Assembly (NCBI RefSeq): GCF_010686725.1
Contig: NZ_JAAGWZ010000001.1
Location: forward strand, 1,178,001 to 1,242,000
Reading direction: 5' to 3'
Length of the DNA stretch: 64,000 nucleotides
Source: Galbitalea soli
Lineage (GTDB): Bacteria; Actinomycetota; Actinomycetes; Actinomycetales; Microbacteriaceae
A model generated the notes under the pieces. It saw nothing but the letters and a program-made list of their open reading frames with translations, was not told the DNA's origin and searched no databases. Positions 1 through 64,000 of the stretch are shown one piece after another (the stretch's first letter is position 1; every line of letters starts with the position of its first letter). The translations under genes were made by a program, and so were the position numbers.

Positions 1-575
1 GCGGTGTTGTCGCGCGGAATGACCAGTTCGACGGAGGTTCCCTTGGCCACGTCGAGCGGGGAGTCCGGCAGTACGATCCGCGCCACGACGGCGGTGTCGA
101 CGATCGTGTGCGGGGTGTCGAAATGCGTGCCGTCGGTGGGCGCTGCCGACCAGAGCTGCACCCGACTCCCCACTCCGATCGTCGCGGGCACGCCAGAGCT
201 CAGCGGAACGACAACCGAACTGCGGTCGGATTCGGCGACGGAGGCGACGGCGGAATCGGGGAGGAGCTCGCCCGCGGCGATCGAGTGCGTGAGGATGGCC
301 CCCGCCTTCGGCAGACGCCCGGACTGCACATACAACCGCGCGACGCCGCCCCGGCGCACGGCGACCGCGATGAAGTCGTCGGCCGTCACCCGGGTGCCCT
401 CCGCGAGGGAATGCCGCGCGGCGAGCACGGTATCGGAGGCCGCCATCGACGAGACCAGCAGGCTCACCCCGATCACCGAGGCCACGACCAGCGCCAGGCC
501 AATGCCGAACCGCGGATCGAACCAGACCAGTCGGGGTCGCGTGCGCGGCGGAGTGCCGGGGGGATGTTCGGGCAT
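1..575 (-). CDS. SAF-domain membrane-anchored protein (C-terminus cut by window edge)
   Basis: The reading frame starts at ATG 575 and is still open at base 1, so the C-terminus is missing. After a Pro/Arg-rich cytoplasmic start (MPEHPPGTPPRTRPRLVWFD) there is one hydrophobic segment at about residues 24-45, then an extracytoplasmic part. That part has a SAF-like fold pattern (LAEGTRVTADDF, a variable loop, then GELLPDSAVASV) as in CpaB/FlgA-type proteins. In actinobacteria such proteins are usually annotated only as SAF domain proteins; a link to Flp-pilus assembly (CpaB) is possible but not shown here. The fold call comes from motif resemblance only. Confidence 0.7.
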   Translation of the reverse strand, partial: MPEHPPGTPPRTRPRLVWFDPRFGIGLALVVASVIGVSLLVSSMAASDTVLAARHSLAEGTRVTADDFIAVAVRRGGVARLYVQSGRLPKAGAILTHSIAAGELLPDSAVASVAESDRSSVVVPLSSGVPATIGVGSRVQLWSAAPTDGTHFDTPHTIVDTAVVARIVLPDSPLDVAKGTSVELVIPRDNT

Positions 576-639
576 GACGGTGCTCCTTGGGTGTGGCCGG
601 GCATCCATCGTCACGGGCCCGGCCGATGCGTGACGAAAG

Positions 640-648
640 TTATCCACA
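640..648 (+). promoter_or_regulatory. DnaA-box-like nonamer TTATCCACA
   Basis: A perfect match to the consensus DnaA box lies in the 112-bp gap between the divergent SAF and HTH genes. It is a single copy with no cluster, so it is not an origin. It may be chance or an isolated DnaA site. Confidence 0.25.
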
Positions 649-687
649 CCCCCGTTTCGCGGGCGCCCCCCGGCGCATAATCATGGG

Positions 688-987
688 ATGGATGAGAGCG
701 CCGCGGGTAGCCAGGTCGGGAGGTTCCTCACCCTCGCCGACACCGCTGAGATCCTGAACATCTCGGCCTCGCAGGCGTACGCGCTCGTCCGCTCCGGCGA
801 GCTGCCCGCCATCAAGATCGGCGGTCACGGTACGTGGCGCATCGAGCGCACCGTGTTGGAGTCCTATATCGAGGCCATGTACGAGGAGACGCGGCGTCTC
901 ACGCTCTGGCACCAGTCCGATTTCGCGAATATCGCAGAGCTGCTCCCCGCGAGCCCGGTCAGACGGTTACCAGCAGGATTCGACTGA
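688..987 (+). CDS. Helix-turn-helix (excisionase/MerR-like) DNA-binding protein
   Basis: 99 residues. Residues 13-65 (LTLADTAEILNISASQAYAL, then VRSGELPAIKIGG and WRIERTVLESYI) form the winged-helix pattern of the HTH_17 (excisionase family) domain: helix, turn, recognition helix and a wing ending in Trp-Arg. In high-GC actinobacteria such stand-alone proteins are common chromosomal regulators, and nothing nearby suggests a phage. ATG 688 was chosen because the domain starts shortly after it. The 3' end overlaps the convergent downstream gene by 29 bp. Target and role are unknown. Confidence 0.8.
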   Translation: MDESAAGSQVGRFLTLADTAEILNISASQAYALVRSGELPAIKIGGHGTWRIERTVLESYIEAMYEETRRLTLWHQSDFANIAELLPASPVRRLPAGFD

Positions 988-1621
988 ACGGGACGATCCG
1001 GTAGTCCTGCACCGCCGACTCTCGTCGCGGCACCCCGGCGTCGTGCACCGCGAGGTCGAGGTGGTCGCGCCCGACGCGATCGATCGTGCCGTGCATCCTC
1101 TCGCCCTCGAGAATGAGCTCGATGGTCACCCGACGCCGGCAGAGGTCGCGCAGTGCGAAGGCGAAGGTCAGCCGATCGGCGAGAGAGACGCGCTGCCGAT
1201 CGGTGACGGGGTGGAACTCGAGGCTGTCGGCGAGCTGCTCACGCGCCAGCGACACCCCGGCGATCGCGTCGAGGGGAAGCAGGCAGGGCACCCTCCGGTC
1301 TGCGGGATCGATGAGGTCGCCCGCGATCCAGTCCTTCCCGACGTTCGCGGGAATCACCGTCAGGCGGCTGCCGTCTCGAGCGATGATGCGCAGGGGCGCC
1401 GCGCGCGAGCTCCCCGGGCCCGAGTTGCCCGAGCCCGGGTTGCCCGCGCCCCGGTTGCCGGAGCCTGACTCCTGCACCCGCACCACACGATCGCGCAGGC
1501 TCAGCCGGGCGAGTCGCAGCCGCTCCTCCTCGGCCCGCACGTCGATGTCGTCGGCCGCGAGCTCGTGGTCGAGCTGGCTCTCGAGGTCGTCGAAGAGGTT
1601 GTCCCAGCGCATCACGAACAA
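959..1621 (-). CDS. Uncharacterised actinobacterial protein
   Basis: 220 residues, starting MFVMRWDNLFDDLESQLDHE. A charged helical N-terminus (about 1-50) is followed by a Gly/Ser/Asn-rich linker with GNxGxGN repeats at about residues 55-70. A C-terminal region of short beta strands (about 72-220) contains RIIARDGSRLTVIPANVGKDW. It has no signal peptide or membrane segment, so it is likely cytoplasmic. I do not recognise a named domain. The linker is low complexity and could vary in length between strains. Confidence 0.7.
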   Translation of the reverse strand: MFVMRWDNLFDDLESQLDHELAADDIDVRAEEERLRLARLSLRDRVVRVQESGSGNRGAGNPGSGNSGPGSSRAAPLRIIARDGSRLTVIPANVGKDWIAGDLIDPADRRVPCLLPLDAIAGVSLAREQLADSLEFHPVTDRQRVSLADRLTFAFALRDLCRRRVTIELILEGERMHGTIDRVGRDHLDLAVHDAGVPRRESAVQDYRIVPFSRILLVTV

Positions 1622-1774
1622 GGTCTAGCACGCGGATGACCACCCGCGGGCACACCGTCCACAGCGGTTATCCCCAGCCCCACGACGGGGGCGTGGTCAA
1701 AGCGGGCCTCGTCTGGTTGAGTGTCAGGCACTCCCCCGTTGTGGGGTAAACAGCCCGTTCCCCCACCCCCCTGG

Positions 1775-2251
1775 ATGGACATGAACACTGCACGATCGAT
1801 GCGCCTTGCCGACACCCCTCCGCCCACGACGTCACGGCCCCGGATCGTGCCACCCCCTCCTCGCTTCGACAGCGACGAGTTCTTCGGCCTCCAGCGGTCG
1901 TCCACCGCGCAGCTTCCCGACCCGGGCCCCCTCCTTGAGAATCTGACCCGCTGCGTCGTCGAGATCCTTGCGGGAGCCCGCGACCTCGAGCAGATCGCCC
2001 GGTGGGTCTCAGACGAGGTCTACCGCCACCTGCTGAAACGGGTCGTGTTGTCGGCGCGGGCACGCGAGGCGAAGGGGGTTCGCCCGACCCGGCCGTCTTT
2101 CTCGATCGGCTCCACGGTCGCCTGCGAGCCGCGCGACGGGGTGGTGGAGGCCGTCGTCATCGTGCGCGGGCGCGCGCGCACCCGTGCCGTCGCATTCCGG
2201 CTCGAAGGGCTCGACCGTCGCTGGCGCGCCACCGCGCTACACGTGCTGTGA
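1775..2251 (+). CDS. Rv3235-like (DUF6459) protein next to secA
   Basis: About 158 residues from ATG 1775; GTG 1721 upstream in frame and ATG 1781 are alternative starts, and none has a strong ribosome site. A Pro-rich N-terminus precedes a C-terminal domain (about 55-158) with LLENLTRCVVEILAGARDLE, QIARWVSDEVYRHL and a final FRLEGLDRRWRATAL. This matches the Rv3235 family usually found convergent to, or beside, secA in actinobacteria, which supports the call. Function is unknown. It converges on secA with a 64-bp gap that shows no convincing terminator. Confidence 0.75.
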   Translation: MDMNTARSMRLADTPPPTTSRPRIVPPPPRFDSDEFFGLQRSSTAQLPDPGPLLENLTRCVVEILAGARDLEQIARWVSDEVYRHLLKRVVLSARAREAKGVRPTRPSFSIGSTVACEPRDGVVEAVVIVRGRARTRAVAFRLEGLDRRWRATALHVL

Positions 2252-2315
2252 CTCGCAACGCCACTGAATACACGGCACCGCCCAGTGCGCGACGCCGGCT
2301 CGTGGGCGACTGCCG

Positions 2316-5138
<2,823 letters not shown>

Positions 5139-5348
5139 CGAATACTCCCAAAAGTCAGTGCAGCGAGAAAGGCTGCGACGTGCGCAGGGCAGCGCAACAC
5201 CGCCCGTTACAGGCTCGTTATGGTACCAAGCAAAGGTGCACCGGCGCTGCGAACACCCCACAGGGGCGACGCAGACGCCGGTGCGGGATGACCCGCGCAC
5301 GCCTCACGGCGAGCCGGGCATCCTCTGCCTCAGTGCTGCACGCGCTGG

Positions 5349-6047
5349 TCAGCGCTGCATCGACGAGCCCGCTCCCACGCGCTCCTGGTGGGAGTCCAGC
5401 TGGTCGTCGAGACCGATGACGCCGTAATCCCAGCCCTTGCGGCGGTAGACGACGCTCGGGCGATCACTGTCGCTGTCGATGAACAGGAAGAAGTCGTGCC
5501 CGACGAGCTCCATGTGGTCGACAGCCTCGTCGGTCGACATGCGCGAGGCCGGGAACACCTTCGTGCGAATGACGACGGGGCTGTACTCCTGCTCGGACTC
5601 GGACTCGGCCTCGCCGTTCGAGATCGGGATCGATCCCGTGCTCACCGTCTCGATGACGTCGGGGCTGGCGGGCGTGATGTCGGTGAGGCGGAATCCGTCG
5701 GCCGACGCCTCGCGCAAGGAGACCGGCCGGTGCTTGCCTCGGTGCACCTTCTTGCGGTCCTTCGCCTGGCGGACGCGCTCCACCAGCTTGTCGATGGCGA
5801 GGTCGAAGGCGACGTACTTGTCGCTGCCCGCCGATTCGGCCCTGACGATGGGCCCCGGTCCGATGAGCGTGAGTTCGACGCGGTCATCCCCGTTGGATCC
5901 GGTCGATTTTTCGTGGTGCCGGCAGACCTTGATCTCGAATGCGATCGCCTTGTCCGCGAGGTGAGCGACCTTCTCGGCCTTCTCCGTCGCGTACTCACGG
6001 AATCGATCCGTGACCCCCAGGCCCTGTCCGGTGATAGAAATTTCCAC
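5349..6047 (-). CDS. hpf: Long-form ribosome hibernation promoting factor
   Basis: 232 residues. The N-terminal S30AE domain (about 1-105, starting EISITGQGLGVTDRFREYAT) binds the small ribosomal subunit. After a linker, the C-terminal domain (about 175-225, VVIRTKVFPASRMSTDEAVD, then HDFFLFIDSDS and GLDDQ) mediates 100S ribosome dimers. GTG 6047 fits because it starts the conserved domain and follows GGAGG by 5 bases. The gene sits directly upstream of secA and downstream of comF, a common actinobacterial order. Confidence 0.95.
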   Translation of the reverse strand: MEISITGQGLGVTDRFREYATEKAEKVAHLADKAIAFEIKVCRHHEKSTGSNGDDRVELTLIGPGPIVRAESAGSDKYVAFDLAIDKLVERVRQAKDRKKVHRGKHRPVSLREASADGFRLTDITPASPDVIETVSTGSIPISNGEAESESEQEYSPVVIRTKVFPASRMSTDEAVDHMELVGHDFFLFIDSDSDRPSVVYRRKGWDYGVIGLDDQLDSHQERVGAGSSMQR

Positions 6048-6153
6048 GCTGACCTCCCTGCTATTCGTGCGCTCCGCCCGGGAAACCAGGCGGTTCATTC
6101 GCGCCTTTTAGGCCACCGTAGACCCCCTCAATGGCAAAGTCACTCGCGACTTC

Positions 6154-6822
6154 TTAGGAGTTTTCTGGTAGCCCGAACCGCCTCGGAGTGAAGGCGAGGG
6201 CGGCCCGGCCCACCACCTCGGCACCCGCGCTCTCGAGCGCTCGGGCCGCCTCGCGGATCGTCGCGCCCGTGGTCACGACGTCGTCGACGAGCAGAAATCG
6301 CCGCCCGTGCAGGGGCCGGAGGGCGATGAGGCTGCCGCTCGCGTTCGCGGCGCGCTGCTCCCGACCGAGCGATTTTTGGCGAGCGCGCGGGCCCGCGTGG
6401 GCGAGAACCCGGGCGGGACGAACGCCGGCCCGACGGCACAGCAGGGTCACCGGGTCGTAGCCGCGGCGACGCCACGCGCCGCGCGTGGTGGGAACGGCCA
6501 CGATCTCGACCGGCACCGCTGCCGCATCGGCGAGCTGCCCGGCCCGGCCGACCGCGGCCGCGAGGGCCGAGGCGAGCACCGCCGCGATGTCGGTGCGCCC
6601 GCTCTCCTTGAGCGCGAGGATCGCCTGCCGCACCGCGCCCTCGTAGCGCAAAGCGGTGTAGACGACCTCCCCGCCGTCGAGCGTGCGCGGCGTGACCTCC
6701 GGGTGCATCCGCGCGACGCAGTCCTCGCAGAGGGCGCGATCGGGACGCTCGCATCCCGCACAACTCACGGGCGACAGGAGCGCCCAGGCATCACGGATCG
6801 CGTGCAGCAGGGGGGAGCGCAT
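6154..6822 (-). CDS. comF: ComF-family phosphoribosyltransferase-like protein
   Basis: 222 residues from ATG 6822; an in-frame GTG lies at 6828. The N-terminus carries a zinc-ribbon-like pair, CAGC and CEDC. The C-terminus has a type I phosphoribosyltransferase fold with the PRPP motif FLLVDDVVTTGATI and the motif QKSLGREQRAANASG. ComF proteins take part in DNA uptake in competent bacteria; in actinobacteria their role is not established. It is followed by hpf and preceded by lpqB on the same strand. Confidence 0.9.
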   Translation of the reverse strand: MRSPLLHAIRDAWALLSPVSCAGCERPDRALCEDCVARMHPEVTPRTLDGGEVVYTALRYEGAVRQAILALKESGRTDIAAVLASALAAAVGRAGQLADAAAVPVEIVAVPTTRGAWRRRGYDPVTLLCRRAGVRPARVLAHAGPRARQKSLGREQRAANASGSLIALRPLHGRRFLLVDDVVTTGATIREAARALESAGAEVVGRAALAFTPRRFGLPENS

Positions 6823-6879
6823 CCGCACAGCATGGCACAACTGGACAGCTCGGTCTACGGGCTGTGGAAACGCGCGCGG

Positions 6880-8547
6880 CTACTGCTGGGTGGCGAGAAC
6901 CGAGGCCGTGATGCCCGTGCTCTGCCAACCGCTCGCGCGCACCTGCAGCACGGCGCCGGTATCAGTGAGCACGCGCAGCTGGTCCTGGCCGTTGCCGCCC
7001 ACGATCCGGCGGGCGCCCTCCGCGACCCCGAGGTCGGTCGACGGGCCGCCGATCTCGTAGGCGGTCACGGTGTCGCCGCTGGGCCCGGAGGCGAGGGTGG
7101 CGACGGTGCGGTCATCCATCCAGGTCGCATCGAGGGGCGCCGCCGACGACACGGGGAGGTCGACGAGATCGCCGAGCGACGCGGGCACGGAATCGTGCCG
7201 CAGGATTCCGGCGACCACGAGGCGCGGGCCGGCGTTCGTCTCCAGGTAGAGCGCCACGCGCGTGCCGTCGCGGGAGACGGCGAGCGCGACGATCGTCGAG
7301 CCCTGCGGCAGGCCCGAGGTGGCGACCGTATGCGCGATGCCATCCGGCGAGTACGCCCGGATCGCGGTCGCGTCGCCGTGCGGCACCGACCACACGTAGC
7401 GCTGGGGATCGATGGACGGCGGGATGAGACCGGGCCTCGTGTCGAGGAGTCTGGGCGAGGTGAGATCGTCGCTCGCGAGCAGGACACCGCCGCGACCGAG
7501 CAGGGCCGCCGTCGACTGGTCGCGGCCGAGGGTGACCGCCGTCGCGTCCGCGGCGACGACCTGGGCGCTGATGCGTCCGATGGGCCGCAGTCCCGGCTCG
7601 AAGCCGAACTTCGCGCCGCGGCGCAGCAACTCGGAGGGGTTGGCCGCGGTGGGCAGGATCGCCTTCGGCACGGCGGCGTCGGCGATTGCGATGGGCGCAC
7701 CCTTCACCGTGATGGTCGCCTGCAGCCCGAGGCTCTGATCGAGCTGCTGCAGCATGCGCGCCTTGTCGGTGTTGCTCGCGGTGTTGACGTCGTCGCTGAG
7801 ATCGACCACGGCGAGGCCGGCCCGCACCTCGACCGCGCTGCCCACCTGGGTGCCTTGCGGGAACGCGGAGACGGTGGCGCCCTGCTGGAGTCCCGTCGCG
7901 GGACCGCCGAGCAGCGCCGTCACGATCCGCGACTGCACCCCGATGCGCGCCGGGAACCAGCGCACGTCGGGAACCAGGTAGCTGTAGCTCGGGTCGAAGA
8001 AATAGAGCGCGTTCTCCGAGAACACCTGCGCGAAGCTCTGCCGCGAGAGCACGATGCCGTCGCGCAGCTTGCTGATGCGCCACTGGCCGTCCACCTTGGT
8101 GAAGCCGAAGGCGAGGTCGGCCGTCGCCTGCCGGTTGTCCTCCGTATAGACACCCGTCGCCGTCACCGAGGCGCGCGTGACCACCGAGTAGTCGATGATG
8201 TCGCCGGGCTCCGAGGTCTGCAGCGGCGCGGCCTCGCGGATGAGCACGCTCGCGTTCGGGTCCCAGCTGCGGGCCGCGTCCTTGGTGAGGAAGAGGCGCG
8301 CGATCGCGTAGTCGCTGTCCGACGAGGTGGCGGCCTGCATGAAGTCGGTGAGGATCTCATCCTTCGTCGCGTTGCGCTGCGGGCCGGAGGGCAGCGGCGC
8401 GAAGGAGTTCGACCCGCCCTCCGTGATGGTCTGCCCGGCGTTGACGCCGCTGCTCGTGGGGATTCCGACGCAGCCGGCGAGCAGGGCGACGAGCAGGAGT
8501 GCGGCGGCGGTGGCGGATGCCCGGCGCAGGGCGCGGCGGTCAGGCAC
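6880..8547 (-). CDS. lpqB: Lipoprotein LpqB, modulator of the MtrAB system
   Basis: About 555 residues. The signal peptide ends in the lipobox LLAGC (Cys about 26). Next come a GerMN-type domain (about 60-300) and a C-terminal beta-propeller-like LpqB domain. LpqB interacts with the MtrB sensor in mycobacteria. Two starts are possible: ATG 8553, whose GGAGG touches it with no spacing, and GTG 8547, which has the same GGAGG at 6 bases and an 8-base overlap GTGCCTGA with the mtrB stop. I prefer GTG 8547. It is the third gene of mtrA-mtrB-lpqB. Confidence 0.93.
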   Translation of the reverse strand: MPDRRALRRASATAAALLLVALLAGCVGIPTSSGVNAGQTITEGGSNSFAPLPSGPQRNATKDEILTDFMQAATSSDSDYAIARLFLTKDAARSWDPNASVLIREAAPLQTSEPGDIIDYSVVTRASVTATGVYTEDNRQATADLAFGFTKVDGQWRISKLRDGIVLSRQSFAQVFSENALYFFDPSYSYLVPDVRWFPARIGVQSRIVTALLGGPATGLQQGATVSAFPQGTQVGSAVEVRAGLAVVDLSDDVNTASNTDKARMLQQLDQSLGLQATITVKGAPIAIADAAVPKAILPTAANPSELLRRGAKFGFEPGLRPIGRISAQVVAADATAVTLGRDQSTAALLGRGGVLLASDDLTSPRLLDTRPGLIPPSIDPQRYVWSVPHGDATAIRAYSPDGIAHTVATSGLPQGSTIVALAVSRDGTRVALYLETNAGPRLVVAGILRHDSVPASLGDLVDLPVSSAAPLDATWMDDRTVATLASGPSGDTVTAYEIGGPSTDLGVAEGARRIVGGNGQDQLRVLTDTGAVLQVRASGWQSTGITASVLATQQ

Positions 8548-10174
8548 GGTCATCCTCCCGGCTGTCTGCGCCCAGCTCGTCGGGCGGAAGGTCGAGCGGC
8601 GAGGAGGTGAGGTGGCCGTCGCGTTCGCGCGGAAGGGTGAGCCGGAAGCACGAGCCCTGCCCCGGCGCGCTCCACACCTCGAGCCAGCCGCCGTGCAGGG
8701 CGGCGTCCTCGAGCGAGATCGCGAGTCCCAGCCCGGTGCCGCCCGTGGTGCGCTGCCGCGAGGGGTCGGCACGCCAGAAGCGGTCGAAGACGCGCTCCAT
8801 GCTCGCGGTGGTCATCCCGATGCCGTAGTCGCGCACGGCGATCGCGACGGCGGTCTCGTTGCTGTCGATGTAGACGACGATCGGATGACCCTCCCCGTGG
8901 TCGATCGCGTTGCCGAGCAGATTCTGCAGGATTCGCCGCACCCGTCGCGAGTCGACGTCGGCCTCGAAGTAGCCGCCGGGGGCGATGAGCCGGAGCTCGG
9001 ATCCCTTCGTGGCCGCGAGCGACTCGAGCCCCTCGATCGTCTCCTCGACGAGCCGCACGAGGTTCGTCGGCTCGGTCTCCAGCTGCACGGCGCCCGCGTC
9101 GAAGCGACTCATCTCGAGCAGGTCGCCGAGCAGTTCCTCGAAGCGCTGCACCTGGGTGCGCAGCAGCTCGGCCGTGCGGCGGGTCGCCGGCGGGAAGGTG
9201 TCGCGCTGGTCGTACAGCACGTCGCCCGCGAGCCGGATTGTCGTGAGCGGAGTGCGCAGTTCGTGCGAGACGTCGGAGACGAAGCGCTGCTGGATCTGCG
9301 AGAGCGTGGCGAGCCGCACGATCTGCTTCTGCAGGCTGTCGGCCATGCCATTGAACGATCGCGCGAGCGTCGCGACGACGTCGTCACCGCGTTCCGGGAT
9401 GCGCTGCTCCAGCTGCCCGGCGGCGAGCTTCTCCGCCGTCGAGGCCGCCACCCGGATCGGCGCGACGACTAGCCTCGCGATGACCCAGGTGACGACGCCG
9501 ATGAGCAAGATGAGCGCGAGCCCGCCGATGAGCAGCGTGGAGTGCACGAAGTCGAGGATCTGCTGCGAGTCGGAGAGGTCGTAGATGAGGTACAGCTCGT
9601 AGTAGCCGGAGCCGGGCAGCGAGACGCTCGACCCGATGACGAGCCCGGGCGCGGTGGCGGTGGGGTCGGTCGCGCTCGGGATGGCGATGGACTGCCAGTA
9701 GACCTTCGACTTCTTCGTCTCGGCGGCGGCGACCGCCTTGCGCAGCTCGGGCGAGACGAGCAGTTCGGTGGCGCGGCCGGGAATGCTCGCGAGATCGGCC
9801 GGCACCCGGGGGCCGGGCTGGTCTGGGCTGCGCAGGATGGCGATCCGCGTGCCCGTCGTGCTCGCGTTGGCGTTCGAGCGCAGGATCAGGTTGAAGGCGT
9901 CGGTCGCCGCGTTCTCGACGTCGGTCGAGCCGCCCTGGTCGGCGGTCGAGTTGAAGAGCGTCTGCACCGCGTCGTTGGCGTTGGCGGACGCCGCGAGGAG
10001 TTGGTCACGACGCGCGTCGAACAGGTTGGTGCCGATGCTGAAGGAGACGTAGCTGCCGATGATGCCGACCGCGATCGATGACAGCACGACAGTCGCCGCG
10101 ACGGTGCGGAACTGCAGCGACGAGCTCCAGAGGTGCGTCAATCGCGCGAGCCACGACCGCCAGTCGAACTGCAT
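8540..10174 (-). CDS. mtrB: Sensor histidine kinase MtrB
   Basis: 544 residues. A first membrane helix at about 24-46 and a second at about 213-236 flank an extracytoplasmic sensor. A HAMP linker follows, then the HisKA motif VSHELRTPLTTI (His about 304) and the HATPase boxes LLGNAIDHG, DYGIGM and GGTGLGLAIS. It phosphorylates MtrA to control cell-wall and division genes in actinobacteria. It starts 6 bp after the mtrA stop and overlaps lpqB at its end, so the three genes are one transcript. Confidence 0.96.
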   Translation of the reverse strand: MQFDWRSWLARLTHLWSSSLQFRTVAATVVLSSIAVGIIGSYVSFSIGTNLFDARRDQLLAASANANDAVQTLFNSTADQGGSTDVENAATDAFNLILRSNANASTTGTRIAILRSPDQPGPRVPADLASIPGRATELLVSPELRKAVAAAETKKSKVYWQSIAIPSATDPTATAPGLVIGSSVSLPGSGYYELYLIYDLSDSQQILDFVHSTLLIGGLALILLIGVVTWVIARLVVAPIRVAASTAEKLAAGQLEQRIPERGDDVVATLARSFNGMADSLQKQIVRLATLSQIQQRFVSDVSHELRTPLTTIRLAGDVLYDQRDTFPPATRRTAELLRTQVQRFEELLGDLLEMSRFDAGAVQLETEPTNLVRLVEETIEGLESLAATKGSELRLIAPGGYFEADVDSRRVRRILQNLLGNAIDHGEGHPIVVYIDSNETAVAIAVRDYGIGMTTASMERVFDRFWRADPSRQRTTGGTGLGLAISLEDAALHGGWLEVWSAPGQGSCFRLTLPRERDGHLTSSPLDLPPDELGADSREDDRA

Positions 10175-10180
10175 GGAGGG

Positions 10181-10861
10181 CTACGAGGCTGTTCCCGCGC
10201 GGTAGCCGACGCCGCGGACGGTCATCACGATGCGCGGGTTGTCCGGGTCGTGCTCGACCTTGGCGCGCAGTCGCTGAACGTGCACGTTGACGAGGCGCGT
10301 GTCTGCCTTGTAGTGATAGCCCCAGACCTGCTCGAGCAGCATCTCGCGGGTGAACACCTGCTGCGGCTTCACCGCGAGCGCGAGCAGCAGCTCGAACTCG
10401 AGCGGCGTGAGGTTGATGCGCGTGCCGCCGCGCCGCACCTCGTGGCCGGCGACGTCGAGCGTGAGGTCGCCGATGTGCAGCACGTCGGCGGAGGTCTGCG
10501 GGGTGGGGCGAAGGCGGGTGCGGATGCGCGCCACGAGCTCCTTCGGATTGAACGGCTTCACCACGTAGTCATCGGCACCGCTCTCGAGCCCGCGAACCAC
10601 GTCTGAGGTGTCGCTCTTCGCGGTCAGCATGATGATGGGCACGCCCGACTCCTGGCGGATGCGCGCGCACACCTCGATGCCGTCGATGCCCGGCAGCATG
10701 AGGTCGAGCAGAACGAGGTCGGGGTCGGCGGACCGGAAGGCGGCGACCGCCTCGGAGCCATCGGAGCAGAAGATCGGCTCGAACTCTTCCGCGCGCAACA
10801 CGATGCCGATCATCTCAGCGAGCGCAGTGTCATCATCGACAACGAGAATTCGAGCGTTCAT
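10181..10861 (-). CDS. mtrA: Response regulator MtrA
   Basis: 226 residues. The receiver domain (1-115) has the acidic pair VVDDD, the phosphoacceptor Asp in LVLLDLMLPG (D53) and Lys in MLTAKSD. The C-terminal winged-helix OmpR/PhoB domain contains TPLEFELLLALAVKPQQVFT, VWGYHYKADTRLVNVHVQRL and RGVGYRAG. The sequence is very typical of MtrA, the essential actinobacterial regulator of envelope, division and replication genes. It heads the mtrA-mtrB-lpqB operon and is divergent from the membrane-protein operon at 10974. Confidence 0.97.
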   Translation of the reverse strand: MNARILVVDDDTALAEMIGIVLRAEEFEPIFCSDGSEAVAAFRSADPDLVLLDLMLPGIDGIEVCARIRQESGVPIIMLTAKSDTSDVVRGLESGADDYVVKPFNPKELVARIRTRLRPTPQTSADVLHIGDLTLDVAGHEVRRGGTRINLTPLEFELLLALAVKPQQVFTREMLLEQVWGYHYKADTRLVNVHVQRLRAKVEHDPDNPRIVMTVRGVGYRAGTAS

Positions 10862-10973
10862 AGTCCTCTATGTATGACGGTATCCCCAGAGTGTGAGGAG
10901 CTTTCGCACAACAGTAGTCGAGTGTGAAAGCATATCCCCGAGAGCTGACTGTCGAAGCAGTGCCACTGAGGGG

Positions 10974-12131
10974 ATGACCGTGTCAGACAACAACGAGTGG
11001 CAGTCGCCGGGGGGCCTGCCGCAGCCGTCACCGGAGAGCCGACCGGCTCCGCAGTGGGGCGAGATCGCGCCGGGACAGTGGGCACCACCGCCGCGCCCCG
11101 GGCTGATCCCCCTGCACCCGCTGGGCCTCGGCGACATCCTCGGCGGCGCGTTCCGCGTGCTGCGGCGCAACCCTCGGCCGGTCGTGGGGGCTGCGCTGGT
11201 CATCCGCGGCATCGTCGCCGTGCTGACGATCGCGCTCATGGGCCTCTTCACCTACTACGGCCTCGCGGGCGCGATCGACGCGACCGGGAGCGGGTACTCG
11301 CAGCTGGTCATCGGCCAGCAGGTGCAGTCCGCCGCGAGTTCGGTGTTCACTGCCATCCTCGGGCTGGTGGCGGATGCGGTGCTCCAGGGCATCGTCACCC
11401 TCGAGGTGGCGCGCGGCACCCTGGGCGAGAAGCTGCCGCTGCGAGAGCTGTGGGCGAGGGCCCGTGGTCGGGTGGGGGCGCTCGTCGGCTGGAGCGTGCT
11501 CGTCGGTGCGGTGATCATCGTCGCCGTTCTCATCGTCGCCGGGCTCATCGCCCTGCTCGCCATCACCGGTGGCGCGGCCGGAGTGGCGTTCGCGGTGCTG
11601 CTGGCTCTGCTGTTCGGCGCCGCGGCGGTCGCGCTGTTCGCGTGGCTCGGCACCCGACTGCTGTTCGTGCCGAGCGCCATCCTCCTCGAACGCCTGCCCA
11701 TCCGGGCCGCGGTCGTGCGGTCGTGGACGCTGACGCGCGGCTACTTCTGGCGCACCCTCGGCATCGAGCTGCTCGTCTCGCTGATCGTCTCGGTCGCGTC
11801 GGCCATCGTGCTCACCCCGTTCACGCTCATCCTCGGGATCATCGTCGCGATCTCGGTGCCCGCCAGCGCGGCACCGAATATCACCGCGAGCTTCCCGGTC
11901 TTCGCGGCGACGACCGCGATCTCCGCGCTCGTCTCCGCGATCACGGCCATCATCGCGGTGTCGGCCACCTCCCTTCTCTACATCGACCTGCGCATGCGCA
12001 AAGAGGGCCTCGACCTGGAGCTGGTGCGGTTCGTGGAGGCACGCCAGACCGGCACCGAGCTCCCCGACCCCTACCTGCCCCTCCTGTCGGCGCCGCCGAC
12101 CGCGACCACGACGGAGTCGCCTTGGGGCTGA
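10974..12131 (+). CDS. Multi-pass membrane protein of the glycerophosphodiesterase membrane-domain type
   Basis: About 385 residues, starting at ATG 10974 or at GTG 10980, which has better spacing from GAGGGG. A Pro-rich N-terminus and the segment LGDILGGAFRVLRRNPRPVV introduce six or so hydrophobic helices, with WARARGRVGALVGWSVLVG between the second and third. This is the pattern of the membrane domain often annotated as glycerophosphoryl diester phosphodiesterase membrane domain, here without the catalytic domain. Its end overlaps the DUF4129 gene by 10 bp, and it is the first gene of an operon that runs through to the DUF58 gene. Confidence 0.75.
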   Translation: MTVSDNNEWQSPGGLPQPSPESRPAPQWGEIAPGQWAPPPRPGLIPLHPLGLGDILGGAFRVLRRNPRPVVGAALVIRGIVAVLTIALMGLFTYYGLAGAIDATGSGYSQLVIGQQVQSAASSVFTAILGLVADAVLQGIVTLEVARGTLGEKLPLRELWARARGRVGALVGWSVLVGAVIIVAVLIVAGLIALLAITGGAAGVAFAVLLALLFGAAAVALFAWLGTRLLFVPSAILLERLPIRAAVVRSWTLTRGYFWRTLGIELLVSLIVSVASAIVLTPFTLILGIIVAISVPASAAPNITASFPVFAATTAISALVSAITAIIAVSATSLLYIDLRMRKEGLDLELVRFVEARQTGTELPDPYLPLLSAPPTATTTESPWG

Positions 12132-12775
12132 TCCTGGCGCTGACTCCACCGCTCGACCCCTCGGCCGCGGAAGCACGGCGGCTTCTCCTGCTCGAGCTGT
12201 CGAAGCCGGAGTATCAAGCGGGTCGGGAGACACTCGCCGAAATGATCATGAGGTGGATCCAGGCCTGGCTCGCCTCCCTGATGCTGCAGTTCAACCCGGG
12301 CAGCGGCTCCGGGGCACTCGGCCCGATCCTCCTCGTCGTCATCGTCGCCGCACTCGCGATCGTCGCCCTGCTCGTCTTCGGCCGACCGCGGCTGCGGAGG
12401 CGAAGTGCCGACGCGGGGGCGCTCTTCGGCGAGGATGACCGGCGCGACTCCGCCGCCCTGCGCGAGGCCGCCCTCCTCGCCGCCGACGCCGGCGACTACG
12501 CCCTCGCGATCGAGGAGGGCTTCCGCGCGATCGCTAGGGGCCTTGCCGAGCGGTCCATCGTCTCCACCTTCCCCGGCACGACCGCGGCGTCGTTCGCGCG
12601 ATCCGCGGGCGACGCGCTCCCCGAGCTCGCGGCCCGGTTCCAGGCGGCCGGCACCGTCTTCGACGGGGTGCGCTACCTCGATCATCCGGGCACGGCGACG
12701 GGCTGGGAGCAGGTGCGCGACCTCGAACGCGACGCGCGCGCCGCGAAGCCCAGGCTGGTGACCACCTCCGCATGA
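12122..12775 (+). CDS. DUF4129 domain protein
   Basis: 217 residues from TTG 12122, which overlaps the preceding stop (TTGGGGCTGA) and has GGAG five bases upstream. A short N-terminus is followed by one membrane helix at about residues 60-85. The cytoplasmic C-terminal DUF4129 domain contains DSAALREAALLAADAGDYAL, AIEEGFRAIARGLAERSIV and PGTTAASFARSAG. In actinobacteria this domain accompanies MoxR and DUF58 genes, as here. It overlaps the next gene by ATGA. Confidence 0.88.
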   Translation: MGLILALTPPLDPSAAEARRLLLLELSKPEYQAGRETLAEMIMRWIQAWLASLMLQFNPGSGSGALGPILLVVIVAALAIVALLVFGRPRLRRRSADAGALFGEDDRRDSAALREAALLAADAGDYALAIEEGFRAIARGLAERSIVSTFPGTTAASFARSAGDALPELAARFQAAGTVFDGVRYLDHPGTATGWEQVRDLERDARAAKPRLVTTSA

Positions 12776-13989
12776 GTCTCGACCTCGACCCCCGCACGCG
12801 TCCGTCCGGGCCGAGCGTCGTCGCGACCCCGCGCCTTCGCACGATCGGGCGACGGTTGCGCTTCTGGGGGGTTCTGCTCGCCGTCCTGGGCATCGTGACC
12901 GCGCTCGTGATCGCGATCGGCGGCATCCCGACGACGGGACCGACGCTCTCCGCGGCGAACGCCGATGGCAACGGTGCGAAGGCGCTCATCGAGGTGCTGC
13001 GCCAGAACGGCGTGCACGTCTCGACGCCGACCACGCTCGCGGCGGCCGAGCGCGCGGTCGCCGCCGCGCCGGGTACCACGACTCTCGCGATCATCGACGA
13101 GTACGGTCGACTCGACCGTGCGCGGCTCGGTGCGTTGACCGCGGGTGCAGCCGAGATCGTGCTCGTGGACCCCGACGACGCGCTGCTGGGAGCTCTCGCA
13201 CCGGAGGTCTTCGAGGCCGGCGTCGTTCCGTCGAGGCTGCGCGCGGACTGCGGCCTCCGCCCCGTGCAGCGCGCGGGCACCGTGAGCGCCAACACCACCA
13301 TGTACGGGTACACCGTCGATGGCACGGTGGCGAGCGAGAAGTGTCTGGGCAGCGGGGGCGGCGTCTACTCGCTGATCCGGCTCGCCGAGAACGGCACGCC
13401 GACGACCGTGCTGGGCACGGGGAGCGCCCTTCGCAACGACACGATCGCGGTGGAGGGCGACGCCGCGCTCGGGCTCGGCGTGTTCGGTGCGCACCCCAAT
13501 CTCGTCTGGTTCCGGCCCGCGCACGCCGAGGGGGCGACCCCGAACGCAACCGGTCCCGTCGCTCCTCCCCTGCCCGGCTGGGTCGGGCTCATCGAGCTGC
13601 TCGCGATCGTCGTGCTCGCGGCCGCGATCGCGTGGCGGGGGCGCCGATTCGGTCCGCTCGTCATCGAACGGATGCCCGCCGTGGTGCGCGCGAGCGAGAC
13701 CATGGAGGGGCGCGCGCGGCTGTATGCGCGGTCATCCGATCGCCTGCACGCGCTCGACGCACTTCGCATCGGCAGCGTGGGTCGGCTCGCGGTGCTGTGC
13801 GGACTTCCTCACACCGCGACCGTCGAGGACATCATCGGCAGCGTGTGCGCGCTCACCGGGCGGTCGCGCGACGAGGTCAGGGGAATCCTGCTCGATGACG
13901 TGCCCCGCACCGACCGCCAGCTCGTGCAGATGTCGGACGCGCTCGTCGCGCTGGAGCGCGAGGTCGACGCTGCCGCACGACCCAGCTGA
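12772..13989 (+). CDS. DUF4350 domain membrane protein
   Basis: 405 residues, starting in an ATGA overlap. It has a first membrane helix at about 30-55 (LRFWGVLLAVLGIVTALVIA) and a large extracytoplasmic DUF4350 domain with GAKALIEVLRQNGVHVSTPT and LAIIDEYGRLDRARL. A second helix lies at about 265-285, followed by a cytoplasmic tail. The family is a standard member of the MoxR/DUF58 module and may help assemble or regulate envelope complexes; its biochemical role is unknown. Confidence 0.88.
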   Translation: MSLDLDPRTRPSGPSVVATPRLRTIGRRLRFWGVLLAVLGIVTALVIAIGGIPTTGPTLSAANADGNGAKALIEVLRQNGVHVSTPTTLAAAERAVAAAPGTTTLAIIDEYGRLDRARLGALTAGAAEIVLVDPDDALLGALAPEVFEAGVVPSRLRADCGLRPVQRAGTVSANTTMYGYTVDGTVASEKCLGSGGGVYSLIRLAENGTPTTVLGTGSALRNDTIAVEGDAALGLGVFGAHPNLVWFRPAHAEGATPNATGPVAPPLPGWVGLIELLAIVVLAAAIAWRGRRFGPLVIERMPAVVRASETMEGRARLYARSSDRLHALDALRIGSVGRLAVLCGLPHTATVEDIIGSVCALTGRSRDEVRGILLDDVPRTDRQLVQMSDALVALEREVDAAARPS

Positions 13990-14046
13990 CACCCCTGACT
14001 CGACCGACCGAACCGTATGAACAGTGACAGAGAAGAGAATGGCCGA

Positions 14047-15003
14047 ATGACCGACACCGAACTCCGCGAGTCCTTCTCGCGCGTCCGCTCCGAAGTCGCG
14101 AAGGCGGTGGTGGGGCAGGATGCGGCCGTCACCGGTCTGATGATCGCGCTCCTGTCGGGCGGCCACGTGCTGTTGGAGGGCGTCCCGGGCGTCGCCAAGA
14201 CCCTGCTCATCCGCACCCTCGGCCGCACTCTCTCGCTCGACTCCAAGCGCGTGCAGTTCACTCCCGATCTCATGCCCGGTGACGTCACCGGCTCGCTCGT
14301 CTACGACGCGAAGGCGGGCGAGTTCGAGTTTCGCGCGGGACCGGTGTTCACGAACATCCTGCTCGCCGACGAGATCAACCGCACGCCGCCGAAGACGCAG
14401 TCCGCGCTGCTGGAGGCGATGGAGGAGCGTCAGGTCTCGGTCGACGGAGAGACCCGACCGCTTCCCGTGCCCTTCCTCGTTGCCGCGACCATGAACCCCG
14501 TCGAGTACGAGGGCACCTACACGCTGCCGGAAGCCCAGCTCGACCGCTTCCTCATGAAGCTCATCCTGGATCTGCCGCCGCGCGACGCCGAGGTCGAGGT
14601 GCTGCGTCGCCACGCGGAGGGGTTCAACCCGCGCGATCTCTCCGCCGCGGGAGTCGCCCCCGTGCTCGACGCCGGCCTGCTCGCCGCGGCGCAGGCCGCC
14701 GTCGCCCGGGTGGGGGCGAGTCTCGACGTGATCGGCTATGCCGTCGATGTGGCCCGGGCGACACGCCAGAGCCCCTCGGTGAAGCTCGGGGTGAGCCCGC
14801 GCGGCACGACCGCCCTGCTGGCCGCCGCCAAGTCGTGGGCGTGGCTGAACGGCTTCGACGCGATCACCCCCGACCACGTGCAGGCGATGGCGCTCCCCGT
14901 GCTGAGGCACCGCATCCAGCTGCGGCCGGAGGCGGAACTCGAGGGCGTGTCGGCCGACACCATCCTCCGAGCAATCCTGCAGCAGGTGCAGGTGCCGATC
15001 TGA
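14047..15003 (+). CDS. MoxR-family AAA+ ATPase
   Basis: 318 residues from ATG 14047; an ATG ten codons upstream (14017) lacks conserved sequence. Walker A is GVPGVAKT, with Lys-Thr and Ala in place of the usual Gly, as is standard for MoxR. Walker B is ILLADEINRTPPKTQSALLE, sensor 1 is AATMNPVEYEGTY, and the arginine-finger region is LPEAQLDRFLMK. MoxR ATPases act as chaperones working with VWA/DUF58 partners, and DUF58 follows 20 bp downstream. Confidence 0.95.
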   Translation: MTDTELRESFSRVRSEVAKAVVGQDAAVTGLMIALLSGGHVLLEGVPGVAKTLLIRTLGRTLSLDSKRVQFTPDLMPGDVTGSLVYDAKAGEFEFRAGPVFTNILLADEINRTPPKTQSALLEAMEERQVSVDGETRPLPVPFLVAATMNPVEYEGTYTLPEAQLDRFLMKLILDLPPRDAEVEVLRRHAEGFNPRDLSAAGVAPVLDAGLLAAAQAAVARVGASLDVIGYAVDVARATRQSPSVKLGVSPRGTTALLAAAKSWAWLNGFDAITPDHVQAMALPVLRHRIQLRPEAELEGVSADTILRAILQQVQVPI

Positions 15004-15022
15004 TCATGAGAGCGGTGCGCTG

Positions 15023-16315
15023 ATGGCCGTCTCCGGACGCCTCGTCCTCCTCGTCGCGATCGGGGCGATCCCGATCGTGGTGATCGGCGCGCCCATCGTG
15101 CTCGTGGCCTGGATCGCTCTCGCGATCCTGCTCGTCGTTCTCGATCTCATCCTCGCGGGGTCGCCCCGCGCGGTCAGTGTGCAGCGCGATCCCCCCTCAC
15201 GCGTGCGACTGGGCGACACGGTGCGCGCCGACGCGCTCGTGACGAATCGCGGGCGCCGACGCATCCGCGGGGTGATCCGGGATGCGTGGCAACCGTCCGC
15301 GGGGGCGACCGTGCGTCGCGTGCGGGTCGACATCCCCAGCGGCGAGACGCGCACGGTGTCGACCCCGTTGACGCCGTTCCGTCGGGGCGAGCGATCCTCG
15401 GCGGCGCTCACGATCCGCTCCTTCGGCCCCCTCGGCCTCGCGGCTCGACAGGCGAGCATCGTCGCCCCGGGCGCGATTCGGGTGCTTCCCGCCTTCGCCT
15501 CACGCAAGCACCTGCCGTCGCGACTCGCGCGGCTTCGCGAGCTGGATGGCCGCACCTCCGTCATGATCCGCGGCCAGGGCACCGAGTTCGACAGCCTGCG
15601 CGAGTACGTGCGCGGAGACGATGTGCGCTCCATCGACTGGCGCGCAACCGCGCGACGCTCCGGCCTCGTGGTGCGCACCTGGCGCCCCGAGCGCGACCGA
15701 CGCGTCGTCGTCGTGATCGACAGCGGACGCACCTCCGCCGCCCGCATCGACCGCGAGCCGCGCATCGACACCGCGTTCGAGTCGACGCTCCTCCTCGCGG
15801 CGCTGGCCTCCCGGGCGGGTGACCGGGTCGACGTCGTCGTGTTCGATCGCCGCGTGCGCGGGCGCGTGCAGGGGTTCTCGGGCGCGGAGCTGATGTCGAC
15901 CCTCGTCGACACCATGTCTCCGATCGAACCAGAACTCATCGAGATGGACTGGACCGCGGTGCCCGCCCTCGTGCGCTCGATCACCTCCCAGCGGGCGCTC
16001 GTCGTGCTCGCGACGTCGATCGATGCGCCGGGCTCGTCCAGGGGACTGCTCTCGGTGCTGCCCGAGCTGGCCCGCAAGCACATGGTGGTCGTGGCGTCGG
16101 TCACTGACCCGTCTGTTCTGGATGCCGCCGCCGACCACACCGACGCGGAGGCGGTGTATCGCGCCGCTGCCGCTGAACGCGCGCTGCTCGACATCACGCG
16201 GGTCTCCGCGGCGATCCGGCAGCTCGGCGCCGACGTGGTGACCGGCGCACCCGCGGCCCTGCCACCGGCCCTGGCCGATCGCTACCTCGCGCTCAAGGCG
16301 GCCGGGCGGCTGTGA
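15023..16315 (+). CDS. DUF58 domain protein (VWA-like)
   Basis: 430 residues. Two adjacent membrane helices at the N-terminus (about 5-45) precede an extracytoplasmic-like beta domain. The DUF58 region contains GTEFDSLREYVRGDDVRSID, WRATARRSGLVVRTW and a VWA-like core with VVVVIDSGRTSA. The MIDAS-type DxGxT pattern suggests metal binding. It is the expected partner of the MoxR ATPase just upstream and ends the operon. Confidence 0.93.
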   Translation: MAVSGRLVLLVAIGAIPIVVIGAPIVLVAWIALAILLVVLDLILAGSPRAVSVQRDPPSRVRLGDTVRADALVTNRGRRRIRGVIRDAWQPSAGATVRRVRVDIPSGETRTVSTPLTPFRRGERSSAALTIRSFGPLGLAARQASIVAPGAIRVLPAFASRKHLPSRLARLRELDGRTSVMIRGQGTEFDSLREYVRGDDVRSIDWRATARRSGLVVRTWRPERDRRVVVVIDSGRTSAARIDREPRIDTAFESTLLLAALASRAGDRVDVVVFDRRVRGRVQGFSGAELMSTLVDTMSPIEPELIEMDWTAVPALVRSITSQRALVVLATSIDAPGSSRGLLSVLPELARKHMVVVASVTDPSVLDAAADHTDAEAVYRAAAAERALLDITRVSAAIRQLGADVVTGAPAALPPALADRYLALKAAGRL

Positions 16316-16428
16316 ACGACCGGCCGCGGGGACGTCACATTCCCGCAGCCGATTCGCGGCTCGCCGCGCGCTCCCGATAGCGTGGGGTCGACCACCGCTC
16401 AGCCCCCTCCCAGAAAAGGCTCCTGACC

Positions 16429-17151
16429 ATGGCAGAATCCCCCGTCACCCCCGCTCTCCTCCCCCGCCTCATCGCGGAGGTGTTCGGCACCTTCCTGCTC
16501 GTCTTCGCCGTGATCGGCACCGCGCTGTACTCCTCGAGCAACACGGGCTACCTGGGAGTCGCGCTCGCCGTCGGTCTCGCCGTCATCGCCGGCGCCTACT
16601 CCGTCGGCTCCATCTCGGGGGGCCACTTCAACCCCGCCGTCACCCTCGGGGTCGCGGTGGCGGGCCGCATGCTGTGGAAGGACGTGCTGCCGTACATCGT
16701 GGCGCAGATCGTCGGTGGCGCCGTCTCCTCCACCCTCCTCTTCGCGATCGCCGCGGGCGGCCCCGCCGGCTTCCTCGCGAAGGCGCAAGCCGGTGGCTTC
16801 GCGTCCAATGGTTTCGGCGCGCACTCCCCCGGCGGGTTCGGGCTGGTGTCGGTGATCCTCGTCGAGGTCGTGCTCACCGCGCTGTTCCTCTGGGTGATCC
16901 TCGGGGTCACCGCGCCGGGATCGACCACCCCCGGATTCGCCCCGCTCGCGATCGGGCTCACGCTCACGGCGATCCACCTCGTCGCCATCCCCGTCAGCAA
17001 CGCCTCGGTCAACCCGGCACGCTCCATCGCGACCGCAATCTACGGTGGGCCGGATGCCCTCGCGCAGCTCTGGGTGTTCCTCGTGGCCCCGCTAGTGGGC
17101 GCGCTCATCGCGGGTGCCAGCTACAAGGCGCTGTTCGCGCGCAAGGCCTAG
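16429..17151 (+). CDS. MIP-family channel (aquaporin)
   Basis: 240 residues, six membrane helices. The two pore motifs are HFNPAVTLG (about 66-74) and SVNPARS (about 193-199), and the N-terminus LIAEVFGTFLLVF is typical. It moves water or small neutral solutes. The start ATG 16429 follows AAAGG. Its last four bases, CTAG, are shared with the convergent MFS gene: each strand reads TAG there. It interrupts what is often a continuous DUF58-SpoIIM-RDD neighbourhood. Confidence 0.94.
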   Translation: MAESPVTPALLPRLIAEVFGTFLLVFAVIGTALYSSSNTGYLGVALAVGLAVIAGAYSVGSISGGHFNPAVTLGVAVAGRMLWKDVLPYIVAQIVGGAVSSTLLFAIAAGGPAGFLAKAQAGGFASNGFGAHSPGGFGLVSVILVEVVLTALFLWVILGVTAPGSTTPGFAPLAIGLTLTAIHLVAIPVSNASVNPARSIATAIYGGPDALAQLWVFLVAPLVGALIAGASYKALFARKA

Positions 17152-18515
17152 TCAGCGCTCGGGGCGGGATCGCTGGGCCCGGGGCCTTCGGGCGTGGGCT
17201 CGCCCGGTGCACCGGACTCGGGCTCGGGCGTGACCTGAGCCTGGGCATCCAGTTCGGTGGGCAGCACGCGCATGCCGGTGAGCGGCGAGAACAGCACGAA
17301 CACCGCGGCACCGAGGCCGCCGGCGAAGGCGATCCAGAGGGTTGGCACGAGGCCGATTCCGCCGGCGATCGCGCCGCTGATCAGGGCGGCGATCGGCATG
17401 ACGCCCCAGACGAAACAGCGGATGGAGGCGTTCATGCGCCCGAGCAGCCGCGGCGGACACAGGCGCTGACGCATGGTGACCTGCGTGATGTTGTAGACGA
17501 GCACCATGAAGCCGGTCACGAACTCCCCCGCCGACAGCACGACCACCGCGGCGGGGCCGTGCAGGAGAGAGGCCACCGGCACGAGGATGAACACCAGACC
17601 GTAGGCGATGGCGGAGACGACGATCACCCGCCCCTCCCCGATCCAGCGCGCCAGTCGCGGCGTGGCGACCGCGCCGAGCAGTCCGCCCACGGCGCCCGCG
17701 GAGAGCGTGATGCCGAAGCCGAGCGAGCCGATGCCAAGCTCCCGCAGGGCGTACAGCGGGTAGATGGTCTGCGCAAGGGTCGAGAAGAAGTTGGACGTGG
17801 CCGTCGTGGCGGAGATGCTCCGGATGAGCGGCTGGCCCCACACGAACCGCACTCCATCGGCGATCTCCCGGTGCAGCGGCTGTCGGAGGGTGGGGTCGGC
17901 CGGCACTTCGTGGTCGCGCACCCGCAGCAGACTCAGCACCGACACGAGATAGCTGATCGCGTCGGCGATCAGCAGCACCGGCGCGCTCACCACCGTGAGG
18001 AGCGCGCCCGCGAGACCGGGCCCGCCGATGCGCGCGACCTGCGCGGTGGCCTCGAGCGTCGAATTGGCCGAGCCCACCTGGGTCGGCTGCACGAGCAGCG
18101 GGATGTAGCTCTGGTACGAGACGTCGAAGAACACGGAGGCGACGCCCACGATCGCGACGATCACGATGAGGTGCCAGATCTGCAGCACGCCCGCGAACCA
18201 CAGGATCGGCACGAGGGCGAGCGCGACCGCGCGCACGACGTCGGCGAGGATGAGCACGCGCCGCTTCATCCAACGGTCGACCCAGGCGCCCGCCGGCAGA
18301 CCCACGATGAGGAAGGCAGCCGTGGAGGCGGCGCCCAGCACGCCCATCTGCCAGGCGACGGCGTGCAGGAGGGTGACGGCGAGCACCGGCACCGCGAGGC
18401 CGGTGAACTGCTCGCCGAACACGCTGACCGTCTGGCCGCCCCACAGCCACAGGAACGAGGGACTGCGGCGCACCGACGCGGCCGGCGCGCCGGGCATCCC
18501 CTGCGGCGAACTCAT
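17148..18515 (-). CDS. Major facilitator superfamily exporter
   Basis: 455 residues with about 12 hydrophobic helices. The family features are FLWLWGGQTVSVFGEQFTGL at the N-terminus, the loop VGLPAGAWVDRWMKRRVLIL between helices 2 and 3, and the central loop with ADPTLRQPLHREIADGVRFV. This is the pattern of MFS_3/enterobactin-exporter-like transporters. The tail is rich in Pro, Glu and Gly. The substrate is unknown. ATG 18515 overlaps the upstream SpoIIM gene by ATGA, so the two are co-transcribed. Confidence 0.9.
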   Translation of the reverse strand: MSSPQGMPGAPAASVRRSPSFLWLWGGQTVSVFGEQFTGLAVPVLAVTLLHAVAWQMGVLGAASTAAFLIVGLPAGAWVDRWMKRRVLILADVVRAVALALVPILWFAGVLQIWHLIVIVAIVGVASVFFDVSYQSYIPLLVQPTQVGSANSTLEATAQVARIGGPGLAGALLTVVSAPVLLIADAISYLVSVLSLLRVRDHEVPADPTLRQPLHREIADGVRFVWGQPLIRSISATTATSNFFSTLAQTIYPLYALRELGIGSLGFGITLSAGAVGGLLGAVATPRLARWIGEGRVIVVSAIAYGLVFILVPVASLLHGPAAVVVLSAGEFVTGFMVLVYNITQVTMRQRLCPPRLLGRMNASIRCFVWGVMPIAALISGAIAGGIGLVPTLWIAFAGGLGAAVFVLFSPLTGMRVLPTELDAQAQVTPEPESGAPGEPTPEGPGPSDPAPSAD

Positions 18516-19507
18516 GCCGCCGTCAACTGACGGGCACCCGCCTCGAACTCGTCGAGGTCGCCGGTCTCGCCCGCGCGCGCCGCGCGACGACCGAGCACCC
18601 ACTGATAGGCGAGAACGAGCAGCAGCGCGATCGTGCCGAGGCCGATCTTGACCGGCCACGGCCACTCCTGGCGGGTGATGAAGCCCTCGATGAAGCCGGA
18701 CATCGCGAGCATGATCATGAGTCCCGCGACGATCGTGAACAGGGAGCGGCCCGCGTCGGCGAGCGCGACCGCACGCGTGCGCGGGCCGGGCGCGATCCAC
18801 GCCCAGGCGATCATGAGGCCGGTCGCCACCGCGACGAAGATGCTGTACAGCTCCAACTGGCCGTGCGGTGCGATGTAGAGGAAGAAGTGGTCGAGGTGGT
18901 GGTAGCGCGCCATGATCGCGCCGGCCATGCCGACGTTCATCGCGTTGCCCACGGCGACGTAGACCGGCCACGCCCCGGTGATGCCGAAGGCGACGCTCTG
19001 CGTCGCGATCCAGGCGTTGTTCGTCCACACCTGGCCCGCGAACGCCGGCGAGGGGTGAGCCGAGTAGTAGCCGACGAACCGTTGATTGGCGTACTCCCGG
19101 AGCTGCGCATCGGTGCCGTACTGCAGCAGGGCGGTCGGGTTCGAGCTGAGCCAGAAACCCCAGAGCACAGCGATCGCGGCGCTGCCGACCGCAACGACGA
19201 GGGTGAGCCAGCGCACCCGGTAGAGCGCCGCGGGAAGCTGCAGCAGGAAGAAGCGGGGAAGCCCGGCGAGGACGTTGGTGCGGACGCCGGTGAAGCGCAG
19301 GCGGGCGCGGCTGAGGGTGATGGAGAGGCGATCGCCGATGATCGAGGCGCCCGCCGTGGTGCGGATCGCGGAGAGGTCACTTGCGCCGGACTGGTAGCGG
19401 TCGATCAGGCGATCGGCGTCGGCGCCGGAGAGCCGACGCTGGCGGGTGACGCGGGCAAGGTCATCCCATTCATCGCTGTGAGCGGCGGAGTACGCATCGA
19501 GGTCCAT
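18512..19507 (-). CDS. Stage II sporulation protein M-like (DUF95) membrane protein
   Basis: 331 residues. The cytoplasmic N-terminus (about 1-95) includes WDDLARVTRQRRLSGADADR and the typical YQSGASDLSAIRT. Five or six membrane helices follow, with NNAWIATQSVAFGITGAWPV and the conserved PHGQLELYSIFVAVATGL. The family occurs in non-sporulating actinobacteria beside RDD genes, as here. The divergent RDD start lies only 16 bp away. Function in these bacteria is unknown. Confidence 0.93.
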   Translation of the reverse strand: MDLDAYSAAHSDEWDDLARVTRQRRLSGADADRLIDRYQSGASDLSAIRTTAGASIIGDRLSITLSRARLRFTGVRTNVLAGLPRFFLLQLPAALYRVRWLTLVVAVGSAAIAVLWGFWLSSNPTALLQYGTDAQLREYANQRFVGYYSAHPSPAFAGQVWTNNAWIATQSVAFGITGAWPVYVAVGNAMNVGMAGAIMARYHHLDHFFLYIAPHGQLELYSIFVAVATGLMIAWAWIAPGPRTRAVALADAGRSLFTIVAGLMIMLAMSGFIEGFITRQEWPWPVKIGLGTIALLLVLAYQWVLGRRAARAGETGDLDEFEAGARQLTAA

Positions 19508-19523
19508 CTGGTTAAATCATGAC

Positions 19524-20384
19524 ATGGCATCAGGTCCGGCGGGCAGCGAGACTGCACAGCACGACGACGACGTCGTGGTCACCGGAGAGGCGGTCGCGCT
19601 CGACCTGCGACCGACGCCGTTCGTGCTCGCAGCGGCGGGGGCGATCATCGACGTGCTGCTCTATCTGATCGGCGGACTCGCGCTCGTCTTCCTCGTGCTC
19701 GTTCCCGTGTCGCGCGGGCCGCTCGGGCAGGACTCCGCCGCGTCCTCGGCGATCACCCTCGGCCTGACAGTGCTGGTCCTCGTGGTGGCCCCCATCGCGG
19801 TGGAGACGCTCTCGCACGGCAAATCGCTGGGCCGCCTCGCGGTGGGTGCGCGCATCGTGCGTGACGACGGGGGCGCGATCGGCTTCCGGCACGCGGCGAT
19901 CCGCGGGCTCGTCGCGGTGCTCGACTTCTACCTCACGCTCGGCGGGTTCGCCGCGATCGTGGGGCTCCTCAACGGCCGGTCGAAGCGGCTGGGCGATATC
20001 CTCGCCGGCACCTACAGCCAGTACGAGCGGGCGCTCGGCCAGCCCGCGCCCGTCTACGGGGTGCCGCTGCAGCTGCAGGAGTGGGCCGCGACCGCCGACG
20101 TCGCCAGGATGCCCGACCGCCTCGGTCGCCGCATCGCCCAGTTCCTCCGCCAGGCGCCCAAGATGACGCCCGCGACGCGCGTGCGGTTGGCCCGCCAGCT
20201 CGCGGTGGAGGCATCGCCGTGGGTGTCCCCGCTGCCCGACTCCGACCCGGAGCTCTTCGTCGCCGCAGTCGGAGCGATTCGGCGCGACCGCGAATTCTCG
20301 GCCCTGCAACTGGAGCGTCGACGCCTCGACACGCTCGATCCGACACTGAGCGGCCTGCCGCACGGGTTTCCCGACCGCGGCTGA
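19524..20384 (+). CDS. RDD-family membrane protein
   Basis: 286 residues. After a short N-terminus the RDD domain shows RPTPFVLAAAGAIIDVLLYL, an Arg/Asp/Asp pattern, HGKSLGRLAVGARIVRDDGG and RHAAIRGLVAVLDFYLTLGG. Helices lie at about 35-60, 75-100 and 130-150. A C-terminal cytoplasmic region (about 170-286) is helical and charged. RDD proteins are proposed transporters, some for ions. It is divergent from the SpoIIM gene and ends before a strong hairpin at 20426. Confidence 0.92.
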   Translation: MASGPAGSETAQHDDDVVVTGEAVALDLRPTPFVLAAAGAIIDVLLYLIGGLALVFLVLVPVSRGPLGQDSAASSAITLGLTVLVLVVAPIAVETLSHGKSLGRLAVGARIVRDDGGAIGFRHAAIRGLVAVLDFYLTLGGFAAIVGLLNGRSKRLGDILAGTYSQYERALGQPAPVYGVPLQLQEWAATADVARMPDRLGRRIAQFLRQAPKMTPATRVRLARQLAVEASPWVSPLPDSDPELFVAAVGAIRRDREFSALQLERRRLDTLDPTLSGLPHGFPDRG

Positions 20385-20425
20385 GGCGGCGCTGTGGCCC
20401 GGGTCATCGCGCGGGGCGGGTGCTG

Positions 20426-20465
20426 GGATGACCGTGCCGGGCGTGGGGCCGAGGCACGGTCATCC
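20426..20465. terminator. Perfect 13-bp inverted repeat, bidirectional terminator candidate
   Basis: GGATGACCGTGCC (20426-20438) pairs exactly with GGCACGGTCATCC (20453-20465) across a 14-base loop. It lies between the convergent ends of the RDD gene (20384) and the adenosylhomocysteinase gene (20471). No T-run follows, which is normal for actinobacterial terminators. Confidence 0.7.
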
Positions 20466-20470
20466 GCGGA

Positions 20471-21925
20471 TCAGTAGCGGTAGTGGTCGACCTTGTACGG
20501 GCCCTCGACCGGCACCCCGATGTAGTCGGCCTGCTGCGGCGTGAGGGTGGTGAGCTTGACGCCCAGCGCATCGAGGTGGAGGCGCGCGACCTTCTCGTCG
20601 AGGTGCTTCGGCAGCACGAACACCTCGGTGGTGTAGTTCTCGCGGTGCGCCCATAGCTCGATCTGCGCGAGCACCTGGTTGGTGAACGAGTTGCTCATCA
20701 CGAAGGACGGGTGGCCGGTCGCGTTGCCGAGGTTCATGAGCCGACCCTCGGAGAGGATGAGCACGCTGCGCCCGGAGGGCAGGCGCCACTCGTGGACCTG
20801 CGGCTTGATCTCCACCTTGACCGCGCCCGGCAGCTTCTCGAGCGAGGCCATGTCGATCTCGTTGTCGAAGTGCCCCACGTTCGCGACGATCGCGAGGTGC
20901 TTCATGCCGAGGAGGTGCTCGACGGTGATGACGTTCTCGTTGCCGGTGCCCGTCACGACGATGTCGACCTCGCCCAGCACGTCTTCGAGGGTGGTGACCT
21001 GGTAGCCGTCCATCGCGGCCTGCAGCGCGCAGATCGGGTCGACCTCGCTCACGATCACCCGCGCACCCTGGCCGCGCAGGGCCTCGGCCGCGCCCTTGCC
21101 CACGTCGCCGTACCCCGCGACGAACGCGACCTTGCCGCCGATGAGCACGTCGGTCGCACGGTTGATGCCGTCGGGCAGGGAGTGACGGATGCCGTACTTG
21201 TTGTCGAACTTCGACTTGGTGACGGAGTCGTTGACGTTGATGGCGGGGAACAGCAGCTCCCCCGACTTCGCGAGCTCGTAGAGACGGTGCACCCCCGTCG
21301 TCGTCTCCTCGGTGACGCCCTGGATCTCGGCGGCGATGCGCGTCCAGCGGTCGGGGCTCGCGGCGAGGGAGCGGCGCAGCACGTTCAGGATGACGCCGTA
21401 CTCGTGACTGTCGGTCTCGAGGGTCTCCGGCACCGCCTTCGCGAGCTCGAACTCGCGGCCCTTGTGCACGAGCAGGGTGGCGTCGCCGCCGTCATCGAGG
21501 ATCATGTTGGGGCCGAGCTCGCCCTCGTCCGACCAGTCGAAGATCTGCTCGGTGCACGACCAGTACTCCTCCAGCGTCTCGCCCTTCCACGCGAACACCG
21601 GGACGCCCGCGGGCGCCTCCGGCGTGCCGGTGGGCCCGACCGCGATCGCCGCCGCCGCCTCGTCCTGGGTGGAGAAGATGTTGCAGCTCGCCCAGCGCAC
21701 CCGCGCGCCGAGCGCGACGAGCGTCTCGATCAGCACCGCGGTCTGCACCGTCATGTGCAGCGAGCCCGCGATGCGGGCGCCCGCGAGCGGCTTCGACTCG
21801 CCGAATTCGGCGCGGAGAGCCATCAGGCCGGGCATCTCGTTCTCGGCGAGCCGGATCTGGTGGCGGCCGGCCTCGGCGAGCTGGATGTCGGCGACGCGGA
21901 AGGAAAGGGTGGTTGCGGTTGGCAT
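20471..21925 (-). CDS. ahcY: Adenosylhomocysteinase
   Basis: 484 residues. It hydrolyses S-adenosylhomocysteine to homocysteine and adenosine in the methyl cycle, in the cytoplasm as an NAD-dependent tetramer. Seen: [37 protein letters not shown], the substrate/NAD region [15 protein letters not shown], the NAD motif [20 protein letters not shown] and the C-terminal [15 protein letters not shown] 21925 begins the conserved protein and has GGAG just upstream. Length is normal for the actinobacterial form with its internal insertion. Confidence 0.97.
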
Positions 21926-22054
21926 GGCTCCATTGTCGCAGGCCGCGGGTGGGAGAGAGGCGTGAGGCGGGCATCCGTCGCCAGCGATTCGACCCTCTAT
22001 GCTGAGGGGCACTCGCTGTTAGCCGACTACCCCGCAGTCTCGGAGGGCACCGCT

Positions 22055-22411
22055 ATGACCGTCGTTCCACCCGGCCCCGACCAGCCGAACCCGCAGCCGC
22101 AGAACCCCTACATTCAGGCGCAGCCCGTCTACCTGGTCGCTCAGCCGAAAGGGCTCAGCGTGACGAGCCTCGTGCTGGGACTCGTCTCCATCTTCTTCGG
22201 CTTCACCTTCTTCGTGCCGCTCACCGGGCTCATCCTCGGCATTCTCGGTGTTCGGCGGGAGCCCGCGGGGCGGGGAATGGCGATCGCCGGGTCGGTCCTC
22301 AGCGGCATCATGCTGCTCGGGTGGGTGATCGTCGCCGGGTTCTTCGTGCTGTTCTGGCTCGGGCTGGCGGGCGCGACCGGTGCCGCGGTGCTCAACTCAC
22401 CGAGCCAGTAG
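22055..22411 (+). CDS. Small DUF4190-type membrane protein
   Basis: 118 residues. The N-terminus is rich in Pro, Gln and Asn (NPQPQNPYIQAQPVYLV), followed by two helices at about 37-60 and 85-110 with LGLVSIFFGFTFFVPLTGLI and GRGMAIAGSVLSGIMLLGW, the DUF4190 pattern. ATG 22055 follows GGAGG by 7 bases. Function is unknown. It converges on the macrodomain gene with a 10-bp gap. Confidence 0.85.
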   Translation: MTVVPPGPDQPNPQPQNPYIQAQPVYLVAQPKGLSVTSLVLGLVSIFFGFTFFVPLTGLILGILGVRREPAGRGMAIAGSVLSGIMLLGWVIVAGFFVLFWLGLAGATGAAVLNSPSQ

Positions 22412-22421
22412 GGCTGCGCGG

Positions 22422-22934
22422 TCAGCGCGCGAGCGCGTCGCGGAGGACTCGTTCGTCGGCGGCGCTGTGGGCGACGAGCGTGATGGTGCGGAGCGACGTG
22501 GAGGGGTGGGCGGTCATCCACTGGCGTATCGCGCCGACCGCGACACCGGCCGCCGCCTGCGCCGGATACCCGTAGGCACCGGTCGAGATCGCCGGGAAGG
22601 CGATGGACGTCATTCCCTCGGCGAGGTCGAGGCTGTGGCGGTAGCAGTCGGCGAGCAGTTCGGCCGCTCGATGGGGTTCGTGCTCGCGGTACACGGGGCC
22701 GACGGTGTGGATGATCATCCGTGCGGTCGCGATGCCGAACGCCGCGGTGCTCTTGGCCTCGCCCACTCGCGCACCTCCCAAGCTGCGGCAGGCCGCCAGC
22801 AGCTGTGGTCCCGCGGCCCTGTGAATGGCGCCATCGACCCCGCCCCCACCGAGCAGGCTGGGGTTCGCCGCGTTCACGATCGCGTCGGCGGGAAACCGCG
22901 TGATGTCACCCAGGTGAACGGTGAGATCGGTCAT
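22422..22934 (-). CDS. Macrodomain protein (O-acetyl-ADP-ribose deacetylase-like)
   Basis: 170 residues, a single macrodomain. Diagnostic stretches are [20 protein letters not shown] without its first residue ([19 protein letters not shown]), [18 protein letters not shown], and [18 protein letters not shown]. These give the ADP-ribose pocket with the catalytic Asn/Asp-Gly-Ala layout of the YmdB/MacroD class. ATG 22934 begins the domain exactly. It is divergent from the lipoprotein array with 93 bp between start codons, and has no evident functional link to it. Confidence 0.93.
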
Positions 22935-22981
22935 GACACGCACTCTAAGCCCGGTCGTCGTCTCCTCCCCAGCCCTGCCTG

Positions 22982-23012
22982 TTGATAATTCCGGCCTCGA
23001 GGCGGCGATACT
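22982..23012 (+). promoter_or_regulatory. Candidate promoter of the lipoprotein array
   Basis: TTGATA (22982-22987) and GATACT (23007-23012) are separated by 19 bp, a little long for a housekeeping promoter. It is the only plausible promoter in the gap before the first array gene, whose ATG lies 15 bp after the -10. The transcript would then have a very short leader with no clear ribosome site. No other intergenic space exists in the next 9.5 kb. Confidence 0.35.
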
Positions 23013-23027
23013 GCCTACCGTGCTGGG

Positions 23028-23648
23028 ATGCCGCCGCACCGCAGACCAGTCCCGGCCCTGATCGTTTCTCTCCTCATCGTCGCGATGGTGGCCGGATGCA
23101 CCGACGCACCTCCCCGGCCCCTGCACCTGTCTCCCCCGCCGACGCACAGCAGCCCACCCACGACAACTGCGGCTGAGCCGCCTTTACCCCGCCAGCTCCC
23201 CGTCTCGGTCGCGAGTACTGATGCCGAGGTGCTGACCGCGGCGACGAATGCATACACGGGGTATGTGCTGGCCGCGGAGAGATTGATGCACGGTAGCGAC
23301 ACAGACCTGCAGACTCTGCGCGACTGGACCACAACGAAGTTCGGCGACTCCGAGATCGAGGGAACGCGGGCCTGGCTCGCGAAGGGGAAGCGGCTTGTCG
23401 GCGCCTCCGTCGTGTCCGACTTCCACTTGCTGGATCGGCAGAACAAGGGAGGGGTCGTCATCGCCGTCGTCTTCAGTTGCGTCGACCTCAGCCGCACTCG
23501 CGTCGTCACTAGGACTAGTCAGCAGGCGGCGACACCTAGCGACACATCCAAGTTGACCATGCAGGTCAGCCTCCGCCAATCGCATCCGGGCGTCGCGCAA
23601 CTTGCGGTCGATAGGGTTGTCGCTCTAGCGAAGGTGGACCGGTGCTAG
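23028..23648 (+). CDS. Array lipoprotein A1
   Basis: 206 residues. The signal peptide ends in the lipobox VAGC (Cys 24), so the protein should be lipid-anchored on the outer face of the membrane. The constant block [19 protein letters not shown] and a Pro/Thr linker lead to [20 protein letters not shown], shared by nearly all A proteins. The C-terminal domain (about 65-206) has an alpha/beta pattern that could be an NTF2-like fold (inference). It contains a Cys in FSCVDLS, and Cys is also the very last residue, which suggests a disulfide. Its variable part is nearly identical to that of A3. It is first in the array, has its own signal-peptide version, and overlaps B1 by 7 bp. Confidence 0.85.
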
Positions 23649-24454
23649 GGCTCGCAATCGGTGTCGCTCTGCTTCTTGGCCACCAATCGATCAGCACTGG
23701 CGCGCAACCCGACCGAGGCCAATCCTGCGGCGTTCGTGCGTCCATCGAACGGGAATGCAAGGTGACGGCGCGGAAGCAATCCGCAGCGGTCAGTCTGAGC
23801 CTCACGGTTCTGGAGCGGCGACGAGCCCATCCGTCATCATCGCCGGCGCACGTCGCGGTCGTTGAGGATGCACCCCTCGCGTCGTGGCGAACCACTGAGT
23901 TCAGCGACAAGCCGCGATGCCTTCCCACCAAGGGCAGCACAAGTCGTAAGCCGCTGAAATGCCCCTACCCCACCTTGACCATCAAGGATCTCGCCATATT
24001 CAAACCTCAAGCCGGAATCGCAATGTCCGAACCCGGCTGGTGGGCGGCCCTCAACCTACCCGCGAACTTCTATGCGCTCACCCCGTCCGAGATTCAGAAG
24101 GGAGTGTTGAAGAAGTTCGACGTCGAAGTCCACTTCTACCCGGTCGCCTGGCATTGGGACTACGGCGACGGAACGACCACCACCACCACGGCCCCCGGCG
24201 CGAGCTGGGCGGCCCAGGGTCTCCCCGATCTGACCACCACACCCACCAGCCACCGCTACCGAGAACGCGGCACGGTGATTGCCACGCTCACCGTCGACAT
24301 GGCCGCCGAATACCGATTCGACAACGGCGACTGGATACCCGTCTCAGGCACGATCGCGGTGCACCCACCAGCCATCCACCTTCGGATCTACAGCGTGCAC
24401 ACCGTGCTCGTAAACCCCAACTGCCCACCCGACCCGAGAGGAACCGGATGCTGA
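23642..24454 (+). CDS. Array exported protein B1 with PKD-like C-terminal half
   Basis: 270 residues from GTG 23642, inside the Cys-stop of A1 (GTGCTAG), with AAGGTGG just upstream. A hydrophobic N-terminus ([12 protein letters not shown]) acts as a signal or anchor. The variable region (about 25-85) has two Cys (SCGVRASIEREC). The constant half begins near LAIFKPQAGIAMSEPGWWAA and has the PKD-type strand AWHWDYGDGTTTT, a loop GASWAAQGLPDLTTTPTSHR, TVDMAAEYRFDNGDW and VHTVLVNPNC. The tail CPPDPRGTGC may close a disulfide loop. The N-terminal type matches B3; the middle matches B4. Confidence 0.85.
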   Translation: MLGLAIGVALLLGHQSISTGAQPDRGQSCGVRASIERECKVTARKQSAAVSLSLTVLERRRAHPSSSPAHVAVVEDAPLASWRTTEFSDKPRCLPTKGSTSRKPLKCPYPTLTIKDLAIFKPQAGIAMSEPGWWAALNLPANFYALTPSEIQKGVLKKFDVEVHFYPVAWHWDYGDGTTTTTTAPGASWAAQGLPDLTTTPTSHRYRERGTVIATLTVDMAAEYRFDNGDWIPVSGTIAVHPPAIHLRIYSVHTVLVNPNCPPDPRGTGC

Positions 24455-25056
24455 ACCCTCACCGCAAACACACTCGCGCCATCGTGGGCGGCATCCTCGC
24501 GAGCATCCTCCTCGCCGGCTGCTCCGACGCACCACCCCGGCCCCTGCACCTGACGCCCGCGCCAACCCACACTGCCGAGCAGCAAGTCCCGCCAGCGCCG
24601 CGCGAAATATCGCTCAGGAGCACGGACTCCGAAGTGCTCGCTTCAGCAACGGCGGCATTCTCGGGATACGTTGCGGCGAGCGATCAGCTTTCAGCGAATC
24701 CCCACTTGGGCCTGCGCACATTGGCGCCTTGGGTTACCCACGACATGTACCTCGCAGAGAGCGCCGACTTCGACCGGTCGGTTAAATCCGGAGAGCGACT
24801 CGTCGGCGCGACAAGACTCAGCCAGTTCGTTGTGCAGGGAAAGCCCCGCCAGATGGGAACAGAGCTACTCGTAAACCTCTTTGTTTGCATGGATATCTCT
24901 GACGTGGCCCATGTCGGGGCATCGGGAGAGAAACTCCCGCGGACGGGCCCGCTCGTGACATTTGTGGTGCGCGTCGTACTCGCTCAGAGCCCTGCGACGG
25001 CGCATCGTCTCGCGGTCAAGGAGGTGGACGGATGGGCACGGGCCGATCATTGTTAG
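24448..25056 (+). CDS. Array lipoprotein A2
   Basis: 202 residues. ATG 24448 sits in the B1 stop (ATGCTGA), preceded by the ribosome site GAGAGGA that also encodes the B1 tail. Lipobox LLAGC (Cys 25), then [20 protein letters not shown]. The variable domain is the most divergent of the A set: it keeps the spacing of the others (WVTHDMYLAESADFDRSVKS, GERLVGATRLSQFV) and the Cys pair (FVCMDIS and terminal HC) but little else. Its partner B2 is likewise the most divergent at the N-terminus. Confidence 0.83.
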   Translation: MLNPHRKHTRAIVGGILASILLAGCSDAPPRPLHLTPAPTHTAEQQVPPAPREISLRSTDSEVLASATAAFSGYVAASDQLSANPHLGLRTLAPWVTHDMYLAESADFDRSVKSGERLVGATRLSQFVVQGKPRQMGTELLVNLFVCMDISDVAHVGASGEKLPRTGPLVTFVVRVVLAQSPATAHRLAVKEVDGWARADHC

Positions 25057-25868
25057 TCGCAGTACTCCTAGCAATATCGACTCACTTTATTAGCGCGCCG
25101 TCGCGCGCGGACGCGAGTAGCGCAATCAGCCCCTGCAACAGGACCGAATGGCAGTCTGGATCCTGTTCCGTCAAGGGAACGCTGACGGGCGACCATGTCG
25201 CGCTCGACGCAGCGATGCATTCGAATGCAACGTCTTACGGTCCGCGAGCGCAGCCAGCGCACCCAGCCCCGAGCGCCCCACTCGCCGATGAAATGGTGCC
25301 CTATAAATGGGGGCTCTGTCTGCCCAAGCAATACTCGGGACACGCGATTCCAGTGAAGTGCCCGGCCAAAAAACCGAAGGCCCGCACCGTCACACTGCAC
25401 GACTTGGCGACCTTCAAACCCGAGGCGGGCATCGCGATGTCCGAACCCGGGTGGTCGGCAGCGCTCAACCTGCCCGCCAACTTTTACGCCCTCACCCCCT
25501 CCGAGATCGAGAAGGGCACGCTTCTCAGGAAAACCGCCGAGGTCCACTTCTACCCGGTCGCCTGGCATTGGAACTACGGCGACGGCACCACCACGACGTA
25601 TTCCAGTCCCGGCGCGAGCTGGGCCGCCCAGGGTCTCCCCGATCTGACTACCACCCCCACCAGCCACCGCTATCAACACCGGGGAAGCGTCACCGCCACG
25701 CTCACCGTCGACATGGCCGCCGAATACCGATTCGACAACGGCGAGTGGATCCGTGTCTCAGGAACAATCGCAGTGCATCCCGCGCCGATTCACCTTCGGA
25801 TCTACAGCGTGCACACCGTGCTCGTGAACCCCGACTGCCCACCCGACCCGCGAGGAACCGGATGCTGA
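25050..25868 (+). CDS. Array exported protein B2 with PKD-like C-terminal half
   Basis: About 272 residues. TTG 25050 gives the 7-bp overlap TTGTTAG seen at the other A-B junctions; ATG 25032 in frame upstream is the alternative and would add six residues (MGTGRS). Signal peptide LVAVLLAISTHFISAPSRAD. The variable region has a Cys pair (SPCNRTEWQSGSCSVKG), VALDAAMHSN, and a second pair around LCLPKQYSGHAIPVKCP. The constant half starts at VTLHDLATFKPEAGIAMSEP and includes AWHWNYGDGTTTT. The tail is CPPDPRGTGC. Confidence 0.83.
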   Translation: MLVAVLLAISTHFISAPSRADASSAISPCNRTEWQSGSCSVKGTLTGDHVALDAAMHSNATSYGPRAQPAHPAPSAPLADEMVPYKWGLCLPKQYSGHAIPVKCPAKKPKARTVTLHDLATFKPEAGIAMSEPGWSAALNLPANFYALTPSEIEKGTLLRKTAEVHFYPVAWHWNYGDGTTTTYSSPGASWAAQGLPDLTTTPTSHRYQHRGSVTATLTVDMAAEYRFDNGEWIRVSGTIAVHPAPIHLRIYSVHTVLVNPDCPPDPRGTGC

Positions 25869-26479
25869 GCCGATCCAACGCGACCGCGGCCGCCTTGCTA
25901 CTCACGCTCGCCCTGCTATTGCAGGGATGCACCGACGCACCACCTCGCCCTCTGCATTTGACACCCGCGGCGACGCACACCATTGCATCCGCGACGACCG
26001 CGGCTGAGCCGCCTTTGCCTCGCCAGCTCCCGGTGTCGGTGGCGAGTACCGATGCCGAGGTGCTCGCGGCGGCGACGAATGCGTACACGGGGTATGTGCT
26101 GGCCGCGGAGAGACTGATGCACGGTAGCGACACAGACCTGCAGATTCTGCGCGACTGGACCACAACGAAGTTCGGCGACTCCGAGATCGAGGGAACGCGG
26201 GCGTGGCTCGCGAAGGGGAAGCGGCTTGTCGGCGCCTCCGTCGTGTCCGACTTCCACTTGCTGGATCGGCAAAGCAAGGGAGGTGTCGTCATTGCCGTCG
26301 TCTTCAGTTGCGTCGACCTCAGCCACACTCGCGTCGTCACTAAGACTGTCCAGCCAACGGCGAGACCCAGCGACACAACCAAGTTGACAATGCAGGTCAG
26401 CGTCCGCCAGTCGCAGCCGGGCGTTGCGCGACTTGCGGTCGATGGCGTCGTCGCTCTGGCAAAGGTAGACCGGTGCTAG
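25862..26479 (+). CDS. Array lipoprotein A3
   Basis: 205 residues. Lipobox LLLQGC (Cys 23), a signal-peptide version shared only with A7. After [19 protein letters not shown] the variable domain is almost the same as in A1 ([39 protein letters not shown]), with only scattered substitutions. This shows a recent duplication or gene conversion that covered the variable block but not the signal peptide. It ends VDRC and overlaps B3 as GTGCTAG. Confidence 0.84.
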   Translation: MLSRSNATAAALLLTLALLLQGCTDAPPRPLHLTPAATHTIASATTAAEPPLPRQLPVSVASTDAEVLAAATNAYTGYVLAAERLMHGSDTDLQILRDWTTTKFGDSEIEGTRAWLAKGKRLVGASVVSDFHLLDRQSKGGVVIAVVFSCVDLSHTRVVTKTVQPTARPSDTTKLTMQVSVRQSQPGVARLAVDGVVALAKVDRC

Positions 26480-26873
26480 GCCTCGCAATCGGTGTCGCTC
26501 TGCTTCTCGGCCATCAATCGATCAGTGCTGGCGCGCAACCCGACCGAGGTTCATCCTGCGGCGTTCGTGCGTCCATAGAACGGGAATGCAAGGTAACGGC
26601 GCGAAAGCAATCCGCAGCGGTCAGTCTGAGCCTGACGGTCCTCGAGCGGCGACGAGCGCATCCAACACCCCTGCCAGTCCCGGCGCGAGCTGGGCCGCCC
26701 AGGGTCTCCCCGAAGTGACCACTACGCCCACCAGCCACCGCTATCGACACCGCGGAGCCGTCAGCGGAACGCTCACAGTGCATCCACCATCCGTCCGCCT
26801 CCGGATCTACAGCGTGCACACCGTTCTCGTAAACCGTGACTGCCCACCCGACCCGAGAGGACCCAGATGCTGA
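26473..26873 (+). pseudogene. Decayed array gene B3 with internal deletions
   Basis: The first 65 codons match B1 ([20 protein letters not shown], then the Cys pair). After GAGCGGCGACGAGCGCATCC (about 26643-26662) the sequence jumps to the end of the PKD-like region (PGASWAAQGLPEVTTTPTSH), losing about 0.3 kb and the reading frame. The 5' frame stops at 26718. A second deletion joins HRGAV to SGTLTVHPPSVRLRI, removing TATLTVDMAAEYRFDNGDW and neighbouring residues, apparently at a short CCGTCA homology. The last part, with CPPDPRGPRC and the ATGCTGA overlap to A4, is intact, so the A4 ribosome site is kept although coupling from B3 is broken. Confidence 0.85.
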
Positions 26874-27490
26874 ACCCTCACCGCAAACACATTCGCGCCA
26901 TCGTGTGCGGCATCCTCGCGAGCATCCTCATCGCCGGCTGCTCCGACGCACCTCCCCGGCCCCTGCACCTGTCTCCCCCGCCGACGCACAGCAGCGCGCC
27001 CACGACAACTGCGGCTGAGCCGCCACTTCCCCGTCAGATCCCGGTCTCGGTGGCGAGTACTGATGCCGAGGTGCTGGCCGCGGCGACGAATGCGTACACG
27101 GGGTATGTCATGCTCGTCGATCGCCTCATGCACCGCACGGAGACGAACCTGGCGCTGGTGCTCGACAGAACGACGCCGGCATTTGGGGCGAGCGACGTGC
27201 GAGATGGGAGGGCATGGCTCGCCAAGCCTCAACGACTCATCGGCAACACACTCGTGTCGCACTTCTACCTCATCGACCGGGCCAACAGTCACGGGAGAGT
27301 CACTGCCACGCTCATCGCGTGCGTCGACACTACGCAGTCCAAAGTCGTTGACCGCAAAGGCATCACGATCGTCGGAGAATCCGTACAAGACCGGAAGACC
27401 TTCCTCATCGAACTGCGTGAGAGAACGACAGGAGTGTCGGAACTCCTCATCGACTCGAACACCGCTGATGCCGTGGTGGATCGTTGCTAG
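26867..27490 (+). CDS. Array lipoprotein A4
   Basis: 207 residues. Signal peptide MLNPHRKHIRAIVCGILASI with lipobox LIAGC (Cys 25); an extra Cys lies in the hydrophobic core. The constant linker ends at [20 protein letters not shown]. The variable domain is its own type (RTTPAFGASDVRDGRAWLAK, LIGNTLVSHFYLIDRANSHG), keeping Cys in IACVDTT and the terminal VDRC. Because B3 upstream ends early at 26718, A4 probably relies on its own ribosome site GAGAGGA. Confidence 0.84.
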   Translation: MLNPHRKHIRAIVCGILASILIAGCSDAPPRPLHLSPPPTHSSAPTTTAAEPPLPRQIPVSVASTDAEVLAAATNAYTGYVMLVDRLMHRTETNLALVLDRTTPAFGASDVRDGRAWLAKPQRLIGNTLVSHFYLIDRANSHGRVTATLIACVDTTQSKVVDRKGITIVGESVQDRKTFLIELRERTTGVSELLIDSNTADAVVDRC

Positions 27491-28293
27491 TCGCCGCGCT
27501 CGCGCTCGCAGCGGCACTCGGAGCGCACACAATAGTTCCCGTCGCGGTAGACAGAGGAGCCCCGTGCGAGGCATGGGCCTTCCGAACTACATCATGCGAC
27601 TCAACTGCGCGCGCGACAAAAACTGATGTCCGCATCGAGGTCACCGTTCACAAGTATCGGAAGACCCCGCGTAAAGGGGCACCGGTGCATGTCGCTGTCG
27701 TTGAGGATGCACCCCTCGCGTCGTGGCGAACCACTGAGTTCAGCGACAAGCCGCGATGCCTTCCCACCAAGGGCAGCACAAGTCGTAAGCCGCTGAAGTG
27801 CCCCTACCCCACCTTGACCCTCAAGGATCTCGCCATATTCAAACCTGAAGCCGGAATCGCAATGTCCGAACCCGGCTGGTGGGCGGCCCTCAACTTACCC
27901 GCGAACTTCTACGCCCTCACACCTTCCGAAATCCAGAAGGGAGTGCTGAAGAAATTCGACGTCGAAGTCCACTTCTATCCGGTCGCCTGGCATTGGGATT
28001 ATGGCGACGGCACCACCACGACCTCTTCCAGTCCCGGCGCGAGCTGGGCCACCCAAGGTCTCCCGGAGCTGACCACCACACCCACCAGCCACCGCTACCG
28101 ACACCGGGGAGCCGTCACCGCCACGCTCACCGTCGACATGGCCGCCGAATACCGGTTCGACAACGGCGATTGGATACCCGTCAGCGGAACGATCGCGGTG
28201 CACCCACCACCCATCCACCTTCGGATCTACAGCGTGCACACCGTGCTTGTAAACCCCGACTTCCCACCCGACGCGAGAGGAACCGGATGCTGA
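27484..28293 (+). CDS. Array exported protein B4 with PKD-like C-terminal half
   Basis: 269 residues from TTG 27484 in the overlap TTGCTAG. The signal peptide LVAALALAAALGAHTIVPVA lacks a basic N-terminus, like B1. The variable part has the Cys pair PCEAWAFRTTSC. From VVEDAPLASWRTTEFSDKPR onward it is nearly the same as B1 (including the IQKGVLKKFDVEVHF version of the motif), so a conversion boundary falls near residue 70. The tail reads DFPPDARGTGC: the first tail Cys is replaced by Phe, so the tail disulfide cannot form here. Confidence 0.84.
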   Translation: MLVAALALAAALGAHTIVPVAVDRGAPCEAWAFRTTSCDSTARATKTDVRIEVTVHKYRKTPRKGAPVHVAVVEDAPLASWRTTEFSDKPRCLPTKGSTSRKPLKCPYPTLTLKDLAIFKPEAGIAMSEPGWWAALNLPANFYALTPSEIQKGVLKKFDVEVHFYPVAWHWDYGDGTTTTSSSPGASWATQGLPELTTTPTSHRYRHRGAVTATLTVDMAAEYRFDNGDWIPVSGTIAVHPPPIHLRIYSVHTVLVNPDFPPDARGTGC

Positions 28294-28910
28294 ACACTCA
28301 CCGCAAACACATTCCCGCCATCGTGTGCGGCATCCTCGCGAGCATCCTCATCGCCGGCTGCTCCGACGCACCACCCCGGCCCCTGCACCTGTCGCCCCCG
28401 CCGACGCACAGCATCACACCCACGACGAACCCCGCTGAGCCGCCACTCCCCCGCCAGATCCCGGTGTCGGTGGCGAGCACCGACGCAGACGTTTTCGCGG
28501 CCGCCGCCGCGGCGTACACCGGGTATGTCAAGGTGGATGAAGAGCTGCTGAAAGACAGCAAACTGCCAGCATCAGCCATGCTCGGGTGGACCACTCCGCA
28601 ATTTGGCGCGAGCGAGATTCGCGAGGTGTCGAAGAGTCGAGATGCAGGTCGACGCTTGGTCGGCAACTTGTCCGTGTCGGAGTTTCACCTCCTTTCCCGG
28701 AAGAACGTGGACGGGAGAGTTCGTGCTGTTCTTTTCGCGTGCGCGGATGCCTCGCATTCGAAGTACCTGGAATCGAATGGGCGAAACGCGAGACCAGCAG
28801 ATGCGGCCCTCCGAATCGCGGTCAAAGTGGATCTGAGGCAACTCAACGCGGGCTCGGCGAATCTACTCGTGAACGATGTCATTGGCGTGGCGCGGGTGGG
28901 CAAGTGTTGA
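28287..28910 (+). CDS. Array lipoprotein A5
   Basis: 207 residues. Lipobox LIAGC (Cys 25) and linker [20 protein letters not shown]. The variable domain is of the type shared with A6 and A7: KVDEELLKDSKLPASAMLGW, TTPQFGASEIREVSKSRDAG, FACADASHSKYLESNGRNAR, VKVDLRQLNAGSANLLVND. It ends VARVGKC. It overlaps B5 as GTGTTGA, with GGGTGGG just before the B5 start. Confidence 0.84.
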   Translation: MLNTHRKHIPAIVCGILASILIAGCSDAPPRPLHLSPPPTHSITPTTNPAEPPLPRQIPVSVASTDADVFAAAAAAYTGYVKVDEELLKDSKLPASAMLGWTTPQFGASEIREVSKSRDAGRRLVGNLSVSEFHLLSRKNVDGRVRAVLFACADASHSKYLESNGRNARPADAALRIAVKVDLRQLNAGSANLLVNDVIGVARVGKC

Positions 28911-29725
28911 CGACCTGGCACGCTTTGGCGGTCGCTGTGATGACAATCCTGCCGACCGCGACGCCCGGACACGAAATGAGCTCGCATTGCGGCTCGTCAT
29001 GGGTTTATGGGCAGACGTGCGAGATGTCCGCCGTCACGAGAGACAGTGACGTAGCGCTCGATGCAACCGTTCGGAGCGACGAAGCGAAACGACGGTCAAC
29101 TCGATCCCCTGTGTCCACGTTTGTGAGTGCCACGCCGAAGGCGAAGTCTCCATACGGCGGGAATCGCTGCATGCCCGTCTACCTCCACGGATACACCGGG
29201 CCACTGAAGTGCCCTACCCCGACGAAGACGCCGAAGGCTCGCACCGTCACCCTGCACGACTTGGCGACCTTCAAACCCGAGGCGGGCATCGCGATCAGCG
29301 AACCCGGGTGGTGGGCAGCGCTCAACCTACCCGCCAACTTCTACGCCCTCACCCCCTCCGAGATCGAGAAGGGCACACTCCTCAAGAAAACCGCCGAGGT
29401 TCACTTCTACCCCGTCGCCTGGCATTGGAACTACGGCGACGGCACCACCGCGACCTCTTCCAGTCCTGGCGCGAGCTGGGCCACCCAAGGTCTCCCCGAG
29501 CTGACCACCACACCCACCAGTCACCGCTACCGAGAACGCGGCACGGTGACTGCGACGCTCACCGTCGACATGGCCGCCGAATACCGATTCGACAACGGCG
29601 ACTGGATACCCGTCTCAGGCACCATCGCCGTGCACCCGCCACCCATCCACCTTCGGATCTACCGCGTGCACACCGTGCTCGTGAACCCCGACTGCCCACC
29701 CGACCCGAGCGGAACCGGATGCTGA
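28904..29725 (+). CDS. Array exported protein B5 with PKD-like C-terminal half
   Basis: 273 residues from GTG 28904. Signal peptide LTTWHALAVAVMTILPTATP. The variable region has the Cys pair HCGSSWVYGQTCEMS and the motif RDSDVALDATVRSDEAKRR, related to B6 and B7. A segment GGNRCMPVYLHGYTGPLKC is shared almost exactly with B7. The constant half carries AWHWNYGDGTTATSSSPGAS, and RIYRVHTVLV has Arg where the others have Ser. The tail is CPPDPSGTGC. Confidence 0.84.
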   Translation: MLTTWHALAVAVMTILPTATPGHEMSSHCGSSWVYGQTCEMSAVTRDSDVALDATVRSDEAKRRSTRSPVSTFVSATPKAKSPYGGNRCMPVYLHGYTGPLKCPTPTKTPKARTVTLHDLATFKPEAGIAISEPGWWAALNLPANFYALTPSEIEKGTLLKKTAEVHFYPVAWHWNYGDGTTATSSSPGASWATQGLPELTTTPTSHRYRERGTVTATLTVDMAAEYRFDNGDWIPVSGTIAVHPPPIHLRIYRVHTVLVNPDCPPDPSGTGC

Positions 29726-30342
29726 ACCCTCACCCCAAACACACTCGCGCCATCCTGTGCGGCATCCTCGCGAGCATCCTCCTCGCCGGCTGCTCCGACG
29801 CACCACCCCGGCCCCTACACCTCTCACCCCCGCCGACGCACAGCATCACACGCACGACGAACACCGGTCAGCCGCCACTTCCCCGTCAGATCCGCGTCTC
29901 GGTGGCGAGCACTGATGCGGAGGTGCTCGCGGCAGCGACGAATGCGTACACGGGATTCGTCATGATTGAAGACAGATTGCTGCAGAACAGTCGTGAGCCC
30001 GCCGGCTCCCTGATGGCGTGGGCCACCCCACAATTCGGCGCGAGTGAACAGCGCGAGTTGCAGAAGGCGCGAAACGCAGGCGAACACCTCGTGGGCAGAC
30101 TGTATGTCTCAGGGTTCGACCTACTTTCTCGCAAGAATGTGGCGGGAGCGGTTCGAGCAAAGCTGTTCGCTTGCGCGGATGCGACGCACTCGCAGTATCT
30201 CGACTCAAACGGTCGAAACGCGCGCAACCCGAAGTCCGCGCTGCGGGTCGCCGTCGAAGTGGACCTTCGACAACTTGTCGTGGGCGCCTCACCCCTTCTC
30301 GTGAACGGAGTCGACGGCGTCGCACGGGTGGGCAGATGTTGA
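29719..30342 (+). CDS. Array lipoprotein A6
   Basis: 207 residues. Lipobox LLAGC (Cys 25), linker [20 protein letters not shown]. Variable domain of the A5/A7 type: MIEDRLLQNSREPAGSLMAW, ATPQFGASEQRELQKARNAG, LLSRKNVAGAVRAKLFACAD and LDSNGRNARNPKSALRVAVE, ending VARVGRC. The junction to B6 is ATGTTGA, the only A-B junction of the array with an ATG start. Confidence 0.84.
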   Translation: MLNPHPKHTRAILCGILASILLAGCSDAPPRPLHLSPPPTHSITRTTNTGQPPLPRQIRVSVASTDAEVLAAATNAYTGFVMIEDRLLQNSREPAGSLMAWATPQFGASEQRELQKARNAGEHLVGRLYVSGFDLLSRKNVAGAVRAKLFACADATHSQYLDSNGRNARNPKSALRVAVEVDLRQLVVGASPLLVNGVDGVARVGRC

Positions 30343-31148
30343 TGAGATGGCATGCGGTCGTGCTCGCCGCGTTAACACTGGCCCCGATCGCCCTACACAC
30401 GATCGAGACGAGCCGAACGCGCGCATTCCAGATGACCCGCGGGACCGACTGCCGACCTCACGCCGTGGTCCGAGACCGAGACGTCGCATTGGAGATCTCT
30501 GCTCACCGCAAGGTGGGCAAGCAGAACATCCCACGATCATCTGCCCCCAGCATCGTCTCGCCAACACCGATGGCGATCTCGCCCCACCAAAGCACGCTCT
30601 GCTTGCCCAAGCACATTGACGTGCCAGCCGATTGCGCGAATAACCCGAAGAAGCCGCAGGCCCGCACTGTCACCCTGCACGACTTGGCGACCTTCAAACC
30701 CGAGGCGGGCATCGCGGTCAGCGAACCCGGGTGGTGGGCAGCGCTTAACCTGCCCGCCAACTTTTACGCCCTCACCCCCTCCGAGATCGAGAAGGGCACG
30801 CTCCTCAAGAAGCCGGCCGAGGTCCACTTCTATCCGGTCGCTTGGCATTGGAACTACGGCGACGGAACGACCACGACAACCTCGGAACCCGGCGCGAGCT
30901 GGGCCGCCCAAGGTCTCCCCGATCTGACCACCACACCCACCAGTCACCGCTACCGAGCACGCGGCACGATCACCGCCACGCTCACAGTCGATATGGCCGC
31001 CGAATACCGATTCGACAACGGCGACTGGATACCCGTCTCAGGCACCATCGCCGTGCACCCACCACCCATCCGCCTTCGGATCTACAGCGTGCACACCGTG
31101 CTCGTAAACCCCGACTGCCCACCCGACCCGCGAGGACCCGGATGCTGA
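30336..31148 (+). CDS. Array exported protein B6 with PKD-like C-terminal half
   Basis: 270 residues from ATG 30336 (ATG 30342 is also in frame). Signal peptide LMRWHAVVLAALTLAPIALH. The variable region has RDRDVALEISAHRKVGKQN, nearly the same as B7, and a distinctive second part with LCLPKHIDVPADCANNPKK. The constant half has AWHWNYGDGTTTTTSEPGAS and PIRLRIYSVHTVLVNPDC. The tail is CPPDPRGPGC. Confidence 0.84.
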   Translation: MLMRWHAVVLAALTLAPIALHTIETSRTRAFQMTRGTDCRPHAVVRDRDVALEISAHRKVGKQNIPRSSAPSIVSPTPMAISPHQSTLCLPKHIDVPADCANNPKKPQARTVTLHDLATFKPEAGIAVSEPGWWAALNLPANFYALTPSEIEKGTLLKKPAEVHFYPVAWHWNYGDGTTTTTSEPGASWAAQGLPDLTTTPTSHRYRARGTITATLTVDMAAEYRFDNGDWIPVSGTIAVHPPPIRLRIYSVHTVLVNPDCPPDPRGPGC

Positions 31149-31759
31149 ACCGATCCAACACGACTGCGGCCGCCTTGCTGTTCGCGGTCGCACTGCTTTT
31201 GCAAGGATGCACCGACGCACCACCCCGACCCCTGCACCTGACACCCGCGCCAACGCACAGCAACCCACCCGCGACGAACACGGCCGAGCCGCCTCTGCCC
31301 CGCCAGATCCCCGTCTCGATTGTGAGCACCGATGCTGAAGTGTTTGCGGCTGCTACTGCTGCTTACTCGGGATATATCAGGCTGGACGAGGAACTCCTGA
31401 AAGACCGCAATCTACCCCCGGAAGCAATGCTGCGGTGGACGACTCCCGATTTTGGTGCAAGTGAAATGCGAGAGCTCAGGAGAAGTCGAGCTGCCGGCGG
31501 ACACTTGGTCGGCAAACTGTTCGTGTCGGGGTTCTACCTGCTCTCTCGACAAAACGCGGGCGGGAAGGTTCGAGCCTTACTGTTCGCGTGCGCGGACGCC
31601 TCCCAGTCGCGGTTTCTTGACTCGAATGGACGAAATGCACGCGATCCCAAATCCGCCCTCCGAGTTGCTGTCGAGGTGGACCTTCGACAAATGGCCGCGG
31701 GCACCTCGCCCCTCGTGGTGAACGGCGTGGACGGTGTGGCCCGGGTGGGGAAGTGTTGA
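31142..31759 (+). CDS. Array lipoprotein A7
   Basis: 205 residues. Lipobox LLLQGC (Cys 23), the A3 type of signal peptide. Variable domain of the A5/A6 type (RLDEELLKDRNLPPEAMLRW, TTPDFGASEMRELRRSRAAG, LDSNGRNARDPKSALRVAVE), ending VARVGKC. So an A3-type N-terminus is joined to an A5-type C-terminus, direct evidence of reassortment between constant and variable blocks. Confidence 0.84.
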   Translation: MLNRSNTTAAALLFAVALLLQGCTDAPPRPLHLTPAPTHSNPPATNTAEPPLPRQIPVSIVSTDAEVFAAATAAYSGYIRLDEELLKDRNLPPEAMLRWTTPDFGASEMRELRRSRAAGGHLVGKLFVSGFYLLSRQNAGGKVRALLFACADASQSRFLDSNGRNARDPKSALRVAVEVDLRQMAAGTSPLVVNGVDGVARVGKC

Positions 31760-32559
31760 AAAGGTGGCGCTCAGCCGCGCTGGCGGTGATCACGGTCTTG
31801 CCCATCGCAGCTCATCCAGTAGTTGCGGGCGAAGGCTGTGGAACGAATTGGTCTGACGGGGCAGAGTGCGCACCGAAGGCCGTGGCCCGAGACCGAGACG
31901 TCGCGCTGGAGATCTCTGTTCATCGCAAGGTGGGCAAACAGACCATCCCACGATCCATTGCCCCCAGCATCGTGAGTGCCACGCCGAAGGCGAAGTCTAC
32001 ATACGGTGGAAATCGGTGCATGCCCGTCTACCTCCACGGATACACCGGTCCACTGAAGTGCCCCGCCCCCACGAAGACGCCGCAGGCCCACACGGTCACC
32101 CTGCACGACTTGGCGACCTTCAAACCCGAGGCCGGCATCGCGATGTCCGAACCCGGGTGGTGGGCTGCCCTCAACCTGCCCGCCAACTTTTACGCCCTCA
32201 CCCCCTCCGAAATCGAGAAGGGCACGCTTCTCAAGAAACCCGCCGAGGTCCACTTTTATCCGGTCGCCTGGCATTGGGACTACGGCGACGGCACAATCAC
32301 TACCACCTCCGCCCCCGGCGCGAGCTGGGCCGCCCAAGGTCTCCCCGATCTGACCACCACACCCACCAGCCACCGCTACCAACACCGCGGAACCGTCACC
32401 GCCACGCTGACCGTCGACATGGCCGCCGAATACCGATTCGACAACGGCGACTGGATACCCGTCTCAGGCACCATCGCCGTGCATCCCTCGCCGATTCACC
32501 TCCGGATCTACAGCGTGCACACCGTGCTCGTGAACCCCGATGGCGGGAGCTCCGGCTAG
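31753..32559 (+). CDS. Array exported protein B7, last of the array
   Basis: 268 residues from GTG 31753. Signal peptide LKRWRSAALAVITVLPIAAH. The variable region has GCGTNWSDGAECAPKAVARD and RDVALEISVHRKVGKQT. The constant half is normal up to VHTVLVNPD, then GGSSG and stop replace the usual CPPDPRGTGC tail. That tail also encodes the ribosome site for the next A gene in the other units; here there is no next A gene. The last four bases CTAG are shared as stop codons with the convergent SHOCT gene. Confidence 0.84.
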   Translation: MLKRWRSAALAVITVLPIAAHPVVAGEGCGTNWSDGAECAPKAVARDRDVALEISVHRKVGKQTIPRSIAPSIVSATPKAKSTYGGNRCMPVYLHGYTGPLKCPAPTKTPQAHTVTLHDLATFKPEAGIAMSEPGWWAALNLPANFYALTPSEIEKGTLLKKPAEVHFYPVAWHWDYGDGTITTTSAPGASWAAQGLPDLTTTPTSHRYQHRGTVTATLTVDMAAEYRFDNGDWIPVSGTIAVHPSPIHLRIYSVHTVLVNPDGGSSG

Positions 32560-32825
32560 CGGGATCCCGAGCGGTCGAGGGCATCGACGCGCTCGCGGTA
32601 CTCCTCAGTGGAGAGCTCGCCCGCGGCGTAGCGGCGGTCAAGGACTCCCCGCGGGGAGTCAGGGGCCGGCACCGCGGGAGGCGGGGGAACAGGGCGGACC
32701 GGTGAACCCAGACCGAATCCGCGCGCGAGAACGACCACCAGCGCCACCGCCCCGAAAACGAGCAGCGCCAATGCGCTGAGTGCCCAACCGGCACCCCAGC
32801 CCATACCGTAGTTGCCCCACATCAT
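32556..32825 (-). CDS. Small membrane protein with SHOCT domain
   Basis: 89 residues. A Trp/Gly/Met-rich N-terminus (MMWGNYGMGWGAGW) precedes one membrane helix at about 15-37, a Pro-rich linker, and a C-terminal SHOCT motif (VLDRRYAAGELSTEEYRERV). SHOCT tails are short oligomerisation motifs often found on small membrane proteins. It converges on B7, sharing CTAG. There is no evident link to the array. Confidence 0.88.
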   Translation of the reverse strand: MMWGNYGMGWGAGWALSALALLVFGAVALVVVLARGFGLGSPVRPVPPPPAVPAPDSPRGVLDRRYAAGELSTEEYRERVDALDRSGSR

Positions 32826-33005
32826 GGCGCGTCCTCAACAATCCGGGCGCCACCCGCGGCGCCTCGACAATCGAGAATACGAACGCGAGAAAGACCCGAT
32901 AAGGGCCTTAAGACCCGCGAGCCTGGTCATCCGGGCCCCCCGAAAACGGGATTCCCGCGCAGCGGCCCCGCGCGTAACGTGGGAGCCGGATGGGGGTCCA
33001 GGGGG

Positions 33006-33212
33006 ATGTTCGAAACACTCATGGTGATCGCAGCAGTGGTCATGTTCTTCGCGGTCTGCGCGTTCGGCAACTGGTACACGGCCCGAGAGGATGCCCGGCG
33101 CCAGTTCATCAGCGACGACGGCCTGCAGATCGGCTGGATCCCGTCGAAACGCGACCGCGCAATCCTGCGCCGCACCGAGCGCGAGATGCGCGCCGCCGTC
33201 CCCAGCAAATAG
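33006..33212 (+). CDS. Small single-pass membrane protein
   Basis: 68 residues from ATG 33006, which follows a G-rich stretch; ATG 32979 in frame upstream is weaker. One N-terminal helix (MFETLMVIAAVVMFFAVCAF), then a charged cytoplasmic tail with AREDARRQFISDDGLQIGW and RTEREMRAAV. Not recognised. The downstream 307 bp hold no gene. Confidence 0.6.
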   Translation: MFETLMVIAAVVMFFAVCAFGNWYTAREDARRQFISDDGLQIGWIPSKRDRAILRRTEREMRAAVPSK

Positions 33213-33519
33213 CCGCACCCACGGGCGACAGCCACTCGGGCACGCTCCCCTCGCGCCGCGTGCGCATCGCGCGCGGTTCACAATGCAGGATGTCGACGCG
33301 CTCGTCGCGCGGCGGCCGCCTCGCAGCCGCGAAATAGCTGCGCGCGGCGCGAGCTAGAGCGCGAGATCAAGCCCGAGTAGTCGGGAGCTCCTGCAATGTG
33401 AACCGGGAGTGGAACCGGGAGGCGCGGGTTGGGATACGTGAACCGGGAGTGGACCCGAGAGACGCGGGCTGGAATACGTGAACCGGGAGTGGACCCGGGA
33501 GAGCGGAGCCGCGCGGGTG
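33213..33519. other. Gene-free stretch with a small hairpin and a short tandem repeat
   Basis: 307 bp between the small membrane gene and the end of the anti-sigma-like gene. It contains a 5-bp hairpin CCCGA-GTAG-TCGGG at 33372-33385 and the 40-bp repeats described separately. No convincing coding frame was seen. Confidence 0.5.
33398..33511 (+). repeat. 40-bp tandem repeat, about 2.9 copies
   Basis: Copies start at 33398, 33438 and 33478, each with GTGAACCGGGAGTGGA at its start and ending GGGATAC or GGAATAC. The first two are full 40-bp units with a few substitutions; the third decays after about 30 bases. It is non-coding and lies just downstream of the anti-sigma-like gene. It may be a length-variable locus. 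Confidence 0.8.
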
Positions 33520-34314
33520 CTAGTCAGACCCGGTGGAGGTGGCCGTCGCGGTCGGGGTCGCCGACGGCGTGACGGCGGTGGTCGACGCGCCCGACGAGGT
33601 CGACTTGCCCGACTTGCCGGGCGACGCGGGCTTGCCCGTGGTCGTCGGCTTCCCCGTGGTGGTCGGCTTCCCCGTGGTGGTCGGCTTCCCCGTCGTCGCG
33701 GGCTTACCGGTCGTCGCCGGCTTGCCCGTCGTGGCGGGCTTGCCCGTCGTCGCCGGCTTGCCCGTGGCTCCGCGCCCGGAGTCCTTGCCCGGCGCACCCG
33801 TGCTCGCGCCGGTGGGTGTGTCCGTGGGTGTGTCAGTGGCCGTGTCAGTGGGCGTGCCCGTCGCGGCGCCCCCGATGCCGGACGCACCCGCACCCGTGCC
33901 GTCGCCCGCGGCACCCGTCGGTGACGAACTCGGCGTCGTGCCGGCCGTGCCGGTGCCGTTCAGGTGAATCGTCGAGTGGGCCGGCGATCCCGGCCCGGTC
34001 GCGACGGCGGGGGCGAACCCCGGAAGCACCGCGGCGATCGCCTGCTGGGCCGCGTGACGAAACTCGGGGCTGGCCGCGGCGGCCGCCGTCGCGCCGAAGC
34101 CGACCGTCGCACCCACGATGAGCACCACGACGCCGAACTGACGACCGCTTCGGCGGCGGCGCTCCGGGCGCAGGAGGAGGCGCGCGACATCGAGCGATGG
34201 CGTCGGCACCTCGCGCGGCGTCATCGACGAGAGATCGGTGAGGAAGTGCCGCAACTCCTCATCGTGTGACAGCTCGGACTCGCGAAGGATCCGGTCCACG
34301 GGCGACATCGTCAT
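33520..34314 (-). CDS. Membrane anti-sigma-like protein with Thr-Gly-Lys-Pro repeat tail
   Basis: 264 residues. A cytoplasmic N-terminus (about 1-57, LSHDEELRHFLTDLSSM and DVARLLLRPERRRRSG) precedes one membrane helix at about 60-83. Outside lies a long region very rich in Thr, Pro, Gly, Ala and Ser. The end holds about eight repeats of ATTGKP/TTTGKP (GKPATTGKPATTGKP and so on), probably a cell-wall-spanning tail. The gene overlaps the upstream ECF sigma gene by ATGA, which is why I read it as its membrane regulator. The N-terminus does not show a clear zinc anti-sigma motif, so this role is inferred from position. Confidence 0.72.
   Translation of the reverse strand: MTMSPVDRILRESELSHDEELRHFLTDLSSMTPREVPTPSLDVARLLLRPERRRRSGRQFGVVVLIVGATVGFGATAAAAASPEFRHAAQQAIAAVLPGFAPAVATGPGSPAHSTIHLNGTGTAGTTPSSSPTGAAGDGTGAGASGIGGAATGTPTDTATDTPTDTPTGASTGAPGKDSGRGATGKPATTGKPATTGKPATTGKPATTGKPTTTGKPTTTGKPTTTGKPASPGKSGKSTSSGASTTAVTPSATPTATATSTGSD
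33625..33771 (-). repeat. 18-bp coding repeat (ATTGKP units)
   Basis: About eight in-frame 18-bp units encoding (A/T)TTGKP inside the anti-sigma-like gene. Copies grade from ATTGKP to TTTGKP along the array, suggesting stepwise duplication. The copy number is likely variable between strains. Confidence 0.85.
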
Positions 34315-34823
34315 AGCTCTCCTCCTCCGCTCGCCGCGACTGAGACGCGCAGCGCGTCGAGCGCGCGACGTTGAAGTTGCTTGATGGCGCCGTGCGACTT
34401 GCCGAGCATCCGTGCCGTCTCGTCGATGCTGAGCTCGCCGAAGATGCGGAGCGAGAGCACGTCGCGGTAGTCGGGCGGCAGGGCCAGCAGCCGCGCGCGC
34501 ACGTCGGAGAGGCGCGTCGACACGATGTCTTCGGGTGAGGGTGCGGTGCGGTCATCCAATTCCGGGTCGAACTCGGAGAGCCGCGGGTTGGTCGAACGTC
34601 GGCGATGGTGGTCGACCGCGCGGGCGTGGGCGATGCTGAAAATGAGCGAGCGGATGCCCGCGGAGCCGCCGTCGGACCCCTCGAGGGAGCGGTAGAGGGC
34701 CAGGAAGACGTCCTGTGTGACGGCCTCGGGGTCGTCCACCCCCTGCGAACGGAGGTAACCGAGCACCGAGCGGGAGTGCTCCTGATAGGCAGACGTGAAG
34801 ATGCTGGCTGTCGCTATCGCCAC
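34311..34823 (-). CDS. ECF-type RNA polymerase sigma factor
   Basis: 170 residues. Region 2 (about 8-75) contains YLRSQGVDDPEAVTQDVFLA and SLIFSIAHARAVDHHRRR. Region 4 (about 105-160) has LLALPPDYRDVLSLRIFGEL and the helix-turn-helix SIDETARMLGKSHGAIKQLQ. The ATGA overlap with the downstream membrane protein is typical of a sigma/anti-sigma pair. The divergent prepilin-like operon begins 222 bp away and is a possible target; nothing in the sequence proves this. Confidence 0.92.
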   Translation of the reverse strand: MAIATASIFTSAYQEHSRSVLGYLRSQGVDDPEAVTQDVFLALYRSLEGSDGGSAGIRSLIFSIAHARAVDHHRRRSTNPRLSEFDPELDDRTAPSPEDIVSTRLSDVRARLLALPPDYRDVLSLRIFGELSIDETARMLGKSHGAIKQLQRRALDALRVSVAASGGGEL

Positions 34824-34964
34824 CGCATCCCCCGATCCGTCGCCCGCTGGTCATCGGGCGAAAATCCGAACGGATGCGCCCCACAACCACCTCCTCTATG
34901 CTCTCGCACAAGGCACCACGACGACTTGCCCCCGAACTGGGGCCGCGAATCCGGCCGATTGCGC

Positions 34965-34996
34965 GTAACCCCGTAACCCCGACTGCGATTACGGGG
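34965..34996 (+). promoter_or_regulatory. Direct and inverted repeats upstream of the prepilin operon
   Basis: GTAACCCC occurs twice in tandem (34965-34972 and 34973-34980). CCCCGTAA (34969-34976) pairs with TTACGGGG (34989-34996) across 12 bases. The element lies about 50 bp before the first prepilin ATG and about 140 bp before the divergent sigma gene. It could be an operator, a leader hairpin or part of an ECF promoter. Confidence 0.4.
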
Positions 34997-35045
34997 GTGT
35001 ACATGTATGTCTGTTAGCACCCAAATCCCGTGGGGGTGAATCACA

Positions 35046-35462
35046 ATGTGGCTGCCTCGTCGACTGCGCACCGCATTGACGCGCGCCCTCGATGACCGCG
35101 GCTTCACGCTCGTCGAGTCCATCGTCGCGATGTTCCTCCTCCTTCTCCTGGCCGTCTCGCTGCTGCCGGTGCTGATCCAGGGCTTGCGACAGTCGTCGTC
35201 CAACGCGGCGCTCGTGAGCGCCACATCGCTCGCCTCGCAGTCGATCGAGGATGCCCGCGCCCAGAAGAGCTGCGCCGCACTCCCGGCCACCAACACCACC
35301 ACCACGGCGGGTACGGGCACCCAGCTCCAGACGGTGCGCACCGTCGGCTCCTGCCCCGCGAGCTACCCGGGAACGATCGCCGTCACCGTGACCGTCACCC
35401 GACTCGACACCAACGTGACCGAGGTGTCCGCGAACACGCTCGTCTACCTGACGGGACCCTGA
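35046..35462 (+). CDS. Prepilin-type protein 1 (PilV-like)
   Basis: 138 residues. A class III prepilin leader is seen: basic MWLPRRLRTALTRALDDRG followed by the cleavage/methylation motif FTLVESIVAMFLLLLLAVSL with Glu at +5. The exposed part is small, with two Cys (SCAAL and SCPAS) and Thr-rich loops. It is the first gene of three and likely a minor pilin or pseudopilin assembled on the outer membrane face. No pilus ATPase or peptidase is in the window. Confidence 0.85.
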   Translation: MWLPRRLRTALTRALDDRGFTLVESIVAMFLLLLLAVSLLPVLIQGLRQSSSNAALVSATSLASQSIEDARAQKSCAALPATNTTTTAGTGTQLQTVRTVGSCPASYPGTIAVTVTVTRLDTNVTEVSANTLVYLTGP

Positions 35463-35464
35463 GC

Positions 35465-36040
35465 ATGAACATCTTCCGACGCCAGCCCGGCGGCGACCGC
35501 GGCTTCACCCTGATCGAGCTGCTCGTCGCGACGGCACTGATGCTGATCATCCTGCCCCTCATCGGCGGCCTCGTCGTGACGCTCACCCGCACCTCGAGCA
35601 CGGTCACCGCGCTGCAGTCCACCACCGGCGCGGCCCAGCTGGTGCTCAAGTCGGTGCAGACGGGCATTCGCAACTCCTCCGACTTCCGGCTGACCAACCC
35701 CACCGGCAACGACCAGCTTCTCGTGGGCCGCACCGCGCAGAACGGGCCCACGATCACCTGGGTGTGCACGGCGTGGTACTACTCGGCAACCGACAACTCC
35801 TTGCGATACACGGTCTCGCCGACCGCGATCTCGGTGGCCCCTACGGCGACCGAGCTGCAGGGGTGGACTCTCCTCGACTCCGTCGTGAGCCCGGCGAGCG
35901 GCACCGGCATCTTCTCCATCACCGGCGGGAAGCTCAACCTCGCCTTCACCAGTTCGCCGGGCGGCAGCCACCCGCCGCAGATGATCAACACCTCGGTCTA
36001 CAACCGAGCCGGAAGCACCGGGAGCCCGCAGTGTTATTGA
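35465..36040 (+). CDS. Prepilin-type protein 2 (PilW-like)
   Basis: 191 residues. It starts 2 bp after gene 1. The leader MNIFRRQPGGDRG precedes the motif FTLIELLVATALMLIILPLI with Glu at +5. The C-terminal domain has single Cys at WVCTAW and in the final QCY. It overlaps the next gene by 10 bp (GTGTTATTGA), so the three are translated together. Confidence 0.85.
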   Translation: MNIFRRQPGGDRGFTLIELLVATALMLIILPLIGGLVVTLTRTSSTVTALQSTTGAAQLVLKSVQTGIRNSSDFRLTNPTGNDQLLVGRTAQNGPTITWVCTAWYYSATDNSLRYTVSPTAISVAPTATELQGWTLLDSVVSPASGTGIFSITGGKLNLAFTSSPGGSHPPQMINTSVYNRAGSTGSPQCY

Positions 36041-37449
36041 GAATCAGGCGTCACCTCGACCGCAGCGATGATCGTGGCGCGGCGCTCGTCGGCGTGATCG
36101 CCGTCATGGCCGTCGGCCTCATCGTCTGCGCCCTCGTGCTCTCGTCGGTGGTCGCGGGCTTCTCGTTCAGCCGCACGACGCGCGCGAGCATCCAGTCGCA
36201 GGCCGCCGCCGATGCCGGCGTGGCCGCCGCTCGCGTGGGCCTCTTCACCTTCGGCAACTGTGTGCTGCAGCCGACCCCCGGTGTGTACGCCTCGAGCGGG
36301 ACGCCCAATTATTCGGCGGTCATCCAGGTGCTCTCCGGCGGGGCCTGGGTGAACGGATGCCCGGCGGTGGCCAACATGACGCCTCAGGTGCGCATCCTCT
36401 CCACCGGCACCGCACCCGGCCCGAGCGGCAACGGGACGACCGCGAAGGTCGAGGCGATCTACAACTACCTCTGGCCGGGCGTCACGCCCAGCGGTGTCGC
36501 GGTCTACCTCTATGCGGGCGGTATCGTGCAGGCCAACTCCTCGATGGACATGTCGGAGAGCCCCGGCGCCGGACTCGTCGTGAAGAAGGGCAACCTGGTC
36601 TGCGGCAAGAACAACACCGTGATCAACGGCGACATCGTCGTCGACGGCAACCTCGACCTCGGCAGCAACAGCTGTGCCATCAACGGCAACGCGTGGGTCT
36701 CCGGTGCGGTGACCCTCGGGTCGAAGGGCAACGTGAGCGAGAACCTCTCCTCGTCGAGCGTCACGCCGAACCCTCCGGGCAAGCAGGTCGGTGGCACCTA
36801 CACGCAGAGCGGCGTGCTGCCGAGCACGCCGAACTGGGTCGACATTCCCTACACGCCCTCCGACTGGGTGGACTCGCTGGGGACGCCGTACGAGGTCAAG
36901 ACGCTCAGCGGGTCGAGCTGCACGCAGTACGGCGGGTCGACCGGAGGCACGATCCCCGGCAACCCCATCATCATCAACGCTCTCGCGTGCACCAACGGAA
37001 TCCAGGTCACCAACAACACCACCTTCAAGCTCACCAGCGACGTCGTGTTCTTCGCCCCCATGTTCAGCTGGGGCTCCATCAACCAGCTCAACTTCGCCTC
37101 CGCCGACGGCGCCGGTCACCACGTCTGGTTCGTCACCCCCGACAACACGGCCGACGGCAAGCCGACCTGCGCATCCGGCGAGGGCGACTTCGCGGTCAAC
37201 AACAGCTTCCAGATCCAGGCGCCCATCGACGCCATGCTCTACACGCCGTGCTCCTTCAGCGGCAAGAACGGGTACACCTGGCGCGGCCAGCTGTACGCCG
37301 GCGGCTACAGCGACCTGGAGAACAACCCCACCTACAGCTTCACCTCGGTGGGCATCGCGGGATACGACCTGACGGCCGGGCAGAAGAGCACCACGATTCT
37401 GACGCCCCAGATCGGCACGGTGATCTCCAACCGCAACGTCGCCGGGTAG
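36031..37449 (+). CDS. PilX-like exported protein with N-terminal pilin-type helix
   Basis: 472 residues from GTG 36031. A basic start (LLRIRRHLDRSDDRG) leads to the helix AALVGVIAVMAVGLIVCALV, which lacks the +5 Glu, as PilX proteins often do. The long exposed region has DIVVDGNLDLGSNSC and NGNAWVSGAVTLGSKGNVSE, short beta-solenoid-like repeats, several Cys, and Asn/Thr-rich stretches. It could be a tip adhesin carried by the two smaller pilins (inference). Its end leaves a 111-bp GC-rich gap before the convergent helicase. Confidence 0.8.
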   Translation: MLLRIRRHLDRSDDRGAALVGVIAVMAVGLIVCALVLSSVVAGFSFSRTTRASIQSQAAADAGVAAARVGLFTFGNCVLQPTPGVYASSGTPNYSAVIQVLSGGAWVNGCPAVANMTPQVRILSTGTAPGPSGNGTTAKVEAIYNYLWPGVTPSGVAVYLYAGGIVQANSSMDMSESPGAGLVVKKGNLVCGKNNTVINGDIVVDGNLDLGSNSCAINGNAWVSGAVTLGSKGNVSENLSSSSVTPNPPGKQVGGTYTQSGVLPSTPNWVDIPYTPSDWVDSLGTPYEVKTLSGSSCTQYGGSTGGTIPGNPIIINALACTNGIQVTNNTTFKLTSDVVFFAPMFSWGSINQLNFASADGAGHHVWFVTPDNTADGKPTCASGEGDFAVNNSFQIQAPIDAMLYTPCSFSGKNGYTWRGQLYAGGYSDLENNPTYSFTSVGIAGYDLTAGQKSTTILTPQIGTVISNRNVAG

Positions 37450-37560
37450 CGGGCGCTCCAGCGGGCGCGGGCACCGGCGCGGGCGGGCGGGCGCGCGCGG
37501 TGGCTCACGCGGGCCGAGGGGCGCGCGCGGTGGTCGGTGTGCCGCGCGGGCGCAGGAGCG

Positions 37561-39705
37561 CTAGGGGCAGACGCCGACCCAGAGCGTGTCACGGGCGCGG
37601 GTCATCCCCACATAGAGCTCGCGACGACGGATGGCCAGCGCCTCGTCATCGCCCGGCTCGGTGCCGACCAGTCGCGGGTCGACCCGCGCGACGAGCACAT
37701 GGCGGAACTCGAGGCCCTTCGCCCGCTTGATCGTGCCCACTTTGACCACATTGGTGGGGAGGCCGGCGTACTCGGCGAGGTCCATCACGGCGATCCCGGA
37801 GCTGATGAGCGCCGCCTTCACGTCGCGCACCTGCCAGTTGGTCGCGCAGAGCACACCGATGTCTCCCCAGCGTCCGTCGAGGCCGCGCACCACACTCCCG
37901 AGCGCGGCGTCGTGGGCCCGCGGTGAGCTGAACCGGGCGGTGCGCGGCCCGGGACCGGTGCGCGGAACCTCCTGGATGCCGTCGATCGTCTGGATCGCGC
38001 CCTCGATGTCGGTGAACTGGTCGCCCTCGATCACGTGCGCCGCGAACTCGACAATCTCGCGCGTGTTGCGGTAGTTGGTCGACATGACCACGCCGCGCCC
38101 CGCGATGTTGATCCCCGCCTCCGCGAGCGTGAACCCGCCCGGGTAGATGGACTGCTGACCGTCGCCGATGAGGGTGAGGCCGTCGGGCGCATCGCCCACC
38201 AGGAGGTGGAGCATCCGCACCATCGCACACGACAGGTCTTGAGCCTCGTCGATGATCACGGCCGAGTAGTCGGTGCAGGGGGTGGCCCGCAGGGAGGCCT
38301 CGGCGAGCAGGATCTGGTCGTCGAAGTCGTGGATGCCCCGCGCCCGCAACCCCTTCTCGTACGCGGTGAACATGCGCCAGACCGCGCGCCGCTGGTCGAT
38401 TCCGAGCGCACGGCGCCGGCCGGTGCGGGCCAGGTTCGCGTACTGCTCGAAGGTGCTGAGGCCGCGCCCCTTGATGACCTTGCTGAGCTCGTCGCGCCAG
38501 TAGTCGGGGTCGGGGTCGGTCTGCTCGAGCGTTCCGCCGATGCCGAACTCGCGCCAGACCGCCTTGAACAGCAGGTCGGCCTCATTCGGCTTCAGGTTGA
38601 CGGCGATTCCGCGGGTCTTCAGCAGCCGGTTGGCGAAGGCGTGCACCCCCGCGAACTCCACGCGTCGCCCCACCTCGGGCGCCATCCGGGCCATGAGCGC
38701 CGAGAGCACGGTCGGGAGGGTCTTCACATAGCTCGTGACGAGCACGCGCCCGGGCCGCGCGCGGGCGAGGTAGGCGGCGCGATGCAGCCCCACCACGGTC
38801 TTGCCGGTGCCCGCGGCCCCGCGGATGCGCGACGGCCCGTTGAACTCTCGCCGCACGAGACGGGCCTGACTCGGGTGCAGAAACGCCATCCACGCCTCGA
38901 TGGGCTCCGCGCGCAACCCCGCCAGCAGAATCTCGGTGATGTCCTCGACCTCGAAGAGCGGCTCCGGCTCGGCGGCCGCGAGCACCGGCTCCCGCACGCT
39001 CGCGTCGACCGACTGCGAACACTCCGCCACCACGGGAAAGTGGTCCATCGTCGCGCGCACCACGGTGTCGATCTGCGCCTCGGTCAATCGGAACCCGTGC
39101 GCGTGGATGAACGCCGCAGCGTTCCTCTCCCCCACCACGGTGACCGTTCCGATCGGCGTCGGCCGCAAGTCCCGCCCCGCGAGCACGATCACGACGTGCA
39201 CCTCGCCGGGGGCGAGCCCCAGCTCAGCGAGGACCGCCTCGGTGCCGTAGGCCACGTCGGCGAGACCGTCGAAGTCGTCGGTCACGTCGAGCTGGCCGCG
39301 AAAGACGCGGCCGCCCGCGATCGTGACCTCGGCCCAGGCCTTCGTGTCGAGGATGAAGACGCCGCCGGGACCGATGAGGACGTGGTCGATCTGGGCGCGC
39401 GAGCGGGACCCGGGCCAGGCGCGGTCGTGCAGGAACGTGTAGCCGGCGGCAGCGAGCGGAGCGAGGCTGCCCGCCACGTGGCGCTCGGTGCGGGAGGCGA
39501 TCATCCACCGCTCTGCGGCGGTGCGGGCCTCGGCGGCCAGTCGGTCGTGCTCGCGCGAGAGGGCGATGAGTCGGCGCCCCTCAGTGCTCGCCGATTGCCC
39601 TGCAGACCCCACGGTTCGTCCCCCAACGAGCCGACGCGCCAGGGCCGGCCACCCCGGCTTCCAGTCTGCGCGTGCGCGCGGCGCGTGAGAAGCCGAGGAA
39701 TGCAC
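37561..39705 (-). CDS. NERD-domain nuclease fused to UvrD/Rep-type helicase
   Basis: 714 residues from GTG 39705. The NERD domain (about 70-175) shows FLHDRAWPGSRSRAQIDHVL and IGPGGVFILDTKAW, with the acidic/Lys core of a restriction-like nuclease fold. The superfamily I helicase follows: Walker A GAAGTGKTVV (about 297-305), the DEAQ-type motif VIIDEAQDLSCAM, YRNTREIVEFA and the C-terminal YVGMTRARDTLWVGV. This domain pair is common in actinobacteria, and some relatives act in DNA repair or defence. No partner gene is adjacent. Confidence 0.92.
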   Translation of the reverse strand: MHSSASHAPRARADWKPGWPALARRLVGGRTVGSAGQSASTEGRRLIALSREHDRLAAEARTAAERWMIASRTERHVAGSLAPLAAAGYTFLHDRAWPGSRSRAQIDHVLIGPGGVFILDTKAWAEVTIAGGRVFRGQLDVTDDFDGLADVAYGTEAVLAELGLAPGEVHVVIVLAGRDLRPTPIGTVTVVGERNAAAFIHAHGFRLTEAQIDTVVRATMDHFPVVAECSQSVDASVREPVLAAAEPEPLFEVEDITEILLAGLRAEPIEAWMAFLHPSQARLVRREFNGPSRIRGAAGTGKTVVGLHRAAYLARARPGRVLVTSYVKTLPTVLSALMARMAPEVGRRVEFAGVHAFANRLLKTRGIAVNLKPNEADLLFKAVWREFGIGGTLEQTDPDPDYWRDELSKVIKGRGLSTFEQYANLARTGRRRALGIDQRRAVWRMFTAYEKGLRARGIHDFDDQILLAEASLRATPCTDYSAVIIDEAQDLSCAMVRMLHLLVGDAPDGLTLIGDGQQSIYPGGFTLAEAGINIAGRGVVMSTNYRNTREIVEFAAHVIEGDQFTDIEGAIQTIDGIQEVPRTGPGPRTARFSSPRAHDAALGSVVRGLDGRWGDIGVLCATNWQVRDVKAALISSGIAVMDLAEYAGLPTNVVKVGTIKRAKGLEFRHVLVARVDPRLVGTEPGDDEALAIRRRELYVGMTRARDTLWVGVCP

Positions 39706-39713
39706 CCAATTGT

Positions 39714-39744
39714 GGGGGCGCAGGTGGGGGCTGGCGGGCGTGGG
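39714..39744 (+). other. G-rich tract with four G runs (quadruplex-capable)
   Basis: Runs of 5, 5, 3 and 3 G on the plus strand are separated by 3-7 bases, within 40 bp upstream of the helicase start. In a GC-rich genome this can arise by chance. Confidence 0.4.
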
Positions 39745-39809
39745 TGGTGGCGCTGGCGGCGGCGCAGGCGGGCGCGCGGATGGGGGCAGCCGGGCGCTGG
39801 GCTCAGCGG

Positions 39810-40001
39810 CTACGCGCTCGCGCGGTGCTCCACGACGACGTCGGGGCCGGGGAACACGAGGGTCTCGTGCCCGTCGTCGAACCGCACGAGGTAGGGTGGC
39901 GCGCCGTCCGCTCCGCGCACCTCCACGATCTGCCCGTGCCGGTCTGACGACTCGACCGTCTTCCCGTGGATCACGATCCGTTCACCAACCGAAGCCTGCA
40001 T
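39810..40001 (-). CDS. DUF1918 domain protein
   Basis: 63 residues. The whole protein is the small beta-barrel-like DUF1918 domain: VGERIVIHGKTVESSDRHGQ, IVEVRGADGAPPYLVRFDDG and HETLVFPGPD. A strong ribosome site GAAGGAG precedes ATG 40001. The function is unknown; the fold resembles SH3-like barrels. Confidence 0.93.
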   Translation of the reverse strand: MQASVGERIVIHGKTVESSDRHGQIVEVRGADGAPPYLVRFDDGHETLVFPGPDVVVEHRASA

Positions 40002-40090
40002 GGCCCATCATCTCCTTCGACGATGGATCTAGGCTACGCCCGCGCGGGGTCGGGTGGGCGGGTGGATTCGGGCCGGTCGGGCGGGCGGGC

Positions 40091-40282
40091 TCACGTCAGC
40101 GATCGCAGAAGCACCGAGACGAGCAGCGTCGCGATGATCAGGCAGGGCGCGAGCGCGGCGACGGCGAGGCGTCGCCCAAGGATGCGTCGGGCATCCCGGT
40201 GGGCAATCACCTCGGCGAGCTCCTCCTCGGGATCCCGCTCGCTGGTCGGTTCGGCTAGTAGATCCACGGCACCAGCTTCCAT
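40091..40282 (-). CDS. Small membrane protein, last gene of the peptide-processing operon
   Basis: 63 residues. A cytoplasmic acidic part with SERDPEEELAEVIAHRDARR precedes one C-terminal helix LAVAALAPCLIIATLLVSVL. The start overlaps the end of the methyltransferase-like gene by 28 bp, so it belongs to the operon. Not recognised. Confidence 0.6.
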   Translation of the reverse strand: MEAGAVDLLAEPTSERDPEEELAEVIAHRDARRILGRRLAVAALAPCLIIATLLVSVLLRSLT

Positions 40283-40812
40283 CTGACCGACTGCCGGTAC
40301 GTCTCGTGCGTAGGGCCGAACTCACGAGTCAGGAGCTGTTCCTCCGCGCGGATGCGGATGACGGTCCCCGCGATGGTCGGCGCGCAGAACAGCAGTGCCA
40401 GGGGGTCGGAGAGGATGAGGGCGAGGCCCGCGAACTGGGCGAGCAGCGCGACGTACCCCGGGTGCCTCACGACGCCGTACGGCCCCCGCACAATCAGCGT
40501 CGGCACATCGGGCTGCTCGACGGGCGTGAGCTGAAACCTCTGGCCGAGTACAACCATCGCCCACGCACGAAGTGCACTACCCGCCAGCACAAGGAAGGAC
40601 CCCGACACGAGACAGCCGACGGTCGCCTGCCTGGGCACGATGATCGCCAGCAGGAGGGGGCCCGCCAATGCCACGGCGAGGGTGAGCTGGAGCACGGCGT
40701 CGGTGAGAAAAGCCGGCGTTGGGGTACCTCGGCGCTGCACTGGGCGCGCCATCCGTTCAACCACGATGGTGGCGGTGGCGCCCAGGAACCAGATGAGCAG
40801 ACTAGGGAGCAC
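40255..40812 (-). CDS. Isoprenylcysteine carboxyl methyltransferase-like (ICMT/PEMT) membrane protein
   Basis: 185 residues from GTG 40812, overlapping the previous stop (GTGCTCCCTAG). It has four or five membrane helices. The conserved SAM-binding block of the ICMT/PEMT superfamily is LIVRGPYGVVRHPGYVALL, followed by IRAEEQLLTREFGPTHETYR. Eukaryotic ICMT methylates the C-terminal carboxyl of prenylated cysteine; bacterial relatives have mostly unknown substrates. Its place in an operon whose first gene encodes a small peptide ending in Cys suggests that peptide as a candidate substrate (inference). Confidence 0.85.
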   Translation of the reverse strand: MLPSLLIWFLGATATIVVERMARPVQRRGTPTPAFLTDAVLQLTLAVALAGPLLLAIIVPRQATVGCLVSGSFLVLAGSALRAWAMVVLGQRFQLTPVEQPDVPTLIVRGPYGVVRHPGYVALLAQFAGLALILSDPLALLFCAPTIAGTVIRIRAEEQLLTREFGPTHETYRQSVRWKLVPWIY

Positions 40813-41119
40813 TGCGCCTCATTCCGCGAAGCGCCAGAGCCGCGACAGCCAAGGCGACGATGAGTGGCACGACCAGGAACACCAGCACGCCCCAGTGCAG
40901 GTGAACGCCGAAGTGAGCCCCTATTCGGAACCCTTCGAGGATGGGCAGGCCGAGGGCCATCCGGGGGAACGTGGCATCCGACGTTGCGCTTCGCGCGTCC
41001 TGGGTCGCACCGACGAACTGTGTTCCCAGAATGACGATGGCGATGCACCACAAACCGATCGCCGTGATGGTTGGAGCAGCGACGAGAAGGCGGAGGCGGC
41101 GTGCCGGTGTCACAGTCAT
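40802..41119 (-). CDS. Two-helix membrane protein of the peptide-processing operon
   Basis: 105 residues. Helices lie at about 13-35 (VAAPTITAIGLWCIAIVILG) and 74-97 (WGVLVFLVVPLIVALAVAAL). Between them are GATQDARSATSDATFPRMAL and a His-rich turn GAHFGVHLHWG. It overlaps the permease gene by ATGA and the ICMT-like gene by 11 bp. Not recognised; it could be an immunity or accessory membrane protein. Confidence 0.65.
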   Translation of the reverse strand: MTVTPARRLRLLVAAPTITAIGLWCIAIVILGTQFVGATQDARSATSDATFPRMALGLPILEGFRIGAHFGVHLHWGVLVFLVVPLIVALAVAALALRGMRRSAP

Positions 41120-42591
41120 AATTCACTCTTTCTCTGGTGTGCGTGCGTCGGCGGAGGAGCGACCCTGTCACCCCAGCGCCGAGCTTCCGTTCGGTGTATG
41201 AGTGCCCCGCTGAGCAGCAGTGCGGCGAGGCCGATGAGCGCCTGCAGCGGTGCACCCGCGTGACTCGATCGGAGCATCCCCAGTAGCAGCGCGGTGACGC
41301 TGGACGTGAGCACGGTCGCGATCACCTGACCCAGCGCGTTGTCGAGTTGGACCGGGGCGACCCACCCGGCGACGAGCGCGCAGGCCGTGCTGAGCGAGAT
41401 CGCACTCACGAAGGTGAGGATGCTCTCCGGGCGGTTCGGCTGAGGGAGGACGATGGCGGCGATTGCCGGCACTGCGGCTAGCGCGACCAGGAGGAGCGCG
41501 GCGCTCCACTGCGTGCGAGTCCACGAGCGAGCGGACATCCCGATCAGTTGTTGGGGCGGGTGCCTGCGCGGAAACACACCCCGGAGCACCCGCACCGGGG
41601 CCGCCGCAAACAATGCGATTCCGTAGAGCGCAGGCACGAGGAGTTGTGTGGCGAGTCTCGGCGGCAGGAGCCACATGACGACGGCGACGCTCACCCCCAC
41701 GAGGAAGGCGGAAATGACATTCGCCGCGGTCGTCGGCTCGCGGAGGTAGTACAGGGTCTCGGCGACAACGCGCGACAGCTGGTCGCCCGCCCTCCACCGG
41801 AGGCGGACGCGTCCCGCTCGTCCAGACGCACCCGCCCCACTGAGCGACGTCGCGAGTAGTGCGAGCGCGCCGAGCGCGAGAACCACACAGAGCATTGTGA
41901 GAGGGATGCTGAACGACGTTCCGCGGGCGAGCTCCGTGATGAGCAGGGGCATGACGAGCAGGCCAACGCCTGATGGGTCCGAATCCGCCAGCGCGCCCAG
42001 GGAGTATCCGATGTCGACCACACCGAGCACGATCCACAGCATCATGGCGACCGGATACCGCACACCGTTCCACCGGCCGCTCCGCAGCAGAAAATGCGAG
42101 ACGGCGAGACTCACTCCCCCGAGGAAGATCCCAAATGAAAGGCTCGCCACCACACCACGAATAGCGCTGCCGAGCGGCTGCCCCAGCGCGACGAGCGCCG
42201 AGATGGCGGGAGGGATCATGAGCATCCCCACGCCTGCCAGAAGAGTCACGACGGGCGCCCACACCACAATCGCGATGTGCCGGCGACCCAGCGGAAGTGC
42301 GCTGAGGGCGCCTTCGAGCCTGCCGGACTTGTCGCGGACGGCCTCAGCGAGAATGACCAGTAGCCCTGCAGCGAGAGCCAGCACGATCGCCATCGCCGGC
42401 GGCAGCAGGTAGGAATCGACTCCCCGATGACCTCCGTAGTGCTGGGTCGCTGCCACGCTGCTCCCGAGCGAAATCCCCGATCCGCACAGAACGGCGACAA
42501 CCAGGATCGAGTAGCGACGAGTGCGGCGGAGCGGCGAGCCGGTCACTCTGCGCAGCAGCAGGTCTGCCGCACCGGCGAGGAGTCGGATCAC
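41116..42591 (-). CDS. ABC-transporter permease-like membrane protein
   Basis: 491 residues with about 12 hydrophobic helices. Between helix groups there are cytoplasmic loops with AVRDKSGRLEGALSALPLGR and VRLRWRAGDQLSRVVAETLY. The architecture resembles ABC-2 style permeases of peptide or bacteriocin exporters. It overlaps the ATPase gene by ATGA, which makes the two a transporter pair. Substrate is probably the small peptide encoded at the head of the operon (inference). Confidence 0.8.
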   Translation of the reverse strand: MIRLLAGAADLLLRRVTGSPLRRTRRYSILVVAVLCGSGISLGSSVAATQHYGGHRGVDSYLLPPAMAIVLALAAGLLVILAEAVRDKSGRLEGALSALPLGRRHIAIVVWAPVVTLLAGVGMLMIPPAISALVALGQPLGSAIRGVVASLSFGIFLGGVSLAVSHFLLRSGRWNGVRYPVAMMLWIVLGVVDIGYSLGALADSDPSGVGLLVMPLLITELARGTSFSIPLTMLCVVLALGALALLATSLSGAGASGRAGRVRLRWRAGDQLSRVVAETLYYLREPTTAANVISAFLVGVSVAVVMWLLPPRLATQLLVPALYGIALFAAAPVRVLRGVFPRRHPPQQLIGMSARSWTRTQWSAALLLVALAAVPAIAAIVLPQPNRPESILTFVSAISLSTACALVAGWVAPVQLDNALGQVIATVLTSSVTALLLGMLRSSHAGAPLQALIGLAALLLSGALIHRTEARRWGDRVAPPPTHAHQRKSEL

Positions 42592-43322
42592 CGCAATGCC
42601 CTCGCCTGATCGAGACTGCGCCGGACAGCGCCCTCCAGCTTCCCACTGCCACCGAGGTCGCTGACGGACGAATTCAGCGCGACACGTCCGTCGTGCAAGA
42701 CCAGAACCTGGTCGGCGACTCGACCCGCGAGATCCAGGTCGTGGCTGGACGCGATGATCGTTCGACCCTCAGCGCGGAGCGTCACGAGCAGTTCTTCGAC
42801 CGCGCGGGCGGCGATGAAGTCCAGTCCGATGAAGGATTCGTCGAGGAAGAGCAGGTCAGGATCCCCGATCAGCGCGCCGATCAGCTGCGCCTTGCGCGAA
42901 TTGCCGAGGCTGAGTGCCGAGAGCGGCCGGTCATCGTAGATCGGGAGGCCGATCAACGACGCGTATCTCTCGGCGTGAGTCAGGGCATCCGGAAGGCGAT
43001 CGCCCCTCGCTCGTTCACTGGCGAGTCGGCAGTAGTTCCAGAACTCGCGCGCCGTGAACTCCGCAAGCAGATCCTTGTTGGAATCGGTCATGTAGCCGAT
43101 CGTCGAGAGCACCTCGGGGCGCCGTTCGGGAACCGAGTGACCATGCCAGGTCGCGGTGCCGCCCGACCGGGGCAGCAAGCCGAGTACGGATCGGATGAGG
43201 GTGCTCTTTCCCGATCCGTTCGTGCCGATCAGCGACAGTACAGCGCCGTGCTCGACATCGACATCGACCGGGCCGAGCTCGAAAGCGCCGAGTCGCACGT
43301 GCAGGTCACGGATCTGAAGCAT
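42588..43322 (-). CDS. ABC-transporter ATPase with atypical signature motif
   Basis: 244 residues from ATG 43322, with AGGAGG upstream. Walker A is GTNGSGKST (about 33-41), Walker B is DLLFLDESFIGLD (Asp-Glu with Ser where most have Pro/Ala), and the switch His is in IIASSHDLDLAG. The signature reads LSLGNSRKAQL in place of LSGGQxQR, still a plausible ATP-contact loop, as in some bacteriocin and immunity exporters. It overlaps the protease gene by 17 bp. Confidence 0.92.
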   Translation of the reverse strand: MLQIRDLHVRLGAFELGPVDVDVEHGAVLSLIGTNGSGKSTLIRSVLGLLPRSGGTATWHGHSVPERRPEVLSTIGYMTDSNKDLLAEFTAREFWNYCRLASERARGDRLPDALTHAERYASLIGLPIYDDRPLSALSLGNSRKAQLIGALIGDPDLLFLDESFIGLDFIAARAVEELLVTLRAEGRTIIASSHDLDLAGRVADQVLVLHDGRVALNSSVSDLGGSGKLEGAVRRSLDQARALR

Positions 43323-44265
43323 CGTTGGCCACCCCTCCTCTACTCGTGCGGCGTACGGCGCCGACGGCTCCACGCAGGATGTGGCGACCGTCGCGCGAAA
43401 TCGGAGTCAGGAGCAGAAGCTGACCAAGCGCGAATGCCAGAGTGGTGCCCGCGAGTGCCACCCGACTGCCATCCGTTCGGATCATGACCCAGTTGCTGTT
43501 CGGCACCAGGACGACGACTGCGCACGCCAGAACCATGCTCGCCGCCCCGCACAGCGGGCCGGCTGCCGAGATCGCCACTGCGGCGAGTCGACGCGACGTC
43601 TCGAAGCTGAGGCCCATGGAGCCGGCGCAGGAGTAGACGTGATGGACGCGCACGTGAAGGATGCGGACCGCGACCAGATGCCCCAGTTCGTGCGAAATCA
43701 CCGCAGTCATGAGCGCCACGATGACGCCGCTCCCGATGAACGCAATGGGGAGCAGGCCGCCCACGCCGAGCGACGGCAGCGCCCGCGACGCGATCAACCC
43801 GACAGTGAGCGCGACAGCGAGGGCAAGGCATCCGCCCCACCACGTTGTTCTGTACGCGAGAACGACTGCTTCGAGGAGCCCACCGACATGTGGCGAGTGG
43901 AGCCGTCGGAGCTGCTGTCGCGGGGAGGGCAGGCGGCGGGTGATCAACGCCTCGAGCACGAATCGCGGCGCGGCTCGCACACTCTCGGCCACCTCGTCCC
44001 ACCCGGATCGGTCGACGGAGACGAGGCCCCATCGTGCGAGCTCGAGGACGAAGTCTCGCCCCGCAGCTCCGAGGTCTTTCCCCAGAGTGCGCACTTCCAC
44101 GGGTTCGCTCAGGTGCGCGACCAGCTCGCGCCCGTCCTCATTGAGCTCGCAGATGACCCCGTCCGCGTCTCTCAGCGAGTGCCCCACGAGCCGCACCCCC
44201 GGAGCCATCGATACGACGGCACCGGCGAGTGCGGTCTCGGCGGCGAGGCGACCCTCCGAGCTCAA
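43306..44265 (-). CDS. PqqD-like domain fused to M50 (site-2 protease type) membrane peptidase
   Basis: 319 residues from TTG 44265, overlapping the precursor stop as TTGA with GGAGG close upstream; ATG 44328 would overlap the precursor by 67 bp and ATG 44208 has no ribosome site. The N-terminus (about 20-85: VRLVGHSLRDADGVICELNE, then a LARWGLVSVD ending) matches the PqqD-like peptide-binding fold. Membrane helices and the zinc motif ISHELGHLVAV (His192, Glu193, His196) follow; LLTPISRDGRHIL gives the third ligand Asp. Such proteins process peptides in RiPP-like systems (for example YydH in Bacillus). Confidence 0.85.
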   Translation of the reverse strand: MSSEGRLAAETALAGAVVSMAPGVRLVGHSLRDADGVICELNEDGRELVAHLSEPVEVRTLGKDLGAAGRDFVLELARWGLVSVDRSGWDEVAESVRAAPRFVLEALITRRLPSPRQQLRRLHSPHVGGLLEAVVLAYRTTWWGGCLALAVALTVGLIASRALPSLGVGGLLPIAFIGSGVIVALMTAVISHELGHLVAVRILHVRVHHVYSCAGSMGLSFETSRRLAAVAISAAGPLCGAASMVLACAVVVLVPNSNWVMIRTDGSRVALAGTTLAFALGQLLLLTPISRDGRHILRGAVGAVRRTSRGGVANDASDP

Positions 44266-44507
44266 CAGCCTCCGATCCAGAAGCGCTGCACGGCACGAAG
44301 GCACGCGCTGAACGAGCGGGCGTTGCACACCGAGCAGATGTAGATGACGACCGCCAGGGCGAGGCCGGCGACCGCAGCGACGAGCGCGAAGACGGCGACA
44401 TTCGCCTCCTGCCGCTGACGTGCTACCCCGCCCGTGATGGCCGGCGCGAAGCCGGACGGGTGACGTGATTCGCTGGTTCGGTGATCGACCGCGAGGGCAA
44501 GGGACAT
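44262..44507 (-). CDS. Candidate peptide precursor, Cys-rich with C-terminal Cys
   Basis: 81 residues, ATG 44507 with CGGAG upstream. A polar leader (DHRTSESRHPSGFAPAITGG) precedes a hydrophobic helix (AVFALVAAVAGLALAVVIYI) and a short C-terminal part (CSVCNARSFSACLRAVQRFW, then IGGC) with four Cys, one of them the last residue. Size, leader-plus-core layout and position before a PqqD-M50 protease and an ABC transporter fit a ribosomal peptide precursor. It could instead be a small structural membrane protein. It does not match a family I can name. Confidence 0.6.
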   Translation of the reverse strand: MSLALAVDHRTSESRHPSGFAPAITGGVARQRQEANVAVFALVAAVAGLALAVVIYICSVCNARSFSACLRAVQRFWIGGC

Positions 44508-44535
44508 GACGTGCTCCGTTCCGGGGAGGGTAATC

Positions 44536-44593
44536 GAATTCTTCTCAACTCGAGAATTCCCATTAAGGTATGGGATTTATCGTCTCTAGTCAA
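44536..44593 (-). promoter_or_regulatory. Promoter and palindromic operator candidate of the peptide operon
   Basis: On the minus strand TTGACT (44593-44588) and TACCTT (44570-44565) are 17 bp apart. Just downstream, GAATTCT (44536-44542) and AGAATTC (44553-44559) form an inverted repeat with a 10-base spacer, between the -10 and the precursor start. The block is visibly AT-rich against its surroundings. Confidence 0.45.
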
Positions 44594-44694
44594 ACACTCT
44601 TCGCAATTCGATTCAGGAACTATCCACAGGGCACATGACGCAGGAACTTCGCTGCATCCCGCCCGCGCAGCTCGAGGGCGTGCCGATCCAAAAC

Positions 44695-44745
44695 TGCAAC
44701 TATGCGGTTGCATTCGCTCGGCTTTAATGCAACTCTATGGTTGCA
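44695..44745 (+). promoter_or_regulatory. Two 18-bp palindromic operators for the ArsR-type regulator
   Basis: TGCAACTATGCGGTTGCA (44695-44712) and TGCAACTCTATGGTTGCA (44728-44745) share perfect arms TGCAAC/GTTGCA with a 6-base centre. Their starts are 33 bp apart, three helical turns. They lie just before the SRPBCC-ArsR operon and very likely bind the ArsR product. Confidence 0.75.
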
Positions 44746-44770
44746 ATATCCGAGCGAAAGGATCACACTC

Positions 44771-45247
44771 ATGACCATGACCGAGAACCAGCCCTCCGTC
44801 GTCGACGCCGACGACTTCACCGTGCGCCGCACCGTCACGATCGCCGCCCCGGCGAGCAAAGTCTGGGCGGCCGTTACCGAGCCCGAGCACATCGTCAAGT
44901 GGTTCGGGCAGGGCGCGCAGCTCGACGGTCTCTCCGTGGGCTCGCGCGGCTCGCTCCGCTTCGACGGCTACGGCGAGTTCCCGATGCGCATCGAGGCCAT
45001 CGACCCCGAACGGATGATCGCCTACCGCTGGGGCAACGACAACGCCTCCCCGGTCGACCCGCTCGACGACGCCCACTCGACCGTGTTCCGCTTCACCCTC
45101 GAACCCGTCGATGGCGGTACCCGACTCACGGTCGTGGAGACCGGCTTCGGCACCCTCAGCGACCCGGCGGCCAGCATGGAGAGCAACCGGGGCGGCTGGG
45201 ACTGGGAGCTCGACGAACTCGTCGCCTACCTCGAGGGCAGCGCGTGA
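44771..45247 (+). CDS. SRPBCC (AHSA1-type) domain protein
   Basis: 158 residues from ATG 44771, with AAAGGA upstream. The single START-like domain shows VTIAAPASKVWAAVTEPEHI, VKWFGQGAQLDGLSVGSRGS, RIEAIDPERMIAYRWG and TRLTVVETGFG. AHSA1-type proteins bind hydrophobic ligands and often pair with an ArsR regulator, as here with a GTGA overlap. The ligand is unknown. Confidence 0.92.
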   Translation: MTMTENQPSVVDADDFTVRRTVTIAAPASKVWAAVTEPEHIVKWFGQGAQLDGLSVGSRGSLRFDGYGEFPMRIEAIDPERMIAYRWGNDNASPVDPLDDAHSTVFRFTLEPVDGGTRLTVVETGFGTLSDPAASMESNRGGWDWELDELVAYLEGSA

Positions 45248-45561
45248 GCATCGCCGCCCTCGTGCCGGTGTTCGCCGCGCTGGGCGATGAGACGCGGTGG
45301 AGCATCCTGACCGCGCTGGGCGAGGGCGAGGCCTCAGCGTCGGCCCTCGCCGAGCGGCTGCCCGTCACCCGCCAGGCGATCGCCAAGCACCTCGCCGTGC
45401 TTCAGCAGGCCGGGCTCGTCGAGCCGGTGCGCGCCGGTCGTGAGCTGCGCTTCCGCGTGCTCGGTGCCCAGCTGAGCGACACCGCACGCCGCCTCGACCG
45501 CATCGGCGCGGAGTGGGATCGTCGGCTTGCCGCGATCAAGGAGATCGCGGAGTCGCTGTAG
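45244..45561 (+). CDS. ArsR-family winged-helix repressor
   Basis: 105 residues from GTG 45244 in the GTGA overlap. The domain runs from FAALGDETRWSILTALGEGE through the recognition region LAERLPVTRQAIAKHLAVLQ to QAGLVEPVRAGRELRFRVL. No metal-binding Cys cluster is present, so it is likely one of the ArsR regulators paired with SRPBCC partners and sensing a small molecule. It probably represses its own operon through the two TGCAAC-N6-GTTGCA sites. Confidence 0.93.
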   Translation: MSIAALVPVFAALGDETRWSILTALGEGEASASALAERLPVTRQAIAKHLAVLQQAGLVEPVRAGRELRFRVLGAQLSDTARRLDRIGAEWDRRLAAIKEIAESL

Positions 45562-45572
45562 GGGTACCGCGG

Positions 45573-45767
45573 CTACGCGCCGAGCAGCGCCAGGCCGTGG
45601 TAGACGGCGTAGACCGGCCAGACGATCGCCTGAAGCAGCCCCAGCACCACCCCGAGGAAGGAGTGGTCGGAGCGCGAGATGAAGTAGATCGCCGCCCCGA
45701 TGTAGGCGAGGAGGAAGACGAACCCCCAGGGTCCGGCACGTTCCACGACACGAGCACGTTGGGTCAT
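45573..45767 (-). CDS. Small two-helix membrane protein
   Basis: 64 residues from ATG 45767, which has GGAGG five bases upstream; a second ATG five codons earlier is less well placed. Helices GFVFLLAYIGAAIYFI and LGVVLGLLQAIVWPVYAVYH flank a short polar loop RSDHSF. Not recognised. It is convergent with the ArsR gene. Confidence 0.7.
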   Translation of the reverse strand: MTQRARVVERAGPWGFVFLLAYIGAAIYFISRSDHSFLGVVLGLLQAIVWPVYAVYHGLALLGA

Positions 45768-45997
45768 CAGGGCCTCCAGCATCGACGGCGATCACGGCGG
45801 CGCACGCCGCGCCGCGCACGCGACCATGCTGCCGCGCGGCCCGGGGCCCGAGACAGGGCCATTGGTCCCGGCGGGTGAGTTCGGGCGCGCCGCACCGCCT
45901 CGCCCGCGCATCCGCCGCACCCGGCGGGACCTTCGCCCCTCCTCCCCGCCAGCCCCGCGGCCTACGCTGCGAGTGCCTGGCACTAAGGAGGCACCCG

Positions 45998-46453
45998 ATG
46001 ACCATCCACCGCACCACCCTCGAACCCCGCCGCATCCTCGCCGTGCGGGAACGCGTGGCGATGACCGCCCTGACCGACTTCTTCGCCCGGGCGTTCGGCG
46101 CCTCGGCCGCCGCCCTCGAATCCTCGGGCCTCCACCCCGCCGGCCCGCCCGTCGCCGTCTACGTCGGCACCCCCGGCACGACCGTGGACGTTGCGGCGGG
46201 CTTCCCCTTCACCGGCCCGCTGACGGCACCCGAGGGCACGGTCATCGTGGACCTGCCCTCGGGTGACGCCGTCGAGGCCATCCACGTCGGCCCCTACGAC
46301 GAGCTCTCCGTCACCTACGAGGCGGTGGGCCGCGAGCTCGTCGACGCGGGCCTCACCCACACCGACACCATGTTCGAGGAGTACCTCACCGACCCCGACA
46401 CGAGCCCCGACCCCGGCACCTGGCGCACCCGCATCGTCTTCCCGTTGCAGTAG
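45998..46453 (+). CDS. GyrI-like small-molecule-binding domain protein
   Basis: 151 residues from ATG 45998, with AAGGAG seven bases upstream. The fold is the SHS2/GyrI type: LEPRRILAVRERVAMTALTD, FFARAFGASAAAL, VDVAAGFPFTGPL, AVEAIHVGPYDELSVTYEAV and a C-terminal EEYLTDPDTSPDPGTWRTRI. These domains bind diverse compounds and are found alone or on AraC regulators. No partner is evident. Confidence 0.9.
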   Translation: MTIHRTTLEPRRILAVRERVAMTALTDFFARAFGASAAALESSGLHPAGPPVAVYVGTPGTTVDVAAGFPFTGPLTAPEGTVIVDLPSGDAVEAIHVGPYDELSVTYEAVGRELVDAGLTHTDTMFEEYLTDPDTSPDPGTWRTRIVFPLQ

Positions 46454-46474
46454 GGGGCGGATGCCCGGCCGGGG

Positions 46475-47404
46475 CTACGCCGAGCGGGCGATCGCCAGCA
46501 CCGCCGCGCCGATCGCCCCGCCATATTCCCCGAACTCCGCCACCGCGATGCGCGGGGTCGGATAGGCGCCCGTCACCTCGGCGAGCGCGTCATGAAGCGC
46601 CCGCTCGAAGTGCGGGAAGTAGGTCGATCCGCTGCCCCCGAGGATGAGGATCTGCGGTCGAAACACCGTCAATAGCGTGGCGGCGCCTGCCGCCAGCCGC
46701 CGTCCGTAGTCGTCGAAGACGGCCCGTGCGACGGGGTCACCGCTGGTCGCGCGATCGGCGACCAGGTCGATGTCGGCGGAGCTGTTCCTCGGGTCTTCAA
46801 CGAGTACCGTGCAGCTCCTCTGGAGCGCTTGGCGGGAGGCCAGTTGCTCCCAGCAACAGCGTCTGCCGCAGTAGCACGGGGCGGGCGGGCCGTCGACGCC
46901 CAGGTGGCCCGCCTCCGGATGCTGTCCGTCCGCCCCTCGCACGGGCTCGCCGACGTTCAGCATGCTGACGCCGACGCCCGTGCCGAGCGTGACCATCAGC
47001 ACGTGGTCGTATCCCCTGCCCGCGCCGACGGTCGCCTCGCCGAGTGCGGCCGTGACGGCATCGTTGTCGATGTACGCGGGAACCCCGACGCTGTGGCGAA
47101 GGAGCGCCGGGACATTCACCCCGGTGAGCGCCGGCAGGGTGTCCGGATTCTGGATGATCCCCTCAGCTGAGATCGGCCCGCTCACCCCCACGCCGATCGC
47201 CGCGATCTCAGATCCGACCACCAGCTCAGCGACGGATTCGGCGAAGAAGGTCTCCAACTCGGCGGGTGTCGCGCGTGCCGGCGTCGAGGCGATGGCTGAC
47301 TGCAGCACAGTCAATTCCTCATCCACCGCCACGAACCGTGTTGCCGTGCCGCCCACGTCGATGCCGACGAACGTTCGTGCCGGAGCGACGCCCGACCACG
47401 TCAT
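46475..47404 (-). CDS. ROK-family sugar kinase
   Basis: 309 residues. ATP-binding motif FVGIDVGGTATRFVAVDEE, the catalytic region with YIDNDAVTAALGEATVG, and the zinc-binding ROK signature region EAGHLGVDGPPAPCYCGRRC followed by CWE. Catalytic Asp in DND is present. It likely phosphorylates a sugar or amino sugar in the cytoplasm. It overlaps the SIS-domain gene by ATGA and is last of the operon. Substrate uncertain. Confidence 0.92.
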   Translation of the reverse strand: MTWSGVAPARTFVGIDVGGTATRFVAVDEELTVLQSAIASTPARATPAELETFFAESVAELVVGSEIAAIGVGVSGPISAEGIIQNPDTLPALTGVNVPALLRHSVGVPAYIDNDAVTAALGEATVGAGRGYDHVLMVTLGTGVGVSMLNVGEPVRGADGQHPEAGHLGVDGPPAPCYCGRRCCWEQLASRQALQRSCTVLVEDPRNSSADIDLVADRATSGDPVARAVFDDYGRRLAAGAATLLTVFRPQILILGGSGSTYFPHFERALHDALAEVTGAYPTPRIAVAEFGEYGGAIGAAVLAIARSA

Positions 47405-48438
47405 AGCGCGGTGGTGACTTTGCTGCCGAATGCGAAGGCGCCGGGGGTCACACCGTTGGCCTTGGCCAACTCGATCGCGATGAGCTCCGCGATGACGGCT
47501 CCCCCGACGAGCCCCTCCAGCGGTGACGCGTGCGAGTGCGTGAGGGTCGTCGCGCCGTCGACGCGCAGGTCGCCGATGAGCACGACGGAGGAATCCACCG
47601 CGACGAGGTCCTCGGCGAGCCGCCGCACCGAGGGGTCGGCGTCGTCCTCGTAAGCGCCATAGAGGAACACCGTGAGCCCCGGGCCGGCGAGTTCGAAGGG
47701 GCCATGCCGAAACTGCCCGCCGACGTGTCCCTCAATCGGAACCTTCGCGGCCTCCTTGGTGATGAGACCAGCGAAGAGGGCGGTGGCGGCGTCATCCCGT
47801 CGACCGACGGAGGCGAGCCGGGAATCCAGGTGACCCAGGGCGCGCTTCGCGACCCCGGCGACCATCGTCACATCGAGCAGCTCGGTCACCCGATCGGCGG
47901 CCGCGGCGATCTCCGCGCGCGCCCGCGTGGGATCCTCTCCCCTGAACGCGCCGACGATGCGCCGATGGGCCGCGAGCGTGTTGAGGTAGCTCTTGGTGCT
48001 GACGGTGGCCTCGTCGCCGCTGAGCAGCGGGAGGTAGAGTTCGGCCGCCGTGGCCAGCGGGCTCTCGGGGTCGGCGGTGATGCCGACGAGCTGGCCACCG
48101 GCAATGCGTCCGTCACCGAAACGATCGACGAGTTCGACGATCTCGCCACTCGCGCCCGACTGCGAGGTGGCGAACACGAGCGTGTCGGCCGTGATGAGGC
48201 CGGGTGTGTCGAGCAACTGCCCGGTGTCCACCGACCAGGTCGGGCGACCCGCTGCCGTGAGGGAGCGCCAGGTGGGCAGACCCGCGAAGTGCGAGCTTCC
48301 CATCCCCGTGAACAGGATGCGCTCCCAGTCACGCGAGGCCAGCTCGAGCAGCCCCGGCTCCAGCCCCGCGTCGGCGGCCGTCCGGAGTGCGGCGGGCTGG
48401 CCGAGCACGTCGAGTTCGAAGGGGGTGAGGTCGGTCAT
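47401..48438 (-). CDS. Double SIS-domain enzyme (deglycase/amino-sugar isomerase type)
   Basis: 345 residues from ATG 48438, chosen because AAGGAA precedes it. Two SIS folds: GMGSSHFAGLPTWRSL and VFATSQSGASGEIVELVD in the first, then RRDDAATALFAGLITKEAAK, the catalytic Glu region GHVGGQFRHGPFELA and a C-terminal LIAIELAKANGVTPGAF. It resembles FrlB/GlmS-type deglycases and isomerases acting on sugar-amine phosphates. With the ROK kinase and APC permease the pathway is probably amino-sugar or fructosamine use (inference). Confidence 0.88.
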   Translation of the reverse strand: MTDLTPFELDVLGQPAALRTAADAGLEPGLLELASRDWERILFTGMGSSHFAGLPTWRSLTAAGRPTWSVDTGQLLDTPGLITADTLVFATSQSGASGEIVELVDRFGDGRIAGGQLVGITADPESPLATAAELYLPLLSGDEATVSTKSYLNTLAAHRRIVGAFRGEDPTRARAEIAAAADRVTELLDVTMVAGVAKRALGHLDSRLASVGRRDDAATALFAGLITKEAAKVPIEGHVGGQFRHGPFELAGPGLTVFLYGAYEDDADPSVRRLAEDLVAVDSSVVLIGDLRVDGATTLTHSHASPLEGLVGGAVIAELIAIELAKANGVTPGAFAFGSKVTTAL

Positions 48439-48455
48439 GGTCGTGGTTCCTTGCA

Positions 48456-49997
48456 TCAGGCGATCTGAGTGGAGCGGGTGGATGCGATGTCGAGGGGGCT
48501 GAGATCGAGCAGCCCCGCGGCGATTCGCGCGCCGATCATCGCGGTCGGGAGGTTGATGTTGCCGCGGGTGATGGCGGGCATGATGGAGGCATCCGCCACG
48601 TAGAGCCCGGCGACGCCGTGCACGCTGCCGGTGTTGTCGACGACGGCGAGCGGGTCGGTGGCCGGCCCCATCTTGCAGCTCCCCGCCGGGTGGCAGTAGT
48701 TGACGATGTTGGCGAGCGGGTCGGCGGTGCCGGGCACACGCTCCCCGAGAACCTGGGCCAGCTCGGGCTGGGCGACCATGCGCTCGAGCAACTCGAGCGA
48801 CTCGGCGAGCACCTGCCGGTCGTACCCTTCCGGATCGGTGCCGTAGCGATGGTCGATCACCGGGTTGACCACGTCGAGGTCGGCGGCGAGCGTGACCGAC
48901 CCCTCCGACCGCGCCCGCATGGCACCTCCGTAGAGCGTGATCGGCGGAAGGCCGGGGTGGCCGCTGTTCGCGCCCGCGACCATGAAGACGTGGATGTCGT
49001 ACGGCCCGTCATCGCAGAGTGACGACTTCGCCCGCCCGACCGTCTGCTCGTCGGGATTCCACGAAAGCGCCGCGAGCTCCTCCACGAGCCCCGGCCGGCC
49101 GGCGAAATCGAGTTGAACGCAGGCGTGATCCACCAGGTGCTTGCCCACGCCGGGCAGATCGACCTCGACCGGGATGCCCAGCGCCTCGAGTTCGTCTGCG
49201 GGGCCGACGCCCGAACGCAGCAGCAGCGCGGGCGAGTGATACGCACCGGCCGACACGACAACCCGGCTCGCGGCGATGAAATTCACCCCGCCGGGATGCT
49301 GCACGAAGACGCCCGTCGCGACCCCGTCCTCGATGTGGATGCGCGTCACCGTCGAGTCAGCGAGGATGCTGAAGTTCGGGCGCTCCCGCACCGCGTCGAT
49401 GAAGGCGAACGCGCTGTTGAAGCGCACCCCATCCGCGGTGACGTTCACCGGCATCGGGCCGATCCCCTCGGCAGCGGCAAGGTCGTCGAGGTCGTCGGCG
49501 AAGGGCAGCCCGGCGAGGATGCCCGCCTCGACGAATGCGCGCTGGGGTGGCGTGAGGTCATCCATCGTGTAGCGACGCACCTGGAACCGGTCGCGCACCC
49601 ATTCGAGGAGCGGTTCGACCTCGTCGGCGGTCCAGCCCGGGTTGCCCTGCGTCGCCCACTCGTCGTAGTCGAAGCGGGCACCCAGTGAGGCGGTGCAGCC
49701 ATTGTGGGCCGAGCAGCCTCCGAGGATCCGCGCCCGCGGGAGGTCGAGTCGGGAGTCGCCGACCGTGCTCGCGGTGTGCAGCTCGTAGTCGTGAGACAGC
49801 GGAATCGATCGTGCGTCGAGCATGTCGGCGGGCCAGTTGCCGTCGATGCGAGCTCCGTAGTCCGGTCCCGCTTCGATGAGGAGAACGGTTCCGTCGCTGT
49901 GGGCGGCGAACGTCGCTGCGAAGGCCGCGCCGCCGGTTCCGCCGCCGATCACGACGGTGTCGACGGAATCGGGGAGGTGGTGCTCTGGAGTGGTCAT
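48456..49997 (-). CDS. GMC-family FAD oxidoreductase
   Basis: 513 residues from ATG 49997. FAD-binding VVIGGGTGGAAFAATFA at the N-terminus, the PS00623-like region RARILGGCSAHNGCTASLG, and VVVSAGAYHSPALLLRSGVG. The C-terminal active site is CHPAGSCKMGPATDPLAVVD with HGVAGLYVADASIMPAITRG. Members oxidise alcohols, choline or sugars. Its place inside a ROK/SIS/APC operon is unusual and suggests an oxidation step on the imported compound. Confidence 0.93.
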   Translation of the reverse strand: MTTPEHHLPDSVDTVVIGGGTGGAAFAATFAAHSDGTVLLIEAGPDYGARIDGNWPADMLDARSIPLSHDYELHTASTVGDSRLDLPRARILGGCSAHNGCTASLGARFDYDEWATQGNPGWTADEVEPLLEWVRDRFQVRRYTMDDLTPPQRAFVEAGILAGLPFADDLDDLAAAEGIGPMPVNVTADGVRFNSAFAFIDAVRERPNFSILADSTVTRIHIEDGVATGVFVQHPGGVNFIAASRVVVSAGAYHSPALLLRSGVGPADELEALGIPVEVDLPGVGKHLVDHACVQLDFAGRPGLVEELAALSWNPDEQTVGRAKSSLCDDGPYDIHVFMVAGANSGHPGLPPITLYGGAMRARSEGSVTLAADLDVVNPVIDHRYGTDPEGYDRQVLAESLELLERMVAQPELAQVLGERVPGTADPLANIVNYCHPAGSCKMGPATDPLAVVDNTGSVHGVAGLYVADASIMPAITRGNINLPTAMIGARIAAGLLDLSPLDIASTRSTQIA

Positions 49998-50019
49998 GTC
50001 GTCCTGGTGTTTCTGCTGG

Positions 50020-50778
50020 TCATGCGATGAGGAGTTCGAGTCCGCCGAGAGACAACTCGCGACGGTGGTCGACGCCCAGGGCGTCGTCGGTGAGGATCGC
50101 GTCGACGTCGTCCACGCCGCAGATCCTCGCGAAGGCCTCGCGGCCGAACTTCGAGGCGTCGCAGGCAACGAGCGTGCGGCGGGCGGCGTTGAGGGCCGCG
50201 CGCTTCACGGCCGCGTCGTCGACGTTCCATTCGGTGAAGCCGGTGCTGGTCGAGACGGCCGACGCGGTCATGAGGTAGACGTCGAATCGGTAGCGCGCGA
50301 GTGCGGCGTCGACCTCCGGCCCGATGATGCTGGACTCGCCCGTGCGGATGATTCCCCCCGGCACCATCACCTTCGTCGCCTGGTCGGTCGACAGGATCTC
50401 GGCGATCCGGAGGTTGAGAGCGCACACCGTGATGTTGCGGCCGACGAGCTCTTCAGCGATCGCCACCCCGGTGCTGCCACCGTCGAGGATGATCGTCTGT
50501 CCGTCGATCACCTGGCGGCTGGCCAGCGCAGCGATCTTCCGCTTCGCCTCACTGTTGGTGCGCGTGCGTAGGCTGAACGGCGGCTCGAAGCTCCCGCTCG
50601 CGGCGGGCGCCGCGCCGCCGTGCGTTCGCACGAGGAGTCCAGCGGCGGCCAGCTGGTTGAGGTCGCGACGCACCGTCATCTCCGACACCTCGAACCGCAC
50701 GCTCAGCTCGGTGATCGTCAGCTCTCCGCGGCGGGCGAGCTGCGCGAGGATGTCCTGCTGTCGTGTCTCGGCGTTCAT
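50020..50778 (-). CDS. DeoR-family transcriptional regulator
   Basis: 252 residues, ATG 50778 with AAGGGATC upstream. The N-terminal HTH is RQQDILAQLARRGELTITEL and SVRFEVSEMTVRRDLNQLAA, followed by the hinge LLVRTHGGAAP. The C-terminal sugar-phosphate sensor domain has IILDGGSTGVAIAEELVGRN and the final DDVDAILTDDAL. It lies second in the operon and is the likely binder of the palindromes upstream of the permease gene. Confidence 0.94.
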   Translation of the reverse strand: MNAETRQQDILAQLARRGELTITELSVRFEVSEMTVRRDLNQLAAAGLLVRTHGGAAPAASGSFEPPFSLRTRTNSEAKRKIAALASRQVIDGQTIILDGGSTGVAIAEELVGRNITVCALNLRIAEILSTDQATKVMVPGGIIRTGESSIIGPEVDAALARYRFDVYLMTASAVSTSTGFTEWNVDDAAVKRAALNAARRTLVACDASKFGREAFARICGVDDVDAILTDDALGVDHRRELSLGGLELLIA

Positions 50779-50829
50779 GAGCGTGATCCCTTCGTCGGGC
50801 GGGCTGTGGCGAGTGCTACCGCTGCGTGA

Positions 50830-52272
50830 CTAGTCAACATCAGGCAGTTCGCCGGCCCGGGCCATCCAGGCACGATTTCCGGGCCTGAGGTTGCGGCCGA
50901 TCAGGATAGCGAGACCGAACACCACGTAGGCGACCGCGATGAAGGGCGCGAGCACGACGGGGAAGGCGGGCAGCGGCACAAGGCTGTTGTAGGCAATCAG
51001 AATCAGGGCGACCGTCGACACGATGGGAGCCACGATGTACGACAGCACGCTGAACTCTTCGGGGTGCTTGGTGCGGAAGTAGAGGTACGCACCGATGTTC
51101 ATCATGATGAAGATCGGGATGTACACGAAGGTTCCCGTGGTGCCGAGCACGTTGAACAGGTTGTAGGGGCCCAGCGGCAGACCGGCACCCAGGCAGATCA
51201 CGAGGGCGACGATCGACTGCACGATGACGGCGGTGATCGGGGTGTGGTGAGTCTTCTGCACTCGGGCGAAGAACTCGGGCAGAGCACCCGTGCGCGCGAT
51301 TCCGTAGATCGTGCGCGTTGCACTCGTGGTGCAGGCGATGCACACGCCGAGTCCGGAGTTGACGAGCGCGATGAGCACGAGGATGGACGCTCCGTGCCAG
51401 AGGCGATCGGCGAGAACGAAGGCGGGCGCGGTCGGTGAGGATGCGAGCGCGGCGAGCTTGTCAGTGCCCCAGCCGATCTGCAGTCCCCAGGCCGTGACGA
51501 CGTAGAAGAGGCCGATGAGCACGAGCGAGCCGATGATCGCCTTGGGCACGATTCGCTTGGGATCGCGGGACTCCTCTCCCACGGCGGCTGCGCTCTCGAA
51601 CCCGGTGAACGCGAAGATCGACAGCACGATCGCGAGGAAGAAGCCGGATCCGTTGCTGATGTTGGCCGGGTTGAAGCCGTCGAGGTTGACACCACCAACG
51701 CCGGGGTGAAGCACGCCAGACAGCGCGAGTCCGAGGCCCACGATCATCTCGAAGCAGGTCATGACGACGAGGAACTTGATCGAGATCACGATGCCCCGGT
51801 AGGCGCAGGCGAAGCAGATGAGCAGGATGACCGTGGCATAGACCCACCACGGAACGCCGAAGCCGTACTTGCTGGTGAGCTCGTCTTGCAGGACGGCACC
51901 GGTGAAGGCGGCAAGGGCGGCCGGCACGATGGTGACCATGATCGCGTAGAGCCAGCCCGTCATGAACCCGGCTTTCGGACCAATGCCCGCGGAGACGTAG
52001 GTGTAGAAGCCGCCGGCGGAGGGAAGATGGCGAGCGAGTCCGCGCATGGGCACCGCGATCACCAGGCACACGAGGAAGGCCGCGAGGTAGGTGAGCGGCG
52101 CGGCGACACCCGCCTGACCGGTGGTGAAGGCGATCGTGTAGAAGATTCCGAGAGTCGGGGAGATCTGGGCGATGGACTGCATGAGGGTTCCACCGAGCCC
52201 GATCGATCCCTTGCTCAGGCCCGAGCGGAGGGTGACGTCGTCTTCGGTGGCAGTGCGGGGGATGGTTGACAC
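50830..52272 (-). CDS. APC-superfamily amino acid/amine permease
   Basis: 480 residues, about 12 membrane helices. Helix 1 carries the broken GIxxxS-like pattern (SIAQISPTLGIFYTIAFTTG), helix 2 AAPLTYLAAFLVCLVIAVPM, then PSAGGFYTYVSAGIGPKAGF and FTGFESAAAVGEESRDPKRI in helix 6-loop. These are typical of the amino acid-polyamine-organocation family. It is the first gene of the catabolic operon; the imported compound is probably an amine or an amino-acid conjugate of a sugar. Confidence 0.94.
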   Translation of the reverse strand: MSTIPRTATEDDVTLRSGLSKGSIGLGGTLMQSIAQISPTLGIFYTIAFTTGQAGVAAPLTYLAAFLVCLVIAVPMRGLARHLPSAGGFYTYVSAGIGPKAGFMTGWLYAIMVTIVPAALAAFTGAVLQDELTSKYGFGVPWWVYATVILLICFACAYRGIVISIKFLVVMTCFEMIVGLGLALSGVLHPGVGGVNLDGFNPANISNGSGFFLAIVLSIFAFTGFESAAAVGEESRDPKRIVPKAIIGSLVLIGLFYVVTAWGLQIGWGTDKLAALASSPTAPAFVLADRLWHGASILVLIALVNSGLGVCIACTTSATRTIYGIARTGALPEFFARVQKTHHTPITAVIVQSIVALVICLGAGLPLGPYNLFNVLGTTGTFVYIPIFIMMNIGAYLYFRTKHPEEFSVLSYIVAPIVSTVALILIAYNSLVPLPAFPVVLAPFIAVAYVVFGLAILIGRNLRPGNRAWMARAGELPDVD

Positions 52273-52323
52273 GAAGCTCTCCTTTGAACTGAACCGTCGC
52301 GGTAGACCGGATATCTAACACGT

Positions 52324-52409
52324 TTGATGTTCAGTATGACATCAATTGCGTCAATTTGAGCATTAAATGTCAGGTGATCTGTTATCACCGTGTTTCGACC
52401 GCGTGACAA
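52324..52409 (-). promoter_or_regulatory. Promoter and two palindromes upstream of the permease operon
   Basis: On the minus strand TTGTCA (52409-52404) and GATAAC (52386-52381) are 17 bp apart, a good promoter. The palindrome GGTGATCTGTTATCACC (52373-52389) covers the -10. A second inverted repeat TTGATGT-N8-ACATCAA lies at 52324-52345, between promoter and start codon. These are the likely operators of the DeoR protein. Confidence 0.6.
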
Positions 52410-52520
52410 TCTGGCGCGAGGCGCGCGGGGTCGCCGGTTCATCGAACAGTGTCGTCCGAGGCGTCGCTGACTCCACATCGCCAGGCGGCGCCTGCTGAAG
52501 ACTGAAAAAGAGAACCGGTG

Positions 52521-53792
52521 TCAGCTCTCGCCCGTGGGGGCGCTGTCATCGGGCTCATCGTCGGCCTCTCGCCACTTTTCGGTCCGCTCCGCAAATCGCT
52601 CGGCCAGCGCCGCGGTAGCGGACTGGGCCCGGTCTATGGAGGCGCCACCGAATCGCGCGGCGGCCTCGATGCTGTCCTGACCCACATCCACGATCTTGTC
52701 CCGTGCCTCGATCACGGCGGTGGTCCACCGCTTCGATTCGACATCGCTTCGCCCGCCCTCAATGCCGAGACGGGACCGAAACTCCACGACGTCTCCCGCG
52801 ACGTGATTGCTTGACCGCACAACCGACCGCGACGAGCTGGGGTGGAGTAGCACCTGCCCATTTGCCGCCGCGGCCGCGGCGTCCATGCGATCCAGAAGTC
52901 GACGGGTGCTGCGCTCGATCAACTCCACCCTGTTCTCGCGAGCCGCCTTCAGCGCGAGGCGGTGAAGATCCAACTCCCCAGGCGACGCATCCAAAACTCG
53001 GTCGAGCTCCAGAACCGCGATTCCGTCCTGCAGTTGAAAGCATCCGGCGAGTATCGCCAACCACTCTCGCACCTTGGGCTCCGCCTCCTTTGACGCCCGC
53101 GCGACGTCGCCGATGGCCGACTTCTTCTCGAGCTTCTCCGCGAGCGCATCGAGTTGGCGCAGCGCATAGGCCTGCGTGCGGGCGATCGTGACCGCTGTGC
53201 CTTGAACCTTCGACCAGGTCGTCTCCGACACGTGGCCCACCTGGCTTCGGATCGTCATCGCCTCTTCGATGAGGAAGTCCACGCCAATCATGTCGGCGAC
53301 CACGGCATCCTTCTGTGCGCGCAGTAGATCGTCGACCTTCTCGTCGATGATGGCGAGGTAGTCGGTGATCTCATCCATGGCTTGCTCCATGGCGATCTGC
53401 GACATGATTGCCGCGGCACCAGCGAGAAAGGCAGGGCTGGCCAGTAGAGCAGCGGGACCCGTCGCGAATTGGACGATCGCCTTGATCTGTCCGCCGCTCG
53501 CCTGGACGACGCCTCGGCTCAGGCCGGGGCTGGACCCCTTCATGAGCCCGAATTTGTTGATCTTCTCCGCAGTCTCCTTGGTGAGCTTCACCCATCTGCC
53601 CGAGCCCGCGGCGATCTCTGCCGCCGCCTGCAACCCACCGGCGGCGCCGAACAGCGCACGATCGAGGCGCGGGAGCCCGAGTTCTTTGGACTCCGATAGG
53701 CCCTCCCCCATCAGGAATCTCTCGACGGACGCGGGGTCCCCGATAACCGCCAAGCCGTCCCCGTCGCTGATGAGTTCAATCTCGTCACTCAT
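52521..53792 (-). CDS. Uncharacterised 423-residue protein with central hydrophobic segments
   Basis: ATG 53792 with AGGAG upstream. The N-terminus MSDEIELISDGDGLAVIGDP is conserved-looking. A hydrophobic stretch about 105-135 (FATGPAALLASPAFLAGAAA, IMSQIAMEQAMDEI) could insert in a membrane. Long charged helices follow (RTQAYALRQLDALAEKLEKK and ERSTRRLLDRMDAAAAAANG), ending in an acidic tail. The overall look is of a helical membrane-acting or coiled-coil protein. I do not recognise the family. Confidence 0.75.
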   Translation of the reverse strand: MSDEIELISDGDGLAVIGDPASVERFLMGEGLSESKELGLPRLDRALFGAAGGLQAAAEIAAGSGRWVKLTKETAEKINKFGLMKGSSPGLSRGVVQASGGQIKAIVQFATGPAALLASPAFLAGAAAIMSQIAMEQAMDEITDYLAIIDEKVDDLLRAQKDAVVADMIGVDFLIEEAMTIRSQVGHVSETTWSKVQGTAVTIARTQAYALRQLDALAEKLEKKSAIGDVARASKEAEPKVREWLAILAGCFQLQDGIAVLELDRVLDASPGELDLHRLALKAARENRVELIERSTRRLLDRMDAAAAAANGQVLLHPSSSRSVVRSSNHVAGDVVEFRSRLGIEGGRSDVESKRWTTAVIEARDKIVDVGQDSIEAAARFGGASIDRAQSATAALAERFAERTEKWREADDEPDDSAPTGES

Positions 53793-54024
53793 GTTCGGCT
53801 CCTGAACCGCGGGCGGCGGCGCCCGACATCTCTCCGCCCATCATGGCAGCAACGTGAGTCGTCGTCACGCTACACAATTCGCGATCATGGCTCACGAATG
53901 TCGGTGGCTTTCTGCTTTACTGAGCTACTCGCCAGCAAAGGTGGTGGGTGCCGCCAATTCGATAGATGAGCGGCCAACTAACGTCGCCGGGCCAGCTCGC
54001 GTCGACGGCATGAGAGGTAACCCG

Positions 54025-55023
54025 ATGCCTGAACTTGATGACCTTCCCGAGAGCTCCCCCGAGTCGGGTGCGATTCCGCCGCAAGCCCCACTCCCTCCTG
54101 CAGCGCCAGCCGGTTCAGGAATCGGGCTCGCGGCCATGATCGTCGGCATCGTCGCCGCAGTCTTCGCAATCGTCCCCGGATTTAGCTTCATTGCCTTCAT
54201 TCCCGCGTTCACAGCAATCGCCTTGGGGATAGTGGGACTGGTTCGACGCCACGCCCGTCGAGGACGACCACTCTCCGGCGTCGTGCTTGGCGGAGTGTCG
54301 CTGCTTGTCGCCGTAGTGGTGAGCGTTGCCACGATCGTCGGCACCGCTGCATCCAGCACCCACAGCCTCTCCGCTGCCGCGCCCACTATCTCCGCGGCTC
54401 CGAGTGATGCCCCCAGCGATGCGGCCAGCGCCAGTCCCGCCGAGTCGCCTTCGCCATCGCCGAGCCCAGCCCCCGTCGAAACAGTGGCGCCACCGGCTCC
54501 CGTCGCGAAGACCTATAGCGGGCGTCACGACTCGGTGATTCGAGTGAAGCTCCCCGACGGTGCCGATCAGGCAGCTATTGCCACGATCTCGTACACGGGC
54601 GGCAGTAACTTCAGCATCTTCGCACTCGACAGCAACTTCAAGCGGGGTGACCTGCTCGTGAACACCATCGGTCGCTACCGAGGCACCGTACTCGTCAATC
54701 CCAACGGTGACGGAGTTACCGGATTCGAAATCTCGGCCAGTGGGCCGTGGGCCCTCACGCTGAAATCCATTTCTGCAGCGCGACAAATGACCGGCAGCCG
54801 CATCACAGGCGCGGGTGACGACGTGCTGATTTACCGCGGTGATGCGAGCGCGGCCGCGATCGTCAACCGTGGCAGCTCGAACTTCGCCGTCTGGCAATAC
54901 GGCGATTCCACTGACCTCCTCGTCAATGAGATCGGTAACTACACCGGCACGGTCCTCATCTCGGGCGGCCCGTCACTCTTCGCCGTTTCGTCCGATGGGA
55001 AGTGGAGCATCACCACCCAGTAG
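54025..55023 (+). CDS. Membrane protein with duplicated extracytoplasmic beta domain
   Basis: 332 residues from ATG 54025, with GAGAGGT upstream. A Pro-rich N-terminus (about 1-33), a pair of helices at about 35-70 (DUF4190-like IAFIPAFTAIALGIVGLVRR) and one at about 83-105 precede an Ala/Ser/Pro linker. Outside are two related repeats of about 60 residues, one with SNFSIFALDSNFKRGDLLVN and GRYRGTVLVN, the other with SNFAVWQYGDSTDLLVN and GNYTGTVLIS. Function unknown; the repeats look like a ligand- or polymer-binding beta domain. Confidence 0.75.
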   Translation: MPELDDLPESSPESGAIPPQAPLPPAAPAGSGIGLAAMIVGIVAAVFAIVPGFSFIAFIPAFTAIALGIVGLVRRHARRGRPLSGVVLGGVSLLVAVVVSVATIVGTAASSTHSLSAAAPTISAAPSDAPSDAASASPAESPSPSPSPAPVETVAPPAPVAKTYSGRHDSVIRVKLPDGADQAAIATISYTGGSNFSIFALDSNFKRGDLLVNTIGRYRGTVLVNPNGDGVTGFEISASGPWALTLKSISAARQMTGSRITGAGDDVLIYRGDASAAAIVNRGSSNFAVWQYGDSTDLLVNEIGNYTGTVLISGGPSLFAVSSDGKWSITTQ

Positions 55024-55171
55024 GTCACGCCGCACACGCACTCACCCCTCAAGTGGGGACGCGGCTGCCCGCGCACCGTCGATAAGGTCGAAGAAGTCTC
55101 GCTATTCGGGCGGGGCCGCGCGGATCATCCGCGCAGCGTCAGCTCGGTGAGCGAATTCGAAGGACGACCAC

Positions 55172-55975
55172 GTGGCACACGGCTCGGGGCCAAGGGACTG
55201 GCGGCAGGGCGGCAGGCACTGGGATGAGATTCCGGTGGCCCGCACGCCGAACCCTCCGCCGGCATCGTCGGTTAAGGTGTTCGGCGCGAACGTCGCCATG
55301 CCGCGACCCTGGCTGACGGCGTTGCTCGGCCTCGTCATCGGCATACTCACGCTGGGCGGCGGCATCTTCACTCTGGTGGAGCAGGCGGCACCCCGCCCCG
55401 CGTTCTGCTTCTTCGGAGGCGCGGTGGCGCTCGTTCTCGGAATTGCCGCGCGGAGGCGAACCGCACGCTCCTCCAGCGGAGTTCGAGCCTTCACCCTCCT
55501 GCCCATCGCCATCGGCGTGGCGGGCGTCATCGTCGCGCTCGCGCTAACCGTCGTGATCGCGACCACCCCGACGAGCGCGCTCCAGGGGCCGGTCACTCAG
55601 GGCCAGCCAGTGGCGCCGCCCGTCGCGCAACCGGCGGCGCCCGCCGCTCCGAGCGTCGCGACGCCACTTCCCCGGCCGCCCGTCTCGCGGATGTCGATGG
55701 CACAAGCCCTGGGCACGCTGTACACCGCGCTGACCCACCTGCGACGACCGGGCAGTCTTGCGTCCCCGGCGCTAGCGATGGACCACTACGGCAGGGTCTT
55801 CGACCCCTACTCCGTGGCGCCCAACTACGTGCTCGCGATCCTGCCCGCTAACACCACCCTCGGTTACATGGTGCACGTCGACCGACGCAACTTCGAGCTC
55901 ACGCTCACCGACGCACTCGACCCGAGGCTCGTTGCCCGCATCGACACTGTCACTGGCGTGATCACCTTCGATTAA
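55172..55975 (+). CDS. Uncharacterised membrane protein
   Basis: 267 residues from GTG 55172, with AAGGA upstream. Four hydrophobic helices at about 47-135 (WLTALLGLVIGILTLGGGIF, FCFFGGAVALVLGIAA, FTLLPIAIGVAGVIVALALT) are followed by a Pro/Ala/Val linker. The extracytoplasmic C-terminal domain has SMAQALGTLYTALTHLRRPG and MVHVDRRNFELTLTDALDPR. Not recognised. It shares its membrane-plus-exposed-domain layout, but not its sequence, with the previous gene. Confidence 0.7.
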   Translation: MAHGSGPRDWRQGGRHWDEIPVARTPNPPPASSVKVFGANVAMPRPWLTALLGLVIGILTLGGGIFTLVEQAAPRPAFCFFGGAVALVLGIAARRRTARSSSGVRAFTLLPIAIGVAGVIVALALTVVIATTPTSALQGPVTQGQPVAPPVAQPAAPAAPSVATPLPRPPVSRMSMAQALGTLYTALTHLRRPGSLASPALAMDHYGRVFDPYSVAPNYVLAILPANTTLGYMVHVDRRNFELTLTDALDPRLVARIDTVTGVITFD

Positions 55976-56083
55976 GGCGGGGATGACCGGCCCGATCAAT
56001 AGCGGACGCCCGCCTCAGACTCGCATCCAGGTGCGGCCGGCGCCCATATGCTGCTATCAGCGACGAGTCGGAAGGGCGGCCTG

Positions 56084-56482
56084 GTGAAGCGGATCGAAGT
56101 AGTCGGGGCCGTCATTGTGCGCGACGGGCTCGTCCTGTGTGCCCAACGGGGCCCGGATGCCAAATTGCCCGGGCTGTGGGAATTCCCGGGCGGAAAAGTG
56201 GAGTCGGGAGAGAGTCCGCGAGAGGCCCTGGAGCGCGAGATTCGAGAGGAACTGGGCGCCGAAGTCAAAGCTGGCGACCAGGTGGAAGTCACAGTCCACG
56301 AGTACGCCTTTGGCGAGGTGCACCTCACCACGTTTTACTGCGACCTCCTGTCGGACACGGTAACCGCGACAGAGCACGAGGCGGTGACATGGCTGCCGCG
56401 CTCGGATCTCCTGCAGCTTGAGTGGGCACCTGCCGACATTCCGGCAGTTCGCGCTGTGATGGAACGGCTATCGGCAGCGTGA
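56084..56482 (+). CDS. Nudix hydrolase, MutT-like
   Basis: 132 residues from GTG 56084 (GAAGG upstream). The Nudix box is complete: GGKVESGESPREALEREIRE followed by ELGAEV, with all acidic catalytic residues. FPGGKV and the C-terminal WLPRSDLLQLEWAPADI fit 8-oxo-dGTP or CTP pyrophosphohydrolases. It overlaps the helicase gene by GTGA, and this pairing suggests a joint nucleotide/DNA role. Confidence 0.92.
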   Translation: MKRIEVVGAVIVRDGLVLCAQRGPDAKLPGLWEFPGGKVESGESPREALEREIREELGAEVKAGDQVEVTVHEYAFGEVHLTTFYCDLLSDTVTATEHEAVTWLPRSDLLQLEWAPADIPAVRAVMERLSAA

Positions 56483-59379
56483 GCCTTCCACCGTTCGACG
56501 CCTACGGCGTGCTCGGGCGCGATGTTGGCTTCGGCTACCTCGATCAATCGCTCGACGCACCGCGACGACTTCAACCACGACTCGTGCTGAACGACGACAA
56601 CGGGACGGTCTTGCAGGCCATTCGATCCGAACTTCGTGCCGCAACCTCGTTCACCTTCTCCGTGGCCTTCGTCTCGGCCGGAGCCCTCGCTCTGCTGAAG
56701 CAATCCCTCATCGAATTTGAGGGGCGCGGCGAGATCGTCACCTCCGACTATCTCGGCTTCAACTCCCCGTCGGCGTTCCGCGAACTCATGGCGCTGAGAG
56801 AGGTCGGAATATCGGCCAGACTGCACGACGCGGGAGCGTTCCATCCGAAGGGATACGTCTTTCGTCGTGCCGACGGCATAACCGCAATACTCGGGAGTTC
56901 AAATCTCACCGAGAGTGCACTCGTGTCGAACCACGAGTGGAATATCCGCGTCTCAGCCGCGACAGAAAGTGATCTCGCCGAACAATTCAGCAACCTGCTT
57001 GATGCTGAAGGCACGCGTTCGGCGCCACTCACTGAAGAGTGGATTGCTGACTACGAACTCGGATGGGTCGCGCCGCCGCCACCTCGAGGCCGAGCCCGCG
57101 GGCAGGCCGTCCTTGACGGCCACACACTCGGCACAATCAGCCCGAATACGATGCAAGAATCGGCGCTCCAATCAATTTCAGCCGTTCGAAATTCCGGCGA
57201 ACGCCGGGCGCTTGTCATCTCAGCGACGGGCACCGGAAAGACGATCCTCGCTGCCCTTGACGTGCGTGCCGCAGCGCCAGCACGCGTGCTGTTTGTGGCG
57301 CACCGCGAGCAGATTCTCGACCGCGCCATTGTCGAATTCCAGCGAGTGCTGGGGTCGCCCCGCGAGCTATTCGGGAAGCTGGTCGGCCAGACGCGGGAGA
57401 CCGACCGCCGTTATGTGTTCTCGACTATTCAAACGCTGTCCAGCGACGGCGTTCTCGCAGGCCTCGACCCCCACGAATTTGACTACATCCTCGTCGACGA
57501 GGTGCACCGCGCCACCGCTCCCAGCTATCGCAAGATCCTTGAGCATTTCAAGCCGCACTTTCTACTTGGCTTGACAGCCACTCCAGAGCGTAGCGATGGC
57601 ACGAGCGTCTACGAGCTCTTCGACTACAACGTGCCCTATGAAATCCGTCTTGGGGCTGCACTCGAACAGGACATGCTCTCGCCATTCCACTACTACGGGA
57701 TTGCTGACATCACGTTTGACGACGGAACCTCGACCACAGACGGTACCTCGCTCACTCGACTAGTCGCGCAGGATCGAGTCACGCACATCGTCGACGCACT
57801 GAGAAAGTATGGGCACGCCGGTGTTGCTCCCCGCGGCCTCATTTTCTGCAGTCGCAACGACGAAGCCGCCAGGCTGTCTGCAGAGTTGAACCAGCGCGAA
57901 TTCCAGGGGAATCGACTTCGAACAGTCGCGCTGTCGGGTCAGCACTCCATCGAAGAACGGGAGCGTCACGTGCGCCGGCTTGAGGCCGGCGATCTGGACT
58001 ACATCCTCACTGTGGACATATTCAATGAGGGCGTCGACATTCCGGCAGTCAATCAAGTCGTCATGCTTCGACAGACCCAGTCGGCGATTGTCTTTGTGCA
58101 GCAGCTGGGCCGTGGGCTCCGAAAATATCCGGGCAAGGAGTATTTGGTCGTCATCGACTTCATCGGGAACTACGCGAACAACTACCTCATTCCGGTCGCC
58201 CTGTTTGGCGACGATTCACTCAATCGCGAGTCAATCCGTCGATCACTCATCGCCGCCGAAGAGCGTGGCGTGGTCGCGGGCCTCTCCAGTGTCCAGTTCG
58301 ACCGCATCGCGCAGGCGCGAATTCTCCGATCGCTGCACGGCGCATCTTTGGATAGCTTCCCGAATCTCAAAGTCGCAATCGAGACCATTAGAAATCGAGT
58401 GGGCCGCATGCCGCGGCTACTCGACTTTCTCCGATTCGAGTCTGTTGACCCAGTCATCCTCGCCAACAAGGCGGGATGCTATCCAGCGCTGATCCAGAAG
58501 TTGTTCACCATCGAGCACGGCTTCACCAACGACCAGATTTCCTTCCTCGTCGTGCTGTCTGCGGAGGTACTGTCCGCGAAGCGACTCCACGAGTCGGTAC
58601 TCCTCCGGATACTCCTCGAGCAGCGCGAAATCGATCGGGACGATGTTGACCGGGCGCTCGCAGACGCCGGGCTGCCCGTAAACGCGGCCACGGTTCAGAG
58701 CGCAATCGACGTCTTGACACTGACGTGGAACACGCTGGCCGAACAGCAGCGGTACGCGGGTGCGGCGCCCGTCTGCGTGTCGGGGCGGCAGGTCAGGCTC
58801 ACGGACGCGTTCGCCGACGCATACGACCGGTCACCAGACTTCAGAGCCGAAGTCGACGACCTCCTAAGTACAACCCAACGTCTGGTTGTCGACCGCTTCG
58901 ATGTGACCCAGCCTTTCACGCCCGGGCGGCAGTACTCACGAAAAGATGCAAGCCGACTCCTCGGCTGGCGCAGCAATATGTACTCGACCATCTACGGCTA
59001 TCGAGTGGACCTGGCCACCGGAACCTGCCCGATCTTTGTCACGCTCCACAAGACCGACGAGGTGTCCGCCAGCACCGCGTATGAAGACACCCTGATCGAC
59101 CAGACCACTCTCCTCTGGTACACGCGAAGCAACCGAACGCTCAGGAGCAGCGAAGTTCAGGCAATCGTCAATGGCTCCGTCGATCTCCACGTGTTCGTCA
59201 AGAAGGATGATGCGGAAGGTTCCGGTCACTATTACCTGGGTCGCGCCACCCCGCACTCCGCCGAGGAAACCGCGATGAAGCAGGGCGAGCCGCTGCCCGT
59301 CGTGCGCATGACTCTCCGATTCGAGACGCCCATCGACTCTGGTGTTTTCAGCTACTTTCACCCCGAAGTCACTGCCTAA
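56479..59379 (+). CDS. PLD-nuclease/DEAD helicase with DUF3427 C-terminus
   Basis: 966 residues from GTG 56479 in a GTGA overlap. The N-terminal phospholipase-D-like domain (about 20-185) has one HKD motif, HPKGYVF, with GSSNLTESAL. The superfamily II helicase (about 215-600) shows Walker A SATGTGKT, DEVH in ILVDEVHRATAPSY, LLGLTATPERSDG and the arginine motif QQLGRGLRKYPGKEYLVVID. The C-terminal DUF3427 region ends with GRATPHSAEETAMKQGEPLP. Such fusions occur in defence islands; whether this one acts on phage is not shown. Base composition is visibly less GC-rich than the core. Confidence 0.9.
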   Translation: MSLPPFDAYGVLGRDVGFGYLDQSLDAPRRLQPRLVLNDDNGTVLQAIRSELRAATSFTFSVAFVSAGALALLKQSLIEFEGRGEIVTSDYLGFNSPSAFRELMALREVGISARLHDAGAFHPKGYVFRRADGITAILGSSNLTESALVSNHEWNIRVSAATESDLAEQFSNLLDAEGTRSAPLTEEWIADYELGWVAPPPPRGRARGQAVLDGHTLGTISPNTMQESALQSISAVRNSGERRALVISATGTGKTILAALDVRAAAPARVLFVAHREQILDRAIVEFQRVLGSPRELFGKLVGQTRETDRRYVFSTIQTLSSDGVLAGLDPHEFDYILVDEVHRATAPSYRKILEHFKPHFLLGLTATPERSDGTSVYELFDYNVPYEIRLGAALEQDMLSPFHYYGIADITFDDGTSTTDGTSLTRLVAQDRVTHIVDALRKYGHAGVAPRGLIFCSRNDEAARLSAELNQREFQGNRLRTVALSGQHSIEERERHVRRLEAGDLDYILTVDIFNEGVDIPAVNQVVMLRQTQSAIVFVQQLGRGLRKYPGKEYLVVIDFIGNYANNYLIPVALFGDDSLNRESIRRSLIAAEERGVVAGLSSVQFDRIAQARILRSLHGASLDSFPNLKVAIETIRNRVGRMPRLLDFLRFESVDPVILANKAGCYPALIQKLFTIEHGFTNDQISFLVVLSAEVLSAKRLHESVLLRILLEQREIDRDDVDRALADAGLPVNAATVQSAIDVLTLTWNTLAEQQRYAGAAPVCVSGRQVRLTDAFADAYDRSPDFRAEVDDLLSTTQRLVVDRFDVTQPFTPGRQYSRKDASRLLGWRSNMYSTIYGYRVDLATGTCPIFVTLHKTDEVSASTAYEDTLIDQTTLLWYTRSNRTLRSSEVQAIVNGSVDLHVFVKKDDAEGSGHYYLGRATPHSAEETAMKQGEPLPVVRMTLRFETPIDSGVFSYFHPEVTA

Positions 59380-59444
59380 CAAAGCAACGCGCAGGGCAAC
59401 ACCAACAATTGGAGGTTGCCGGTTACGCAGACGCCGGAGCCACG

Positions 59445-59458
59445 CCCCACTAGTGGGG
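59445..59458. repeat. Perfect 14-bp palindrome CCCCACTAGTGGGG
   Basis: It lies in the 164-bp gap between the convergent helicase and glycosylase-like genes, where it can act as a short terminator stem or a protein site. Nothing else stands out in the gap. Confidence 0.5.
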
Positions 59459-59543
59459 ATAACCCTGTCGACGCCGCTCGCCGTCCGATGGGTGGTGGAA
59501 CGGCAGCCTCAACCGAGCGACCCTCGAGCCCAGTCGGCGAGCG

Positions 59544-60185
59544 CTACCCCCGCCCCTGACGAACTAGCTCGCGGACCTCAGCGAACGCCGATTCCTGGTG
59601 GGCGACGCGTCGGGCGCGCTCGACACAATCTGGAGTAAATAGCGCCTGACGACCCGGGTGAATTGTCGCCACTACCCGCACGCCCCGCTCCTCAATAGGG
59701 GCGGGCAATCGTCGGGCCGCCCGCTTCCATCCGGCCTCTGCGTCGCGGCCTTGGAGGAGAATTACACGCAACTCCGGCAGCAGCTCGAGCAGCTCGACGA
59801 TGACCTCCGCGCCAGCTTCGAGCTCCGCCGCCGACGGCGCCCGGTTCACATACCAGGGGTACGCATTCCAAGGGAGCACCTGCCTAGGTCTGATCCCGGC
59901 AGACTCGAACAGGACCATCTGCCGTTCGGCGGTCGGGTCGTCGTTTTCAACGGCGAGAAACCCGGACCCGACTCCGGCCTGGGTCGCCGGGCCCGGATCG
60001 CGGAGGATCGAGAGAACCTGCGCGTCGATCCCGCCGTGCAGTGGGGCTACGTACGGCGCCCACCCTCGGCCGTCCCGGTCGCGGATCGAGTCGACCAAGA
60101 CGTTGATCGGGGCGATGTGACTAGCGGTAAGAGCGGACACTTCCTGCTCAACGCGGAAGTCCGGGTCCGCCATTTTTCGAGACAT
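59544..60185 (-). CDS. Uracil-DNA glycosylase superfamily-like protein
   Basis: 213 residues from ATG 60185. Motifs in the expected order are LSILRDPGPAT (motif 1 region), NDDPTAERQMVLFESAGI, the WNAYPWYVN aromatic block and the terminal HPGRQAL of the leucine loop. This matches the uracil-DNA glycosylase family as found in actinobacteria. The catalytic residue assignments are uncertain, so substrate and activity are open. It neighbours the Nudix/helicase pair, on the opposite strand. Confidence 0.8.
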   Translation of the reverse strand: MSRKMADPDFRVEQEVSALTASHIAPINVLVDSIRDRDGRGWAPYVAPLHGGIDAQVLSILRDPGPATQAGVGSGFLAVENDDPTAERQMVLFESAGIRPRQVLPWNAYPWYVNRAPSAAELEAGAEVIVELLELLPELRVILLQGRDAEAGWKRAARRLPAPIEERGVRVVATIHPGRQALFTPDCVERARRVAHQESAFAEVRELVRQGRG

Positions 60186-60214
60186 ATCCCTGACGGTAGT
60201 GGACTTTGGCGACG

Positions 60215-60358
60215 TCAGCTCAGGCTTAGTGTGCCGATAACGATCAAGGTGACCGTGCCCACGACGAGAATCGGGAACGCCATCACCGCGGCGCAGACGC
60301 CGACACCTCTTAGCGACCTGAACGAGTTGGGACGCTGAGCAGATCCATTTCTCGGCAT
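60215..60358 (-). CDS. Small single-pass membrane protein
   Basis: 47 residues from ATG 60358; a TTG at 60409 is a longer option. A short basic start (MPRNGSAQRPNSFRSLRG) precedes one helix VGVCAAVMAFPILVVGTVTL. Unrecognised and weakly supported: it lacks a clear ribosome site and stands alone. Confidence 0.4.
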   Translation of the reverse strand: MPRNGSAQRPNSFRSLRGVGVCAAVMAFPILVVGTVTLIVIGTLSLS

Positions 60359-60490
60359 CGCAAGTGAACTCGCGGACCCTCTTAGGATGATCCCTGCTCC
60401 TGTGGGCAAATATTGGGCAAATCGGCGATCAGGGCTGTTATTTACCGCTCAAATTGAGCCGCCGACCAGCACTTTTACTTCACTCAGAAG

Positions 60491-60892
60491 GTGCGCCTGC
60501 TGGGACGGTACTTGAATTTAAAAACAGAGGTGCAAGCGATATTCGACCTCTGTCAGCGGGCGGTTTCGTCGCGTGTTCAACGCGACTCCCCCACCTCTGT
60601 TCGTGGTCCAGCTCGTCTCACCCAGCAGCAAAACGACATAATCGTCAGCCTATATAAGGAAGGACGACGCGCTGTCGCCATAGCCCGGGAGGTCGGAACG
60701 ACAGAGTGGACGGTGCATCATCGACTCAATCGATTAGGTGTCGAGCGCCGGCCGTCGGGGCTGACACCATCGCAGCTCAAAGAGGCCGTCCGCCTTCACG
60801 ATGATGGCGTGCCAATCACGGTGTTAGTGAAGCGATACGGCCGGTCGTGGAAGACGATCGACAAGGAGCTTCGGCTTGCGCGAGGTCATTGA
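60491..60892 (+). CDS. Helix-turn-helix protein (resolvase/transposase-like tail)
   Basis: 133 residues from GTG 60491, with GAAGG before it. Two HTH units are seen: LYKEGRRAVAIAREVGTTEW with TVHHRLNRLGVERR, then LTPSQLKEAVRLHDDGVPIT with VLVKRYGRSWKTIDKELR. This resembles the DNA-binding tails of serine recombinases or transposases, but no catalytic domain precedes it. The end overlaps the interrupted minus-strand gene by 7 bp. Confidence 0.6.
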   Translation: MRLLGRYLNLKTEVQAIFDLCQRAVSSRVQRDSPTSVRGPARLTQQQNDIIVSLYKEGRRAVAIAREVGTTEWTVHHRLNRLGVERRPSGLTPSQLKEAVRLHDDGVPITVLVKRYGRSWKTIDKELRLARGH

Positions 60893-61064
60893 TCTCGCCG
60901 CTTGTAGTTGAGGAGAATCTGCGCCATCTTGGCTGGATTCATCGCCGGGTTGATCTCGCTCACGACGAAGATCCGCTTCTCTGCGTTCTTCGCGATGCGT
61001 GTCGACGACGCTCGAAAACTAGGCCATTTCGACGTGCGAGAACTGGGCCACTGGTTTGTGTTGT

Positions 61065-63061
<1,997 letters not shown>

Positions 63062-63480
63062 CCATCCAATCTGGTCTGGATGGCCTAGTTTTCGAGCGTC
63101 GATTTGGCCTAGTTCTCAAGCAACGCCGACAATGCGCGGACGTGGCGTCTCGGCAACCTGAGCTTGATACGTCTCAAGGGCCTTGCTCGCTACCCAAAGC
63201 TTCGACAGCGCCCGGCCAGCACGTTGCCGGAGCGACGGGTCATGAGCCGAGATGTCTTCCCGATGAGCGATCAGCTGGGCGTCAGTGAGCTTCTCACTCG
63301 GTGCGAAATAGGCGAAGAGTGCCCATTGCTCGGTCGCGGTCAATAGAAGGAACGCACGTTTGGATTCATCGCGCCAATGATCACGGACTTGGTGACACCG
63401 CAATAGATAGGACTGGTCGGTGAGTCTCGCCATAGAGACGAGTCAATATGAGCCGTCCAAGATGTTTCGTCAAGCCACGA

Positions 63481-64000
63481 CTAGTCGTCATCGCCATCGC
63501 GATCACCATCGCCCCAACTATCGGGACGCCAGCCATCGAGGTACTTGTCCAGCAACGCCAGTATTGGGGCATCAGGTTTTGCCTTGCGCACTATTTCGAT
63601 GCCACGCTTCAGGGTGGCTTCATCTCCAAATAGCGTCACCAAGATGTCCCAGGGCAACACATCGACGGAACGGACGGGCCCACCATCACCATGCCACGAG
63701 CGGTTTGCGCTCTTGCCAGAGCTGAATACCGACTCGAGCAGTGCCGCCTTCTTGATTTTGGCGAGAGGTGCAACGTCTGGTCGGAGTTGATTTACGAAGA
63801 GGTAGGCCCTTAACAGGCTGGTTTCTTTCTCGGGATGCTTGGGTGGCGTTGCTAGCAGTCCATCGATGAACGCATTTTCGATCTCCTCCGCAAACTTTTC
63901 AGAGACGAGTTTGTGACCAACACCCTGGCGATACCCGACCATGTGGATCAGAGTGAATCGACCGGAAACAGTCTTGACCTTGGCTAAGACCTCTGTCGTT
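63481..64000 (-). CDS. Uncharacterised protein, 5' end beyond window
   Basis: The frame is open to the right edge (reading TEVLAKVKTVSGRFTLIHMV before the first internal ATG at 63942), so the N-terminus is missing. At least 172 residues are present. Seen: VGHKLVSEKFAEEIENAFID, LLRAYLFVNQLRPDVAPLAK, DVLPWDILVTLFGDEATLKR and an Asp-rich tail ending DGDRDGDDD. It may be the C-terminus of a larger NTPase-type protein, but no motif proves this. The split gene starts 47 bp downstream in the same direction. Confidence 0.7.
   Translation of the reverse strand, partial: TTEVLAKVKTVSGRFTLIHMVGYRQGVGHKLVSEKFAEEIENAFIDGLLATPPKHPEKETSLLRAYLFVNQLRPDVAPLAKIKKAALLESVFSSGKSANRSWHGDGGPVRSVDVLPWDILVTLFGDEATLKRGIEIVRKAKPDAPILALLDKYLDGWRPDSWGDGDRDGDDD

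Follow-up and report, generated by a model that had tools for sequence, protein, structure and literature searches.

A tandem array of alternating predicted lipoprotein and PKD-like protein genes in Galbitalea soli

Arrangement, promoter and junctions of the array

The window is the whole stretch of DNA analysed here, 64,000 nt of Galbitalea soli contig NZ_JAAGWZ010000001.1. On its forward strand, between positions 23028 and 32559, seven genes of one family (A) alternate strictly with seven of a second family (B), with no intergenic DNA (Table 1). The order and frames of this sevenfold A-B repeat are as given in a preliminary description of the sequence, except that one of its fourteen genes, B3, is a pseudogene. 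Relative to B1, B3 carries deletions of ≈350 and ≈65 bp plus a frameshift, reaches a stop after 81 aa, and has lost most of its PKD core. The coding capacity of the array is 13 intact genes, that is, six intact pairs and one A gene with a remnant B. The A proteins contain 202-207 aa and the intact B proteins 268-278 aa, and the G+C content of the array is 63.7% compared to 67.3% for the window as a whole. At its 3' end, B7 overlaps a convergent SHOCT gene by 4 nt, and its C-terminus reads NPDGGSSG in place of the conserved NPDCPPDPRGTGC. We rejected an assembly artefact as very unlikely, since the longest exact repeat is 101 bp, with no repeat of ≥120 bp. Moreover, most units are just 35-95% identical to each other and the array sits within a 1.28-Mb contig.

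Table 1. Predicted features of the array (window coordinates)
Feature	Position	Strand	Remarks
Leaderless promoter motif	23016..23030	+	-10 TACCGT (23016-23021), 6-nt spacer GCTGGG, A1 ATG
A1	23028..23648	+	Lipoprotein, lipobox VAGC
B1	23642..24454	+	PKD-like protein, GTG start, 7-nt overlap
A2	24448..25056	+	Lipoprotein, most divergent A
B2	25032..25868	+	Best start ATG 25032, AAGGAGG upstream, 25-nt overlap; alternative TTG 25050
A3	25862..26479	+	Lipoprotein; chimera of A7-like signal/linker and A1-like body
B3	26473..26873	+	Pseudogene; two internal deletions, frameshift; 3' ATGCTGA junction retained
A4	26867..27490	+	Lipoprotein
B4	27484..28293	+	Starts with TTG; central part almost the same as in B1, with 101 bp matching exactly
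A5	28287..28910	+	Lipoprotein; AlphaFold2 model NTF2-like, pLDDT 87
B5	28904..29725	+	PKD-like protein; AlphaFold2 pLDDT 80, PKD half >90
A6	29719..30342	+	Lipoprotein
B6	30336..31148	+	PKD-like protein
A7	31142..31759	+	Lipoprotein
B7	31753..32559	+	PKD-like protein; GGSSG in place of conserved C-terminal Cys segment

The motif ahead of A1 belongs to a type that recurs among relatives, where TAnnnT lies a few nt (mostly 6-7) ahead of an in-frame A start in 65 of 71 A genes. In Mycobacterium tuberculosis, many leaderless transcripts are driven by TANNNT -10 elements (PMC3898074). No second TAnnnT-start combination was found ahead of any A or B gene within the array; the one further match, at 32002, starts a reading frame that is out of frame. 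A scan for the sigma-70 -35/-10 consensus gave no match. By its motif, the promoter is of the TAnnnT leaderless type, and this single predicted promoter would serve all 14 array genes.

All six B-to-A junctions are the 7-nt overlap ATGCTGA, exactly as first described. The A-to-B junctions, which had likewise been described as uniformly 7 bp in form, depart from this pattern at A2-B2, where the best B2 start stands directly behind AAGGAGGTG and the overlap is most likely 25 nt instead of 7; the 7-bp form with TTG is only an alternative. Among relatives, the ATG overlap met most often is likewise one of 25 nt. The uniformity of the 7-bp overlaps has a simple basis. Among relatives, a Cys codon followed by a stop ends the B gene in 68 of 70 cases and the A gene in 42 of 70, so that any NTG start placed there yields NTG(C/T)TRR. 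The terminal Cys codon and stop thus account for the overlaps, and we rejected a special recombination site as their cause. Shine-Dalgarno-like motifs are present in the tails of upstream genes, of the GAGAGGA type ahead of most A starts, as AAGGAGG for B2, and of a weaker GGTGG type for the other B starts. Translation of the array is probably coupled, because downstream starts lie in or next to the preceding stop, several with such motifs in the upstream gene. Short gene overlaps have been linked to coupling by termination-reinitiation, and they are over-represented among pairs that encode subunits of heteromeric complexes (PMC10666635).

The A and B proteins

The earlier expectation that every A is a lipoprotein was borne out at the level of predicted lipidation, since a signal peptide and lipobox Cys (GC at residues 23-25) are present in all seven array A proteins. 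A lipobox was detected in 79 of the 87 A genes examined. The array A proteins have three alternative signal-peptide types and a common linker, DAPPRPLHL, followed by strongly divergent C-terminal two thirds, and their whole-protein identity to A1 ranges from 37 to 81%. No Pfam or NCBIfam family was matched by A; membership in a named lipoprotein family of these databases was rejected, and the weak matches resemble signal-peptide noise. The single-chain AlphaFold2 model of A5 consists of three helices and then four long strands. Its best Foldseek matches were ARC6, Tim44, ketosteroid-isomerase-like, and PBP N-terminal NTF2-type domains (E 5e-4 to 0.01), and A is predicted from this model to be an NTF2-like lipoprotein. 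An invariant pair of Cys residues, one in mid-domain and one C-terminal, could form a disulfide.

In the B proteins of the array, a nearly invariant C-terminal PKD-like half follows a variable N-terminal half. The window B proteins score 16-23 bits against PKD families PF00801 and PF18911, below the gathering cut-offs of 23.5 and 27, and 55 of 73 B relatives match PKD at E≤1e-3. A WxWxYGDG motif is conserved in B, as is a terminal DC..P.GPGC. The single-chain AlphaFold2 model of B5 has a PKD-like beta fold, and its best PDB match, which is weak, is a PKD domain. By profile and model, B is predicted to be a PKD-like protein. The expectation that every B is an exported protein with a PKD-like half fits the intact B proteins as regards the PKD-like half, but not B3, whose core is mostly lost. 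Sec-like N-termini of B were recognised on visual inspection, and in several of them a basic n-region is not clearly apparent. Both A, from its clear lipoboxes, and B, from these N-termini, are predicted to be surface-located.

Distribution of the gene pair and origin of the array

Of 300 sampled Microbacteriaceae genomes, 205 have B homologues and 148 have A homologues, usually in one copy; these copy numbers come from the best-scoring candidates per genome, so that large arrays elsewhere could be undercounted. A is directly upstream of B, usually overlapping it, in nearly all Microbacteriaceae loci examined. An HtrA-type (trypsin-like/PDZ) protease gene is present at 42 of 74 named Microbacteriaceae loci, normally directly 3' of B on the same strand, with a family-2 glycosyltransferase gene next. 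Across the order Micrococcales, B homologues were found in 144 of 198 genomes, and a DUF6318 lipoprotein gene is directly upstream of B in 86 of the 118 B matches listed. This recurrent placement of A, or in much of the order of a DUF6318 lipoprotein, gives good support to the inference that each A-B pair is one unit, and the pair probably encodes a co-translated complex. The single-copy Microbacteriaceae locus shares with the array its two families, their order, the leaderless promoter type, and overlapping frames. It differs in having one copy and its own downstream protease, whereas the array, which lies at a different site, has seven units behind one promoter and lacks a protease.

The A proteins may themselves be related to DUF6318. 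PF19843 (DUF6318) gave no match above cut-off in the window A proteins, in 69 A relatives, or in the whole G. soli genome. Alignment of the A and DUF6318 profiles with hhalign gave a probability of 55% and a pairwise E of 1e-4 over 114 columns, and without the signal peptide a weak match (probability 29%, E 6e-4). The A profile also finds DUF6318-labelled partner genes with E down to 1e-7, helped by the signal peptide, and reversed and shuffled controls were empty. A distant relationship of A to DUF6318 is probable, since the profile similarity, although weak, is collinear along the mature domain and both proteins have the same position upstream of B. We think it fairly likely that A is the Microbacteriaceae counterpart of the DUF6318 lipoprotein in a conserved Micrococcales module. 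Like the array, the DUF6318 and PKD-like bicistron of Micrococcales has a lipoprotein gene directly upstream of B, with frames that often touch or overlap; unlike the array, it is mostly present as one pair per genome, and the window A proteins do not reach PF19843.

A literature search on Microbacteriaceae lipoprotein/PKD pairs found none, and the name DUF6318 is not used in any paper of the literature searched. The preliminary remark that no named system has this layout therefore holds in that no name was found, but the gene pair is common and an alternating array is present in a second genome. The A-B unit is an uncharacterised, widespread bicistron, and the array is unusual in how many copies it has, how tightly they are packed, and how they form a mosaic.

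The G. soli genome contains a second locus (L058, C1:905668-910 kb), in which six A genes, mostly joined by 7-nt junctions, accompany one B gene followed by protease-like and glycosyltransferase-like genes. Because its B precedes these genes, L058 is, by gene order, the ancestral locus, which has also expanded. The last two of its A genes are separated by an 80-nt stretch left over from a B start. The seven array A genes are monophyletic (support 99), as are the six A genes of L058, and a 10-residue linker is common to the array A proteins and several from L058. The array is located just past adenosylhomocysteinase, where synteny with genus mates ends; five genus mates each gave a single B match. 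When related Microbacteriaceae were searched for the same alternation and its copy number, one copy was usual and a second array was found in a family member of a different genus (G029, locus L061). This array has four complete A-B units in tandem and one truncated unit. Tandem A-B pairs are common to both arrays, but the G029 units have spacers (≈240 bp where measured) and a promoter per unit, with the identical leaderless motif TACCTTCGTCGCCATG at each of the four complete units. The G029 array arose independently of the window array.

Expansion of A genes at two loci of one genome, like diverged lipoprotein arrays with recombining cassettes (see below), would fit a role of the A lipoproteins as immunity or exclusion proteins, with the array holding specificities against envelope-acting toxins or phages. 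This role is improbable. There was no PADLOC match, and PHROG returned only spanin-like signal-peptide noise (E>0.03). B had no match in phage records, and the plasmids yielded four weak B matches and no A. Moreover, the single-copy pair is conserved order-wide and, with its frequent neighbouring protease gene, resembles a housekeeping locus. On the same lack of PADLOC, meaningful PHROG, and phage matches we rejected a phage or defence origin, and the few, weak B matches and absence of A on plasmids led us to reject spread on plasmids. On an Arthrobacter plasmid, a B homologue is directly preceded by a DUF6318 gene.

Mosaic units and the proposed explanation

When the units are aligned, each running from one A start to the next, they divide into two parts. 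The arm (the B PKD half plus the signal and linker of the next A) is mostly 80-95% identical between units, whereas identity is often 35-50% in the cassette (A mature domain and B N-terminal region). Mean pS is 0.66 and 0.62 in the cassette and 0.34 in the B C-terminal part. As synonymous sites show the same contrast, purifying selection at the protein level is insufficient by itself to explain it. The PHI test rejected absence of recombination (p=0.001), and chimeras are visible in units 3 and 4, unit 3 joining an A7-like signal to a unit 1-like body. The array units are recombination mosaics, with variable cassettes between homogenised arms. Distances of the A C-terminal and B N-terminal regions correlate (r=0.72 in a Mantel test, with p=0.007 by exact permutation); distances of the A signal/linker and A C-terminal regions do not (r=-0.01). 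Co-adaptation may underlie the former correlation, but so may physical linkage, which could account for it alone because the segments are adjacent. In close cassette pairs, dN and dS are 0.05 and 0.22 for A1/A3 and about 0.24 and 1.3 among A5, A6, and A7. Because dN is well below dS, these cassettes are kept functional under purifying selection. We saw no positive selection on the cassettes: the close pairs show this low dN relative to dS, and the remaining comparisons are saturated.

Mosaic cassettes, conserved flanks, and gene-conversion tracts are also what a reservoir for rapid antigenic or phase variation might contain, in which an expression copy would draw on silent ones. Yet every A gene is complete from start through lipobox to stop, all lie in one direction behind one promoter, no distinct expression site was found, and the cassettes are old (high pS) and not freshly shuffled. 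Such a reservoir is very improbable here. The tandem duplication could instead be neutral or act by dosage only, with divergence produced by drift and gene conversion in an array that will decay. In line with this explanation, B3 has already become a pseudogene, B7 has lost its end, a B remnant lies at the genome's own ancestral locus, and the array segment lacks synteny to genus mates. By contrast, seven A and six B frames are open despite cassettes near synonymous saturation, the low dN relative to dS in close cassettes speaks for constraint, and diverged cassettes are not predicted by pure dosage. We consider neutral or dosage-only duplication unlikely.

The explanation that we favour, with reasonable though not high confidence, is lineage-specific tandem amplification and diversification of a conserved bicistronic A-B cell-envelope module. 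The one leaderless promoter at the A1 ATG would transcribe the whole operon. A would be lipidated and held at the outer membrane face, and B would be exported and bound by the co-translated A, with variable specificity residing in the NTF2 domain of A and the N-terminal region of B. Most likely, each A would anchor its own B, and the array would be a family of diverged pairs for different wall or external ligands; the translational coupling, A-B binding, and ligand recognition in this scheme are what we infer. Recombination in the arms would add, delete, or shuffle cassettes in frame, which would explain both growth and mosaicism of the array. Strict one-to-one pairing is not required, given six A genes per one B at L058 and the dead B3. 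More tentatively, and with less chance of being right, the array may be a repertoire of matched, co-expressed lipoprotein/PKD receptors of different specificities on one leaderless mRNA, in which whole cassettes are gained, lost, or swapped through arms straddling the B-to-A border while the products stay intact.

An envelope module with an A- or DUF6318-type lipoprotein and a PKD protein is present in most Micrococcales genomes sampled, and A is without a Pfam family. This Microbacteriaceae array holds seven recombined copies of a module that relatives usually hold once. Together with L058 (six A, one B) and the G029 array, it forms a natural series that can indicate which part varies, what the module binds, and how recombination between tandem paralogues can cross gene borders with frames unbroken. 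The 14-gene operon, probably leaderless and translationally coupled, suits testing of coupling along a long chain.

The closest architectural parallel we considered is the lpl cluster of Staphylococcus aureus nuSa-alpha, in which tandem lipoprotein paralogues (10 in USA300) lie in one orientation and a conserved intragenic region, to which shuffling has been tentatively attributed, lies between variable 5' and 3' regions (PMC4470592). Tandem lipoprotein paralogues in one direction and conserved and variable regions are common to both; unlike the array, the lpl cluster, compared here by architecture, has one gene family and not two alternating ones. As far as the literature searched shows, two alternating families in one predicted leaderless, zero-gap operon appear to be new. 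A further likeness is an evolutionary unit across two adjacent genes, which Tsuru and Kobayashi (2008), cited in the work on the lpl cluster, reportedly described.

The ancestral locus and an independent array

The second A-B locus of the G. soli genome (L058) is the ancestral A-B locus, which has also expanded. In this locus, six tandem A lipoprotein genes are followed by one B gene, an HtrA-like protease gene, and GT2, with 7-nt overlaps at most junctions among the tandem A genes and a B-gene remnant between the fifth and sixth A genes. The A-B array in genome G029, from another member of the family, is independent of the window array. Identical leaderless promoters precede each of its four complete units, and its gaps are ≈240 bp where measured.

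Clusters in other Micrococcales families

Clustering is also present in other Micrococcales families. Genes for B and for DUF6318, the lipoprotein family usually found upstream of B in the order outside Microbacteriaceae, are mixed in one cluster (L207) in G382, whose whole genome contains six B matches. Most of the ten DUF6318 matches in G353 lie within two clusters (L205/L206).

Flanks of the window array

The likely start of the divergent macro-domain protein gene is ≈43 bp from the first A gene. A few kb 3' of the array are prepilin-like genes (N-termini FTLVESIVAMFLLL and FTLIELLVATALM), adjoined by a sigma-factor-like gene pair. Two adjacent genes that, by eye, look like an IS21-type transposase with a small partner lie at the right-hand limit of the region without synteny to genus mates.

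Coordinates of A-B loci and flanking genes
Feature	Position	Content
Ancestral locus	L058:9666-14100 (C1:905668-910 kb)	
G029 array	L061:7276-14267	four complete units, one truncated
Macro-domain gene	window 22425-22985	
Sigma-factor-like pair	window 33520-34823	
Prepilin-like genes	window 35046-37449	
IS21-type-like pair	window 61065-63061
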